NCBI GenBank assembly: GCA_019358975.1 | Contig: JAHHIL010000037.1 | Span: 1 to 54,031 of the forward strand | DNA length: 54,031 bases | Direction of reading: 5' to 3' | Source: Trichocoleus desertorum ATA4-8-CV12 | GTDB taxonomy: Bacteria; Cyanobacteriota; Cyanobacteriia; FACHB-46 | Shown here: positions 1 to 54,031 of the stretch, piece after piece | Layout: each line of letters opens with the position of its first letter | Numbering within the stretch: position 1 is the first letter of the stretch | Notes under the pieces: model-generated | Seen by the model: the letters and a program-made list of their open reading frames with translations, nothing else | Told to the model about the DNA's origin: nothing | Databases searched by the model: none | Position numbers and translations under genes: made by a program

Positions 1-126
1 AATCAACATCAAGTATTTGGCGGTAGGGCATTCCGTCAATAAAGCTCAGGCTACGCCCGATGCAATAGCAGGGGTCACTGAGAAGCCTACGCTGTATGCG
101 TCAGTATCAGCGTAGGAGTATGTCAC
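1..126 (+). mobile_element. Right end of an IS200/IS605-type tnpB element, cut by the window edge
   Basis: The first 115 bases read as the C-terminus of a TnpB-like protein. Its last codons overlap a perfect 9-bp inverted repeat, CCTACGCTG at 86-94 and CAGCGTAGG at 108-116, with a 13-nt loop. The sequence GAGTATGTCAC follows at 116-126. A hairpin overlapping the tnpB stop and ending in a short conserved tail is the usual layout of the right end of these elements, where the guide (omega) RNA scaffold also lies. The exact right boundary near 126 is inferred from that layout. The left end and most of tnpB are outside the window. Confidence 0.6.
2..115 (+). CDS. tnpB: TnpB-like (IS200/IS605 accessory nuclease) C-terminal fragment
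   Basis: This open frame of 37 codons enters from the left edge and stops at TAG 113-115. The visible peptide contains AVGHSVNKAQATPDAIAGV followed by EKPTLYASVSA, which resembles the tail of cyanobacterial TnpB proteins. The catalytic RuvC residues and zinc finger of TnpB would lie upstream and cannot be seen, so it is unknown whether the gene is intact. The identification rests on the tail sequence together with the overlapping right-end hairpin. An unrelated protein tail is possible but less likely. Confidence 0.55.
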   Translation: MNIKYLAVGHSVNKAQATPDAIAGVTEKPTLYASVSA

Positions 127-166
127 TGCTGACTTACTTCGGTTTGCACACCTAGAGATTGCCAGC

Positions 167-1201
167 CTAAAAGTGTTGAAAGCCTTTTTTTAGTGTCAAA
201 GCTTCGTTTAGGTTGTGGCCTGTAGTGTCAACTAGTAAAACGTTGGGTTCCGTAGTAATCGTCCCTACGATCGCGGCTCCTGATCCTAACTGTTCCACTA
301 AAGCTTGAGCGACTGTTGGTTCCAAACACAACACCAATTCAAAATCCTCCCCGCCATACAGCGCCCATTGTAATGCTCGTTCAGGATGCCAACGAGTTAG
401 AGCAGGTGGAATGGGGATTTGGCTGCGCTCGACTCTGGCACCCACTTTACTCATACGGCAGATCTGCACGATCGCATCAGCGAGGCCGTCGCTGCTATCC
501 ATGCCAGCGATTCTAGAAGGAGGAAGGAGGAAGGAGGAGGGATGAAGCAAAGGCAGAAGGTCGAGCCGGGGGTTGGGGCGCTGGTGGGCTTGGATGAGGT
601 AGGTGCGATCGCTCTCACTTAACTCATGACCCAGCTCAGGGTGGAGTAAGAGTTCTAAACCTGCTCTAGAGGCACCATGCCAACCTGTCGCCACGATCGC
701 ATCTCCCGGTTGAGCGGTAGATCGGCGGAGTACCTGATGGGGTGCCACTTGGCCGAAGGCAGTAATTGCTAAGGTCAGGATGGGCGATCGCGTCACATCT
801 CCGCCTACAATTGGAGTGCTGAACTGCTGCAAGCAAGCGCTTAAGCCTTGGTAAATCTGCTCAATCCAGACAACGGGCGTATCTCCAGGGATGCTCAAGC
901 CCACTGTAATTCCCAGTGGAGTGGCTCCCATCGCGGCTAAATCTGAGAGGTTTGCTGCGGCAGCTCGCCAACCGACATCTTCCGGAGAAGTTGTATAGAT
1001 ATTGGGCGTTGCTAAGCCAACACTAAAATGCACCCCGTCTACCAATACATCCGTTGTAATCACCAGATCGAGTTGTGGTTGAGTCTGGAGAACAGCGGCA
1101 TCATCGCCCACAATTTCTTCAGGGCAAAAGCGCTGTAGACGTTGTAGTAGGGCTTGTTCTCCTAAATCTTGGACTTTCAACCTGAGTAAATCGTCAGTCA
1201 C
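167..1201 (-). CDS. thiL: Thiamine-monophosphate kinase
   Basis: ThiL phosphorylates thiamine monophosphate with ATP to give thiamine diphosphate, the last step of cofactor synthesis in the cytoplasm. The 344-residue protein has the AIR-synthase/PurM-like layout: GDDAAV near residue 32, TTDVLVDGVHF near 50, GGDVTRSP near 135, GMDSSDGLADAI near 233 and YGGEDFELVL near 285. These are the Mg-ATP and substrate loops. Residues 218-229 (about LLHPSSFLLPPS), just before the GMDSSDG motif, are encoded by a heptanucleotide tandem repeat and look like an in-frame insertion in a surface loop. No TPP riboswitch is visible in the 62-base upstream gap. Confidence 0.95.
   Translation of the reverse strand: MTDDLLRLKVQDLGEQALLQRLQRFCPEEIVGDDAAVLQTQPQLDLVITTDVLVDGVHFSVGLATPNIYTTSPEDVGWRAAAANLSDLAAMGATPLGITVGLSIPGDTPVVWIEQIYQGLSACLQQFSTPIVGGDVTRSPILTLAITAFGQVAPHQVLRRSTAQPGDAIVATGWHGASRAGLELLLHPELGHELSESDRTYLIQAHQRPNPRLDLLPLLHPSSFLLPPSRIAGMDSSDGLADAIVQICRMSKVGARVERSQIPIPPALTRWHPERALQWALYGGEDFELVLCLEPTVAQALVEQLGSGAAIVGTITTEPNVLLVDTTGHNLNEALTLKKGFQHF
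516..550. repeat. Heptanucleotide tandem array inside thiL
   Basis: On the plus strand three exact copies of GAAGGAG (516-522, 523-529, 530-536) are followed by the degenerate units GAGGGAT and GAAGCAA. The 20 bases at 530-549 recur exactly in the intergenic region at 13137-13156. The array lies within the thiL frame, which stays open through it. Confidence 0.85.
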
Positions 1202-1262
1202 AGGTCGTGGTCTAGCACTGAGTTTGTTTTGGTAATGGAATTGTCATGCAACGCCTAGAAAA

Positions 1263-1568
1263 TCAGCGTGCTACATCACTGGGACGTAGTTTGGGAAAGC
1301 GGTAGAAGGTGTCACCGTCAGCGTCTACTTCTGGGGTAGCGGTTAATAGTTGCGCTTGGCGTTCTAAAAATTGCTGAGCTAATCCCGGATCTACTTGGGC
1401 TGCTGCAACTAATTGAATCAGTGAAATATAGCCGTTTTCTGCCTCTAACTGTTTATAGAAAGCATTTCTCAGCCGTTGCTGCTGTTGATCGCGCTGCATC
1501 GAGTTGACCAGCAGCAGCACGACGAAAATCCCCAGAGCGATCGCAAACACCAACTCAATGAGAATCAT
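1263..1568 (-). CDS. Small single-pass membrane protein, unknown function
   Basis: This 101-residue protein has one N-terminal hydrophobic helix (about residues 3-22, LVFAIALGIFVVLLLV) followed by a charged, glutamine-rich linker (RDQQQQRLR) and a soluble segment of about 70 residues that ends in a basic tail. The soluble part has an acidic DADGD turn near residue 84. It looks like a membrane-anchored cytoplasmic domain. It lies between thiL (62 bases downstream) and the cyclophilin-like gene (87 bases upstream), all on the minus strand. I do not recognise the family, although it has the look of a conserved cyanobacterial protein. Confidence 0.7.
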   Translation of the reverse strand: MILIELVFAIALGIFVVLLLVNSMQRDQQQQRLRNAFYKQLEAENGYISLIQLVAAAQVDPGLAQQFLERQAQLLTATPEVDADGDTFYRFPKLRPSDVAR

Positions 1569-1655
1569 AAATCCAGTTCCTAGAGGCCACTCAAGAAAAA
1601 GGGCAGAAAAGTCGTTTCAGTAAACTTCCCTACCCACAGGATAACGATTGTGAAG

Positions 1656-2786
1656 TTAAGCAGCTTTTGGCTGAATTAGATTCTCTGCGCCCTTGACGAC
1701 CTTGGCCGAGATAATTTTGTCGTCCGCTTTGAGTTCGTCTAGGACATCTTTACCTTCAGTAACGTAGCCAAAAATGGCATAACGACCATCCAACAAATTC
1801 AAGCCAGCGGGTGTAAGTTCTGGCTCAAACAAAAAGAAGAAGAATTGCGACGAACCACCGTTCGGATCTTCTCCTGGGCGAGCTAAGGCCAGCGCCCCAA
1901 AAGCTGAAAAAGGCAGGACTGGCAGATCCTTGTAGCGACCTGCATCTTCTAAGGTAATGCCATAGGTGGGGGCATCATCGCCTTGAACCAAGACTTCGAG
2001 GGGAACTGCACGGTACTTTCCCGTTGCGGGGTCAATAAAACCTTCTTCGGGTCCGGGTGGATCACCGATTTGCAGCACATAAGAATTTTCAGCGCGGGTA
2101 AATTCTAAGCCGTTGTAGAAATTGCGCTGGATCAAATCAATGAAGTTCCCAGCAGTCACGGGAGCACTGTAGCCATCTACAACCACCGTTAAGGGCCCTT
2201 TGCTCGTCTCCACAGCTACTGTGGCTCGGCCTTTCAACTGCGGCAGGTTGCTGTACTCGGCGGGTACTTCAAAGGGAAATTCTTGCACCATCGCTTCTTC
2301 CAACTCGCTCACATGGTCGAGTAGTTCAGCTTGTTTTTGACGAATTTGCTCCTTGTCTTTGGCCTCAGCCGCCGCTTGCAGGCCAGCAACCTCTTGCTGC
2401 ATCTCCGCGATTAGAGCCTCGGCTTGCTGCTGCTGGTCGGGAGGAATACTGGCTAATAGAGCGGCTTGGTTTTTCTGCAAAATAGAAGCTGCTTTGCTTG
2501 CATCCCTAGAAATAGCTCCCCAGCGGCGATTAGCGCGAAGTTGGGTGGTAATGTCTTCAAGGCTGGTTTGAACCTTTCTAATATCTTTGTTATCGATGGG
2601 CAGGGCATAGCGCAACAACACCTTGCCATCTGTGATTGCGTTCCCAGCAGGCAATCGGCTTACGCGATCGGCAGCCCATGCGACTGGACTAAAGCTTACA
2701 GACAGTGTCATCATCAAGAACGCTAAGAGACCTAACTTTAGCCAGCTCTGGCGTGAAGTGAGCCGCGAACGACTTAAATGAAGCAT
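1656..2786 (-). CDS. Thylakoid-lumen-type cyclophilin-like peptidylprolyl isomerase (CYP38/TLP40-like)
   Basis: This 376-residue exported protein starts with a Sec-type signal peptide ending near AWA-AD (residues 37-40). A helical, coiled-coil-prone region rich in Q, A and E follows (about residues 60-170), then a cyclophilin-type beta barrel (about 185-370). The barrel shows TSKGPLTVVVDGYSAPVTAGNF, NPNGGSSQFFFFL-type sequence and LDGRYAIFGYVTEG. The two-part layout matches plant CYP38/TLP40 and its cyanobacterial relatives, which help assemble or maintain photosystem II in the lumen. Isomerase activity is uncertain for this subgroup because key active-site residues of classical cyclophilins are often missing. 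It is divergently transcribed from efp. Confidence 0.88.
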   Translation of the reverse strand: MLHLSRSRLTSRQSWLKLGLLAFLMMTLSVSFSPVAWAADRVSRLPAGNAITDGKVLLRYALPIDNKDIRKVQTSLEDITTQLRANRRWGAISRDASKAASILQKNQAALLASIPPDQQQQAEALIAEMQQEVAGLQAAAEAKDKEQIRQKQAELLDHVSELEEAMVQEFPFEVPAEYSNLPQLKGRATVAVETSKGPLTVVVDGYSAPVTAGNFIDLIQRNFYNGLEFTRAENSYVLQIGDPPGPEEGFIDPATGKYRAVPLEVLVQGDDAPTYGITLEDAGRYKDLPVLPFSAFGALALARPGEDPNGGSSQFFFFLFEPELTPAGLNLLDGRYAIFGYVTEGKDVLDELKADDKIISAKVVKGAENLIQPKAA

Positions 2787-2878
2787 AAATTCATCCCCGT
2801 GTGCCTTGGACTGGTTCCGGTTGTGATTGATTGAAAAGTTATGGAAATTCCATTTTTAATCTTGCCACAGTGTTTCCC

Positions 2879-2910
2879 TCTAGAGAGCCTTAGAGAGATC
2901 TAGAGAGCCT
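2879..2910. repeat. Two 12-bp direct repeats in the cyclophilin/efp divergent spacer
   Basis: TCTAGAGAGCCT occurs at 2879-2890 and again at 2899-2910, exactly 20 bases apart. They lie 93-124 bases upstream of the cyclophilin-like gene and about 180 bases upstream of efp. The 20-bp spacing, about two helical turns, is compatible with a tandem protein-binding site, but no regulator can be named. Confidence 0.5.
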
Positions 2911-3019
2911 GGGATAGATTCCAGCAAGATAACATTTGGAAATCGAGTGTCTCTGAGTCAGGATTGCGAGGAGTCGTGGTTTTGAGAGGTTAACTTGTTT
3001 AGGGAACTTCTCCAAAGAG

Positions 3020-3052
3020 GGGTACTGAGAAGTACCCGCTCAGCGGTACAAT
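3020..3052 (+). promoter_or_regulatory. Putative efp promoter with inverted repeat
   Basis: A perfect 7-bp inverted repeat (GGGTACT, GAGA loop, AGTACCC) spans 3020-3037. A -10-like TACAAT at 3047-3052 follows, 35 bases before the efp start. The repeat would cover the -35 area, so it could be an operator; no good -35 hexamer is visible. If transcription started further upstream it could instead form a GNRA-capped hairpin in the leader. Confidence 0.4.
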
Positions 3053-3086
3053 AGGGTGCCAATTGTTCTGCCCAGACACAAGATTC

Positions 3087-3650
3087 ATGATCTCCAGTAA
3101 CGAATTTCGACCCGGCGTCACAATCGAATTGGATGGCAACGTGTGGCGAGTTGTGGAATTTCTCCATGTCAAACCTGGTAAAGGATCTGCCTTCGTTCGT
3201 ACCAAACTGAAGAACGCTCAAAATGGCAGCGTGGTAGAAAGAACCTTCCGGGCTGGGGAGGTTGTGCCGCAGGCTAATTTGGAAAAGAGCACCATGCAAC
3301 ATACCTATAAAGACGGCGAAGATTTCGTCTTTATGGATATGGAAACTTATGAAGAAGGCCGCTTAAGCGCTTCCCAGATTGGCGATCGCGTGAAGTACCT
3401 CAAAGAAGGGATGGAAGTCAACGTTGTTCGCTGGGGTGCCCAAGTTCTGGAAGTAGAACTGCCTAACTCTGTGGTTCTAGAAGTGACTCAAACTGATCCT
3501 GGGGTTAAAGGTGATACCGCTACAGGTGGCACTAAGCCCGCGACCGTAGAAACAGGTGCTCAAGTTATGGTACCTCTCTTTATTACGATTGGAGAGCGCA
3601 TCAAGGTTGATACTCGCAGCGATACCTACCTAGGTCGTGAAAAAGACTAA
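3087..3650 (+). CDS. efp: Elongation factor P
   Basis: EF-P binds ribosomes stalled at proline stretches and promotes peptide-bond formation. The start was set at ATG 3087 ([11 protein letters not shown]), the family N-terminus, rather than an in-frame ATG 24 bases upstream. This gives 187 residues, the usual length. The KOW-like N-domain carries [11 protein letters not shown] with the tip lysine at residue 32, the modified position in characterised EF-Ps. Two OB domains follow, ending [16 protein letters not shown]. accB lies 121 bases downstream on the same strand, an order common in cyanobacteria. Confidence 0.97.
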
Positions 3651-3771
3651 AGCTGGGATCAGTGCGGGTCAGTACTTTGTTGGCAGTGTGCTAAATTGCA
3701 CTGTTGACAATGTGTATTCAGTAAAGACGAGCTGATTTAGAACGGCTCATTGGATTGGGGTCATAAACACT

Positions 3772-4326
3772 GTGCAATTGAATTTTGAAGAACTCCGCAA
3801 CCTACTAGTCACTCTGGGCCAGACTGATATTGGCGAGTTGACAATTAAAAGTGCTGACTTTGAACTGACTGTCCGTAAGGGGGTTCAAGTTAGTGGTCAA
3901 GGGACGGCCATCGAGTCCACGTTTGCTAGTAGTGGTGGTGTTCCTAGTGTTGAATTGGCCCCACCTGTTACTGCTGCAAGTACCACATCTCCATCTACAC
4001 TAGAGTCTCGTGCGGCATCGGCTACGCCAGGACCTGCTGCGCCTGCTACGGCTAGCTCTGCGGTGCCCTCTGTTGATAAGACCAAGTGGTTAGATGTCAC
4101 TTCACCGATGGTTGGTACGTTCTACCGCTCTCCTGCGCCGGATGAACCTCCCTTTGTGGATATGGGCGATCGCATTCGTAATGGCCAAACTGTCTGCATT
4201 ATCGAAGCCATGAAGCTGATGAACGAGCTAGAAGCAGAAGTGAGCGGCGAGGTGATGGAAATTTTGGTTCAGAATGGCGAGCCAGTGGAGTACGGACAGG
4301 TATTAATGCGAGTTAATCCTGGCTAA
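3772..4326 (+). CDS. accB: Biotin carboxyl carrier protein of acetyl-CoA carboxylase
   Basis: BCCP carries CO2 on biotin between the biotin carboxylase and carboxyltransferase parts of acetyl-CoA carboxylase, the first step of fatty acid synthesis. The 184-residue protein starts at GTG and has a short N-terminal domain ([10 protein letters not shown]). A flexible Ala/Pro/Ser/Thr linker spans about residues 40-105. The C-terminal biotinyl domain has EAMKLMNE with the biotinylated lysine at residue 148. The thumb segment [19 protein letters not shown] that distinguishes true BCCP from other biotinyl domains is present. A strong terminator lies about 130 bases downstream. Confidence 0.96.
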
Positions 4327-4458
4327 GATGCTCAAGAGTTTGTAGAAGCTGGATATTTTTGACCTCATTTTCTACACAAACTAGTACTTTTGTGAAGTTT
4401 TATTTCTAAAGTCTAAGGATGTAGCTTAGAGATTTTTAACTCACAATTTAATCCATTT

Positions 4459-4486
4459 ACAGGTGTTCACTGGCACCTGTTTTTTT
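4459..4486 (+). terminator. Rho-independent terminator after accB
   Basis: A perfect 7-bp stem (ACAGGTG at 4459-4465, CACCTGT at 4474-4480) with an 8-base loop is followed by a run of seven T residues. It ends the efp-accB unit. Confidence 0.85.
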
Positions 4487-4620
4487 GTTTGAAAAAGCTG
4501 AGTTGTCTTCGTAGACGCCTAACATTTGTTATTTCTGACTTCAGAAGTGTTGCTTGCGGGCGATGAAAGTTTTGCGATTTTAGCCGATAAGCAAGCTAGA
4601 AGAATTTGATTATTTTTTCA

Positions 4621-5019
4621 ATGGCTTATCACCAATATCAAGCTTTTTTAGATGCGATTAATCATTGCGCTTTGGAATGTCAGGCTTCTGCGGAAATGCA
4701 GCCAGCTGATTTAACAGAATGTGCGAGTCTTTGCCAAGACTGTGCTGACCTTTGTTGGATCTGTGCCGCCACGTTGATGAATCATGGTCCCCGTTTTGTG
4801 GTTCTGATTGCTCAAGCCTGCGCTGATTTGGCTGATGTCTGCGCTAGAGAGTGCGAAAAGTACCCAGACGAACGTCTGCAAAAATGTGCGATCGCTTGTG
4901 AAAATGTGATTTCAGAGTACCGTCAAATTGCTGCTTTCCTCTTTTTACAGGAGAAGAGTAAGCCTCTACCAGGACATCAAAGTTCTAGCCTCCGGTTTGC
5001 TACAGCTTTGGGAAGCTAG
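4621..5019 (+). CDS. Cys-rich four-helix-bundle protein (DUF326/Csp-like, probable copper binder)
   Basis: The protein has 132 residues from ATG 4621 (MAYHQYQAF); an in-frame TTG 15 bases upstream is less likely. Twelve cysteines are spaced along predicted helices, for example NHCALECQ, CASLCQDCADLCWIC, CADLADVCAREC and KCAIACE. This spacing is typical of DUF326 four-helix bundles, some of which (Csp proteins) store many Cu(I) ions inside the bundle. No export signal is visible, so it is predicted to be cytosolic. A CxxC metallochaperone gene follows 233 bases downstream on the same strand, which supports a copper role by context. The metal itself is inferred. Confidence 0.85.
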   Translation: MAYHQYQAFLDAINHCALECQASAEMQPADLTECASLCQDCADLCWICAATLMNHGPRFVVLIAQACADLADVCARECEKYPDERLQKCAIACENVISEYRQIAAFLFLQEKSKPLPGHQSSSLRFATALGS

Positions 5020-5252
5020 CGATCGCTTTAACGCTTTTTCCCTATTTCTGCTGCTTCTACGGTCCCACTGAGCTATCCAAGAAGCTACTGATTCCTGCGC
5101 GCTTTCTTTTCCGACTCACTCCTTGACTCTCCAGTTATGAGGAGACTTTAAAGTAAGGGTAGCTCAATGAATCGATGGCTATGCCAGATGTGGTTCGAGC
5201 TAGGTTAAAGATGACCTGTTTTAGTTTGTAGTTGATTGGGTGGTTTGTTTTT

Positions 5253-5447
5253 ATGTCTATTCAGTTCAAAGTTCCTAGCATGGCTTGTAGTGCTTGTGTC
5301 GATACCATTACTCAAGCGGTCAAACAGGTTGATGCCTCAGCCACGATCGCCGCTGATCCCAAGACAAAAGTGGTGCAGGTGGACACTCAAGCTTCGGAAG
5401 TAGCTGTGAAACAGGCGATCGAGGCTGCGGGATATCCTGTTGGCTAG
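5253..5447 (+). CDS. Heavy-metal-associated domain protein (copper chaperone-like)
   Basis: This protein has a single HMA (ferredoxin-like) domain of 64 residues starting at ATG 5253 (MSIQFKVPSM); a TTG 21 bases upstream would add an atypical extension. The metal site MACSAC (MxCxxC) is at about residues 11-16. The rest follows the family pattern to IEAAGYPVG. Such proteins hand Cu(I) to P-type ATPases or other targets in the cytosol. The context with the Cys-rich four-helix protein upstream and a DUF3105 protein 45 bases downstream suggests a small copper-handling group. No copper ATPase is present in this window. Confidence 0.93.
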   Translation: MSIQFKVPSMACSACVDTITQAVKQVDASATIAADPKTKVVQVDTQASEVAVKQAIEAAGYPVG

Positions 5448-5492
5448 CGCATCCAGGTGAAAGCGAAACCCGCAAAAAATAGGTGAAACCAG

Positions 5493-6185
5493 GTGAGCAA
5501 ATCAACAGGATTGCGGAAGCATAATCGAGCGTGGCAGGACAAGTTGCAGGTCAACAGTTGGCTCTTGATCCCCGTCTTGCTAGTTGGGGGTGGGGTGGCA
5601 GTAGGTTGTACTCAGCAACAGCCAGATCCCAGTACCCAGCAGACAGATACGAAGCCCATGAGTCAGCAAACGGCTCAGGCATCTACTGGAGATGAGTTCT
5701 TTAAAGTAGAAACTCCAGGCTCACCTTTGCCACCTCGACCCGCTAATGCTGAGTTACCCGGGACCACCTTACCGAAACTGGGCCAAGACCACGTTCCAGA
5801 AACTGAGAAAGTTAAGTACAACTCAAATCCCCCCACTTCTGGTCCTCACTATGCCATCTGGGCGCAGTGGGGCATCCATGCCAAAGCGCCCCTAGACGAA
5901 AGACTGGTGCATAACTTAGAGCATGGTGGCGTTGTTATTAGCTATAAACCTGACCAGGTCCAAGGCCAGGTGCTAGAGCAAATCAAAGCTCAGGTACGAG
6001 AACTCAGCAAGAATAATCCTCGGATTATTTTGACACCCCGCCAAAATATGGATACACCGATCGCGCTGACTGCTTGGGGCTATTTGCAAAAGCTCGATCG
6101 CTACGATCCCACAACCGTCGCAGCTTTCTATAATGCCCATGTGGCTCGTGGGCCAGAGTGCCAGAACGGCTTATGTCCTAATTAG
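5493..6185 (+). CDS. DUF3105 family exported or membrane-anchored protein
   Basis: The 230-residue protein starts at GTG 5493. A basic N-terminus is followed by a hydrophobic segment ending GGGVAVGC at cysteine 39, which could be a weak lipobox; otherwise it is a signal anchor. A Q/T/S-rich linker leads to the conserved DUF3105 domain: YNSNPPTSGPHYAIWAQWG, VHNLEHGGVVISYKP and a C-terminal AFYNAHVARGPE. The His-rich motifs (SGPH, NLEHG) could bind a metal. The function is unknown. The gene lies 45 bases after the CxxC metallochaperone and is probably cotranscribed with it. Confidence 0.85.
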   Translation: MSKSTGLRKHNRAWQDKLQVNSWLLIPVLLVGGGVAVGCTQQQPDPSTQQTDTKPMSQQTAQASTGDEFFKVETPGSPLPPRPANAELPGTTLPKLGQDHVPETEKVKYNSNPPTSGPHYAIWAQWGIHAKAPLDERLVHNLEHGGVVISYKPDQVQGQVLEQIKAQVRELSKNNPRIILTPRQNMDTPIALTAWGYLQKLDRYDPTTVAAFYNAHVARGPECQNGLCPN

Positions 6186-6229
6186 CAATCTGGCTAAATC
6201 AGAACCGAAGCGTGCTGTTTGCTGTGGAC

Positions 6230-6799
6230 TTACTGCATGCCAGGGGGTGTCCAATTGCTGGAGCCTTCCAGGTGGCCCCAATAGGCCATGTAACCTGTAA
6301 AGGCCCAAATTGTGGCTGCGATCGCGAGTACTGCAACTCCAGCTAAGCGAAATGCGCGGTTGGTCTGCCAATACAGAGCAGGAGCGGCAAAAACCCCACC
6401 CAAGCCAGTCAGAATAAAACCCAAGCCAGAAATGAGCGGGCGGCGAGTCATTTCTAAGTCGATGACGCGGATACCAATGACGATCGCGGTGACTCCTGCA
6501 AAGAAGGCGTAAATCGCCACCGTCAGCAGATCCCAGCCCAGCGCCAGAGCCAGAGATGCTCCCACAAACAAAATCCCAAATAGAACCGTTGTCTCACCAA
6601 AGGCAATATTGTAGCTGCCTCGAATTGGCCAATGCCAAATCATATGGAATCCGGTAGAGAGGGCGATCGCGCCCACCATGCCGAATCCAGGAACCCAACG
6701 TTTGGGGTTGGGGCCATCTAAGCCTTCGTAAACAAAACAAGCTAGTAAAACCAGTCCTGCCACCAAGTTAATTAGCATCAACGTGATGTAGTTAATCAA
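6230..6799 (-). CDS. DUF981 family integral membrane protein
   Basis: The start was set at TTG (6797-6799) because AGGAGG (complement of 6809-6814) lies 9 bases upstream and the next residues (INYITLMLINLVAG) form the first membrane helix. An ATG 69 bases further upstream would add a hydrophilic, unlikely extension. The result is 189 residues with about six or seven hydrophobic helices and short charged loops (GPNPKRWVPGFG, DLEMTRRP). The family is a conserved but uncharacterised membrane family. The gene is 80 bases downstream of an ABC permease on the same strand and convergent with the DUF3105 gene. Confidence 0.75.
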   Translation of the reverse strand: MINYITLMLINLVAGLVLLACFVYEGLDGPNPKRWVPGFGMVGAIALSTGFHMIWHWPIRGSYNIAFGETTVLFGILFVGASLALALGWDLLTVAIYAFFAGVTAIVIGIRVIDLEMTRRPLISGLGFILTGLGGVFAAPALYWQTNRAFRLAGVAVLAIAATIWAFTGYMAYWGHLEGSSNWTPPGMQ

Positions 6800-6879
6800 G
6801 ATGTGATGCCTCCTGTAGAGATGGGTTAGAGATGCGTCGATTGTAAGCAATCCCCATGCAGCGGCCAAGTATCAGGCAG

Positions 6880-7791
6880 CTATTCGCTCCAGGTTTGCAA
6901 CTGCAAATAAACCAACACCAAGGTCGCTCCTAGCAGAACCGTAGCAGCGGCGGCGGCATAGCCAAAATCAAATTGAGCAAACGCTTGCTCATAGATGTAG
7001 TAGACCAATAAGTTAGTGGAGTTAAGCGGGCCACCTTCCGTGATCACATACACCTGCTCAAAACTCCGTAGCGTGAAGATGACTGTAGTAACAGCGGCAA
7101 AAACTAGTGTAGGTCGCAATCCCGGTAGCGTAATATGCCAAAACTGCTGCCAAGCATCAGCCCCATCCAGTTCTGCCGCTTCGTAGCGATTCACCGGAAT
7201 GGTCTGCAATCCCGCCAAAAACACTACCATATTAAAGCCCAGTTGCTTCCAGATACTCAGCAAAATCAGCACAGGCATCGCCCAAGTTGTACTGCCCAAC
7301 CATGCAATCGGCTCTAGCCCGATCGCGCCTAGCAAAGTATTGATCGGGCCTTCTGTTTGAAACAGCCACCGGAAGCCCAGCCCCACCGCCACCAGCGAAG
7401 TAATGGAAGGAATGAAATAAGCAGCCCGGAACAGTCCTTGTAAGGCAAAGGCTCGATTTAGCAGCACTGCCAACCCCAAAGAGATTGCTAGGCTAGGAGC
7501 GACGGTCGCCACCGTGAAATAGAGGGTATTCCCTAGCACTTGCCAAAAATCTGGGTTGAGGAATAAGCGCCAATAGTTGCTGAAACCAACCCAATGAGTG
7601 CCCGTGCGAGTAAAGCTGCCCGCTGTAAAGCTGAGATAGATTAAATAAACAATTGGCCCTAGCACAAAAATGCTGAGGAGCAATAACGCAGGCGCTAAAA
7701 ACAACCAAGCGGCGATCGCACTTTCCTGATTTCCTTCAGGTATGGGAGGGCGGTCACGATGAGATTGGCGACGAAATGACCACAGAGACAT
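6880..7791 (-). CDS. Sugar-type ABC transporter permease (MalF/UgpA family)
   Basis: This is an inner-membrane subunit of a binding-protein-dependent carbohydrate ABC importer. The 303-residue protein has six predicted membrane helices. The EAA coupling loop (EAAELDGADAWQQFWHITLPGLRP, about residues 205-228) docks to the ATPase. The proline-rich soluble N-terminus (about 30 residues) is longer than usual. No partner permease, binding protein or ATPase is in the neighbourhood, so the rest of the transporter must be encoded elsewhere. The substrate cannot be told from the sequence. Confidence 0.93.
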   Translation of the reverse strand: MSLWSFRRQSHRDRPPIPEGNQESAIAAWLFLAPALLLLSIFVLGPIVYLIYLSFTAGSFTRTGTHWVGFSNYWRLFLNPDFWQVLGNTLYFTVATVAPSLAISLGLAVLLNRAFALQGLFRAAYFIPSITSLVAVGLGFRWLFQTEGPINTLLGAIGLEPIAWLGSTTWAMPVLILLSIWKQLGFNMVVFLAGLQTIPVNRYEAAELDGADAWQQFWHITLPGLRPTLVFAAVTTVIFTLRSFEQVYVITEGGPLNSTNLLVYYIYEQAFAQFDFGYAAAAATVLLGATLVLVYLQLQTWSE

Positions 7792-7904
7792 AGCAAGTTT
7801 CTACTAACGAGCGTGGGATGAAGGGCTCTGCTGTTACAATTCTGAGACTAGCGCTCAGTCAGCGACTACGCTAGGGCAATTTTTGAGCGATCCTTCCTGA
7901 TTTC

Positions 7905-8615
7905 ATGACTTCTCACTCTGCGGTGCCTGCTTCCAGCCTGGATTCTACCCCTAGCCTCGTTTCACCGATTCTCGTTGCTTCTACATCCACTACCCCTGCG
8001 GCGACTCCTTTAAAGCTAGGTGTGATGGCTTCTGGTTCGGGTAGCAACTTTGAGGCGATCGCTCAAGCTATTGCAGATGGGCAGCTCAATGCCACCATTC
8101 AAGTTTTGATCTGTAATAATCCCAACGCCAAGGCGTTAGAGCGGGCAGAGCGTTGGGGCACTCCCTCTGTTTTGTTAGATCACCGCACCTTTTCGTCTCG
8201 CGAAGATCTCGATCGCCGCATTGCTGATACTCTGAAGCAGCATGGTGTGGAATGGGTGATTATGGCGGGTTGGATGCGGCGGGTGACGCAAGTGCTAATT
8301 GACGCATTCCCCGACCAAATGCTGAACATTCATCCCAGCTTATTGCCCAGTTTTCCTGGCATTCGTGCGGTCGAACAAGCGTTACAGGCAGGGGTGAAGA
8401 TCTCTGGCTGCACTGTGCATTATGTGCATTTAGAAGTGGATAGTGGCCCGATCGTGATGCAGGCAGCGGTGCCCATCTTAGCCGAAGATACTCCGGAGAT
8501 GCTGCAAGCTCGGATTCAAGTGCAAGAACATCGAATTTTTCCTCCGGCGATCGCTCTAGCCGCAGCCCAGAAAGCAGGTGTCGTGCCTACCACGTTTTTC
8601 TCTGTTACTACTTAA
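7905..8615 (+). CDS. purN: Phosphoribosylglycinamide formyltransferase
   Basis: PurN transfers a formyl group from 10-formyltetrahydrofolate to GAR, the third step of purine synthesis. The 236-residue protein has the signature GVMASGSGSNFEAI (about residues 38-51), the folate-site NIHPSLLPSFPG with its catalytic Asn-His pair (about 139-150), and GCTVHYVHLEVDSGPI with the catalytic Asp (about 166-181). About 36 residues of low-complexity Ser/Thr/Pro sequence precede the catalytic fold, so the true start could be further in. An adenosine deaminase family gene follows 27 bases downstream, giving a purine pair. Confidence 0.95.
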   Translation: MTSHSAVPASSLDSTPSLVSPILVASTSTTPAATPLKLGVMASGSGSNFEAIAQAIADGQLNATIQVLICNNPNAKALERAERWGTPSVLLDHRTFSSREDLDRRIADTLKQHGVEWVIMAGWMRRVTQVLIDAFPDQMLNIHPSLLPSFPGIRAVEQALQAGVKISGCTVHYVHLEVDSGPIVMQAAVPILAEDTPEMLQARIQVQEHRIFPPAIALAAAQKAGVVPTTFFSVTT

Positions 8616-8642
8616 ACGGCTTAAATAGCTGCCACTTCCGTT

Positions 8643-9674
8643 ATGAATGCTTCAAGCCTCGCTGCTTCCATCTGGTTTGAACAGGTGCCCAAAGTTGAGT
8701 TGCATTTGCACCTAGAAGGAGCAATCCCCTACGAAACCCTGTGGCAACTTATGCAGAAGTATGGCGGCGATCCAGAAGTACCGAACCTGGAAGCCTTAAA
8801 GCAGCGGTTTCAATATCATGACTTTCCCCATTTCATTGCGACTTGGATCTGGAAAAACCAGTTTTTGCGCGAGTACGAAGACTTCACTTTAATCGCTGCG
8901 GCTGTAGCTGAAGATTTGGCTCGTCAAAATATTCAATACGTCGAAGCTTTTTTCTCACCCAGTGACTTTGCTAGGCATGGCTTAAAAACGCAAGAGATCA
9001 CTGCGGCTATTCGGCAAGGCTTGGCGCAAGTTCCAGAAATTGAGGTGGCATTGGTTGCCGATTGTGTACGTGACTTTGGCCCTGAATCTGCTGCGATTAC
9101 CTTGGCCGAAATTAACGAGGTCAAAGAACTAGGTGTGGTTGGTATTGGCATTGGTGGCTCAGAGCATCAGTTTCCCCCAGAACTGTTTGAGTCAGTTTAC
9201 GCAGAAGCGCGGCGGTTGGGTTTTCGCACTAGTGCCCATGCAGGAGAAGCAGCAGGCCCAGAGAGTATTTGGGGAGCCATTCACAGCCTGAAATGCGATC
9301 GCATCGGTCATGGCACTCGCGCCGAGGAAGATCCTGCCTTATTAGATTACTTAGCCGAACATCGCATCCCTTTAGAAATGTGCCCTTGGTCGAATGTCTG
9401 CACTGGGGTTGTGCCTGCTATAGAACAGCATCCGATTCGACGCTATTGGGAGCGCGGTTTAGTAGTAACCGTCAATACCGATGACCCTAAAATGTTTGGT
9501 AATTCCTTAGCAACTGAGTATCAACTGCTGCAAGAGAAATTGGGCTGCGATCGCAACTTCATTCGCGCCTTGATTCTTCAGGGTATTCAGTCCAGTTGGC
9601 TCTCAGAAGACCGCAAACAACAGTTAATCACAAGGTTTCGTGACGATCCAGGTTGGTTAGCAGAAACACCTTGA
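8643..9674 (+). CDS. add: Adenosine deaminase family protein
   Basis: This is a purine hydrolase that deaminates adenosine or a related aminopurine. The 343-residue TIM barrel has all the zinc and catalytic motifs: HLHLEGA near residue 21, HAGEAAGPESIW near 199, the GHG triplet near 223 and VTVNTDDPKMFG near 275. The length fits the adenosine/adenine deaminase family. Substrate choice (adenosine, adenine or N6-modified adenosine) cannot be fixed by eye. It is 27 bases after purN on the same strand, consistent with purine salvage. Confidence 0.9.
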   Translation: MNASSLAASIWFEQVPKVELHLHLEGAIPYETLWQLMQKYGGDPEVPNLEALKQRFQYHDFPHFIATWIWKNQFLREYEDFTLIAAAVAEDLARQNIQYVEAFFSPSDFARHGLKTQEITAAIRQGLAQVPEIEVALVADCVRDFGPESAAITLAEINEVKELGVVGIGIGGSEHQFPPELFESVYAEARRLGFRTSAHAGEAAGPESIWGAIHSLKCDRIGHGTRAEEDPALLDYLAEHRIPLEMCPWSNVCTGVVPAIEQHPIRRYWERGLVVTVNTDDPKMFGNSLATEYQLLQEKLGCDRNFIRALILQGIQSSWLSEDRKQQLITRFRDDPGWLAETP

Positions 9675-9907
9675 GCCAGCAACAAATTCTGATCCCCTCG
9701 TGGGCCTTTCGTGAGCACTATGCCTTTAGCAGCCCTCCCTGTATAACTTCATCTCCCTATAGAGTTCATTTCAGACTTGGGAGAGATGCTTTATACCCTC
9801 TGAGTCGGAGATTCTGAGCGTGAGGGTTATTAGTCTTGCAGAAATATAGCGCTGGGATGCAGGCAAGCTCAGATTTGCGTGGATCTTAGCCTTAACGAGG
9901 GAAAATC

Positions 9908-12900
9908 ATGTTTCACACTATAGGAATTGCACGGGAATTATTCCAGGGGCAATTCTGGATTGCACAAGTGCCCGTGGGTGGAGGAGTTACCACTGCCGAA
10001 GAAGCTGCACTTGTCTTTTCAGGCCCCCAATTTTTTGTAGCTTTGATCGCAGGGTTAGTTCTAGCTTTTGCCATTCAATTAGTTTTAACCAATCTTTCTG
10101 TCGCCGCCGGAATTTCTTATTTAGGGCACCAATCTGACGACCACTCCAGCCACTCTAGCCATAAAGACTCAGGTAGCCTGGGTGGTACGATCCGCAAAGT
10201 TGGCACTGCTTTAGGGCTGTGGACGCTGGTGACGGTCACCATTGCTCTGTTCATTGCTTGCTTACTCGCTGTTAAGCTGAGCTTGATCGAAAGCGCTGTC
10301 TTAGGCGCGATTGTGGGCTTGGTGATTTGGGGTGCTTACTTCACCCTGCTGGTGTGGGTCAGTTCTACCACTGTGGGTTCTCTAATCGGTTCAGTGGTGA
10401 ACACCGCTACTTCAGGGTTTCAAGCAGTTCTCGGTACTGCAACTGCCGCGATCGCGGGTAAATCTGCCAGCGACCAAGTGGTAGCAACCGCAGAAGCCGC
10501 AGCCGCAGCCGTGCGCCGGGAATTTACCGTAGGTATGGACCCAGTTAGTATTCGTGAAAGCATCGAAGACTATCTCGATCGCTTGAAGCCAACTGAGTTG
10601 GACATTTCGCGGATTCGGGGTGAGTTCGAAAATTTGGTGAATACCCCAGAGTTAAAGTCTTTAGCTCAGAGTGCAGGGGGGGTAGGAGAATCTCTACGCG
10701 ATCGCCTCAGCCACATCGATCGGCAAACCTTTGTCAATTTAGTCAGCAGCCGTACTGATCTCTCCAAGCGCGACATCAGCCGGATCGTCGATCAGTTGGA
10801 AGGTGTGTGGCAGCAAGTCCTGAGCCAACAAGGGCAGCAAGACCTGATGGGGCAATTACGTGACTATTTGTCTTCAGCTCGGCCAGAAAACTTGCGCTCC
10901 AATGAACTAGGCAGCAAACTAGACCAACTGATTGCTGAAGTTCGCCGTTCCAACCAAGGTGGAAGTCAACAACAGCAAACGCCTGGCTTGATCGAGCGAG
11001 CCACTCAGTTAGGCATGACCGCTCTTACAGGTACGGTATTGGGCCGCACTGACCTTTCCGATTTAGATGTGGAAAAGGTAATGGGTCAGTTGCAAGGTTT
11101 CAAAGATAAGTTGGGAGAGCAAGCCAACAAAGTGGGTAGCCAAGTTGCTGATAAAGCTCCCGCTCTACCCTTTAACCCTATCCGGGCCGATATCGAAAAC
11201 TACGTGCTCAATTCTTATGCTTGGCATCTGAACCGAGAAACGATTAAGTACGAATTCCGCAACGTCCTCCACGATCCAGAAGCCGACCCCAATGCGGTGA
11301 AGCAGCAACTAGATCAATTGAACCGCAGCTACTTTGTGGATTTGCTTACACAGCGCGGTGATCTCTCCCCCGCTAGAGTTGGAGGCATTGCCGATCAACT
11401 GGAAGGGATTCGCCAAGAAATTCTTGCTACGGTCACGCTGGCAGCCGATCAGGAAGAATCACAAGATCTCCGCAGCCGAGTTGAGAATTATCTACGCTCC
11501 ACGGACAAAGCTGAACTCAGCCCTGAAGGCATTGAGCGAGACTTCCAGACCTTACTCGAAGATCCGGAAGCGGGTTATGAGGAACTGGGCGATCGCCTGA
11601 ACCATTTTGATCACGATACCTTAGTGCAGTTACTTGCTCAGCGCCAAGACCTAAGCCAAGAAGAAGCCGATCGCATTGTCAGCCAACTGGAAAGCACCCG
11701 CGATCGCGTTTTGGGTTCAGCGCAGTCTGTTCAAGACCAAGCCCAATCGAAAGCGACTGAGTTGCGCCAACGCCTAGAGTCTTACCTGCAAAACACGGGC
11801 CGTTCTGAACTGAATCCCGAAGGCATCAAGCGCGATCTGCAAACCTTGCTCGATGATCCCCAAGCTGGCTTTAGAGCCTTACGTTGGCGCTTTTCGGCAG
11901 TCGATCGTGATACCTTTGTCAAACTGTTGGCTCAGCGCCCCGATATTAGCGAGGAAGAAGCCAGCCAAATCTTTGATCAAGTCGAAAGCAACTGGTACAG
12001 CATGACTCATGTACCCCAGATTGTTGTAGGCAAGACCAAAGAGCAGTACGACAAAACCACCACCGCGATCGCCGACTACTTGCGGAGTACCAACTTGCAA
12101 GAACTCGATCCAGTCGGTATCCAGCGCGACTTGCAAACGCTGCTGAACGACCCTAAAGAAGGAACTTTGGCGCTGAGAAGACGCTTGTCTCAAGTGGATC
12201 GCGAAACGCTGGTGCGGTTGCTTAGCCAGCGTCAAGATATGACCGAAGATCAAGCTAACCGGATTGTGGATCAGATGCAAGAGGCGATCCGGAGCATAGT
12301 TAGAGCCCCGCGTCGCTTGGCAGCACGAACCCAGGAGCAAGTCCGGGATTTTCAAGCCAATCTGCAAAACTATCTACGCAACACCGATAAAGAAGAACTG
12401 AATCCAGACGGCATTAAACGCGACTTGCAGTTGCTACTCCGTGACCCCCGGGCTGGTTTAGGTAACTTGGGCGATCGCCTCTCCCATGTGGATCGCTCGA
12501 CCATTGTGGCTCTGTTATCTCAACGCTCTGACATGACAGAAGCAGAAGCCAGCCGCATCGTGGATCAAGTTCTTTCCGTCCGGGAGCAAGTGCAAGTGCA
12601 AATCCAGAACGTTCAGAACCAGATTCAGTCGGTGATCGACGGTATTTTTGCTCGTATCCGCAACTACTTGAACTCGTTGGATCGCCCAGAGCTAAACTAC
12701 GAAGGCATCAAGCGCGATTTACGCACCGTGTTTGATGATCCGCAAGCTGGATTTGACGCCTTACGATCTCGCCTAGGCCAGTTCGATCGCGGTACCTTGG
12801 TGGCGCTGCTCAGTTCCCGCGAAGACATCTCGGAAGCAGATGCCAACCGCATCGTTGACCAAATTGAAGGAGCCAGAAATAGCGTCCTTCAGCGGGCTGA

Positions 12901-13069
12901 GCGCATCCAACACGAAGCTCAACGTCGTCTAGAAGACATGAAGCGACAGGCGCAGCATCAAGCTGAAGAAACTCGGAAAGCGGCTGCTAGTGCTGCTTGG
13001 TGGTTATTTGGTACCGCTGCTGTCTCAGCCTTGGCCTCTGCTGTTGCTGGTGCGCTTGCCGTCGGTTAA
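9908..13069 (+). CDS. Large membrane protein with seven tandem ~98-residue helical repeats, unknown function
   Basis: The protein has 1053 residues. The N-terminus has three hydrophobic helices (about 40-62, 101-122, 128-152) with a His/Ser-rich loop (about 72-90). A soluble region from about 200 to 1000 follows, and a last hydrophobic segment lies at about 1030-1050. The soluble region holds seven copies of one unit, starting near residues 214, 425, 519, 617, 717, 815 and 912, plus a degenerate one near 312. Each unit begins with a YL helix, then E-L-x-P-x-G-I-x-R-D-L, a DPxAG turn, L-x-x-R-L, a D-R-x-T-(L/F)-V-x-L-L stretch, and R-x-D-(I/M/L)-(S/T)-x-x-x-A-x-x-I-V-x-Q. The five C-terminal copies are closest to each other, suggesting recent duplication. 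I do not recognise the family. A scaffold or membrane-tethered coiled-coil role is possible, but no function is assigned. A strong terminator follows directly. Confidence 0.85.
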   Translation: MFHTIGIARELFQGQFWIAQVPVGGGVTTAEEAALVFSGPQFFVALIAGLVLAFAIQLVLTNLSVAAGISYLGHQSDDHSSHSSHKDSGSLGGTIRKVGTALGLWTLVTVTIALFIACLLAVKLSLIESAVLGAIVGLVIWGAYFTLLVWVSSTTVGSLIGSVVNTATSGFQAVLGTATAAIAGKSASDQVVATAEAAAAAVRREFTVGMDPVSIRESIEDYLDRLKPTELDISRIRGEFENLVNTPELKSLAQSAGGVGESLRDRLSHIDRQTFVNLVSSRTDLSKRDISRIVDQLEGVWQQVLSQQGQQDLMGQLRDYLSSARPENLRSNELGSKLDQLIAEVRRSNQGGSQQQQTPGLIERATQLGMTALTGTVLGRTDLSDLDVEKVMGQLQGFKDKLGEQANKVGSQVADKAPALPFNPIRADIENYVLNSYAWHLNRETIKYEFRNVLHDPEADPNAVKQQLDQLNRSYFVDLLTQRGDLSPARVGGIADQLEGIRQEILATVTLAADQEESQDLRSRVENYLRSTDKAELSPEGIERDFQTLLEDPEAGYEELGDRLNHFDHDTLVQLLAQRQDLSQEEADRIVSQLESTRDRVLGSAQSVQDQAQSKATELRQRLESYLQNTGRSELNPEGIKRDLQTLLDDPQAGFRALRWRFSAVDRDTFVKLLAQRPDISEEEASQIFDQVESNWYSMTHVPQIVVGKTKEQYDKTTTAIADYLRSTNLQELDPVGIQRDLQTLLNDPKEGTLALRRRLSQVDRETLVRLLSQRQDMTEDQANRIVDQMQEAIRSIVRAPRRLAARTQEQVRDFQANLQNYLRNTDKEELNPDGIKRDLQLLLRDPRAGLGNLGDRLSHVDRSTIVALLSQRSDMTEAEASRIVDQVLSVREQVQVQIQNVQNQIQSVIDGIFARIRNYLNSLDRPELNYEGIKRDLRTVFDDPQAGFDALRSRLGQFDRGTLVALLSSREDISEADANRIVDQIEGARNSVLQRAERIQHEAQRRLEDMKRQAQHQAEETRKAAASAAWWLFGTAAVSALASAVAGALAVG

Positions 13070-13102
13070 CTCATCAACTTTCTCTCTTTCACTCCAGACT
13101 AT

Positions 13103-13132
13103 GCCTCTCCTAAGCTAGGAGGGGCTTTTTTT
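13103..13132 (+). terminator. Rho-independent terminator after the repeat-protein gene
   Basis: A 9-bp stem with one G-T pair (GCCTCTCCT at 13103-13111, AGGAGGGGC at 13117-13125) and a 5-base loop is followed by seven T residues. Confidence 0.88.
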
Positions 13133-13136
13133 GTAA

Positions 13137-13208
13137 GAAGGAGGAGGGATGAAGCAGGCGATAGGAGCGAGAAGCCAGAAGCTAGGAGCCAAGAGCCAGG
13201 AGTCAAAA
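13137..13208. repeat. Degenerate heptanucleotide array, 13.1 kb
   Basis: The segment 13137-13156 is identical to 530-549 inside thiL. From 13167 six heptamers run head to tail: GCGAGAA, GCCAGAA, GCTAGGA, GCCAAGA, GCCAGGA, GTCAAAA (consensus GYCARRA). This fits the short tandemly repeated heptamers known from cyanobacterial genomes. The rest of this 290-base gap, up to 13422, holds nothing else I can support. Confidence 0.75.
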
Positions 13209-13422
13209 CAATTTTCACGGAACGGTACAAAGTACAGTTTCATCCCATGCTGGGGAACGCTAAAGACATACATCTGTCTTTTTTTACCCCTTCTCTCTCC
13301 TCCTGCCATCGAAATCCCCCATTTGTATGGTGCGGAACTAGGGAAGAATTCGGGAATCTATAGAAGCGGAAGTGAAGCTAAACTTTTATGTTCTGTCTGC
13401 TCAGTTCCCGCCTGATCAAATA

Positions 13423-13668
13423 ATGATGTTGAATTTAACCAGCGCCACTGATAACAGTTTGAGCACCGATAGCGTTGAATTTTTTGTTCGCAACGCGCTC
13501 TCGTCTGGGCTCCTCTCCCCCGCCGCTGAAACTCAAATTCATTATTTGATACAGCAGGGTGGCCTGAGCGATCGCGATTGGTCTTTGTTAGCCATTTTGC
13601 GCGATGCGATCGCAGATGGTTGCATTCATCGAGAAAGCGCTAGCGGTTTAGCCGGACTCAGATTTTAG
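13423..13668 (+). CDS. Small conserved-type hypothetical protein (81 aa)
   Basis: The start is placed at the tandem ATG codons 13423/13426; the frame extends 51 bases further upstream, but that part (KLNFYVLSAQFPPDQ) overlaps non-coding-looking sequence. The product is an acidic, soluble, probably helical protein with a Ser/Thr N-terminus. The core reads FVRNALSSGLLSPAAE, then YLIQQGGLSDRDW and LRDAIADGCI. It has no membrane segment or recognisable domain. Its pattern of L-x-x-L-x-DAI-x-x-G resembles small cyanobacterial hypotheticals, but I cannot name the family. Confidence 0.6.
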   Translation: MMLNLTSATDNSLSTDSVEFFVRNALSSGLLSPAAETQIHYLIQQGGLSDRDWSLLAILRDAIADGCIHRESASGLAGLRF

Positions 13669-13731
13669 GGGCAGTAATTGATCTTTACCGTCTTACCGTT
13701 TAGCTTTTCGCTGTTGTAGTAGTCGTTAAAT

Positions 13732-14334
13732 TCAGCTAGAGGAGCTATGTTTTCTCTCACTGTGCCACTTCCAGACACAGCCAGAAATTAAATTAGTTAC
13801 AACATGAGCCGCTAAGGGCACAAACAAATTTCCTGTAATCAAGGCACTGAGTCCTAATACCACACCAATGGTCAAGGCCCACACCATATAGGGCCAATGC
13901 TTAAAACTACTCAGATGAAGTGCCCCAAAACATAAGCTGGAGATAGCCACCCCCGTCAGGTTAAATCCTAAAGCGGGTAGCATCACGCCACGAAACAGCA
14001 ATTCTTCGCTTAACCCAGGCAACAGGCCTAACCAAACTAAATCGGGCCAGGTCAGAGGTTTAAGGACGAGTTCTAGATAAAGATTTGCGCTTTGTCGATA
14101 AGCCGGCCAGAAGCGATAAATGATGGCACTGGTGGCAGAAATGCCTAAACCAAGCCCCACCCCTAGCAAGAGCGAGTTTCCCATCCAATTGAGCGGTAGA
14201 AGTGGGATTGCCCCAACTCTCTGCCAAATCTTGGCAATCATCAGCAAAAATAGAGCTGTGACACCCATTGCAATTAGCACTTGGACGCGGGTTAGAGTTT
14301 CGGTTTCGGGAGTCTGGGGGAGCTGGTTTGCCAC
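13732..14334 (-). CDS. CPBP family intramembrane glutamic endopeptidase (Abi/CAAX-like)
   Basis: This 200-residue polytopic membrane protein has five or six hydrophobic helices. It carries the family motifs SEELLFRG (EExxxR, about residues 108-115), FGALHLSS with its conserved His (about 136-143), and a final HVVTN motif (about 177-181). The Glu and His residues form the intramembrane active site in the Rce1-like fold. Cyanobacteria carry many CPBP proteins with unknown substrates. The gene stands alone, convergent with the small gene at 13.4 kb. Confidence 0.9.
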   Translation of the reverse strand: MANQLPQTPETETLTRVQVLIAMGVTALFLLMIAKIWQRVGAIPLLPLNWMGNSLLLGVGLGLGISATSAIIYRFWPAYRQSANLYLELVLKPLTWPDLVWLGLLPGLSEELLFRGVMLPALGFNLTGVAISSLCFGALHLSSFKHWPYMVWALTIGVVLGLSALITGNLFVPLAAHVVTNLISGCVWKWHSERKHSSSS

Positions 14335-14453
14335 AAAACTGAGGGAACGCTAAGTTACAACTCAACTGCTATGCGAACAGAGCCTAGAGATAGCCCGTAC
14401 GTTACAGCTTAACTAAAACCTAAATTAAGCCAACACTTGTTTCAGGCTAAATT

Positions 14454-15521
14454 TCAGGTCGAAAGGTGACGGATGCGTGCGATGTGGGGCTGGAGAGCAG
14501 TAGGGCTAATTCCTGCTCGATGCGTTACCAACACACCAAGCGCTTCTAGATAAGAGTTGACTGAGATGGCTTTGATGCCCAATTGAGAGGGCGGCACTCG
14601 CATTTTAGTTTGATTTTCTCGCACCGTAATGATTTGGGCCTGAGACTGGCTGAAACTTAACACAGCACTGCCCCCACAAGCTGTTTCAGGAATGACGATT
14701 GCATCCACGCGATCGCACCACAACTCGCTGCTGTTACTAATACGGTTCTGAGGCTGGGTAATAAATTGGGGAGCGCGGCTCAGCCCTGCTAACACACAGG
14801 GCAGGAAAGTATATCCCAATTCTTCAGCAGCAGAGCGAGGCGAGAGCTCTGGATCAATAGGAAGTGGTGCTAGGGCAGGGGCGTGGGCGCAAGGAATTTG
14901 GAAGGTTCGGACGACCAAGTGGCTGATCACCGCTTCTGCGCCTGCTAAGGGATCAACCCCCTGCCCATGACGGTACTCTTGTAACGCTTTGCTACCTGTA
15001 TCGTCCGGGAATCGAGCGACTACTGCGATCGCTTCGGCCTGGGCCTGTGTAATTAGTTGTTCAACCGCCCGTAGCAAACTATCGGGGTTTTGAATCGTAC
15101 CCCAAGTTGCGCCAGAATCCGCAGTGCGTAACTCCACACCTAGCGGGGCATCGGTGACGACATAATCAGTAAGGTTCAAACCCAAGGTGGCGCGAGTCGC
15201 ATCTGCGGCCTGTAGCTGTCGCACTCGTAGCTCTAGTTCTATGCCTTGATCGAGCACCAACCCCACTCGGTTTTGATGCACCGATCGCAAGCCCCATTGG
15301 CCTGCTGCAAACTGATCTAGCCCGTACCCCTCGACATAGAGTGCATTGGGTAAGGGCCAGTAGAGTTGTGCCCCATTAAGGACGTTGGGGTGGGTGATTA
15401 GGCAATCTGCAACTTGCGCGATCGCTCGTGCTACAGGCAAAGCATCTCCTGCATAGCCACCGATCGCCGCCCCAATCCCAGTCGGAACAATTAATAGAAC
15501 AGTGTAGGGTCGCTGAATCAA
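14454..15521 (-). CDS. DUF3326 domain protein
   Basis: The protein has 355 residues with a Gly-rich start (IVPTGIGAAIGGYAGDALPVARA), then THPNVLNGAQLYW and a long mixed alpha/beta domain. It includes TACGGSAVLSF near residue 277 and ends in a short basic tail. The family (DUF3326) is conserved across cyanobacteria and is also found in plants, but has no established activity. Its stop overlaps nothing; its start overlaps the stop of an upstream 67-residue gene by four bases, indicating translational coupling. Confidence 0.8.
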   Translation of the reverse strand: MIQRPYTVLLIVPTGIGAAIGGYAGDALPVARAIAQVADCLITHPNVLNGAQLYWPLPNALYVEGYGLDQFAAGQWGLRSVHQNRVGLVLDQGIELELRVRQLQAADATRATLGLNLTDYVVTDAPLGVELRTADSGATWGTIQNPDSLLRAVEQLITQAQAEAIAVVARFPDDTGSKALQEYRHGQGVDPLAGAEAVISHLVVRTFQIPCAHAPALAPLPIDPELSPRSAAEELGYTFLPCVLAGLSRAPQFITQPQNRISNSSELWCDRVDAIVIPETACGGSAVLSFSQSQAQIITVRENQTKMRVPPSQLGIKAISVNSYLEALGVLVTHRAGISPTALQPHIARIRHLST

Positions 15522-15721
15522 ACCGTGGCTATAGGATCAGACGTGACGGCATCAGAGGTTACGATCGCATCAACATAGGCTTTTTGTTGCTCCACGTTGA
15601 CATCGGTAACTGCCCAACGCAAGGGTTCACCCCGCTTTTGCAGTTCTGCCTCAATTGCTTGGTGCATCGCTACTGGGCACTCTTGTAGATCAATTTCAGC
15701 TGTAATAAAGTGAGTCGTCAT
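15518..15721 (-). CDS. Small conserved-type protein coupled to the DUF3326 gene
   Basis: The protein has 67 residues from ATG 15721 (MTTHFITAEIDLQECP); an ATG 15 bases upstream is an alternative. The sequence suggests a compact alpha/beta fold: a beta strand, a helix (AMHQAIEAELQKRGEPLRWA) and a beta hairpin (VTDVNVEQQKAYVDAIV). Its stop overlaps the DUF3326 start by four bases (15518-15521), so the two are very likely translated together and may act together. No domain is recognised. Confidence 0.7.
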   Translation of the reverse strand: MTTHFITAEIDLQECPVAMHQAIEAELQKRGEPLRWAVTDVNVEQQKAYVDAIVTSDAVTSDPIATV

Positions 15722-15839
15722 AGTTGCTGATTCCAATGCTGTATTAGTTTATGCCACATTGCTGCTGCGTACGGATAACTTTGGAGAAGTTAGCAACTGG
15801 CTGCTTCTGAGCGAAGCCTTTTTATTTCGGAATAAGGCA

Positions 15840-16169
15840 CTATTTGCGCTCTTGAAATTGTCCAAATTGCAAATGGTATACAACGTCTTCTTTTTCAGTT
15901 TCAATCTTGAGGTCAGAGCGAGGATAAGCCACACATAAAAGTGCATAGCCTTGTTGCTGTAACTCTTGACTAATCCCCATGCCGTCACCCTGCTCCACTT
16001 TACCTTCTGTAATCTGTGCTGCACAAGTAGTGCAGACTCCAGCGTTACAAGAACTGGGTAGTTCTACCCCCGCTTCTGTCGCTACCTCTAAGACAGTGCG
16101 ATCGGCTGGCACTTCTAAGACATGGGTGTTGCCCTGATGCTGAATTTGAACTTTGTAGATTTGGGACAT
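15840..16169 (-). CDS. [2Fe-2S] plant-type ferredoxin
   Basis: This 109-residue ferredoxin-fold protein has the plant-type cluster motif SSCNAGVCTTCA (CX4CX2C, about residues 40-48) and the fourth cysteine in ALLCVAYP (about residue 78). It would be a soluble one-electron carrier. The C-terminal extension after the last cysteine (about 25 residues) is longer than in photosynthetic PetF, so it is more like an accessory ferredoxin. The partner is unknown. It lies just downstream of the ATP synthase operon on the same strand, but behind that operon's terminator. Confidence 0.92.
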   Translation of the reverse strand: MSQIYKVQIQHQGNTHVLEVPADRTVLEVATEAGVELPSSCNAGVCTTCAAQITEGKVEQGDGMGISQELQQQGYALLCVAYPRSDLKIETEKEDVVYHLQFGQFQERK

Positions 16170-16273
16170 AAAACGATAATGAAGGGTGACAACCCCAAGA
16201 CAACAACAGCTTTTCTTTGCTCTTTTTTATTGTTTCACGAGATGCGCCACGCAGGAGCATGCGCTGAATCAAC

Positions 16274-16303
16274 AAAAAATGCGCCTGAAATCAATCAGAC
16301 GCA
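16274..16303 (-). terminator. Terminator of the ATP synthase operon
   Basis: On the minus strand a 9-bp stem with one G-T pair (TGCGTCTGA and TCAGGCGCA, 6-base loop) is followed by six T residues. It lies 36 bases after the atpG stop. Confidence 0.88.
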
Positions 16304-16338
16304 GGCTTGATTTTTATCTCAAGTAAGTTCTTTGGCGT

Positions 16339-17286
16339 TTAGCCTAGGGCTTCAGCACCACCTACCACTTCTAGAATTTCTTGAGTGATGGCGGCCTGAC
16401 GCGCTTTGTTATAGGACAAAGTCAAGCCACTAATCAGCTCACTGGCGTTCTCACTGGCGTTGTTCATGGCGGTCATTCGAGCTGCCAGTTCACTCGCAGC
16501 CGATTCTTGCAAGGCTCGCAGTAACTGATTGTTTAGGTAGAGAGGCAAGAGGGCATCTAGAATTTGCACTGGATCTTGCTCGAAGATCATGTCGCGAGGT
16601 AGCACTCTGGCTTCAGAACTAACCTTGGAGCGTTCGACTTGGAACTGCCCACCGCGAGTGGTTAGCCGGAAGATTTCGTCATCAGGTGTTTCTAATCCCT
16701 GAGGATCGAGAGGCAACAGCGTCTGAATCACAGGCCGAGAGCTGATCAAGGACACAAAGCGGGTGTAAACCAGCTCGATGCGATCGACACTTTCTGACAA
16801 AAATAGTGACAGGATTTCGTCTGCAATTTCGGAGGCTTCTTGAGCCGTCGGCACTTGCTCTAAACCTGTATAGTTAGCACTGATCGGTTGATCCCGACGC
16901 TGAAAGTACTGGAAGGATTTGCGGCCCACCATGATGAACTTGTAATCCAAGCCTTCTGCTTTCAGCTCTTTGGCCCGATTTTCAGCCCGCCGGATGACGT
17001 TGGAGTTATAGGCACCGCAGAGGCCGCGATCGCCAGAAATCACTAGCAGACCAACAGTACGAACTTCCCGCTTCCTCAGCAAAGGCAGGTCTACATCCTC
17101 AAACCGCAAGCGGGTTTGGAGTCCATAGAGTACCTGTGCTAGACGATCAGCAAAAGGGCGGGTTGCAATCACTTGCTCTTGAGCCCGACGCACTTTGGCC
17201 GCAGCCACAAGGCGCATTGCTTCAGTAATTTTTTTGGTATTCTTGACCGACTGGATGCGATCGCGAATGATTTTGAGATTTGCCAT
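16339..17286 (-). CDS. atpG: ATP synthase F1 gamma subunit
   Basis: Gamma is the rotating central shaft that couples proton flow in Fo to catalysis in alpha3beta3. The 315-residue protein (called atpC in many cyanobacterial papers) has the N-terminal helix [24 protein letters not shown] and the conserved [18 protein letters not shown] (about residues 84-101). The C-terminal helix reads [15 protein letters not shown]. The length fits the cyanobacterial form, which has a mid-protein insertion absent in enterobacteria. It is the last gene of the operon, 92 bases after atpA, with two heptamer arrays in the spacer. Confidence 0.97.
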
Positions 17287-17302
17287 AGTTGTTTCCCTCT
17301 AG

Positions 17303-17372
17303 TAGCGACCAGCGATTAGCTATTAACAATTGGACTTGAAGACTCAGCGTTAACAGCTAACCGCTAATGGCT
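17303..17372. repeat. Two heptanucleotide arrays in the atpA-atpG spacer
   Basis: On the plus strand, 17303-17330 reads TAGCGAC, CAGCGAT, TAGCTAT, TAACAAT. The segment 17345-17372 reads CAGCGTT, AACAGCT, AACCGCT, AATGGCT. Both are four-unit degenerate tandem heptamers. Together they fill most of the 92-base gap between the two genes. Confidence 0.65.
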
Positions 17373-17378
17373 CATCTC

Positions 17379-18908
<1,530 letters not shown>

Positions 18909-18915
18909 TTACTAA

Positions 18916-18936
18916 GGATGAGGGATGAAGGATAAG
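18916..18936. repeat. Three heptamers in the atpH-atpA spacer
   Basis: GGATGAG, GGATGAA and GGATAAG run head to tail in the 53-base gap between atpH and atpA. They share the GGATGAA core with the arrays at 0.5 and 13.1 kb. Confidence 0.6.
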
Positions 18937-18949
18937 TGGTCGTTTGAGC

Positions 18950-19507
18950 CTAAGCGGCACTACTCAAACGCAGAGAGATACGTCTTAGTTGACCTCGGAT
19001 ACTTGCATCAACAACTTGTGAACCCACCTTGATGATGACGCCACCAATGAGGTCTGGATCAATTTTGGTTGCAAGATCTACTTGGCGAGCGTTGGTCATT
19101 GCTGTCACTTTCTCTCGGACAGCCCGCTGCTGCTCTTCATTGAGTTCTACAGTAGAAATCACTTCAGCCAGAACGGTTTGGTTTTGCTTGCGCAACAACG
19201 CCTGGTACTGCTTACAAATGCCCTCAATGAATAGAATGCGGCCTCGATCCACCAATAGGCTCAAGAAGTTGCGGGTGTAGGGATGCAATTGCTCGCCAGT
19301 AACCTGCTGTAGCACTGACTTTTTTACGTCAGCTTTGGTTAGAGGATTCGCTAGAAAATTACGCAAATCTTCTGAGCTGTTCAGTAGATCTAGTAAAGCG
19401 CTAACATCCTCACCCACGCGATCCACAATGTTGTTGGATTGGGCAACTGACATTAGAGCCTGAGCATAGGGCTCAACGATTTGACCCACTACAATGCTGT
19501 CTCTCAT
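18950..19507 (-). CDS. atpH: ATP synthase delta subunit (OSCP-like)
   Basis: Delta joins the peripheral b/b' stalk to the top of the alpha3beta3 ring. The 185-residue protein (atpD in older cyanobacterial naming) has an N-terminal helical domain (VEPYAQALMSVAQSN) and a C-terminal domain ending IGGVIIKVGSQVVDASIRGQL, the family signature. Its ATG overlaps the atpF stop by four bases, indicating translational coupling. Confidence 0.97.
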   Translation of the reverse strand: MRDSIVVGQIVEPYAQALMSVAQSNNIVDRVGEDVSALLDLLNSSEDLRNFLANPLTKADVKKSVLQQVTGEQLHPYTRNFLSLLVDRGRILFIEGICKQYQALLRKQNQTVLAEVISTVELNEEQQRAVREKVTAMTNARQVDLATKIDPDLIGGVIIKVGSQVVDASIRGQLRRISLRLSSAA

Positions 19508-20067
19508 GAGTTGCCTCCTAACAGCGTAATGCTGCGATCAATCAACTGTTGTTGGGCACCGTCGTTCAAGTAGTTACCAATCTGAGATTCAACCCGCTGC
19601 ACCGCTAGAGCTGCAACACGTTGACGCAGTTCTGCGATCGCCCGTTCTTGCTCAGTATTAGTTTCTTGAGCGGCAGTTGCCTTCATCCGCTCCACGTCTT
19701 TTGCTGCCTGAGCCAGAATTTCTTCCTTAGCAGTTTGAGCATTGGTTCCCGCATCAGCCCGAATGCGTTCTGCTTCAGCTTGCGCTTGAGCTAGTTTTTG
19801 CTGTTGTCCTGCTAGAGCGGCGGCAGCCTCGCGCTGACGTTTCTCCGCATCATGAATCGCTGTTTCAATTGCCGAGCGACGCTCTGTCAGGATACCGCCC
19901 AAGAAATTTCGCCCGAAATAGAACAGCACAAAAATAATGATGGCGAGGTTGATTAGGTTGGTTTCTAAAATATCAAAATTTAAACCAAACCTACCTTCCT
20001 CAGCGGCTTCTGCCAACTCGGAGGCAGCTGCACTACCTGCCGTTGCTAGTAATAAAAAAGTCCCCAT
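19504..20067 (-). CDS. atpF: ATP synthase Fo subunit b
   Basis: Subunit b is one of the two different peripheral-stalk subunits in photosynthetic ATP synthases. The start is placed at the ATG giving MGTFLLLATAG, which matches the usual N-terminus and follows GGATGAG; an ATG nine bases upstream is possible. The 187-residue protein has one membrane helix (about residues 38-55, LINLAIIIFVLFYFG), then a long charged, Ala/Gln-rich coiled coil reaching delta. It overlaps atpH by four bases. Confidence 0.94.
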   Translation of the reverse strand: MGTFLLLATAGSAAASELAEAAEEGRFGLNFDILETNLINLAIIIFVLFYFGRNFLGGILTERRSAIETAIHDAEKRQREAAAALAGQQQKLAQAQAEAERIRADAGTNAQTAKEEILAQAAKDVERMKATAAQETNTEQERAIAELRQRVAALAVQRVESQIGNYLNDGAQQQLIDRSITLLGGNS

Positions 20068-20183
20068 GATACTCATCCATAACTGCGCTGCTCATGCCAA
20101 AGCCTGGTCGCTAACCAGAGCTACAAACCACGACTGAAGCTGCCGCGATTCTCCCATTCCATCTCCCAACGCTTGAGCTAGAT

Positions 20184-20666
20184 CTACTTAACCAACTGAG
20201 GGCCGAGTAGTTTTTCTAAAATCTGGCGGCTGAGAGCATCAACCTGCTGCTCCAACGATTGCATCGCTACTTGCTTTTGCTGATCTAGCTCTTTCTGAGC
20301 TTGTTCTCGTTGAGCTTGGGCTTCTTGTTGTGCTGCTGCGATCTTCTGAGCTGCAATTTTCTGAGCATCGGCTTGAGCCTCAGCAATAATCGCTTGAGCC
20401 TTCCGGCGAGCTTCCCCTAGCTCTTGCTCATACTGCTTGGCGAGGTGCTCCGCTTTAGCCAAGCGTTCTTTGGCTTCCGCTTGGTTGGTGCGAATGTACT
20501 CGTTCCGACTATCGATCGCGTTACTCAGAGGCTTGTAAAAAATCGCGTTTAAGACGGCTGCTAGAACCAGAAACTGCAACGCCATCAATGGCAGCGTGGC
20601 ATCGAGATCGAATAACCCGCCCTGTTTAGTAGTTTCCGCAGCTAGTAAAATTGTCCAATGCATCAT
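20184..20666 (-). CDS. atpF2: ATP synthase Fo subunit b'
   Basis: This is the second stalk subunit (also called atpG in cyanobacteria), a duplicate of b found in photosynthetic organisms. The start is set at ATG 20666 ([12 protein letters not shown]), the family N-terminus, not the upstream start that would add [11 protein letters not shown]. The 160-residue protein has one membrane helix ([19 protein letters not shown]) and an Ala/Gln/Glu-rich coiled coil. A gap of 116 bases separates it from atpF. Confidence 0.95.
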
Positions 20667-20785
20667 AATTAGGTGTTTCCCGTTGCCAAGCAGGGTCAAG
20701 CTTGAATTGGGCTAGAACTAGAAAACAGTCGGGTGTAGAGATGCGATCGCTGACCACATCTCTACGGAGTCAGTAACCAAAAGCC

Positions 20786-21073
<288 letters not shown>

Positions 21074-21200
21074 TTAACTAGCAGATACGTGATTTTCACG
21101 CTGCCCTAAATCACCGATCGCAACTACTTAAACCAAGCAATTTCTGCGATAGTACCGGGCTATAGATAGGCGTAGCTAGGCTACGTCTCAACTGAGGGAT

Positions 21201-21968
21201 TTAAGCGTGTCCCCCATGCTCTTCACCACCATGCCCATGCTCTTCCACAGCTTCACCAATGTAAGCGGCGGCTAGGGTTGCAAAGATCAACGCCTGAATC
21301 GCACTGGTAAACAAACCCAGCACCATCACTGGCAACGGCACGAACAGAGGAACTAAGAGTACGAGAACTCCTACAACTAGTTCATCAGCCAGAATGTTGC
21401 CAAAGAGACGGAAGCTTAGGGAGAGCGGCCTGGTGAAATCTTCCAAAATCTTGAAAGGCAACATGATGGGTACTGGCTCAACATAGTGAGCAAAGTAACC
21501 CAAGCCCTTCTTGCTTAGCCCTGCGTAGAAATACGCCAAGGAGGTCAGCAAGGCAAATGCCACTGTGGTGTTGATGTCAGCAGTCGGTGCGCCTAGCTCA
21601 CCCTCTGATAGCTTAATCAGTTTCCAAGGAACAAGTGCACCCGACCAGTTTGACAGGAAGATAAAGAGAAATAATGTGCCAACAAACGGCACCCAGCGGC
21701 GATATTCTTTCTCGCCAATCTGAGTCTTAGCAATGTCGCGAATATATTCCAAAGCGTATTCCATCAGGTTTTGCAGCCCTGACGGCACTCTTTGGACATT
21801 ACGGCTAGCTGCCAAGGAAACCAGAACGAGAAGTCCAATCACAAACCAGGAGGTAATAAATACCTGCCCGTGCAACTTGAGGTTGCCGAGGTGCCAGTAA
21901 AGATGTCGTCCTACTTCCAACTCAGCTAGGCGGAAGGAGTTAAAGGCATCAAAATACAGCATGTCCAT
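21201..21968 (-). CDS. atpB: ATP synthase Fo subunit a
   Basis: Subunit a forms the proton half-channels next to the c-ring. The 255-residue protein has five or six membrane helices. The essential arginine is in [19 protein letters not shown] (about residue 175). The C-terminal helix contains [19 protein letters not shown], followed by a His/Gly-rich tail. It is called atpI in chloroplast naming. It follows atp1 and precedes atpE. Confidence 0.97.
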
Positions 21969-22018
21969 TCAGGAGGTTCCCCAGAGATTAGAGTGGAGAA
22001 TTCTAAGAATCGCCCAAC

Positions 22019-22456
22019 CTACTTGGGGTCAGGGATGAATGTAATTCGCAACACGTAAACGAGGAGCGCCACTTTATAGGTCAGAAATCCCAAAAAAATT
22101 GGGATAATTTGCAGTTGATTTAGCTGAGTTGCTATTACAATCAACCCAATAAAAAGAGCGAGCCGGGTGTTGCCCACACGCTTCTTGCTATTGCCAAGCT
22201 GCTCAACGTTTTTAGCCAACATTCTTAAGTAAACCACACCTGTGCACGCCCCAATCAAATAGTTGGAGGCAATGTTCAGAGAATAAAAAAAACAGACAAA
22301 ACCGAAGATAACAGCCGTTGCAATCAGTGTTATGACTAGCAGTTCTTGCTGTAGCCGATAGTACTCCTGCATGGAGGCGTTAGGTTCTGTCGCTGGAGAA
22401 TCGCTAGGTGGCAAATCTCCGCTTACAGGTGTTGGTTCCAGTGTTGGGTCTGACAA
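22019..22456 (-). CDS. atp1: ATP synthase subunit I (atp1), assembly-type membrane protein
   Basis: This is the first gene of the operon, encoding 145 residues. A Pro/Ser/Glu-rich soluble N-terminus (about 40 residues) is followed by about four hydrophobic helices ([61 protein letters not shown]). Proteins of this position, Atp1/AtpI-type, are thought to help assemble the c-ring and are not part of the final enzyme. The identity rests mainly on position and topology. Confidence 0.85.
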
Positions 22457-22505
22457 GGTCGCAAAACTCTGAAACGAGTCCAGATATTTGAAGTTGACTG
22501 GGATC

Positions 22506-22597
22506 AGCCAGGACAGATCATATCACGGGGTGGTAACAATACTTAATGCTAAAAATTGAACCCTAACATGAGGAATTCTAGATAATCTGTCCTGGCT
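22506..22597 (-). promoter_or_regulatory. 13-bp inverted repeat around the ATP synthase operon promoter region
   Basis: AGCCAGGACAGAT (22506-22518) and its perfect complement ATCTGTCCTGGCT (22585-22597) are separated by 66 bases in the gap before atp1. On the minus strand a -10-like TATGAT (complement of 22517-22522) overlaps the atp1-proximal arm, about 60 bases before the atp1 start. The arms could be a pair of operators or pair in a transcript starting upstream. No matching -35 is clear. Confidence 0.45.
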
Positions 22598-22628
22598 AGC
22601 GCTCATTTGGGCCGAAATAGCCAAATGC

Positions 22629-23843
22629 CTAATGCTGCGCTGTCTGTTGTCCTGGAGTGAGCAAAATTAATTGCTGGTTGACTAGCGATCGCACTTGATC
22701 CACTTTTAATGGTAGCTCGGTCAAAATCTCTTGAACGGTGCGCTGTTGGGCCGTGTTGGCATCGCAAGCTTGAATAAATTCAAACTCTGCTGCCGATAAA
22801 TTCGTAATTTGATAGTCGTAATTAAACAAGCATTGGCTGGGCCAGCCATCCATACAGGGACTACGTTCTGGAATTGCAGCTAATAGAGTGGCATCTTCTG
22901 ACCAATCTGCTTTGGCGAGTGGCGGGCGTGCCAAGAAAAATTCGTAGTGGGTGACTGATTCAGGGTCGAGCAGTTCGATGAGGCGGTACTTTTCGCGATC
23001 GCTCAGTCCTTGAGCCCGTTCAACCAGTTCGGGTGCTTTGCTCAGTAGTCGCTCTAGCTGCCACTGCCGAGGATTTGAGAAACCGAGAAACTCCAAACCC
23101 GAAGCATCAATGAGCTCAAACAAAGTTTCAATGTTGTAGTCCACCTCTTGCGGATGCACGTACATATCTGCGAAGCACTCATCTTTCTGGTTTTCTAGCG
23201 ACCAGCGTTCTTGTTCTCGCTTCCCCAGGCGATTGTTTTCGGGTAGGGCCGCAAAAATTTGCCGACCGACTTGGACTCCATCTTTGTAGTCACCCTGGCG
23301 ATCGCCTTGTAGTAGCGCGATCGCTTTTTGCATCAATTGAATTTCCCAGCGCCCTAGCTCTGCGTAGACGAAAATATGCATTAAGCCGCCGGGAGCTAGC
23401 TTAGGAGCCAGCGCCTGAATGCCGCGAATCGGATCGGGCAGGTGGTGCAGCACGCCCACACAGTTAATCAGATCAAATTCTCCAGGGACTTGATCCACGT
23501 CATAAATGCTGAGGTGGTGAAACTCCACGCGATCGGCGCCGGAGCGCTGACACCGCTCCTTGGCAACTGCGAGCGTCCCAGCGCTGAGATCTATCCCAAC
23601 CACTTGAGCTTCTGGATTCAAATGCACTAAATATTCGGTGCCCACGCCAGAGCCACAGCCTGCATCCAGAATCCGCACGTTCTGCTTTTGAGGTTTTTGC
23701 CCAGTGCAAAAGTTGTAGGCTGCCAACCAATTCCAACGCCAGTTGTAGCCCGGAGGTGGTTCATCCAGAAGCGGCTCTGGGGGAAATGGGTAAGTATCGT
23801 AGAGTTTGGCAACCGCAGCACTAACCGTTTGAGAATCTGACAT
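22629..23843 (-). CDS. Class I SAM-dependent methyltransferase
   Basis: The start is set at MSDSQTVSAAVAKLYDTYPFP (ATG 23843); the frame extends 96 bases upstream, but that part is not protein-like. The 404-residue protein has a Rossmann methyltransferase domain: VRILDAGCGSGVGTEYL (motif I, about residues 58-74), VVGIDLSAGTLAVA, and FDLINCVGVLHHLPDP (motif IV region). A C-terminal domain of about 180 residues follows (winged-helix-like end: VQEILTELPLKVDQVRSLVNQQLI). The substrate is unknown. It is just upstream of the ATP synthase operon on the same strand, with 172 bases between. Confidence 0.85.
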   Translation of the reverse strand: MSDSQTVSAAVAKLYDTYPFPPEPLLDEPPPGYNWRWNWLAAYNFCTGQKPQKQNVRILDAGCGSGVGTEYLVHLNPEAQVVGIDLSAGTLAVAKERCQRSGADRVEFHHLSIYDVDQVPGEFDLINCVGVLHHLPDPIRGIQALAPKLAPGGLMHIFVYAELGRWEIQLMQKAIALLQGDRQGDYKDGVQVGRQIFAALPENNRLGKREQERWSLENQKDECFADMYVHPQEVDYNIETLFELIDASGLEFLGFSNPRQWQLERLLSKAPELVERAQGLSDREKYRLIELLDPESVTHYEFFLARPPLAKADWSEDATLLAAIPERSPCMDGWPSQCLFNYDYQITNLSAAEFEFIQACDANTAQQRTVQEILTELPLKVDQVRSLVNQQLILLTPGQQTAQH

Positions 23844-23898
23844 GATGAGCAAAATCGCAGCAAGATTGAGTTTAGCGAATGTCTTGCCGTTGTTACAG

Positions 23899-23985
23899 GG
23901 GTGAGGAGTTAGGGGCAGCGGTGAGTAGTCAAAAGTCAAGAGCTAGAATTTCAGAAGTCAGAAGTTCAAAACCAAAAGCTAAAAA
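23899..23985. repeat. Degenerate heptanucleotide array upstream of the methyltransferase
   Basis: The array begins GGGTGAG, GAGTTAG, GGGCAGC, GGTGAGT. Around 23928-23963 it shows GTCAAAA, GTCAAGA, GCTAGAA and GTCAGAA, with a few 8-base steps. The GTCARRA units match those at 13.2 kb. It lies 56 bases upstream of the methyltransferase start. Confidence 0.6.
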
Positions 23986-27872
<3,887 letters not shown>

Positions 27873-27907
27873 TGTTTCTTGCGGGTTAGAAGACTCCTGC
27901 GATTTCT

Positions 27908-27943
27908 CCAACCTACTTACTCGTAGATGTGTGAGTAGGTTGG
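27908..27943 (+). terminator. Long hairpin after apcE (partial terminator or processing site)
   Basis: A 13-bp stem with one G-T pair (CCAACCTACTTAC at 27908-27920, GTGAGTAGGTTGG at 27931-27943) has a 10-base loop. There is no clean T run after it, so it may slow or protect transcript ends between apcE and apcA rather than end transcription fully. Confidence 0.5.
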
Positions 27944-28293
27944 CAACTCTCTCATTTATTAAATAGCGGCTCATAAATCTACTCGGCGGGCATTAGCGAT
28001 TTTCTAATCACAATTGCTCGCTGTTTCTGCTGCGTATCCGTAATGAGTGATTGATAGGTTGCGTAATATTTCTAACTGAAAAGCTGAGCGCAATATTACA
28101 AACTATTACGAACAACCTTAGAATGTGAACCTGATGCCGCAAAATATTTGCGGAAGGCAGATTGTTGAGTTGCAAAAATTTGCTGATTGCCAAATCCTGC
28201 TAGGGCAAGTTTGCAAGTGAGCACTCAGCGCTCTGAATTACAAATGCCAGTTTAGACACGTCTGGTTACTTTTTCTTTTGGAGGAATCCATCA
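27944..28293. other. apcE-apcA spacer
   Basis: This is an AT-rich non-coding stretch, probably carrying the apcABC promoter and leader. It holds a compact 17-base palindrome (CCGCAAA, ATA, TTTGCGG) at 28137-28153. A good ribosome site, GGAGGA, lies about 10 bases before the apcA ATG. A GTAATATT/AATATTAC inverted pair lies around 28063-28099. No gene is seen. Confidence 0.45.
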
Positions 28294-28779
28294 ATGAGTA
28301 TTGTCACGAAATCCATCGTGAATGCTGATGCTGAAGCTCGCTACCTCAGCCCTGGTGAACTAGATCGGATCAAGAGCTTTGTGACCTCTGGTGAGCGTCG
28401 TCTTCGCATTGCTCAAGTTTTGACTGATTCTCGTGAGCGCATCGTTAAGCAAGCTGGCGACCAACTGTTCCAAAAGCGCCCTGATGTTGTTTCTCCTGGT
28501 GGAAACGCTTACGGTGAAGAGCTAACTGCTACTTGCCTGCGTGACCTCGACTACTACCTCCGTCTAGTGACCTACGGAATCGTTTCTGGCGATGTGACCC
28601 CCATCGAAGAAATCGGTATCGTTGGTGTTCGTGAGATGTACAAGTCTCTGGGTACTCCCGTTGATGGCGTTGCTGAAGGTATCCGCGGCCTGAAGAACGT
28701 TGCTACTTCTCTGTTGTCTGGTGAAGACGCTGCTGAAGCTGGCTCCTACTTCGACTACGTGATCGGTGCAATGCAGTAA
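28294..28779 (+). CDS. apcA: Allophycocyanin alpha subunit
   Basis: ApcA pairs with ApcB in the trimeric discs of the phycobilisome core and carries one phycocyanobilin on cysteine 81 ([15 protein letters not shown]). The 161-residue globin-like phycobiliprotein matches the standard length throughout, with [10 protein letters not shown] before the bilin site. A strong GGAGGA ribosome site precedes the ATG. apcB follows after 67 bases. Confidence 0.99.
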
Positions 28780-28846
28780 GGTTTTGACCTTGCCTACGCA
28801 CAGTCAAAATACTTTTCGAGATTACGTGATTTAAGGAAGCAAAACG

Positions 28847-29332
28847 ATGCAAGACGCAATTACTGCTGTTATTAACTCTTCTGACGTTCAAGGTAAGTAC
28901 CTAGACACCTCTTCTTTGGAGAAGCTCAAGGGCTACTTCCAAAGCGGTGAACTGCGCGTTCGTGCAGCTACCACCATCAGCGCTAACGCAGCTGCGATCG
29001 TGAAGGAAGCTGTGGCTAAGTCTTTGTTGTACTCTGATATCACCCGTCCCGGTGGTAACATGTACACCACTCGTCGCTATGCTGCTTGCATCCGCGACCT
29101 CGACTACTACCTACGCTATGCTACCTACGCTATGCTAGCTGGCGATCCTTCCATCCTCGATGAGCGCGTGCTCAACGGTTTGAAAGAAACCTACAACTCC
29201 TTGGGTGTACCCATCGCTGCTACTGTACAAGCTATTCAAGCAATCAAAGAAGTGACTGCTAGCCTAGTTGGTGCAGATGCTGGTAAGGAAATGGGTGTTT
29301 ACCTCGACTACATCTCCTCTGGCTTGAGCTAA
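28847..29332 (+). CDS. apcB: Allophycocyanin beta subunit
   Basis: This 161-residue beta subunit has the bilin cysteine at residue 81 ([15 protein letters not shown]). Asparagine 71 in RPGGNMYTT is equivalent to the methylated Asn72 of beta phycobiliproteins. It forms the alpha-beta monomer with ApcA. Codon use is strongly biased toward C-ending codons, as expected for a very highly expressed gene. Confidence 0.99.
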
Positions 29333-29804
29333 TCGCTAGATTCTGAGTTCTGAGTGCTGAGTTAGCTTTAATTCAAACTCAAAGCTCAACCCCTTCTGTA
29401 AGGTCTGGGAAGTCTAGAGTGAGTGCTAGCTTGTTAAAGACTTGTCTAACTGATAAGTAGATTGGTTTTAGCGGTCTAGTATTGACTCTCGACTCCCAGC
29501 CTTCAGCGTATTTAGAGGATTTTTTGGGTCTTGCGAGCGCCCCTCTATATCGAGAAGCTTTGATTTTTATTCGCTATTACATTCGTGATTTAAGCGATCG
29601 CATCACGTTTTAACCGCTATAGCGCCTCTAGCAACGTCGCAACTGACTCAGTAAGCATTCTTTCGGACCTCAGCAGACTCTTAGATGCCACCTTCACAGC
29701 GACACTTGAGTGACTCAGAAGTTGGTGCTACTTCTCTAAGATTCTGACTTGAACTTCTTTGATCTCCAAACTTTAACTCTGCACCTAGTCAGGAGAAATA
29801 ACCC
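29333..29804. other. apcB-apcC spacer
   Basis: This is a 472-base gap with no convincing gene. It starts with a heptamer array (29341-29361). A weak hairpin follows at about 29362-29393 (GTTAGCTTT pairing with AAAGCTCAAC, one bulge), without a T run, so read-through to apcC is likely. An AGGAGA ribosome site precedes apcC. Confidence 0.4.
29341..29361. repeat. Heptamer array directly after apcB
   Basis: TTCTGAG, TTCTGAG and TGCTGAG run in tandem nine bases after the apcB stop. The reverse complement unit CTCAGAA resembles the GTCAGAA units at 13.2 and 23.9 kb. Confidence 0.7.
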
Positions 29805-30008
29805 ATGCGCATGTTCAAAGTTACGGCTTGTGTTCCTAGCCAAACTCGGATTCGTACTCAGCGGGAGCTACAGAACACTTATTTCACTAAGCTAGTTCCC
29901 TACGAAAATTGGTTCCGCGAGCAACAACGCATCATGAAAATGGGCGGCAAGATCGTTAAGGTTGAGTTGGCGACTGGCAGACCTGGAACCAACACTGGCC
30001 TCCTCTAA
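29805..30008 (+). CDS. apcC: Phycobilisome core small linker (Lc)
   Basis: This 67-residue CpcD-like small linker sits in the opening of allophycocyanin trimers at the core-cylinder ends. Features are MRMFKVTACVPSQTRIRTQRE at the start, YFTKLVPYENWFREQQRI in the middle and a basic GGKIVKVELATGRPG end. The length and sequence are typical. A terminator follows 59 bases later, ending the apc operon. Confidence 0.98.
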   Translation: MRMFKVTACVPSQTRIRTQRELQNTYFTKLVPYENWFREQQRIMKMGGKIVKVELATGRPGTNTGLL

Positions 30009-30066
30009 ATTATTCAGCAACGCCTGCAAAGGCTCTCACTCTTTATTGACTCGGAATACAAGCCTT

Positions 30067-30089
30067 GAGGCCGTGATGGCCTCTTTTTT
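30067..30089 (+). terminator. Terminator of the apc operon
   Basis: A perfect 6-bp GC-rich stem (GAGGCC, GTGAT loop, GGCCTC) is followed by six T residues. Confidence 0.9.
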
Positions 30090-30203
30090 ATTGCCTATAT
30101 TTTGCCTTTGTTCTACCCATATTTTTTTGCAGCCTGCGCTACTCTTAACAGATATCTTTGATCGCACACCGATCGCACACTAACTACTCTTGCTGTTTTT
30201 GCT

Positions 30204-31376
30204 GTGAATCTTCGCTATCTGATTCCATTTTTTGACACGTCTGCACAGAGTTGGGCTTTAGAGGCTCGCCTGCTGCGGTGGCTAACTTTTTTATGGTTGA
30301 TGGTTGGGCTAGCAGCCTTATTTTCTGCCTCTTATCCCGTTGCAGATGCAGATTTTGGCGATGGGCTTTATTACTTTAAACGCCAAATTCTCTGGATTTT
30401 AGTGGGTTTAGTGGGATTTAACCTACTGGTGCATTCTCCGCTGCGCTATGCCTTGGGTATGGCTCATTGGTTTGTAGTGTTAATGCTAGGGCTAATTTTT
30501 GCTACTTTAGTGCCGGGTCTAGGTACAACCGTAAATGGTGCAACTCGTTGGTTGGCCTTGGGGCCTGTGCCGATACAACCATCGGAGTTGATGAAGCCAT
30601 TTTTGGTGTTGCAAAGTGCGCGTCTGTTTGGGCAGTGGAACCGTTTTAGTCCTACTTACCGATGGACTTGGCTGGCTATTTTTGCTGCTGTGTTGGCTGG
30701 CATTTTGCTGCAACCTAACTTGAGCACCACGGCGCTGTGTGGCATTACCCTTTGGCTGATTGCCATGGCAGCGGGTATTCCTTACGCTTACTTGGGGGGG
30801 ACTGCTTTAGGAGGGCTGCTTTTAGCCACACTGAGTATCAGTATTAAAGAGTATCAGCGGCGGCGAGTCATTTCTTTTTTGAATCCTTGGGCAGACCCTG
30901 CTCAAGATGGTTACCAGTTGATTCAAAGCTTATTGGCTGTTGGTTCTGGAGGAGTTTGGGGGACAGGCTTTGGGCTGTCGCAACAGAAGCTCTTTTACTT
31001 ACCCATTCAGTACACAGATTTTATTTTTGCCGTCTTTGCGGAAGAATTTGGGTTTATTGGCAGCTTGCTGTTGTTGCTGTTGCTGGGAGTCTACGGCACG
31101 TTGGGTCTGTATGTTGCCCTAAAAGCTCGTAAAATTGTGCATCAACTGGTCGCGATCGGAGCCGTCATTTTGATGGTAGGACAGTCGCTCCTCAATATTG
31201 GTGTGGCGACGGGGGCTCTACCCACAACAGGTCTACCCTTTCCGTTGTTTAGCTATGGTGGCAGTTCTATGATTGCTAGTCTCCTAGCGGCGGGTTTGTT
31301 AATTCGGGTAGCGCGTGAAAGTAGTGAAGCCGAGGTTGTCTCACTATCAGAACAGCGACTTTCAGCTAAAACTTGA
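30204..31376 (+). CDS. ftsW: SEDS family peptidoglycan glycosyltransferase (FtsW/RodA type)
   Basis: This lipid II polymerase of the cell wall has ten predicted membrane helices and 390 residues, from GTG 30204. SEDS motifs are clear: TTVNGATRWLALGPVPIQPSE (about 111-131), the catalytic-region FLNPWADPAQDGYQLIQS and GLPFPLFSYGGSSMIAS near the C-terminus. Whether it acts in division (FtsW) or elongation (RodA) cannot be settled by eye; the ftsW name is a best guess. The neighbours are the apc operon upstream and ccdA 109 bases downstream. Confidence 0.9.
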   Translation: MNLRYLIPFFDTSAQSWALEARLLRWLTFLWLMVGLAALFSASYPVADADFGDGLYYFKRQILWILVGLVGFNLLVHSPLRYALGMAHWFVVLMLGLIFATLVPGLGTTVNGATRWLALGPVPIQPSELMKPFLVLQSARLFGQWNRFSPTYRWTWLAIFAAVLAGILLQPNLSTTALCGITLWLIAMAAGIPYAYLGGTALGGLLLATLSISIKEYQRRRVISFLNPWADPAQDGYQLIQSLLAVGSGGVWGTGFGLSQQKLFYLPIQYTDFIFAVFAEEFGFIGSLLLLLLLGVYGTLGLYVALKARKIVHQLVAIGAVILMVGQSLLNIGVATGALPTTGLPFPLFSYGGSSMIASLLAAGLLIRVARESSEAEVVSLSEQRLSAKT

Positions 31377-31485
31377 TTGATCAGTCGGCTGAGCCAGACT
31401 TCACCATATCTTTGACCTTTAGCTCAAGGAAACCTCGATAATGGATCATGAGGATAGCGTTTGAGCGAACTGAGTCAGCTTCAGC

Positions 31486-32229
31486 ATGATTGAATTATTG
31501 CGGACCCAACTGTACCAACTAGAACAATTTGCCAACCATCTCGTTTCGACACAGTTGACCCATCTGACGGTGACGAGTGTTGTAGTCATTTTTCTGGCTG
31601 GACTCCTGACTAGTTTGACTCCCTGTATGCTGTCAATGCTGCCGATTACCATCGGTTACATTGGAGGCTACGAAGCCAAAAGCCGATGGCAGGCAGCTCT
31701 GCAATCGACTTGGTTTTCTTTGGGCTTAGCGACTACTTTGGCGGGTTTGGGCATTGTTGCAACGGCTTTAGGTCAGGTTTATGGTCAAGTTGGTCTTGGC
31801 TTACCTGTTGTTGTTAGTGCGATCGCCATCCTGATGGGGTTGAATCTCCTAGAAGCCCTGCCTCTCCAACTGCCTTCATTTGATGGTTTTGAGCTAATTC
31901 CTTCAGATTTGCCGCCCGGTGTCCGTGCCTATCTCTTGGGCTTAACCTTTGGTTTGGTGGCTTCTCCCTGTAGCACTCCAGTCTTGGCTACTTTACTAGG
32001 ATGGGTTTCTACCACCCACAAACCAGTCATGGGAGGAGTGCTGCTCTTGGCTTATACAGTAGGCTACTCAGCTCCGCTAATTTTGGCAGGTACCTTCACA
32101 GCTTCGATCAAAAAGTTACTAGAACTCCGTCGCTGGTCTAGTTGGATTACCCCTGCCAGTGGAGCCTTGCTGGTTGGATTTGGAGTTTTTTCGCTGCTAT
32201 TTCGTTTTCTGCCCACCGCAACCTTTTAG
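31486..32229 (+). CDS. ccdA: Cytochrome c biogenesis thiol transporter CcdA
   Basis: CcdA moves reducing equivalents across the thylakoid or plasma membrane to keep apocytochrome haem-site cysteines reduced. The 247-residue protein has six membrane helices. The two redox cysteines are in [14 protein letters not shown] (about residue 46) and [16 protein letters not shown] (about residue 163). It is two bases upstream of ccs1, so the pair forms the system II maturation operon found in cyanobacteria and chloroplasts. Confidence 0.96.
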
Positions 32230-32231
32230 AA

Positions 32232-33647
32232 ATGACTACAGACAATACATTTCTATCTAAAATTTTGGATTTAAGGACTGGTCCTCAACGCTTCTTTCAA
32301 AAAGAATTGCTGCCGCTGCTAGCAGACTTGCGGTTAGCCATTGTTCTGCTCTTAGCGATCGCGGTAGCAAGCATCTCCGGTACCGTGATTGAACAGGGTC
32401 AATCGATCGCCTTTTATCAAGCGAACTATCCAGAAGATCCAGCGCTGTTTGGCTTTCTTACCTGGAAAGTGCTCCTGACGGTAGGGCTAGATCATGTTTA
32501 CCGGACTTGGTGGTTTTTGGCGATCCTCATTTTGTTTGGGGGCAGTCTGACTGCTTGTACGTTTACTCGCCAATTTCCGGCGCTTAAAGCAGCGCGACAA
32601 TGGAAGTTTTATGAGCAGCCTCGCCAGTTCCAAAAGCTAGCTCTGAGTGCGGAGTTGGAAACAGGTTCTCTAGAAGCTTTAGTTCCTCTTTTGGAAAAGC
32701 AACGCTACAAGGTTTTTCAAGAAGGAGAAAAGCTGTATGCCCGCAAAGGATTGGTAGGGCGGATTGGCCCGATTGTGGTGCATGCCAGCATGTTACTCAT
32801 CCTGGTGGGGGCCATTTGGGGAGCCATGACTGGCTTTATGGCCCAAGAAATGATTCCCAGTGGTACCACATTTAAGATTCAAAACATTGTAGATGCGGGG
32901 CCTTGGGCGGGGGCACAGGTACCTAAGGATTGGTCAGTCCGGGTGAATCGCTTCTGGATTGACTATACGCCCGAGGGCGCGATCGATCAGTTTTATTCAG
33001 ACTTGTCAGTGCTAGACAGTCAAGGACAGGAAATCAAGCGTAAGACGATCCATGTGAACGAACCGCTCCGGCATAAGGGCGTGACTCTGTATCAGGCGGA
33101 TTGGGCGATCGCGGTTGCTCAAGTCCGACTCAACAAAAGTCCGGTGTTTCGCTTGCCGATGGGTAAGCTAGAAACAGGCGGTGCAGGCCGTATTTGGGGA
33201 ACCTGGGTGCCCACCAAGCCCGATCTGAGCGCTGGTGTGTCCCTGGTCGCCAAAGATCTACAAGGTATGCTGCTGATTTATGACATTCAAGGCAAGCTCG
33301 TTGCCACCGTTCGCTCTGGGATGGCGGTCGATGTGAATGGAGTAACCCTCTCTGTTGTGGATTTAATTGGGAGTACAGGTCTACAAATTAAGGCTGATCC
33401 AGGAATTCCTGCGGTCTACGCTGGATTTGGGCTGCTGATGTTGAGCGTCATGATGAGCTATGTCTCTCACTCGCAAGTTTGGGCTTTGCAGAAAGAGGGT
33501 CGCTTTTATGTCGGCGGCAGAACTAACCGGGCTCAGGTTGCCTTTGAGCGAGAGTTGCTAGAGATTCTCGATCGCCTTAGTCAACCCACCTCTACAACTG
33601 CTGAGTCTGCGATCGCCACCGAATCTCTAACTCCATCCGCTCGTTAA
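32232..33647 (+). CDS. ccs1: System II cytochrome c biogenesis protein Ccs1 (ResB)
   Basis: The start is ATG 32232, two bases after the ccdA stop; the frame runs 90 bases further upstream within ccdA, but that part is not Ccs1-like. The 471-residue ResB-family protein has early helices ([45 protein letters not shown]), a third helix ([16 protein letters not shown]) and a large lumenal domain (about 225-390). The last helix ([23 protein letters not shown]) contains the conserved His-rich region for haem handling. Partner CcsA is not in the window. Confidence 0.96.
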
Positions 33648-33685
33648 AAACTCAGCTATTCCTGAGCAAAGGGACAATAACGGTA

Positions 33686-33717
33686 GAGGGCAATCATAAA
33701 AGTTGCCCTCATTGTTT
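33686..33717 (+). terminator. Terminator after ccs1
   Basis: A perfect 8-bp stem (GAGGGCAA at 33686-33693, TTGCCCTC at 33703-33710) with a 9-base loop is followed by ATTGTTT. It lies 39 bases after ccs1 and may work for both strands, since queF converges on it. Confidence 0.65.
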
Positions 33718-33769
33718 AACGGAGAGATTGTCTAGAAAGGTTTGGGTGGAAAATCTACCCCCATCTCAC

Positions 33770-34216
33770 TCAGTGATCTTTTTGATGATGTACTTCAACA
33801 ACCGTGTGGACATTACCACGAGGGTTAAAATCACCCTTGATTCGGACTTCTAAAGGATCAGCAGCGGCGACAAAATCATCCAGAATTTGGTTGATGGATT
33901 CTTCGTGGGAAATATAGCGATCGCGGTAGCTATTGATGTATAGCTTCAGCGCTTTTAGCTCTACCACTCGCTGATCCGGAACATAGGTGATATGAATGGT
34001 GGCGAAGTCAGGATATCCCGAAAACGGACACTTGCAAGTAAATTCTGGCAAGGTGATGCTGACATCGTAACGTCGCCCCAGTCGGGGATTGGGAAAGGTA
34101 ATCAGTTGTCCTTCATCGATCTGCCGTTCTCCGTACTTCACCTGAGATACGGGCTCATCAGTCGCATCAAGCTCAAATACCATGTCTGGAGAGGCTGGAG
34201 AGTGATTCATAGTCAT
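33770..34216 (-). CDS. queF: 7-cyano-7-deazaguanine (preQ0) reductase
   Basis: QueF reduces preQ0 to preQ1 with NADPH on the way to the tRNA base queuosine. The 148-residue protein is the short (type I, unimodular) form. The thioimide-forming Cys is in [13 protein letters not shown] (about residues 60-72), followed by the conserved Asp. [21 protein letters not shown], the family substrate motif, lies at about 87-107. The end is [15 protein letters not shown]. It is divergent from the small coiled-coil membrane protein gene. No preQ1 riboswitch is visible upstream. Confidence 0.97.
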
Positions 34217-34388
34217 GCAGAGGCAAACGTTGAAGAATGGATGGATCTGAGTTTATGGGCTGTATTTGCAGATTTGTAGCGAATTCCTTGACGGATCTCT
34301 GTTAGATTGCTCTAATTTCATCTATTCTGGGGCATAGATCAATTGACTCATTGACTGATGCTGCCCTGTAGGATTTCGGCTCAACCCT

Positions 34389-34973
34389 ATGACATCCCAT
34401 CTCAATACTAAGCCACCAATGCGCAACGTTACGGCCTCTAGTTACACCGGGCAAGCTGCGGCTAATGGTTATGCTCCCTCAGTGCCAATTTCGGTATACC
34501 GCGAGTTGGCGGCTGAATTGCAAGCGACCCGTGCCATGCTTGACTCTCTCAACAACCAGAATCAGCAGCTAGTTAAGCAAAATCAGCAATTACGCACCGA
34601 AGTTGACAAAGTCGTACAATCTGCTTTGCAGTTGCAAAAGGTAGCAGGCTCCCACCAACCTCTTAGCCAAAGCGTCATGGGTGGAGTCGCTTATACGAGA
34701 CCCGATATTGTGGTTGAGCCAAGTTATTTCACGTCTGAGCCTGCTCGGTCAATGCCTCGAAGTTTTAACCCTCACTCAGAACCCATTGAACCTACTGTGG
34801 TTTCTGAAAAACTATATACCGAGCAGTCAGAAACGCGGCCTCGGCGTAGCCCTCAGTCTAACCAATCGCCTGAATTGGGCGGCTTTTGGCTTGCAGCCGT
34901 TATCTTTTTGATCGTGGTATCCGCCTTTGGGGCAGGCTTCTTGATTGTGCGTCCCTTCTTACCCAGTCGCTAA
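34389..34973 (+). CDS. Tail-anchored coiled-coil protein, unknown function
   Basis: The protein has 194 residues. A disordered N-terminus (to about 35) is followed by a coiled coil (about 36-85, LAAELQATRAMLDSLNNQN and QQLRTEVDKVVQSALQLQK). A Ser/Pro/Glu-rich linker then leads to one C-terminal hydrophobic helix (about 168-188, FWLAAVIFLIVVSAFGAGF). The layout suggests a cytoplasmic coiled coil anchored by its tail to a membrane. It is divergent from queF and 248 bases before glnB. It looks like a conserved cyanobacterial hypothetical; no function is assigned. Confidence 0.75.
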   Translation: MTSHLNTKPPMRNVTASSYTGQAAANGYAPSVPISVYRELAAELQATRAMLDSLNNQNQQLVKQNQQLRTEVDKVVQSALQLQKVAGSHQPLSQSVMGGVAYTRPDIVVEPSYFTSEPARSMPRSFNPHSEPIEPTVVSEKLYTEQSETRPRRSPQSNQSPELGGFWLAAVIFLIVVSAFGAGFLIVRPFLPSR

Positions 34974-35129
34974 GCTCGGTATCCCAGGCAGAATAGCCGC
35001 TGATACCAATCAGAAAAGCCTGTGTTAACGGCTTAGCTGAGACTATCTCAGCGTGGGAGCTGAAGTTCACACTTTAGGCAAAACTAAATAAATTACAGCC
35101 AAGTACGGCGATCGCTTGCTGGGTAGAAT

Positions 35130-35143
35130 GTATTATTTGCTAC
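35130..35143 (+). promoter_or_regulatory. NtcA-binding site upstream of glnB
   Basis: GTA-TTATTTGC-TAC matches the full NtcA consensus GTAN8TAC, 78 bases before the glnB start. A -10-like TAGAAA at 35167-35172 follows after 23 bases, the usual class II activator spacing, although its last base differs from TAN3T. This suggests nitrogen control of PII by NtcA, as known in other cyanobacteria. Confidence 0.75.
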
Positions 35144-35208
35144 AAAAAACTTGGTTTCAGCGGTGATAGAAAGTGTCATGCTGGTTAATTGGTAGAAAAA
35201 CGGTCTGA

Positions 35209-35559
<351 letters not shown>

Positions 35560-35598
35560 GCCAAAGCAGTCATTTGGTTCTACAGGGCATTCAAGCTT

Positions 35599-35632
35599 AA
35601 GGTTCACCTACTGAGGTGAGCCTTATTTTTTA
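35599..35632. terminator. Terminator between convergent glnB and rdgB
   Basis: An 11-bp stem with one G-T pair (AAGGTTCACCT at 35599-35609, AGGTGAGCCTT at 35614-35624) has a 4-base loop and is followed by ATTTTTT. It ends glnB; its T run overlaps the rdgB stop codon. Confidence 0.88.
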
Positions 35633-36199
35633 GAGCGATCGCAATTTTGGGATTAAAGTAGCAAACGCTTTGCCTCGGTGGCTCAGCGATCGCTTCACCT
35701 CTGGGGGCATCTCTGCAAACGTGAGGTGCTTTTCGGGTACATAAAACACTGGATCGTAGCCAAATCCGCCCGTACCGCGAGGGGCATGTAGAATTTCTCC
35801 TCGGCAAACTCCTTCTGCTTGCAGCGCGATCGAGCCATCCGGACGAGCTACGACCACCACACAAACGAATTGGGCTTGGCGATTCAGCTCACTGCCGAGT
35901 TCGATGAGCAACCGTTCTATTCGCTCTCGGTCTGTTTTGCCATAGCGAGCGGAGTAAACGCCAGGTGCGCTTTCTAAGGCTTCTACTTCTAAACCGGAAT
36001 CATCCGCGATCGCCCATTCTCCCGTGGCTTGAGCGATTTCAGTCGCTTTGAGGCAAGCGTTAGCAAGAAAGGTATCCCCGGTTTCCTCTACGTCGAGTTC
36101 AGCTGGTTTGAGTTGTAAGTCCCAGTTGGAACCAGCTAGGTATTCTTGCATTTCTCGCAGCTTGCCAGGATTGCCAGTGGCTACAATCAGGGGTCTCAT
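35630..36199 (-). CDS. rdgB: XTP/dITP pyrophosphatase (RdgB/HAM1 family)
   Basis: This house-cleaning enzyme hydrolyses non-canonical purine NTPs (ITP, dITP, XTP) to monophosphates. The 189-residue protein has ATGNPGKLREMQEYL at the N-terminus (SxNxxK-type nucleotide site), ADDSGLEVEALESAPGVYSARY (about 66-87) with the catalytic Asp, and TGGFGYDPVFYVPE plus SHRGKA near the C-terminus. The length is as expected. The phosphohexomutase lies upstream with a dispersed hairpin repeat in the 61-base gap. Confidence 0.96.
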   Translation of the reverse strand: MRPLIVATGNPGKLREMQEYLAGSNWDLQLKPAELDVEETGDTFLANACLKATEIAQATGEWAIADDSGLEVEALESAPGVYSARYGKTDRERIERLLIELGSELNRQAQFVCVVVVARPDGSIALQAEGVCRGEILHAPRGTGGFGYDPVFYVPEKHLTFAEMPPEVKRSLSHRGKAFATLIPKLRSL

Positions 36200-36227
36200 A
36201 AGTCATAAACAGAAACAATAATGCTCC

Positions 36228-36246
36228 CCTTCCCTAGCAGGGAAGG
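36228..36246. repeat. Compact hairpin repeat between the phosphohexomutase and rdgB genes
   Basis: CCTTCCCT, AGC, AGGGAAGG forms a perfect 8-bp stem with a 3-base loop, followed by AGGTGGGGGTTAGGTC. This hairpin-plus-tail resembles a dispersed repeat family common in cyanobacterial intergenic regions. It may also stabilise the 3' end of the mutase transcript; there is no T run. Confidence 0.6.
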
Positions 36247-36260
36247 AGGTGGGGGTTAGG

Positions 36261-37715
36261 TCAAAAGGAGTTGGCCCAGTTTTTGGCCCAAGCGAGAGTT
36301 GCATGGACTTGAGCTAAGGTTGCGGCTTCACAGTATAGGCGGAGGACAGGTTCTGTGCCGCTAAAGCGAATCATTAACCACCGCTGATCGGCTAAGCGGA
36401 ATTTGTAGCCGTCGGCAGTGTTGCAATCAACAACGGCTTGTCCCGCAATCTCTTTAAGGGGCTGGTTCTGTAGCTGATCTAGTAATTGCGATCGCACGTC
36501 CATACTCGCAAGCGGAAGATCCGTGCGATCGTAAGCGGAGGTGAAGTTAGTTTTTTCCTGTAACTGGCGGTAAAAATCTGCCAAATCTAACTTAGATTGC
36601 GCGATCGCTTCCAAGACGTACAGAGCAGAAAGTAGCGCATCTCGTTCGGGGATGTGGTGCCCGTAGCCAATGCCGCCTGATTCTTCGCCTCCCAGCAGCA
36701 CCTGCGTTTCCATCATGCGATCGGCGATGTATTTGTAGCCCACAGCTGTTTCGAAGACAGGTAGGTTGTGTAGAGCCGCCACTTTGGGGATGAGGTCGGA
36801 ACCGCTGACTGTTTTGACGATTTCGCCTTTGTAGCCCCGACGAGCAGTGAGGTGATCGATCAAAATCGGAATCAGAACTTGAGAGCTGAGGAAGTTACCT
36901 TGGCCATCCACTGCGGCAATGCGATCGCTGTCGCCATCAAACACCAAACCAACGGCGAGATTAGAGTGCTCAGTCCGATGGGTTTTGATTTGCCGAAAAA
37001 GCTTGTCGAGGTAGCGCGGTAGCGGTTCGGGTGCGCCGCCTTCAAATAAAGGATCGCGATCGCTGTTGAGTTCCTGAATCGGCACGCCTAAAATCTGAGC
37101 CAAACCACCTGCTGCGGCTCCGTGCATTACGTCCGCAAAAACGGTTAGTTCTCCTTGGGCGATCGCGTTTTGAATCAGAGCAATATCGACTTTTTGGCGA
37201 ATCGCTTCACAGTAGCTCGGCCAAGGATCAAAGCTTTGGATTGTGCCAGGTGTAGCGGTGGGAGGGGTTGGATGGTCTAAGAGCGCTTCGATTTGCTGTG
37301 TGACTTCTGGAGATACTGAGCCACCAAAGGCTCCTTTGACTTTTAATCCAGAATAGATGCCCGGATTATGGCTAGCGGTAATCACGAGTGCGCCCAGAGC
37401 ATTTTGTTGCTTGGCAGCCCAACTAAAAGCAGGCGTAGGAGCGTAGGTACTACTTAGCAAGACATCGAAACCTGCCGCTTGTACTGCCTCGGCAGTTGCA
37501 CGGGCAAATTCTTCCGATAGGAAGCGGCGATCGTGCCCCACAATAATCGTGCGGCTCCCAGTCGTATTGCCATATATTTGAGCCAGAACTTGAGCCGCAA
37601 TCGGTGCTACAAGTGCCAAACGCTCAAATGTAAAGTCTGCGGCAATGACACCTCGCCAACCGTCTGTACCAAATTTGATTGAGTCGGTTACTGGCACAGA
37701 GGAAGGGTGAACCAT
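36261..37715 (-). CDS. Phosphoglucomutase/phosphomannomutase (alpha-D-phosphohexomutase)
   Basis: This enzyme interconverts hexose 1- and 6-phosphates. The start is set at MVHPSSVPVTDSIKFGTDGWRG (ATG 37715), preceded by GGAGG 11 bases upstream; an ATG 63 bases further up has no ribosome site but stays possible. The 484 residues show the phosphoserine loop ITASHNPGIYSGLK, the Mg site FDGDSDRIAAVDG, the sugar loop GGEESGGIGYG and the phosphate loop RFSGTEPVLRLYCEA. Glucose versus mannose preference cannot be told; the GEESGG loop fits either. Confidence 0.92.
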   Translation of the reverse strand: MVHPSSVPVTDSIKFGTDGWRGVIAADFTFERLALVAPIAAQVLAQIYGNTTGSRTIIVGHDRRFLSEEFARATAEAVQAAGFDVLLSSTYAPTPAFSWAAKQQNALGALVITASHNPGIYSGLKVKGAFGGSVSPEVTQQIEALLDHPTPPTATPGTIQSFDPWPSYCEAIRQKVDIALIQNAIAQGELTVFADVMHGAAAGGLAQILGVPIQELNSDRDPLFEGGAPEPLPRYLDKLFRQIKTHRTEHSNLAVGLVFDGDSDRIAAVDGQGNFLSSQVLIPILIDHLTARRGYKGEIVKTVSGSDLIPKVAALHNLPVFETAVGYKYIADRMMETQVLLGGEESGGIGYGHHIPERDALLSALYVLEAIAQSKLDLADFYRQLQEKTNFTSAYDRTDLPLASMDVRSQLLDQLQNQPLKEIAGQAVVDCNTADGYKFRLADQRWLMIRFSGTEPVLRLYCEAATLAQVHATLAWAKNWANSF

Positions 37716-37794
37716 GCTCAAATTCGCCTCCAAAACACGCTTGCGATCGCTTTTGTTTAAACTGCTCAACTCTAGCATTTGTACTTACGGATGT

Positions 37795-39510
37795 CTAAAG
37801 CACGATGGCGCGATCGCGACCTTGACGCTTCGCTTCATATAGAGCTTGATCCGCTCGTTGCACCGTATCCCAGGCATCTTGATCACCGTTTGGATCTTGC
37901 TGAGCCACCCCAAAACTAGCGGTAATTTCTAAAGGGCCAATCGTGGTTTCAAAAGCCGTCGAGCGGATGGCTAATCTTAAGCGTTCTGCAACCTCAAACG
38001 CTTTATCTAGCGTCACATCCATTAAAGCAATGACAAACTCCTCGCCACCATAGCGATAAGCCGAGGTGCCAAACCGCAGCTGTTTTTGCAGTCGTTGAGC
38101 CAAGCTGTATAGCACTTCATCTCCCACGAGGTGACCATAGGAGTCGTTGATTAGCTTGAAGTAGTCAATATCGCAGACGATCACGCTGAAGGGCGGCTGT
38201 AAGTTCCACTGGGCAGGAGCACTGAGTTGAGCCAGTTCTCGCTCTAGCGATCGCCGATTTAGCAGTTGTGTCAATTCATCATGGATGACTTCTAGCTGTA
38301 AGGAATTGTTTTGCAAGCGCAGGGTTTCTTGCTTGAACCAAAGACTTTGATAGTGCTGAGCATTGGTTAGAGCTACTGCGGCCTGATCTGCAACCTGCCG
38401 AATCGTCTGGAGTTCATCTAATCCATAAACTCGTTCTTTTTGGTAAGACAACAGCAGCACCGCGCCAAAGAACTCATCCTGCACAAATAGGGGCACAATG
38501 AGAGCCGCAAGCGCCTGAATTTCTTGCAGCCAACTTAATAAGGAGTCGGCTTCGGGCTGGCTGAGTTCTAGTTCTAAATATGAAGCCGCACCCTGAAGAA
38601 ACATCTCAACGGTGTCCTGCCATACATCACGGGCAATATAGCGCTTCTCTAGAGCTTGCAAGCAGCGATCGGGATGGTCCCAACTGGCCAGAATATGGAC
38701 TGGATCGCCCCGTAGATCTACAAGTACACAGCGATCGCTGTTTAGTCCTTGCCCCAGTTCTGCCACAATGCACTCAACGATTTCGTTGGGGTTGAGGCTA
38801 GAGTTGAGCAACCGGACAATGCGACCAACCAGAGCCGCTTGTTGTCGCGATTGTTCTAGGCGTTCTCGCCAGTGCAAAGCATGTAGGGCTAAGACCACTT
38901 GGCTACAAACAATTTCTAGGGCTTCAACTTCTTCTACGCTCCAAGTTGCAGTGGGTGCGCTGATAGGTTGAACAGCAGGTGCTTTGGGATTGAGGTAAGA
39001 GCGTAGAAACGGCTTACGCTTTGTCTCTACAGTGGCAGGTAAATGAGTAGTCGCTTGCGGTAGGTAGCGTTGTAATTGCAGCACAAACCGGAGGCGATCG
39101 CCATTCCAGGCAGGCACAATTAATCTTTCTCCCAACACTCTAGCTGTGTGCGAGAGGTGGTGTTGCTCTAACAACCATTGAGGTGACTTTTCTAAATGGC
39201 AGATCTGAACTTTGGGTTCCCGTGCGATCGAGGCGTTTAAGTTGACGACCGAAGCCCTAGTGGTCACTGGAACTAAACTAAGCTCCTGCTGCAAGTTGTG
39301 TAAAGCGCGCCCCGTACCATACACTTGAATGCCGTCAGCAGTTCCAGGGTCAAACCCCGTCCAGAGTAAGCACTCGACTTGATGCTCGGCGGCGATCGCT
39401 TCCACCACTTGTCGTAGCAGGGAGTCTGCTGAGTCGAGATTAATCACTGCTGTTTCTACCAGAGGATAGATGTATTTCCAGCTAGGCTGCCTGAATCTTG
39501 ATTGGAGCAT
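37795..39510 (-). CDS. Diguanylate cyclase with GAF domains
   Basis: This predicted cytosolic enzyme makes c-di-GMP from two GTP. The 571-residue protein has an N-terminal GAF-like region (about 20-210), a second GAF domain (about 230-385) and a GGDEF domain (about 405-571). The GGDEF domain has the active-site GGEEF at 488-492, the metal Asp in CDIDYFKLINDSYGH and LTQLLNRRSLE at its start. The RxxD inhibitory site expected just upstream reads RFGT, so product feedback may be lost. The GAF domains lack bilin-type Cys-His motifs. It is divergent from the photoreceptor-like kinase at 40.1 kb. Confidence 0.93.
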   Translation of the reverse strand: MLQSRFRQPSWKYIYPLVETAVINLDSADSLLRQVVEAIAAEHQVECLLWTGFDPGTADGIQVYGTGRALHNLQQELSLVPVTTRASVVNLNASIAREPKVQICHLEKSPQWLLEQHHLSHTARVLGERLIVPAWNGDRLRFVLQLQRYLPQATTHLPATVETKRKPFLRSYLNPKAPAVQPISAPTATWSVEEVEALEIVCSQVVLALHALHWRERLEQSRQQAALVGRIVRLLNSSLNPNEIVECIVAELGQGLNSDRCVLVDLRGDPVHILASWDHPDRCLQALEKRYIARDVWQDTVEMFLQGAASYLELELSQPEADSLLSWLQEIQALAALIVPLFVQDEFFGAVLLLSYQKERVYGLDELQTIRQVADQAAVALTNAQHYQSLWFKQETLRLQNNSLQLEVIHDELTQLLNRRSLERELAQLSAPAQWNLQPPFSVIVCDIDYFKLINDSYGHLVGDEVLYSLAQRLQKQLRFGTSAYRYGGEEFVIALMDVTLDKAFEVAERLRLAIRSTAFETTIGPLEITASFGVAQQDPNGDQDAWDTVQRADQALYEAKRQGRDRAIVL

Positions 39511-40117
39511 TTGAGGATCACTAACTTGTACCTTTGCAGCACCCGTGAACTTCTATCTTAGGAACCGAAACTTGATCTTAGAAACTAGCCGAAGGATTGC
39601 AGTAGAGCAAAAATGGTTTCTGAATGGGTTTAAAGAACAGATGTTTTTAGCTCTCTAAATTCCCAAACCTTAAGCAAAAGCGATAAAATTTTTTACATAG
39701 ACGGATATGCAGTTCTGTAGTGGTTGATCTAGCGGTTGGTTTTAGGTTTCAGGTGCATCTAATCCGCAGATAAACTAGCTAGACTAATTAGAGCCAGATC
39801 CTTAAGAAAAATAATCTGCCATCTCTGCATCTCCTATTGAGGCTACTTAAGCTTTTTAAGTGGAAATACAGGGATTTAAGGAAATTGGCGACTTCTGCAT
39901 TTGACTCTAAACGCTGTATACCTCTTTTATCTTGAGGTAGAGGTTGGGCAAAACTTAGCTTTATTTAGATTGGTTGAATATTGAGCAACCTAGACGTTGT
40001 ATCTTCGTCCATATACTTGTCTAGTAAAACATTTAACGGGTGATCATCTTGCTTTTATTCAAATTTATTAATTCGTTATTTTACAAAATCTAAACCCGTG
40101 AAAGTAGTTGAGAATTT
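39511..40117. other. AT-rich divergent spacer between cyclase and kinase
   Basis: This is a 607-base gap with no convincing gene on either strand. It is clearly AT-richer than its neighbours, especially 39600-40110, and must hold the promoters of both divergent genes. I could not fix promoter elements with confidence. Confidence 0.5.
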
Positions 40118-42199
40118 ATGTCCTCTGAAGTAAATAGCTCTCCTATTCACCCCCACTGTCAAGCTTTTTCTGTAGACACTGAGGCTCTAGATTCTTCAGA
40201 AGGAGAGCTATTAGAGTTGGAGCTGTACAAACGCCAGCGCCATCGCAACTTAACAACTCAACTCCAACAGCAAGTTAAGCTTTCTAATTTGGTTAATCAA
40301 ATTAGTAATGAAATTCGCAGCACGCTGGATTTAGAAGAAATTTTGAACTCTGCTTGCCGTTTGCTGGGTCAAGCGCTGAATTGTAGCCGAGCCAGTATTT
40401 TAGTTGTAGAGCCAGATGAAGAAGATTATTTAACGACTAAAGGCGAGTTTAACCAGGGAGATTACCCTTCCCAACTAGGGCTAAAGGTACCTATAGTTGG
40501 CAATCCTCACTTACAAACCTTGCTCGCTCAACAGGGAGCCTTGGCGCTTACTCGCTTTCTTGACTTTCCAGGCTTGAATGGGCCAACCAGGGAAGTGGCT
40601 CAGGGCTTAGAAATTCGCTCCATGATGGCTTTGGCAACTCGCTACCAAGGTAAAGTTAATGGCATTATTGGGCTGCACCAATGTGATACTGAGCGAGAAT
40701 GGACACCTTGGGAGATTGAACTGCTTGAAGGTGTGGGTAGTCAGTTAGCGATCGCGATCAATCAAGCTTGTCTTTATAGCGAAACTCGTCGTCAGGTGGA
40801 GCAAGAGTCTCTGCTGCGCTTAGTGACAAATCAAATTCGCAGCACCTTAGACTCTCAGACCATTTTGCAAACTGTGGTGCGGGAAGTGCGACACTTACTC
40901 GACACTGATCGGGTTGTCATCTACCAATTTCTGGAAGCTGACTGGCAAGGTGAAGTTGTAGTCGAGGAAGTTGTTAGCCCTTGGATGTCAGTGTTGGGGC
41001 AAATAAGCCAGGACAAATGCTTTTCATCTAAGTATGCTCAGCAATATCAAGGTGGCCGAGTTCGAGCGATTCATAACATTTTTGAGGCTGGCTTAGATCC
41101 TTGTCACGTTAACTTTCTGGAGCGTTTACAGGTTAAGGCCAACTTGATTGTCCCTATCATTATTCGCTCAAAGTTGTGGGGGCTGTTAATTGCTCAGGAG
41201 TGTAGCGCGCCTAGAGTTTGGCAGACTTGGGAAACTGAATTGTTGCAGCAATTAGCAGACCAAGTGGCGATCGCCATCCAACAAGCCGAATTGTACGCTC
41301 AGGTGCAAACAGCTGCGACTCAGTCTCAAGCTCAAGCTGAAACTCTCAAAGCCACCCTAGAAGAACTGCAAGCGACACAAATGCAGTTGCTTCAGAGCGA
41401 AAAGTTATCCAGCTTGGGGCAAATGGTGGCGGGGGTTGCTCACGAAATTAACAACGCCATTACTTTTATCCATGCCAATCTGCCTTATGCCCAACGGTAT
41501 GCCACGGCCCTGAATCAGGCGATCGCGCTTTACGAAGACTGTTGTCCTAATCCTCCAGAAGCGATCGCTGAGCTGATTGCTGCGCAAGAACTAGACTACG
41601 TGCGCGAGGACTTTCCTAAACTGATTAGTTCGATGGAAGAAGGCACCAAGCGGATTCGGGAAATTGTTTTAACCCTGCGTAACTTTTCCAGGCTAGATGA
41701 AGCAGAGCGCAAGGCCGTTGATTTACACGAAGGCATTGAGAGTACCTTGGTGATCTTGCAGCATCGGGTTAAAACAGGAGTCAAGCTTGATAAGCTCTAT
41801 GGTGAGCTACCCCTCGTAGAATGCCACGCTGGACAAATTAATCAAGTTTTTCTTAACCTGCTGACCAATGCCCTAGATGCGGCTGGGGAAAAAGCACATA
41901 TTAGGATTCGAACTTGGCATGTAGCGAACCAAGTCACGATCTCCATTCGAGATGATGGACCAGGCATTCCCTTAGAGTTACAAGAGCGCATCTTCGATCC
42001 TTTCTTCACAACCAAAGAAATCGGGAAAGGAACGGGTTTAGGCTTATCGATTTGTTATCAAATTGTGGTTAAAGGGCACAAAGGTCAACTGCAATGCTGT
42101 AGCCAGCCAGGGGCGGGTGCTGAGTTTCGAGTCGTTCTACCCGTGTCTAACAGCGCTAAAGCGACTAACTCTAATAATCAACAACTCAAAACTGGCTGA
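40118..42199 (+). CDS. Hybrid-GAF histidine kinase with a DXCF-type cyanobacteriochrome GAF domain
   Basis: This soluble sensor kinase has 693 residues. A short N-terminal coiled coil (about 36-62) is followed by GAF1 (about 70-220), GAF2 (about 235-393), a coiled-coil linker and a histidine kinase core: AHEINNAITF (phospho-His 442), INQVFLNLLTNALDAAGE, DDGPGIP and GTGLGLSI. GAF2 has the Cys-His bilin site LDPCH (Cys329-His330) and a DKCF motif (Asp299-Cys301-Phe302). The cysteines are 28 residues apart, the spacing of the two bilin cysteines in the DXCF photoreceptor TePixJ. This predicts a bilin-binding, blue/green-type photosensor. No receiver domain is fused and no response regulator is adjacent. 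GAF1 lacks these motifs. Confidence 0.92.
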   Translation: MSSEVNSSPIHPHCQAFSVDTEALDSSEGELLELELYKRQRHRNLTTQLQQQVKLSNLVNQISNEIRSTLDLEEILNSACRLLGQALNCSRASILVVEPDEEDYLTTKGEFNQGDYPSQLGLKVPIVGNPHLQTLLAQQGALALTRFLDFPGLNGPTREVAQGLEIRSMMALATRYQGKVNGIIGLHQCDTEREWTPWEIELLEGVGSQLAIAINQACLYSETRRQVEQESLLRLVTNQIRSTLDSQTILQTVVREVRHLLDTDRVVIYQFLEADWQGEVVVEEVVSPWMSVLGQISQDKCFSSKYAQQYQGGRVRAIHNIFEAGLDPCHVNFLERLQVKANLIVPIIIRSKLWGLLIAQECSAPRVWQTWETELLQQLADQVAIAIQQAELYAQVQTAATQSQAQAETLKATLEELQATQMQLLQSEKLSSLGQMVAGVAHEINNAITFIHANLPYAQRYATALNQAIALYEDCCPNPPEAIAELIAAQELDYVREDFPKLISSMEEGTKRIREIVLTLRNFSRLDEAERKAVDLHEGIESTLVILQHRVKTGVKLDKLYGELPLVECHAGQINQVFLNLLTNALDAAGEKAHIRIRTWHVANQVTISIRDDGPGIPLELQERIFDPFFTTKEIGKGTGLGLSICYQIVVKGHKGQLQCCSQPGAGAEFRVVLPVSNSAKATNSNNQQLKTG

Positions 42200-42737
42200 A
42201 GAAGAAGTTATCCAGTGTGAAAGGAGCGTCAGACTCAAACATGACGCTCGCAATTCCTGGTGTTTGTAATGCCAGAGGCTGTTGGGGGAGGGGCGCGAGT
42301 TCAGCCTGAGCGTTCGCCCATATATATTGGTAAGAGCCGATGCTAACTCGCTCTAAAACTACACCCTGACTATCAAGCCCGGTGAGAGTGACGGGCCGAG
42401 TGCCACTAACCAAGGCTTGCACGATCGCTACAGGGCGGCAAAATTGTGCCCGAATTCCAAGCTGGAATGTGGAGGGCATCAGCACTAAGCAGCCAGAACT
42501 GGGAAAAAAGATTGGATTAGAAGGGCAAATAGCGATCGCGCCGACAAACTGAATACCTAAGCTAGAATACTGATTTTCTAATCGTTCAAATTCAATGAGA
42601 TCTTCAAAATCAAGTTGAGTGGGTCCCAACCTAAGAGGTGTGACTTCAGCCGCAGTGGCGCGGACTAAATCGCGTCTGCTGGTAGGAGGTGCAAGGGGCT
42701 GAGAAAATTCAGGGTGCGACTTCAGGAAAGAAAGCAT
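42186..42737 (-). CDS. Hypothetical beta-sandwich-like protein
   Basis: The protein has 183 residues and its stop end overlaps the convergent kinase gene by 14 bases. It is predicted mostly beta. Notable segments are LDFEDLIEFERLENQYSSL, ICPSNPIFFPSSGCLVLM, VSGTRPVTLTGLDSQG and a C-terminal FESDAPFTLDNFFF. This pattern (phrases such as NPxFxPxSG, VSGxRPVTLT and APFTLDNF) resembles cyanobacterial proteins with carbohydrate-binding-like jelly-roll folds. No signal peptide is visible. The function is unknown. Confidence 0.75.
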   Translation of the reverse strand: MLSFLKSHPEFSQPLAPPTSRRDLVRATAAEVTPLRLGPTQLDFEDLIEFERLENQYSSLGIQFVGAIAICPSNPIFFPSSGCLVLMPSTFQLGIRAQFCRPVAIVQALVSGTRPVTLTGLDSQGVVLERVSIGSYQYIWANAQAELAPLPQQPLALQTPGIASVMFESDAPFTLDNFFFSQF

Positions 42738-43254
42738 TATATTTAGGTTTGGGATGCACTACCTTGGCTCTACAACTAACTTACGCGGAATTCCGTAAGA
42801 GCACTGAGCAAACTGTGTCAGTTCCTTGATTGGTTCTGACAGAGGCGATTTTACCGTTGCGATGCAACAGTAAGAGGGTAGTTTGGGAGTGAGTAAAGCT
42901 GCTACTTGAATCAGATCAGTTGAATAAAGATTTAACTAGAACAAGTTAAATTTGTAACTTTAGATGCACCCCGAAAAATAAGTATTATTCCTGAGACGAT
43001 TCGTGTAGATATTTTCTCTATCCTATTACTACCACGCTCTTTTTATCAGCCTTCCTTTTTTCATAAACTTTGACAATCTTTCCTAAGGGGTAAAGTGGTT
43101 ACTCCGAGTTTACTTAATACGTAGCGTGGGCTTTAGCTACCAGCTTCTGCTTGATGATTTTTACTCTAGCGACTGGCGATCGCCCCATCCTTGAAACTTC
43201 AAAAGTGGGCAACTAGGCCAAAAAACTTCCAGCAACTCAACATTGATGTGTTAA

Positions 43255-43350
43255 TTAATGGGTCGCTTGAAGGAGCGTTTTGACACCAGCAAGAAGTTGG
43301 TTGATGCGTTCTTTGGGGATTGGAACTGAAACTTTAGCTACTTTGTTGGG
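43255..43350 (-). pseudogene. Possible small gene remnant
   Basis: The minus strand has 31 open codons between stops, reading KVAKVSVPIPKERINQLLAG near the middle and ending KTLLQATH. The amino-acid pattern (amphipathic helix, Pro-rich start) looks coding, but there is no ATG, GTG or TTG at a sensible place and no ribosome site. It may be the tail of a lost gene. Confidence 0.25.
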
Positions 43351-43450
43351 TTAGAACCGTTAATAGAGGGAGCGATCGATATGTGACAATCGACAAATTG
43401 TCTGAGTAGGTCGCCTGAGGCTTCGTTTTATCCCGATGCACCTCTACGAC

Positions 43451-43483
43451 CTGTGCAATTACTGATACTGTGCAATTGCCGAT
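43451..43483 (+). promoter_or_regulatory. Tandem 16-base direct repeats upstream of the permease module
   Basis: CTGTGCAATTACTGAT (43451-43466) and CTGTGCAATTGCCGAT (43468-43483) differ at two bases and are 17 bases apart, ending 75 bases before the permease start. They could be a regulator site controlling the permease pair. They do not match the Zur or NtcA consensus. Confidence 0.45.
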
Positions 43484-43558
43484 CGTGAGATATTCAGCTC
43501 AATTCATAAACGATTCCGATAAAATGACTGGGATCACGCTCTTCAATCTGAGGAGTGA

Positions 43559-44599
43559 ATGAGGCGCATGGATTTAAACCAACTAAACAGTGCTTTTACG
43601 CTGTTTCTGAGTTTGTTAGTTGAGGCATTCCCCTTCCTGATTTTGGGGGTGGTGTTCTCTGGCCTGTTGTTGTTCTTTGTGGATGAGCGCAAGCTGATCA
43701 AGCTCATGCCTAAGCATCCTTTGTTGGGAGCTTTTGCAGGGAGTTGCGTTGGGTTTTTGTTTCCCGTGTGCGAATGCGGCAATGTCCCGGTAGCTCGACG
43801 GCTGCTAATGCAGGGGGCTCCCGCTCCTGTGGCGATCGGATTTTTGCTGGCAGCTCCGACCATTAATCCCATTGTGTTTTGGTCAACCTGGGTGGCTTTT
43901 CGTGACCAACCCGAAATTGTGTTTCTGCGGGTGGGATTGTCTTTAGTCATCGCCACCATTATTGGCTGGGTCTTTAGTGCTCAAGCAGACTTGAGGCCAT
44001 TGCTACAACCTACAGTAGCCAGAGCGATACCAACTAGGAGCGAGGAGAGAGGAAGTAGGGGGCAGGCTGAAGTCTCGCCTTTACTACAATCTGGAACCTT
44101 TCTGCTAGGCCAAACGGGACAACCCCTGCGCATGGACACGACTGAACTTCAGGCATCAATGGTTGCTGCTGCCACTTTCAACAAACCTTTGCCCGATCGC
44201 TTGTATTTGCTACTGGAAAACACGGTGCAAGAACTGCGGGAATTGGGTGGTGTGCTCATTCTAGGGAGTGCGATCGCCGCTCTGATTCAAGCCTTTGTAC
44301 CCAGAGAACTGATTTTGGGTTTGGGCCAAGGTCCGATCACTTCGATTTTGGCGATGATGCTGCTGGCAGCGCTCGTGTCAATTTGCTCGACCGTCGATGC
44401 ATTTTTTGCTCTCTCGTTTGCCTCTGTCTTTACCAGTGGCTCTTTATTGGCTTTTCTGGTCTTTGGGCCCATGATTGACCTGAAAGGGGTCGGCTTAATG
44501 CTGTCCATTTTTAAGACCAGAGCAGTGATTTATCTCTTTGCTTTGGCAGCCCAGTTAACCTTTTTGTCTACCCTCTTCCTGAACCTACATGTCAGCTGA
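43559..44599 (+). CDS. DUF318/YraQ-type permease
   Basis: This 346-residue inner-membrane protein has eight or so helices in two halves separated by a soluble linker (about 145-215). The family motif FPVCECGNVPVARRLL (about 61-76), with a CEC pair that may touch metal or thiols, and APTINPIVFWSTW are present. Ribosome site GAGGAG lies just upstream. The linker residues 160-171 are encoded by a heptanucleotide array. The next gene, a TIGR03943 protein, overlaps by 11 bases; this pairing is a conserved two-component permease, linked in some bacteria to metal export or to zinc-responsive genes. The substrate is unknown here. Confidence 0.88.
   Translation: MRRMDLNQLNSAFTLFLSLLVEAFPFLILGVVFSGLLLFFVDERKLIKLMPKHPLLGAFAGSCVGFLFPVCECGNVPVARRLLMQGAPAPVAIGFLLAAPTINPIVFWSTWVAFRDQPEIVFLRVGLSLVIATIIGWVFSAQADLRPLLQPTVARAIPTRSEERGSRGQAEVSPLLQSGTFLLGQTGQPLRMDTTELQASMVAAATFNKPLPDRLYLLLENTVQELRELGGVLILGSAIAALIQAFVPRELILGLGQGPITSILAMMLLAALVSICSTVDAFFALSFASVFTSGSLLAFLVFGPMIDLKGVGLMLSIFKTRAVIYLFALAAQLTFLSTLFLNLHVS
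44037..44071. repeat. Heptanucleotide array inside the permease gene
   Basis: Five head-to-tail degenerate heptamers (GGAGCGA, GGAGAGA, GGAAGTA, GGGGGCA, GGCTGAA) encode about RSEERGSRGQAE in the cytoplasmic linker. The frame stays open, so this looks like a tolerated insertion similar to the one in thiL. Confidence 0.7.
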
Positions 44600-45395
44600 G
44601 TCTTCTTCTGCCCGCCGTCGCCGCAGAAGTGAGCGATGGGCTATTTCCTGGTTGCCCTGGTTGGATGTAATTGCCATTACCGCTTGGGGCGTTTTACTGC
44701 TGAAGTACTGGATTACTGGCAGGCTTAATCTGCTGATTCACCCTAACTACACTTGGCTCGCGATCGCAGGTGGGGTGAGTTTACTGTTAATTGGTGGCAG
44801 CAAAGCCCTGACGCTATTACCGCAGTTGTTTCCGCGTCGTAATGGGGCTGTTCCAGCCCAGAGTGTGCAGCATCTCTCGCTCTTTCCACCGGGATGGAGT
44901 AGTACCTTGCTGCTGGTGACTGCGATTTTGGGATTTCTGATCATCCCCCGCGCTTTCGTCAGTCAGACCGCACTGCAACGGGGGGTTACAGATACTCTCA
45001 CCATGACTAGGGCTCATCCCCAGGCCTTCCGGACTTCCATTGACTCAGCATCGCGATCGCTAATTGAGTGGGTGCGGACGCTCAATGTCTATCCCGAACC
45101 GGATGCTTACACGGGCCAAAAGGTCAAAGTTCAAGGCTTTGTCATTCATGCGCCGGATCTGCCAGAACAATATTTTCTGTTGTCCCGCTTTGTGATTACC
45201 TGCTGTGCTGCCGATGCTTATCCAGTCGGTTTGCCTGTCAAGTTGAAAGAAAGCCGCAAGGATTATCCACCGGATACGTGGCTAGAAATCGAAGGGCAGA
45301 TGATCACAGCGGAGCTAGCTGGAAAACGCCAACTAACGATCCAACCGAGATCGATTAAGCAAATCCCGGAACCTAAGAATCCCTACGATTACTAA
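44589..45395 (+). CDS. TIGR03943 family putative permease partner
   Basis: The protein has 268 residues. A basic N-terminus (RRRRRSERW) is followed by two or three membrane helices (WLDVIAITAWGVLLLKYW, YTWLAIAGGVSLLLIGG, SSTLLLVTAILGFLIIPRAF). A C-terminal soluble domain (about 150-268) contains KVKVQGFVIHAPDLPEQYF, RFVITCCAADAYPVG (Cys pair) and TWLEIEGQMI, an OB-like pattern. It overlaps the DUF318 permease by 11 bases and probably forms a complex with it. Confidence 0.88.
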   Translation: MSAESSSARRRRRSERWAISWLPWLDVIAITAWGVLLLKYWITGRLNLLIHPNYTWLAIAGGVSLLLIGGSKALTLLPQLFPRRNGAVPAQSVQHLSLFPPGWSSTLLLVTAILGFLIIPRAFVSQTALQRGVTDTLTMTRAHPQAFRTSIDSASRSLIEWVRTLNVYPEPDAYTGQKVKVQGFVIHAPDLPEQYFLLSRFVITCCAADAYPVGLPVKLKESRKDYPPDTWLEIEGQMITAELAGKRQLTIQPRSIKQIPEPKNPYDY

Positions 45396-45398
45396 AGC

Positions 45399-45983
45399 TC
45401 AGTGAAAAAGCCAGGTGGTAAAGGAGTATTTTTCACCCTGAACCACTGGTAATGATTGGTGAGGATGGGTGTAGTAGGACGGAAATACTAAAACACTGCC
45501 AGTTTCAGGTTTAACTTTTAAGTCTTGGCGATCGAAAAAGGTTTCGCCTCCTTCAAAGTCATCGTTCAAATATCCAACAATACTGATATCGCGCGTAGGA
45601 ACGCCTTGAGCTACTTCTTCAAAGCGATCGCCCAGGAGCAAGTTGTCAATATGACGTTTGTAATACTGACCAGGTTGATAGCGCAAAATGGAGCAAGCCT
45701 CTGCATGGGGAAACGCCACATCGTAATGTTGCAGTAGAAGTTGTTGAATCACAGCGATCCGGGTCAGTAGCAGCTGATGGGTGGATTGCAGTAACGAGTC
45801 CGGACTATCTAGAGATAACAAATCATTGCTACGAATTTGAGCGTTTACTGTCGCCACCTCAATTCCTGCTGCCTGAAACTGATGGCAGTTCACGACCTGT
45901 AAAATGTGGGTGCATAACGTGACATCTAGTAACTCTCGCACCAAAAAGATGTCAGCTCCCAAGGGTGTTAAAGTGTAATCCAC
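45399..45983 (-). CDS. 2OG-Fe(II) oxygenase (prolyl 4-hydroxylase-like)
   Basis: This non-haem iron dioxygenase has 194 residues. The iron ligands are in YKRHIDNLL (HxD, about residues 114-122) and YTHPHQSLPVVQGEKYSFTTW, where a His and the 2-oxoglutarate-binding Lys occur. YLNDDFEGGETFF is the usual core strand. The target is unknown; related proteins hydroxylate proline or small molecules. It converges on the TIGR03943 gene with only three bases between stops. Confidence 0.88.
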   Translation of the reverse strand: MDYTLTPLGADIFLVRELLDVTLCTHILQVVNCHQFQAAGIEVATVNAQIRSNDLLSLDSPDSLLQSTHQLLLTRIAVIQQLLLQHYDVAFPHAEACSILRYQPGQYYKRHIDNLLLGDRFEEVAQGVPTRDISIVGYLNDDFEGGETFFDRQDLKVKPETGSVLVFPSYYTHPHQSLPVVQGEKYSFTTWLFH

Positions 45984-46035
45984 GAATCACTGCCCCACTA
46001 TCGACGCGATCGCTACATTTTAGCAACGAGCTTTT

Positions 46036-47541
46036 ATGCAGAAGGCGAACCCCACCCCCTCCAAGTCATTTCTCCAACCCCTTGATCGCGTGGCGATTGG
46101 GTTGATGTTGGTGTTGGCAGTTTTAATTAGCTTATTACTTTGGAATGGCGATCATTCCGCTCCTAGAATCCGGGACTTCAACTGGGAAAACAAGCAGATT
46201 GGGGCGGCGGATACCGCTTTTATCTTCACTTTTAGTCGTCCGATGGAGCAAGCTAGTGTAGAAGAGAACCTGAGACTAGAGCCTCCTCTACCTGGCAAAT
46301 TTAGTTGGGCGGGTCGCCGGATGGCTTATACCTTAACGATGCCAGCTCCTTACGGCACCAAGTACCAGATCCAATTACAGGATGCTCAAGATCGTTTTAC
46401 CGCAGAAGGTAAAAATCGAGCTGTAATCCAGCCGTTTCTCAGCCAGTTTCGGACCCGCGATCGCGCCTTTGCCTATATCGGAGTAGAAGGAGAAGAGGAA
46501 GGACGGCTGATTCTCTACAACCTGACCCAGCAGCAAAAGCGGGTTCTGACCTCAAAAAATCTGATGGTGATGGACTTCAAGCCTTACCCAGCAGGCGATC
46601 GAATTTTATTTGCGGCGACTGAGCGGAAAGCAAATCGTCAGGGTGCCTTAGATCAAAAACTGTATAGCGTCACGACTGGCTTGCACTTTGCCTCCCCCGA
46701 CCAACCCACGCCAGAGCCGGAAAAAGCGGGTCAACTCAAGCTCGTTCTCGATAGCAAAGAGTATCAAAACCTCAAGTTTGACCTCTCAGCCGATGGACAA
46801 ACAATCGTGGTTCAACGGGTGAATCAACGCAACCCTGGAGACTTCGGCCTCTGGCTCCTCAAAGAAGGAGCAGCTCCCCAACCGATACAAACGCAACCTG
46901 GTGGCGATTTCTTAATCACGCCCGACAGTAGTGCTTTGGCCTTTGCCCAAGGACAAGGACTAGCCCTCTTACCCTTACAACCCCAAGCTGACCCCTTAGA
47001 TTTCTTACCCAAATTTGGCATGGTCCTCAGCTTTGCCCAAGACGGTTCTGCGGCGGCAATGGTGAAGTTCAATACCAACTACACGAAATCATTGTTCTTG
47101 GTGACCAACCAAGGTGTGCAAAAAGAGTTGCTGAAAACGGAAGGCTCGATTTTGAGCGCTCAATTTGATCCGACTAAGCAAGTTCTCTATTGCCTACTGA
47201 CAGAATTAATCCCAGGTAACGACTACCGAGAACGCCCTTTTTTGGTTGCAATTAACTTAAGCACTGCGGAAGCTAAGCCTTTATTGCGTTTACCAGATGG
47301 TCAACGGGATATCAAAATGAACTTATCCCCCGATGGTTTAGGTTTCCTGTTCGATCAAACAATTGCTGCTAAGGAAGACGGATCGGCGACTAATGCTCTC
47401 CGCACGAATGATGGGAAGGCGATCGCCACAAGTCGGTTGTGGTTATTGCCCGTTACTCCTCCAGGAACCACCGAGGCTCCAGTTCAAATGCAACCAGAAC
47501 AGCTGCCCCTCGCTGGGCTCCATCCCCGTTGGCTGCCGTAA
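46036..47541 (+). CDS. Membrane-anchored Ig-like and beta-propeller-like protein
   Basis: The protein has 501 residues. One N-terminal anchor helix (about 17-40, VAIGLMLVLAVLISLLLW) is followed by a bacterial Ig-like (Big_5/SbsA-type) domain (about 45-145: FIFTFSRPMEQASVEENLRLEP; YGTKYQIQLQDAQDR). A long domain of TolB/WD40-like repeats follows (about 150-480) with repeated LSADGQTIVV, ITPDSSALAF and LSPDGLGFLF motifs. It is predicted periplasmic or lumenal. The function is unknown; similar proteins are common in cyanobacteria. Confidence 0.75.
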   Translation: MQKANPTPSKSFLQPLDRVAIGLMLVLAVLISLLLWNGDHSAPRIRDFNWENKQIGAADTAFIFTFSRPMEQASVEENLRLEPPLPGKFSWAGRRMAYTLTMPAPYGTKYQIQLQDAQDRFTAEGKNRAVIQPFLSQFRTRDRAFAYIGVEGEEEGRLILYNLTQQQKRVLTSKNLMVMDFKPYPAGDRILFAATERKANRQGALDQKLYSVTTGLHFASPDQPTPEPEKAGQLKLVLDSKEYQNLKFDLSADGQTIVVQRVNQRNPGDFGLWLLKEGAAPQPIQTQPGGDFLITPDSSALAFAQGQGLALLPLQPQADPLDFLPKFGMVLSFAQDGSAAAMVKFNTNYTKSLFLVTNQGVQKELLKTEGSILSAQFDPTKQVLYCLLTELIPGNDYRERPFLVAINLSTAEAKPLLRLPDGQRDIKMNLSPDGLGFLFDQTIAAKEDGSATNALRTNDGKAIATSRLWLLPVTPPGTTEAPVQMQPEQLPLAGLHPRWLP

Positions 47542-47611
47542 CTAAATATGCCAAGGTGATTTTGGTCTGCTTCCCACTCTGCAATGATGGATTGAAAGTT
47601 GGCGCAAGTAC

Positions 47612-49342
47612 ATGCAAGTACAGGACTTGATCCTTCGATATCAACAAGGAGAGCGTGACTTTGCCCACGTTGACTTGAGTGGGGCTACGCTGAGTGGCAT
47701 TAATCTCCAAGACGCAGATTTAACCGGGGCTAATCTGACGGGTACGAACCTGAGTTGGGCCTTGCTCAACCGAGCTAACTTGACCGGGGCTTGTTTGCGT
47801 CGAGCTGATCTCAGGAGTACCGCCTTAAGCAGCGCTACCTTAGTAGGCGCAGTGTTGAATGGAGCTAATCTAGCCAAAGCTGACCTGCGTCTAGCTCAAC
47901 TTCAAGACGCTGACCTGAATTGGGCAACTTTGCCAGAAGGAGATTTGAGTGGCGCTGACCTGAGCCGAGCCAAGCTCGATCAAATCAATCTGGAAAAAGC
48001 GAAGTTGAATGGCACCCAGTTTGTGGGAGCCGAATTGATGGAAGCCAACCTGCGGCGGGCCAGTTTAATTAGTGCCAACTTGAGCCAAGCCAACCTCCGA
48101 GAAGCACATCTCGAAGAAGCGAATCTGCGAGAAGCCAAATTAGTCGGTACGAATTTAATCGAAGCTAATCTCAGTGGCGCTTACTTGCGTCAAGCAGATT
48201 TGAGCCAAGCAGATATGCACCGCGTCACGCTCATTGGAGCTGACTTGAGTGAAGCTGTGCTGAATAATGCTGACCTCAGTCGGGCCAACCTCAGCGGTGC
48301 TTATCTGCTCAAAACCAGTTGCAAGAAAACCTATCTACTGCGGGCTACCCTACAGGAGGTTTATCTTCTGCAAGCTGATTTAACGGAAGCAAATTTACGG
48401 GGTGCGGATCTGCGTCGTGCGGATCTTAGTGGAGCCTACTTAAATGAAGCGACCCTAAGTGAAGCAGATTTAAGCGATGCCTACTTATTAGAGAGTCATC
48501 TGATTCGGGCTAATTTAGATGGGGCTCAACTCACTGGGTGCTGCATCTATAACTGGCATCTCGAAGACTCAGACCTGGCTAAGGTTGAGTGTCGTTATGT
48601 GTTCACTCAGTTTAACTACACCACCAAAAGCCCAACCGAACGTTATCCTGCGGCCCGTGATTTTGAACCAGGGGAGTTAGCTCGGCAGTATCAGGGCGAT
48701 GATGCTGGGGTCGAAGTGGTTTGGCAAGAACCTCCTCATTGGGAAGCTTTAGTCTTTACCTTGGCTCAAGTAGAGATGGAGTGCCTTGATGTGCATTTAA
48801 CTCTTAAGTCCTATGGCCTGTCGGACAACGGGTATCTACTAAAACTCACCAGCGATCGCCCGGTTAACGGCAAAATCCTAGCTCAGCGAATCTTGCAACT
48901 TTACCCTGAGCTGTTGCCACGGGTGCTGTCTCGCCGTTCTGAAGTTTTGGGGTTATTAGGAATCTCGCCTCGGATGGGTACTTTAGAGGCTGCTGTATCT
49001 TCTCCACCCCCCGCTCAGCGATCGCCGACGACAACTGCAACCGATAGAGACAAGCGCTTGCGTCTGTATCAAGAAATAGTGCGCCAAATTCAGCATATTT
49101 TGCACTCTCAAGCACCCGATCAGTTTGTCGGCAGTGTCGAGCATTTACTAAACTACTTGAGACAGCAAGGAATTTCTACAGAAGAAATTCAAAAAAAGCT
49201 GATTAGCCAAGTCATTGTTAAACGGGCTCAACAAAATAAAGCGTTTCTAGAACACTTAAAGCATTGGGATCAAACAGCTGACGAATCCGCTCGGCTGTCT
49301 TCTGTGGGAGAAGCAGTGCGCTTAGCGATCGCCTTGCTCTAG
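47612..49342 (+). CDS. Pentapeptide-repeat protein with a conserved C-terminal region
   Basis: The protein has 576 residues. A short N-terminus (QDLILRYQQGERDF) is followed by a right-handed beta-helix of tandem A(D/N)LSxx pentapeptides from about residue 20 to 310. A non-repeat region (about 315-450) follows: FTQFNYTTKSPTERYPAARDF, WQEPPHWEALVFTLAQVEM and NGKILAQRILQLYPELLPRV. A charged helical tail (about 480-576) includes EIQKKLISQVIVKRAQQNKAF. The helical tail suggests partner binding. The role is unknown; there is no signal peptide, so it is cytosolic. Confidence 0.85.
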   Translation: MQVQDLILRYQQGERDFAHVDLSGATLSGINLQDADLTGANLTGTNLSWALLNRANLTGACLRRADLRSTALSSATLVGAVLNGANLAKADLRLAQLQDADLNWATLPEGDLSGADLSRAKLDQINLEKAKLNGTQFVGAELMEANLRRASLISANLSQANLREAHLEEANLREAKLVGTNLIEANLSGAYLRQADLSQADMHRVTLIGADLSEAVLNNADLSRANLSGAYLLKTSCKKTYLLRATLQEVYLLQADLTEANLRGADLRRADLSGAYLNEATLSEADLSDAYLLESHLIRANLDGAQLTGCCIYNWHLEDSDLAKVECRYVFTQFNYTTKSPTERYPAARDFEPGELARQYQGDDAGVEVVWQEPPHWEALVFTLAQVEMECLDVHLTLKSYGLSDNGYLLKLTSDRPVNGKILAQRILQLYPELLPRVLSRRSEVLGLLGISPRMGTLEAAVSSPPPAQRSPTTTATDRDKRLRLYQEIVRQIQHILHSQAPDQFVGSVEHLLNYLRQQGISTEEIQKKLISQVIVKRAQQNKAFLEHLKHWDQTADESARLSSVGEAVRLAIALL

Positions 49343-49811
49343 CCCTGAATGACCTCAATTATTCGACCACTAGATAAAATTAAGCTTAAACTTGATGAAT
49401 TTTACCCATCCTTTGTGGACAAGGTTGCCTGAGCGTCAACGTCATGACTGATAATTACTAAGAGATAAAAATATTTGGGGTGCTAAGACCAGCAGAAGTG
49501 TTGCAAAGGACTGTTTGATCTTGATCCACCCAAATTGAGCAGGTATCGCTCTTGCCCAGTTTTTGAACTACTTGGCTCCGGTTCGTCTCATCTCTCGCTG
49601 ATGTGTGATTCTTGCTAGAAGATGGGAATGCTCCAAATGGTTAGAGGTGAACTTTCTGAAAACTCAGCCGTCACTGAGTGAAGCAGCCTTCTGCGTAAAT
49701 GGGCGATGGCGGCAACTAAATTTATACAGCGGTGTGTCTAAGTCTCTACAAGCAGTAACGATGAAGCATAGAGCTTGGTCACTTATGGTGTTCGAAGGAG
49801 TGAATAAAACG

Positions 49812-51593
49812 ATGAAATCCCCAATGGGCTTAGAAAAAAACGTCTCTTTAGCCCTAGTCTGTACGGTCTTAGGATTGTTGACAGCGAGTTTATCTCCTGC
49901 CGTAGCAGCTACCAGCGATGGCACCGATATGACATCTGCGGATGCAGCCACGACTACCTCTGCGCCTCTAGCGATCGCGGATGAGACTCTACAAGCTCAA
50001 GCGCTAAGCTCAGATGTAGATAGCAGCCAAGACCTGATCAATGTTGCAACTCTAGACCCCGAGGCTCCAGAAGAAGCCAGCAATGGCATGGCTCAAGTGA
50101 CCTCAGTATCCCAACTGTCTGACGTGCAACCCACCGATTGGGCCTTCCAATCATTGCAATCTTTGGTAGAACGATACGGCTGTATTGCGGGTTACCCAGA
50201 TGGCACCTACCGAGGCAACAGAGCCTTAACTCGTTACGAATTCGCCGCTGGTGTCAATTCTTGCCTCGACCGCATCAACGAACTCATTACTGCGGGCACT
50301 GACGAACTGGTACAAAAAGAAGATTTAGCTACCTTACAGCGATTGCAGGAAGAATTCTCTGCCGAACTTGCTACCCTCAGAGGCCGAACCGATGCTTTAG
50401 AAGCCCGCACCGCTGAACTTGAAGCAAACCAGTTTTCCACTACGACCAAGTTATTTGGTCAAGCGATCTTTGGAGTTCAAGGCCGCACTGAAAACACGGC
50501 TGACTTTTTCCCAGTCGATGGCGTCAAAGATACTAAAGACCCAGCAACCAACATCAACCTCATTAACAATGTCCAGTTAAGCTTGTTCACTCAACTGAGC
50601 AATCGCAGCATCCTGCTGACTGGGCTGGCGGCTGGCAATGGCAGTACTGCGCCTCGCCTCAGCAACGACACCAAGTTGGGTTATGAACTAGACACCGACA
50701 ATCAATTCGTCCTCAGTGACCTCACTTTTCGGCATTTGATTGGTAACAACTTTGCGGTGGTAGCGGGGCCTGTCGGCGTTAATGCGGTCAACGTCTTCCG
50801 GGGAGCTAACCGAGTTGAAAGTTCTGGACAAGGTCCAATCTCAGCGTTTGCCCAGCGGAACCCCATTATTAGTATTGGAAACGGCACAGGTGGAGCTGGT
50901 TTTGACTGGCAAATCGCTTCTCGGCTCAGCTTGCAGGGCGTTTACTCTGCAAGTGATCCTGCTGACCCTAATGATGCTGGCTTGTTTGGGAGTCGCCGTA
51001 GCGCCACTACTACTGGGGTTCAATTAACTGCGTCTCCTACTGACACGATTGATCTAGCCCTGCACTACCTCAACTCCTATAATCCTTCTGGATCTGGCTT
51101 TGCAGGTAGCTTAGGTTTGGGAGTAGGGGATGACCAAGTTACCATTGGCTCTGGTCTCAAAACTGATGCTTTCGGGGCTACCGTGGCTTGGCGTGCTACC
51201 CCTGGGATTACAGTGGGAGGCTGGGGTGGCTTTACCAATTCCCGGATTCCTAATCGCGATGGTAATGTAGAAACCACCAACTGGATGGCTTTCCTCAATT
51301 TCCCCGATTTATTCGGCGAAGGCAACCTAGGCGGAATTTATGTAGGGCAACCGCCTAAAATCACCGAAAGCGATTTACCAGCGGGCCAGAATATTCCTAA
51401 CTTGCTGGCGGGCGGCTTAGGAACCGAGGGAGAACAACCCGGCACCACGACTCACTTAGAAGTGTTCTATCGGTACCGCATCTCCGACAATATCACGCTT
51501 ACTCCAGGCTTCATGGTGCTCTTCAATCCAGGTAATGCACCTGAGAGCGACACAGTGGGGATTGGTGCTCTCCGAACCACCTTTACCTTCTAA
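49812..51593 (+). CDS. SLH-domain outer-membrane porin (iron-uptake-porin type)
   Basis: The start is set at MKSPMGLEKNVSL (ATG 49812), with GAAGGAG upstream; the frame runs 207 bases further up, but that part is not a signal peptide. The 593-residue protein has a signal peptide ending near AVAA. An SLH domain follows (DVQPTDWAFQSLQSLVERYG, then GYPDGTYRGNRALTRYEFA), then a coiled coil (LATLQRLQEEFSAELATLRG). A C-terminal 16-strand-type barrel (OprB-like, about 230-593) ends in ALRTTFTF with a terminal aromatic. This matches the major cyanobacterial porins used for iron and small-molecule uptake. Confidence 0.9.
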   Translation: MKSPMGLEKNVSLALVCTVLGLLTASLSPAVAATSDGTDMTSADAATTTSAPLAIADETLQAQALSSDVDSSQDLINVATLDPEAPEEASNGMAQVTSVSQLSDVQPTDWAFQSLQSLVERYGCIAGYPDGTYRGNRALTRYEFAAGVNSCLDRINELITAGTDELVQKEDLATLQRLQEEFSAELATLRGRTDALEARTAELEANQFSTTTKLFGQAIFGVQGRTENTADFFPVDGVKDTKDPATNINLINNVQLSLFTQLSNRSILLTGLAAGNGSTAPRLSNDTKLGYELDTDNQFVLSDLTFRHLIGNNFAVVAGPVGVNAVNVFRGANRVESSGQGPISAFAQRNPIISIGNGTGGAGFDWQIASRLSLQGVYSASDPADPNDAGLFGSRRSATTTGVQLTASPTDTIDLALHYLNSYNPSGSGFAGSLGLGVGDDQVTIGSGLKTDAFGATVAWRATPGITVGGWGGFTNSRIPNRDGNVETTNWMAFLNFPDLFGEGNLGGIYVGQPPKITESDLPAGQNIPNLLAGGLGTEGEQPGTTTHLEVFYRYRISDNITLTPGFMVLFNPGNAPESDTVGIGALRTTFTF

Positions 51594-51682
51594 GATTCTG
51601 GTTCAGCTGATGGGGTTCAGTTGTGGGGGTGGGTAATCACCTCAGCAACTCCACTCCAGGATTAAACCTAATCTACCAAAAC

Positions 51683-51722
51683 AGCGATCGCCCCAGCTAA
51701 TTTTCCAGCCAGGGCGATCGCT
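51683..51722. terminator. HIP1-armed hairpin between porin and TPR gene
   Basis: AGCGATCGCCC (51683-51693) pairs perfectly with GGGCGATCGCT (51712-51722) over an 18-base loop, with a short T run. Each arm is built on a HIP1 octamer. It sits between two convergent genes and may end both. Confidence 0.5.
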
Positions 51723-51753
51723 TTGAGTTTGACATTAGGGATTAAGTTCTCTG

Positions 51754-52305
51754 TCAGCCTTCATTTTCTGCACTCGCGGCTGTTGGAATTAAGCGTTTCC
51801 TCAAAGCATCAGCTCGACGCTGAGCCGTTACGCTTTGAGGCTCCAACTGGAGGACTGCTTCATAGGACTCTAGAGCTTGAGCCATGAGTTGCTTACGCTC
51901 ATAGGCATGCCCAATGTTATTCAACGCCGTCACGTAATTGGGGCTAAGTTTTAGCGCTTCTTTGTAGTGACGAATCGATAAGTCATACTGCTCTTGGGCG
52001 AAGTAAGCATAACCCAAGGCGTTGTAAATGAGGGCTGTATTTTCCTCGCCTTCTAAATCGGGCGATTTGAGCGCTTTTTGCAGTTGTATTACCGCTTGAG
52101 AAAACAACTTTTTCTCTAAGTAAATGCTGCCAAGCTCGTAGTATTCCTCAGCTGTGCCTTTTTCTTTATTTAGTTTGTTCTGCAAGCGCGAAATAGAAGT
52201 TTCAATCTTGCGAGTTTTAAGCACTTGACGAAAAATCGCCCAGCCTGCGCTTGCCAGTAAAATTAGCAAGATTGACAAATAGACAACGGGAAGTAAGTTA
52301 TCCAT
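51754..52305 (-). CDS. ycf37: TPR membrane protein, Ycf37-like
   Basis: The protein has 183 residues. One N-terminal membrane helix (about 5-25, LPVVYLSILLILLASAGWAIF) is followed by three or so tetratricopeptide repeats (EYYELGSIYLEKKLFSQAV; IYNALGYAYFAQEQYDLSI; ALNNIGHAYERKQLMAQAL). The layout and length fit Ycf37, a thylakoid protein implicated in photosystem I assembly or stability. The assignment is from general recognition, not a search. A generic TPR protein is the alternative. It converges on the porin gene. Confidence 0.7.
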   Translation of the reverse strand: MDNLLPVVYLSILLILLASAGWAIFRQVLKTRKIETSISRLQNKLNKEKGTAEEYYELGSIYLEKKLFSQAVIQLQKALKSPDLEGEENTALIYNALGYAYFAQEQYDLSIRHYKEALKLSPNYVTALNNIGHAYERKQLMAQALESYEAVLQLEPQSVTAQRRADALRKRLIPTAASAENEG

Positions 52306-52342
52306 ATTTGTTATATGTGAGCACTGCTAAGCAGATCTGGTT

Positions 52343-53200
52343 TTAGTCAACTTTCCCTGGTAAGGGACCCAACCTTTCTATTGGGGTTCTATCCCCACCT
52401 TTCATTAAGTTAGCCCACGGCAGACCCCAATAGGCAGCTCGTTCTTGCAGCCAACCATCAGAATGCCAACGAGCGATCGCACTATTGACTTGACGCCGCA
52501 AATCATCATACTGCACCCCCTTCGGTAGCACGACACACAAAGGCTCCGTAGATAACAAAGTGGGCAGCAGACGATATTGAGGATACTCCCGCACCCAACC
52601 ACTCAAAACACTTGCATCTGCAGCAAAAGCAACTGCCTCACCCGATTCCAAGAGCGAGTATGCCGCCTCATAAGAGGTTACCCCTACTAACTTAGCGCCA
52701 GGAACTAAATAGCGCAGGGTAGCGATGGTACTGGAACCCTGGAGGGCTGCGACTGGGCGGTTGTATAAGTCAGCCAGCCGCTCGACTGTTGTTGCTTTAG
52801 AGACTAGGGCTGTGCCATCTAAGTAATAAGGCAGGCTAAAGCTTACTAAGCGAGACCTTGGCTCCGTTGCGGTCACTCTCGCGATCGCTAAGTCTACCTG
52901 ACCTGACAAAACGGTTGGAAGGCGGTTTTGGTTAGAAACTGGCTGGAGTCGAACGGCATCTGCTTTGCCTAGTAGCTCTTGAGCTAAGCGGCGGGCTACT
53001 TCAATTTCAAACCCTTGCAGTTGCTCCGCTGAGTCTTTAAATGCCAGCGGATATAGGTTTTCTTTGACAGCAACAATCAGGTAGCCCCGTTGCTGAATTG
53101 ACTTCAGCGTTTCAGCGCTACCTGATTGACCTGCTAAACTCAGCCCAATTACCAAACAAAGACTAGAAACTTTGCTGAAAAACTTCAGCTGCTCAAACAC
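52343..53200 (-). CDS. Amino-acid-type ABC substrate-binding protein (family 3)
   Basis: This 285-residue periplasmic binding protein has a signal peptide ending near SGSA (about residue 28). The family fold is clear: RGYLIVAVKENLYPLAFKD, LQGFEIEVARRLAQELLG, VLSGQVDLAIARVTATEPR, SFSLPYYLDG and the second-lobe ALQGSSTIATLRYL. Related proteins bind polar amino acids. No permease or ATPase is next to it, so the transporter is encoded elsewhere or it is a stand-alone sensor. A 29-base gap separates it from rplT on the same strand. Confidence 0.92.
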   Translation of the reverse strand: MFEQLKFFSKVSSLCLVIGLSLAGQSGSAETLKSIQQRGYLIVAVKENLYPLAFKDSAEQLQGFEIEVARRLAQELLGKADAVRLQPVSNQNRLPTVLSGQVDLAIARVTATEPRSRLVSFSLPYYLDGTALVSKATTVERLADLYNRPVAALQGSSTIATLRYLVPGAKLVGVTSYEAAYSLLESGEAVAFAADASVLSGWVREYPQYRLLPTLLSTEPLCVVLPKGVQYDDLRRQVNSAIARWHSDGWLQERAAYWGLPWANLMKGGDRTPIERLGPLPGKVD

Positions 53201-53229
53201 ATTTGATGCTGCCTTACCTAGTTTTGCAC

Positions 53230-53589
53230 TTAGGCTGACTTTGCTTGACCCGCCAACTCTAGAACCTTGCCGAAACCAGCGGGATCTAGAACTGCCAGTT
53301 GTGCCAGCATTTTACGATTGAGCTGGATGTCAGCCTTCTTGAGATTGCCAATTAGCTGACTGTAGCTCATACCGTGCTGACGAGCAGCGGCGTTAATCCG
53401 GGCAATCCACAGGCGGCGGAAGTCTCTCTTCCGCTTCCGGCGATCGCGGTAGGCATTACGCAACGCCTTCATTACCTGTTGGTTAGCAGTACGGAAGAGA
53501 GTGGAGTGAGACCCCCGGAAACCTTTCGCTAGCTTTAGAATTTTTTTGCGGCGCTTTCGGGCTACATTACCGCGCTTTACTCGTGTCAT
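53230..53589 (-). CDS. rplT: Ribosomal protein L20
   Basis: This is an early-assembly 50S protein that binds 23S rRNA. The 119-residue protein has the basic N-terminal extension ([19 protein letters not shown]), then [35 protein letters not shown] and the C-terminal globular domain. It follows rpmI after 22 bases, the usual rpmI-rplT pair. infC is not adjacent. Confidence 0.99.
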
Positions 53590-53611
53590 TGATTTGTGAT
53601 CCTAGTAACTT

Positions 53612-53809
53612 TTATAGATAAGGGAGCATCAACCGCACGTTTTCTTCGTCTCTTTCGTGTACAACCGCTACTTGGGATAGCTGGTTTCTACGCTTGGCAC
53701 TTTTGTGCTCTAGCAAGTGGTTTTTAAAGGCTTTGCGGCGCAAGATTTTACCACTGCCGCTGGCTCTAAAACGCTTAGCAGCAGCTTTACGAGTCTTCAG
53801 TTTTGGCAT
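53612..53809 (-). CDS. rpmI: Ribosomal protein L35
   Basis: This small basic 50S protein has 65 residues: [21 protein letters not shown], then [22 protein letters not shown] and a short [16 protein letters not shown] end. It is the first gene of the rpmI-rplT pair. The 86 bases upstream of it, to 53895, hold the promoter region with no clear elements. Confidence 0.99.
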
Positions 53810-53895
53810 GGACTGGCTTTAATTCGACACGGTCTACAATTTTATCGCCACTTAGGGACTGATAGCAAGGGGTAGGAGGAATTACTCAGCATGAA

Positions 53896-54031
53896 CTACT
53901 CCGTGCTACTTCGTTGAGCCCGGAGTTTCTGTCGCTTCGCTTGGGCTAGTTGCTTCATGCTTCCGCAGGAAGTAGAGCTAGACCCATCGACGACTAAAGA
54001 GGTTCGTTCCAAACCCCTTGCCCAAATTTCG
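53896..54031 (-). CDS. Open frame running off the right edge, unidentified C-terminus
   Basis: The minus strand is open from the window end to a TAG at 53896-53898, giving 44 codons. The peptide includes WARGLERTSLVVDGSS, then CGSMKQLAQAKRQKLRAQ and ends RSSTE. The basic Ala/Gln/Lys/Arg-rich helix-like end looks coding. I cannot identify it; it is short enough that chance openness is possible. Confidence 0.35.
   Translation of the reverse strand, partial: EIWARGLERTSLVVDGSSSTSCGSMKQLAQAKRQKLRAQRSSTE

Follow-up and report, generated by a model that had tools for sequence, protein, structure and literature searches.

DXCF cyanobacteriochromes are defined (PMC11284453) by a canonical bilin cysteine together with a second cysteine located in an Asp-Xaa-Cys-Phe motif. 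The GAF domain of TePixJ (PDB 3vv4, 4fof, 4glq and 2m7u) is a blue/green member of this type, belongs to a protein annotated as a chemotaxis protein, and holds the B-ring propionate of its bilin through H498 and W499, as described in one portion of PMC6955287. The XRG red/green group, represented by AnPixJg2, NpR6012g4 and Slr1393g3, presents a WXDXXL motif whose Trp holds the A-ring of phycocyanobilin (PCB); a natural replacement of this Trp is accompanied, in one example, by the formation of phycoviolobilin (PVB) (PMC11284453). In red/green domains and in DXCF domains of the teal kind, a twisted photoproduct is trapped by two Phe sites (PMC5240096). The DXCIP group lacks the canonical cysteine and attaches the bilin through the second cysteine alone, as stated in a section of PMC5578081.

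Domains with a single bilin cysteine are represented by the GAF of PPHK, a dual-sensor histidine kinase of Leptolyngbya JSC-1 (PDB 6oap), and by the NpR3784 group (miRFP670nano, PDB 6mgh), which present DQYF and DRYF, respectively, and no second cysteine.

Gene and domain organization of the kinase

The window, which is the whole stretch of 54,031 nucleotides analysed here, contains an ORF on the + strand that starts with an ATG at 40118, ends with a stop at 42199 and codes for 693 aa, while the opposite strand is interrupted by numerous stops. The gene and its features are the following:

40118..42199, + strand: GAF-GAF-histidine kinase gene, 693 aa (ORF, Pfam, motif residues)
40328..40762, + strand: GAF1, residues 71-215, without a bilin cysteine motif (Pfam, orthologs, model)
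40853..41281, + strand: GAF2, residues 246-388, predicted cyanobacteriochrome-type bilin-binding domain (Pfam, homology, model)
41012..41023, + strand: DXCF motif Asp299-Lys300-Cys301-Phe302, with the second cysteine (sequence, homologs)
41102..41107, + strand: canonical bilin cysteine Cys329 and His330 (sequence, homologs)
41411..41701, + strand: dimerisation/phosphoacceptor helices, residues ~432-528, with His442 in AHEINN (conservation, model)
41834..42148, + strand: HATPase_c catalytic domain, residues 573-677 (Pfam)

Pfam placed GAF_3 at residues 71-215, GAF with its best stretch at 246-387, and HATPase_c, as in sensor histidine kinases, at 573-677 (E 1.4e-27). The Pfam HisKA model gave no match up to E 0.001, although a phosphoacceptor-type stretch, AGVAH442-E-I-N-N, is present and its H442 and E443 are kept in 11/11 full-length orthologs. 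Pfam matched no response-regulator domain within the kinase, and no hydrophobic stretch was a candidate for a membrane helix, the best 19-residue mean (1.57) lying inside a GAF strand. The original prediction of a soluble GAF-GAF-HisKA-HATPase protein without fused receiver is therefore retained for its GAF and HATPase_c domains, its solubility and the absence of a receiver, but not for a Pfam HisKA domain, in whose place dimerisation helices with a phosphoacceptor His are found. The combination of HATPase_c and this His points to a sensor histidine kinase. An AlphaFold2 model of the whole protein gave the order GAF1, long helix, GAF2, long helix, dimerisation helices and catalytic domain; given its low global confidence (pTM 0.41), the relative placement of the domains was not used.

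Of the 388 genomes searched in the class, 12, with the source genome among them, gave a match with E no higher than 1e-160, and the 13 sequences aligned from these 12 genomes all keep D299, C301, F302, C329 and H330. Among 11 orthologs, the invariant positions amount to 65/171 in GAF2, 26/176 in GAF1, 33/163 in the linker and dimerisation part and 31/120 in the HATPase, so that GAF2 is the most conserved domain of the kinase. A scan of named-genome contigs with the single protein as query returned no match; with the alignment of 13 GAF2s it returned 576 confirmed stretches, the best 80 of which were used and are all cyanobacterial. These best 80 include 20 near-full-length orthologs (L042-L059, L061, L063), with 52-67% identity and D-x-C-F plus C-H in 20/20, from Oscillatoria, Microcoleus, Tychonema, Planktothrix and Laspinema; this set overlaps that of the 12 genomes, at least L042 and L058 coming from genomes counted in both.

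In GAF1, which is otherwise poorly conserved, Cys80, Cys89 and Cys189 are kept in 11/11 orthologs, and a redox role of these cysteines is possible.

GAF2 compared with solved bilin-binding domains

The residues Asp299-Lys300-Cys301-Phe302 and Cys329-His330 occur in the translation as originally predicted, and the claimed distance of 28 between the two cysteines is equal to that in the TePixJ chain. GAF2 aligned to TePixJ (about 39% identity) with both motifs in register, at E 2e-34 to 2e-32. Chance occurrence of the motifs is excluded, since they fall at equivalent columns in an alignment whose statistics leave no doubt, and persist in homologs whose GAF2 identity drops to 60%.

The top matches of GAF2 in a library of solved structures, which was also queried with the profile of 13 GAF2s, were bilin-binding domains: PPHK (148.7 bits), miRFP670nano of the NpR3784 group (121.9) and TePixJ (116-122), followed by RcaE (chain 8k9o), NpR6012g4, AnPixJg2 and Slr1393g3. 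The AlphaFold2 model of GAF2 (pLDDT 86.9, pTM 0.85) was closest in fold to PPHK (Z 26.4), AnPixJg2 (25.4) and TePixJ (4glq, 23.3), all bilin-binding, and phytochromes ranked just below the cyanobacteriochromes. PPHK is thus the best match in both sequence and fold, and is likewise a bilin GAF joined to a kinase. It differs in having a Tyr at the Cys301 site, in its position in a different clade, and in its other input, which by its name is phosphorylation, the kinase studied here having GAF1 instead; PPHK presumably also carries a receiver domain.

When GAF2 is aligned with red/green and DXCF cyanobacteriochromes, the result supports the DXCF type, since Cys301 falls on the second cysteine of TePixJ, position 297 is Ser and not Trp, and Cys-His is kept. 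GAF2 is a cyanobacteriochrome-type GAF in which the canonical Cys-His is combined with a second cysteine in DXCF at the TePixJ position. It shares the fold and the canonical Cys-His with the XRG group but presents no WXDXXL motif (Ser297) and has Cys301, and it has this cysteine where PPHK and miRFP670nano, the latter with high GAF similarity, have Tyr. On sequence grounds, there is good support for calling the predicted product of 40118-42199 a DXCF cyanobacteriochrome histidine kinase, a further example of an already known protein type.

Lineage of GAF2 and conservation of the two cysteines

A larger tree of 116 rows included the window GAF2, its homologs, the 80 named loci (best of 576), GAFs of the source genome and ten solved references; 7 of the 20 source-genome GAFs other than the window copy stayed outside all trees. 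For a careful tree, 70 of the 116 rows were kept, after removal of six rows (long branches, one outgroup and one solved far-red reference) and of rows at least 80% identical to a kept one. The window GAF2 was included in a clade of 34 rows (support 99/95), and the solved cyanobacteriochromes in this tree, except RcaE, formed a second group (95/86), with RcaE below both. The clade persisted (SH-aLRT 96) when 21 GAFs from the TePixJ genome, a Slr1393-bearing genome and Nostoc punctiforme NIES-2108 were added, only one of which joined it, from a Nostoc kinase without the motif Asp. A kinase motif, HE-x-N, follows the GAF in 48/49 named clade rows, the remaining row ending at a contig edge. These trees give good support to the placement of GAF2 in a kinase-linked lineage that contains none of the solved cyanobacteriochromes compared. 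No characterised member of the lineage was found among the cyanobacteriochromes compared, which take in a minority of the published DXCF domains, those with solved structure, or in the literature searched, which covers part of the papers of the field.

A certain separation between the lineage and TePixJ is no longer claimed: TePixJ is a long branch that falls outside the clade in the best tree, though not significantly, and its constrained placement with the clade was not rejected by the AU test (p 0.351 in the careful tree; p 0.87 in the quick tree, where the constrained tree even outscored the free one). The position of PPHK as best match also suggested a regain of Cys301 within the single-cysteine NpR3784/PPHK group. 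Such a regain is not favoured, as PPHK and NpR3784 lie outside the lineage, even if constraining them to group with it was not rejected (AU p 0.156).

In the 64 clade rows of the larger tree, Cys301 and Cys362 are present in 64/64, His330 in 63, Phe302 in 62, Cys329 in 58 and Asp299 in 52. The 42 other non-reference rows show the reverse pattern, with Cys329 in 42/42 and Cys301 in 36. Counted on this larger tree, the quick one, the minimum number of changes within the clade is zero for Cys301 and at least two each for Cys329 and Asp299. The Cys301 count may be inflated, because clade rows were picked by similarity to sequences that all have this cysteine. The Cys301 codon is TGC in 31 rows and TGT in 33, a split which indicates that the residue is held while its codon drifts.

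Among the related kinases, L060, L073, L076, L077, L079 and L092 retain the Phe and the second Cys after loss of the canonical bilin cysteine, and L067, L070, L071, L075, L078, L084, L091, L093, L098, L112, L121 and L146 keep both cysteines but have lost the motif Asp. The former resemble the DXCIP group in keeping only the second cysteine; GAF2 itself has both cysteines, and DXCF rather than the DXCIP described in that part of PMC5578081.

With 6/64 rows lacking the canonical Cys and 12/64 lacking the Asp, part of the lineage may no longer sense light, or may do so differently. A tentative and rather unlikely extension is that these kinases represent a DXCF lineage coupled to kinases that branched off early and cannot do without the second cysteine, members holding or gating the bilin via the Cys301-type cysteine alone, the reverse of the other cyanobacteriochromes compared, in which it is the canonical cysteine that is fixed. 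If the lineage is as separate as it looks in the trees, clade members without Cys329 or Asp299 could show, as natural variants, which of the two cysteines is required.

Predicted photocycle, output and genomic neighbourhood

Position 297, Ser in GAF2, is Gly in 31/64 clade rows and Trp in XRG domains. At the sites which we take, partly by the NpR6012g4 numbering, to be those of the tuning Phe, four XRG-like references have Phe, the XRG domains named above at both sites; NpR3784 has Phe at the Leu337 site, while TePixJ and GAF2 have Val and Leu (Val280 and Leu337 in GAF2); neither site has Phe in any of the 64 clade rows. Since GAF2 has Val280 and Leu337 as in TePixJ and no tuning Phe, its sequence favours a green over a teal photoproduct. 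On the other hand, H498 and W499 of TePixJ correspond to Lys305 and Tyr306, so the propionate contact reported in that portion of PMC6955287 is not identical; Tyr occurs at the 306 site in 42/64 clade rows and 18/42 other rows. For chromophore supply, the source genome has one PcyA and one haem oxygenase family match over the cut-off.

The explanation that we favour overall, and judge fairly probable, is a soluble, light-switched sensor histidine kinase whose DXCF GAF2 would, as its sequence makes probable, alternate between a blue and a green state. By analogy with the family, GAF2 would bind PCB via Cys329, and in the dark Cys301 would form a second thioether to C10 of the bilin, giving a blue-absorbing state; GAF2 probably also converts the bilin to PVB. 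Light would turn the C15=C16 bond, Cys301 would be released and a green-absorbing photoproduct would form, if the colours are those of the family. The signal would be transmitted by the long helix after GAF2 (residues ~370-424) to the dimerisation helices, with kinase control of the kind known in the family, changing the phosphorylation of His442 and then of a response regulator encoded elsewhere. The gene, its motifs, homology, predicted fold and conservation, and the chromophore-synthesis genes are the established part of this explanation. In its favour we count the motifs and their spacing, the homology and fold shared with bilin-binding GAFs, the conserved cysteines, PcyA and haem oxygenase, the residues Ser297, Val280 and Leu337, and an ApcE-type linker gene in the window; Lys305/Tyr306, the higher score to single-Cys PPHK than to TePixJ, the losses of Cys329 and Asp in the lineage and the lack of a receiver on the contig count against it.

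As a possible but doubtful alternative, GAF2 would bind PCB and be photoactive without being a classical blue/green DXCF domain: PCB could be kept (blue/orange), the dark state could be green, or Cys301 could be unlinked to C10. Two-Cys domains with other photocycles are described in parts of PMC5240096 and PMC11284453, and the separation of the GAF2 lineage from TePixJ in the best trees and the different propionate partners would agree with such behaviour. The presence of Cys301 in every lineage row and the match to TePixJ at both tuning-Phe sites speak against it, as does position 297, where GAF2 lacks the Trp by which XRG domains stabilise the A-ring of PCB (PMC11284453).

Regarding the output of the favoured blue/green kinase, none of the 140 receiver matches in the genome is on its contig, which makes it an orphan kinase. 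A conserved adjacent response regulator was not found among the clusters at 28 ortholog loci, where gene order and first residues were inspected and not all clusters were named. The gene order of the window was read from the ORF list and set beside that of two loci of the same genus, L124 and L125; it includes:

16339-21968, - strand: ATP synthase gene cluster (gamma and alpha by Pfam, other ORFs by position only)
24477-27872, + strand: ApcE-type core linker of the phycobilisome, containing four linker repeats (Pfam)
37795..39510, - strand: GAF-GGDEF diguanylate cyclase, 571 aa, divergent neighbour of the kinase (Pfam, gene order)
42186-42737, - strand: 183-aa ORF, tail to tail with the kinase, overlapping its 3' end by 14 bases (ORF list)
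43559-45395, + strand: permease pair, made up of a TIGR03943 permease subunit and a 346-aa protein that resembles SO_0444/SaoE efflux transporters below the threshold

The divergent cyclase is a possible functional partner. The two genes are separated by 607 bp, in which no repeats and no block clearly kept between genera were seen. Compatible with any of the other readings, but quite unlikely, is a single pathway of light-controlled c-di-GMP synthesis formed by this pair. The pair is kept, besides the window, in 5/10 fetched ortholog genomes with two family codes, but it is absent from G020, G122, G276, G318, G368 and the Microcoleus/Planktothrix-type named loci; moreover, the cyclase consists of GAF and GGDEF only, without a receiver domain, and old shared gene order explains the pair equally well.

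It is very unlikely that GAF2, with its fold and cysteines intact, goes without bilin in the cell and uses the cysteines for redox or metal sensing: Cys301 and Cys362 are better kept than Cys329 in the lineage and GAF1 likewise has its three conserved cysteines, but Cys329-His330 occurs in all close orthologs, His330 is nearly invariant in the lineage, the nearest solved relatives bind bilin, and the 80 named loci (best of 576) are exclusively cyanobacterial.

The DXCF kinase would add to the family a clean, expressible two-cysteine kinase photoreceptor. If its lineage is truly separate, the spectra of its members would tell whether cyanobacteriochromes outside the RcaE type started from a blue/green photocycle with two cysteines. 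Eight further GAFs with D-x-C-F and the canonical Cys (L022-L029; six with Cys-His and two with Cys-Tyr) are found in the source genome, so domains of this kind are ordinary in the organism.

After the ApcE-type gene, the 161-aa ORFs at 28294-28779 and 28847-29332 may encode allophycocyanin subunits, by position. The 183-aa ORF had no match in Pfam or NCBIfam, and a related ORF occupies the same position in the two same-genus loci.
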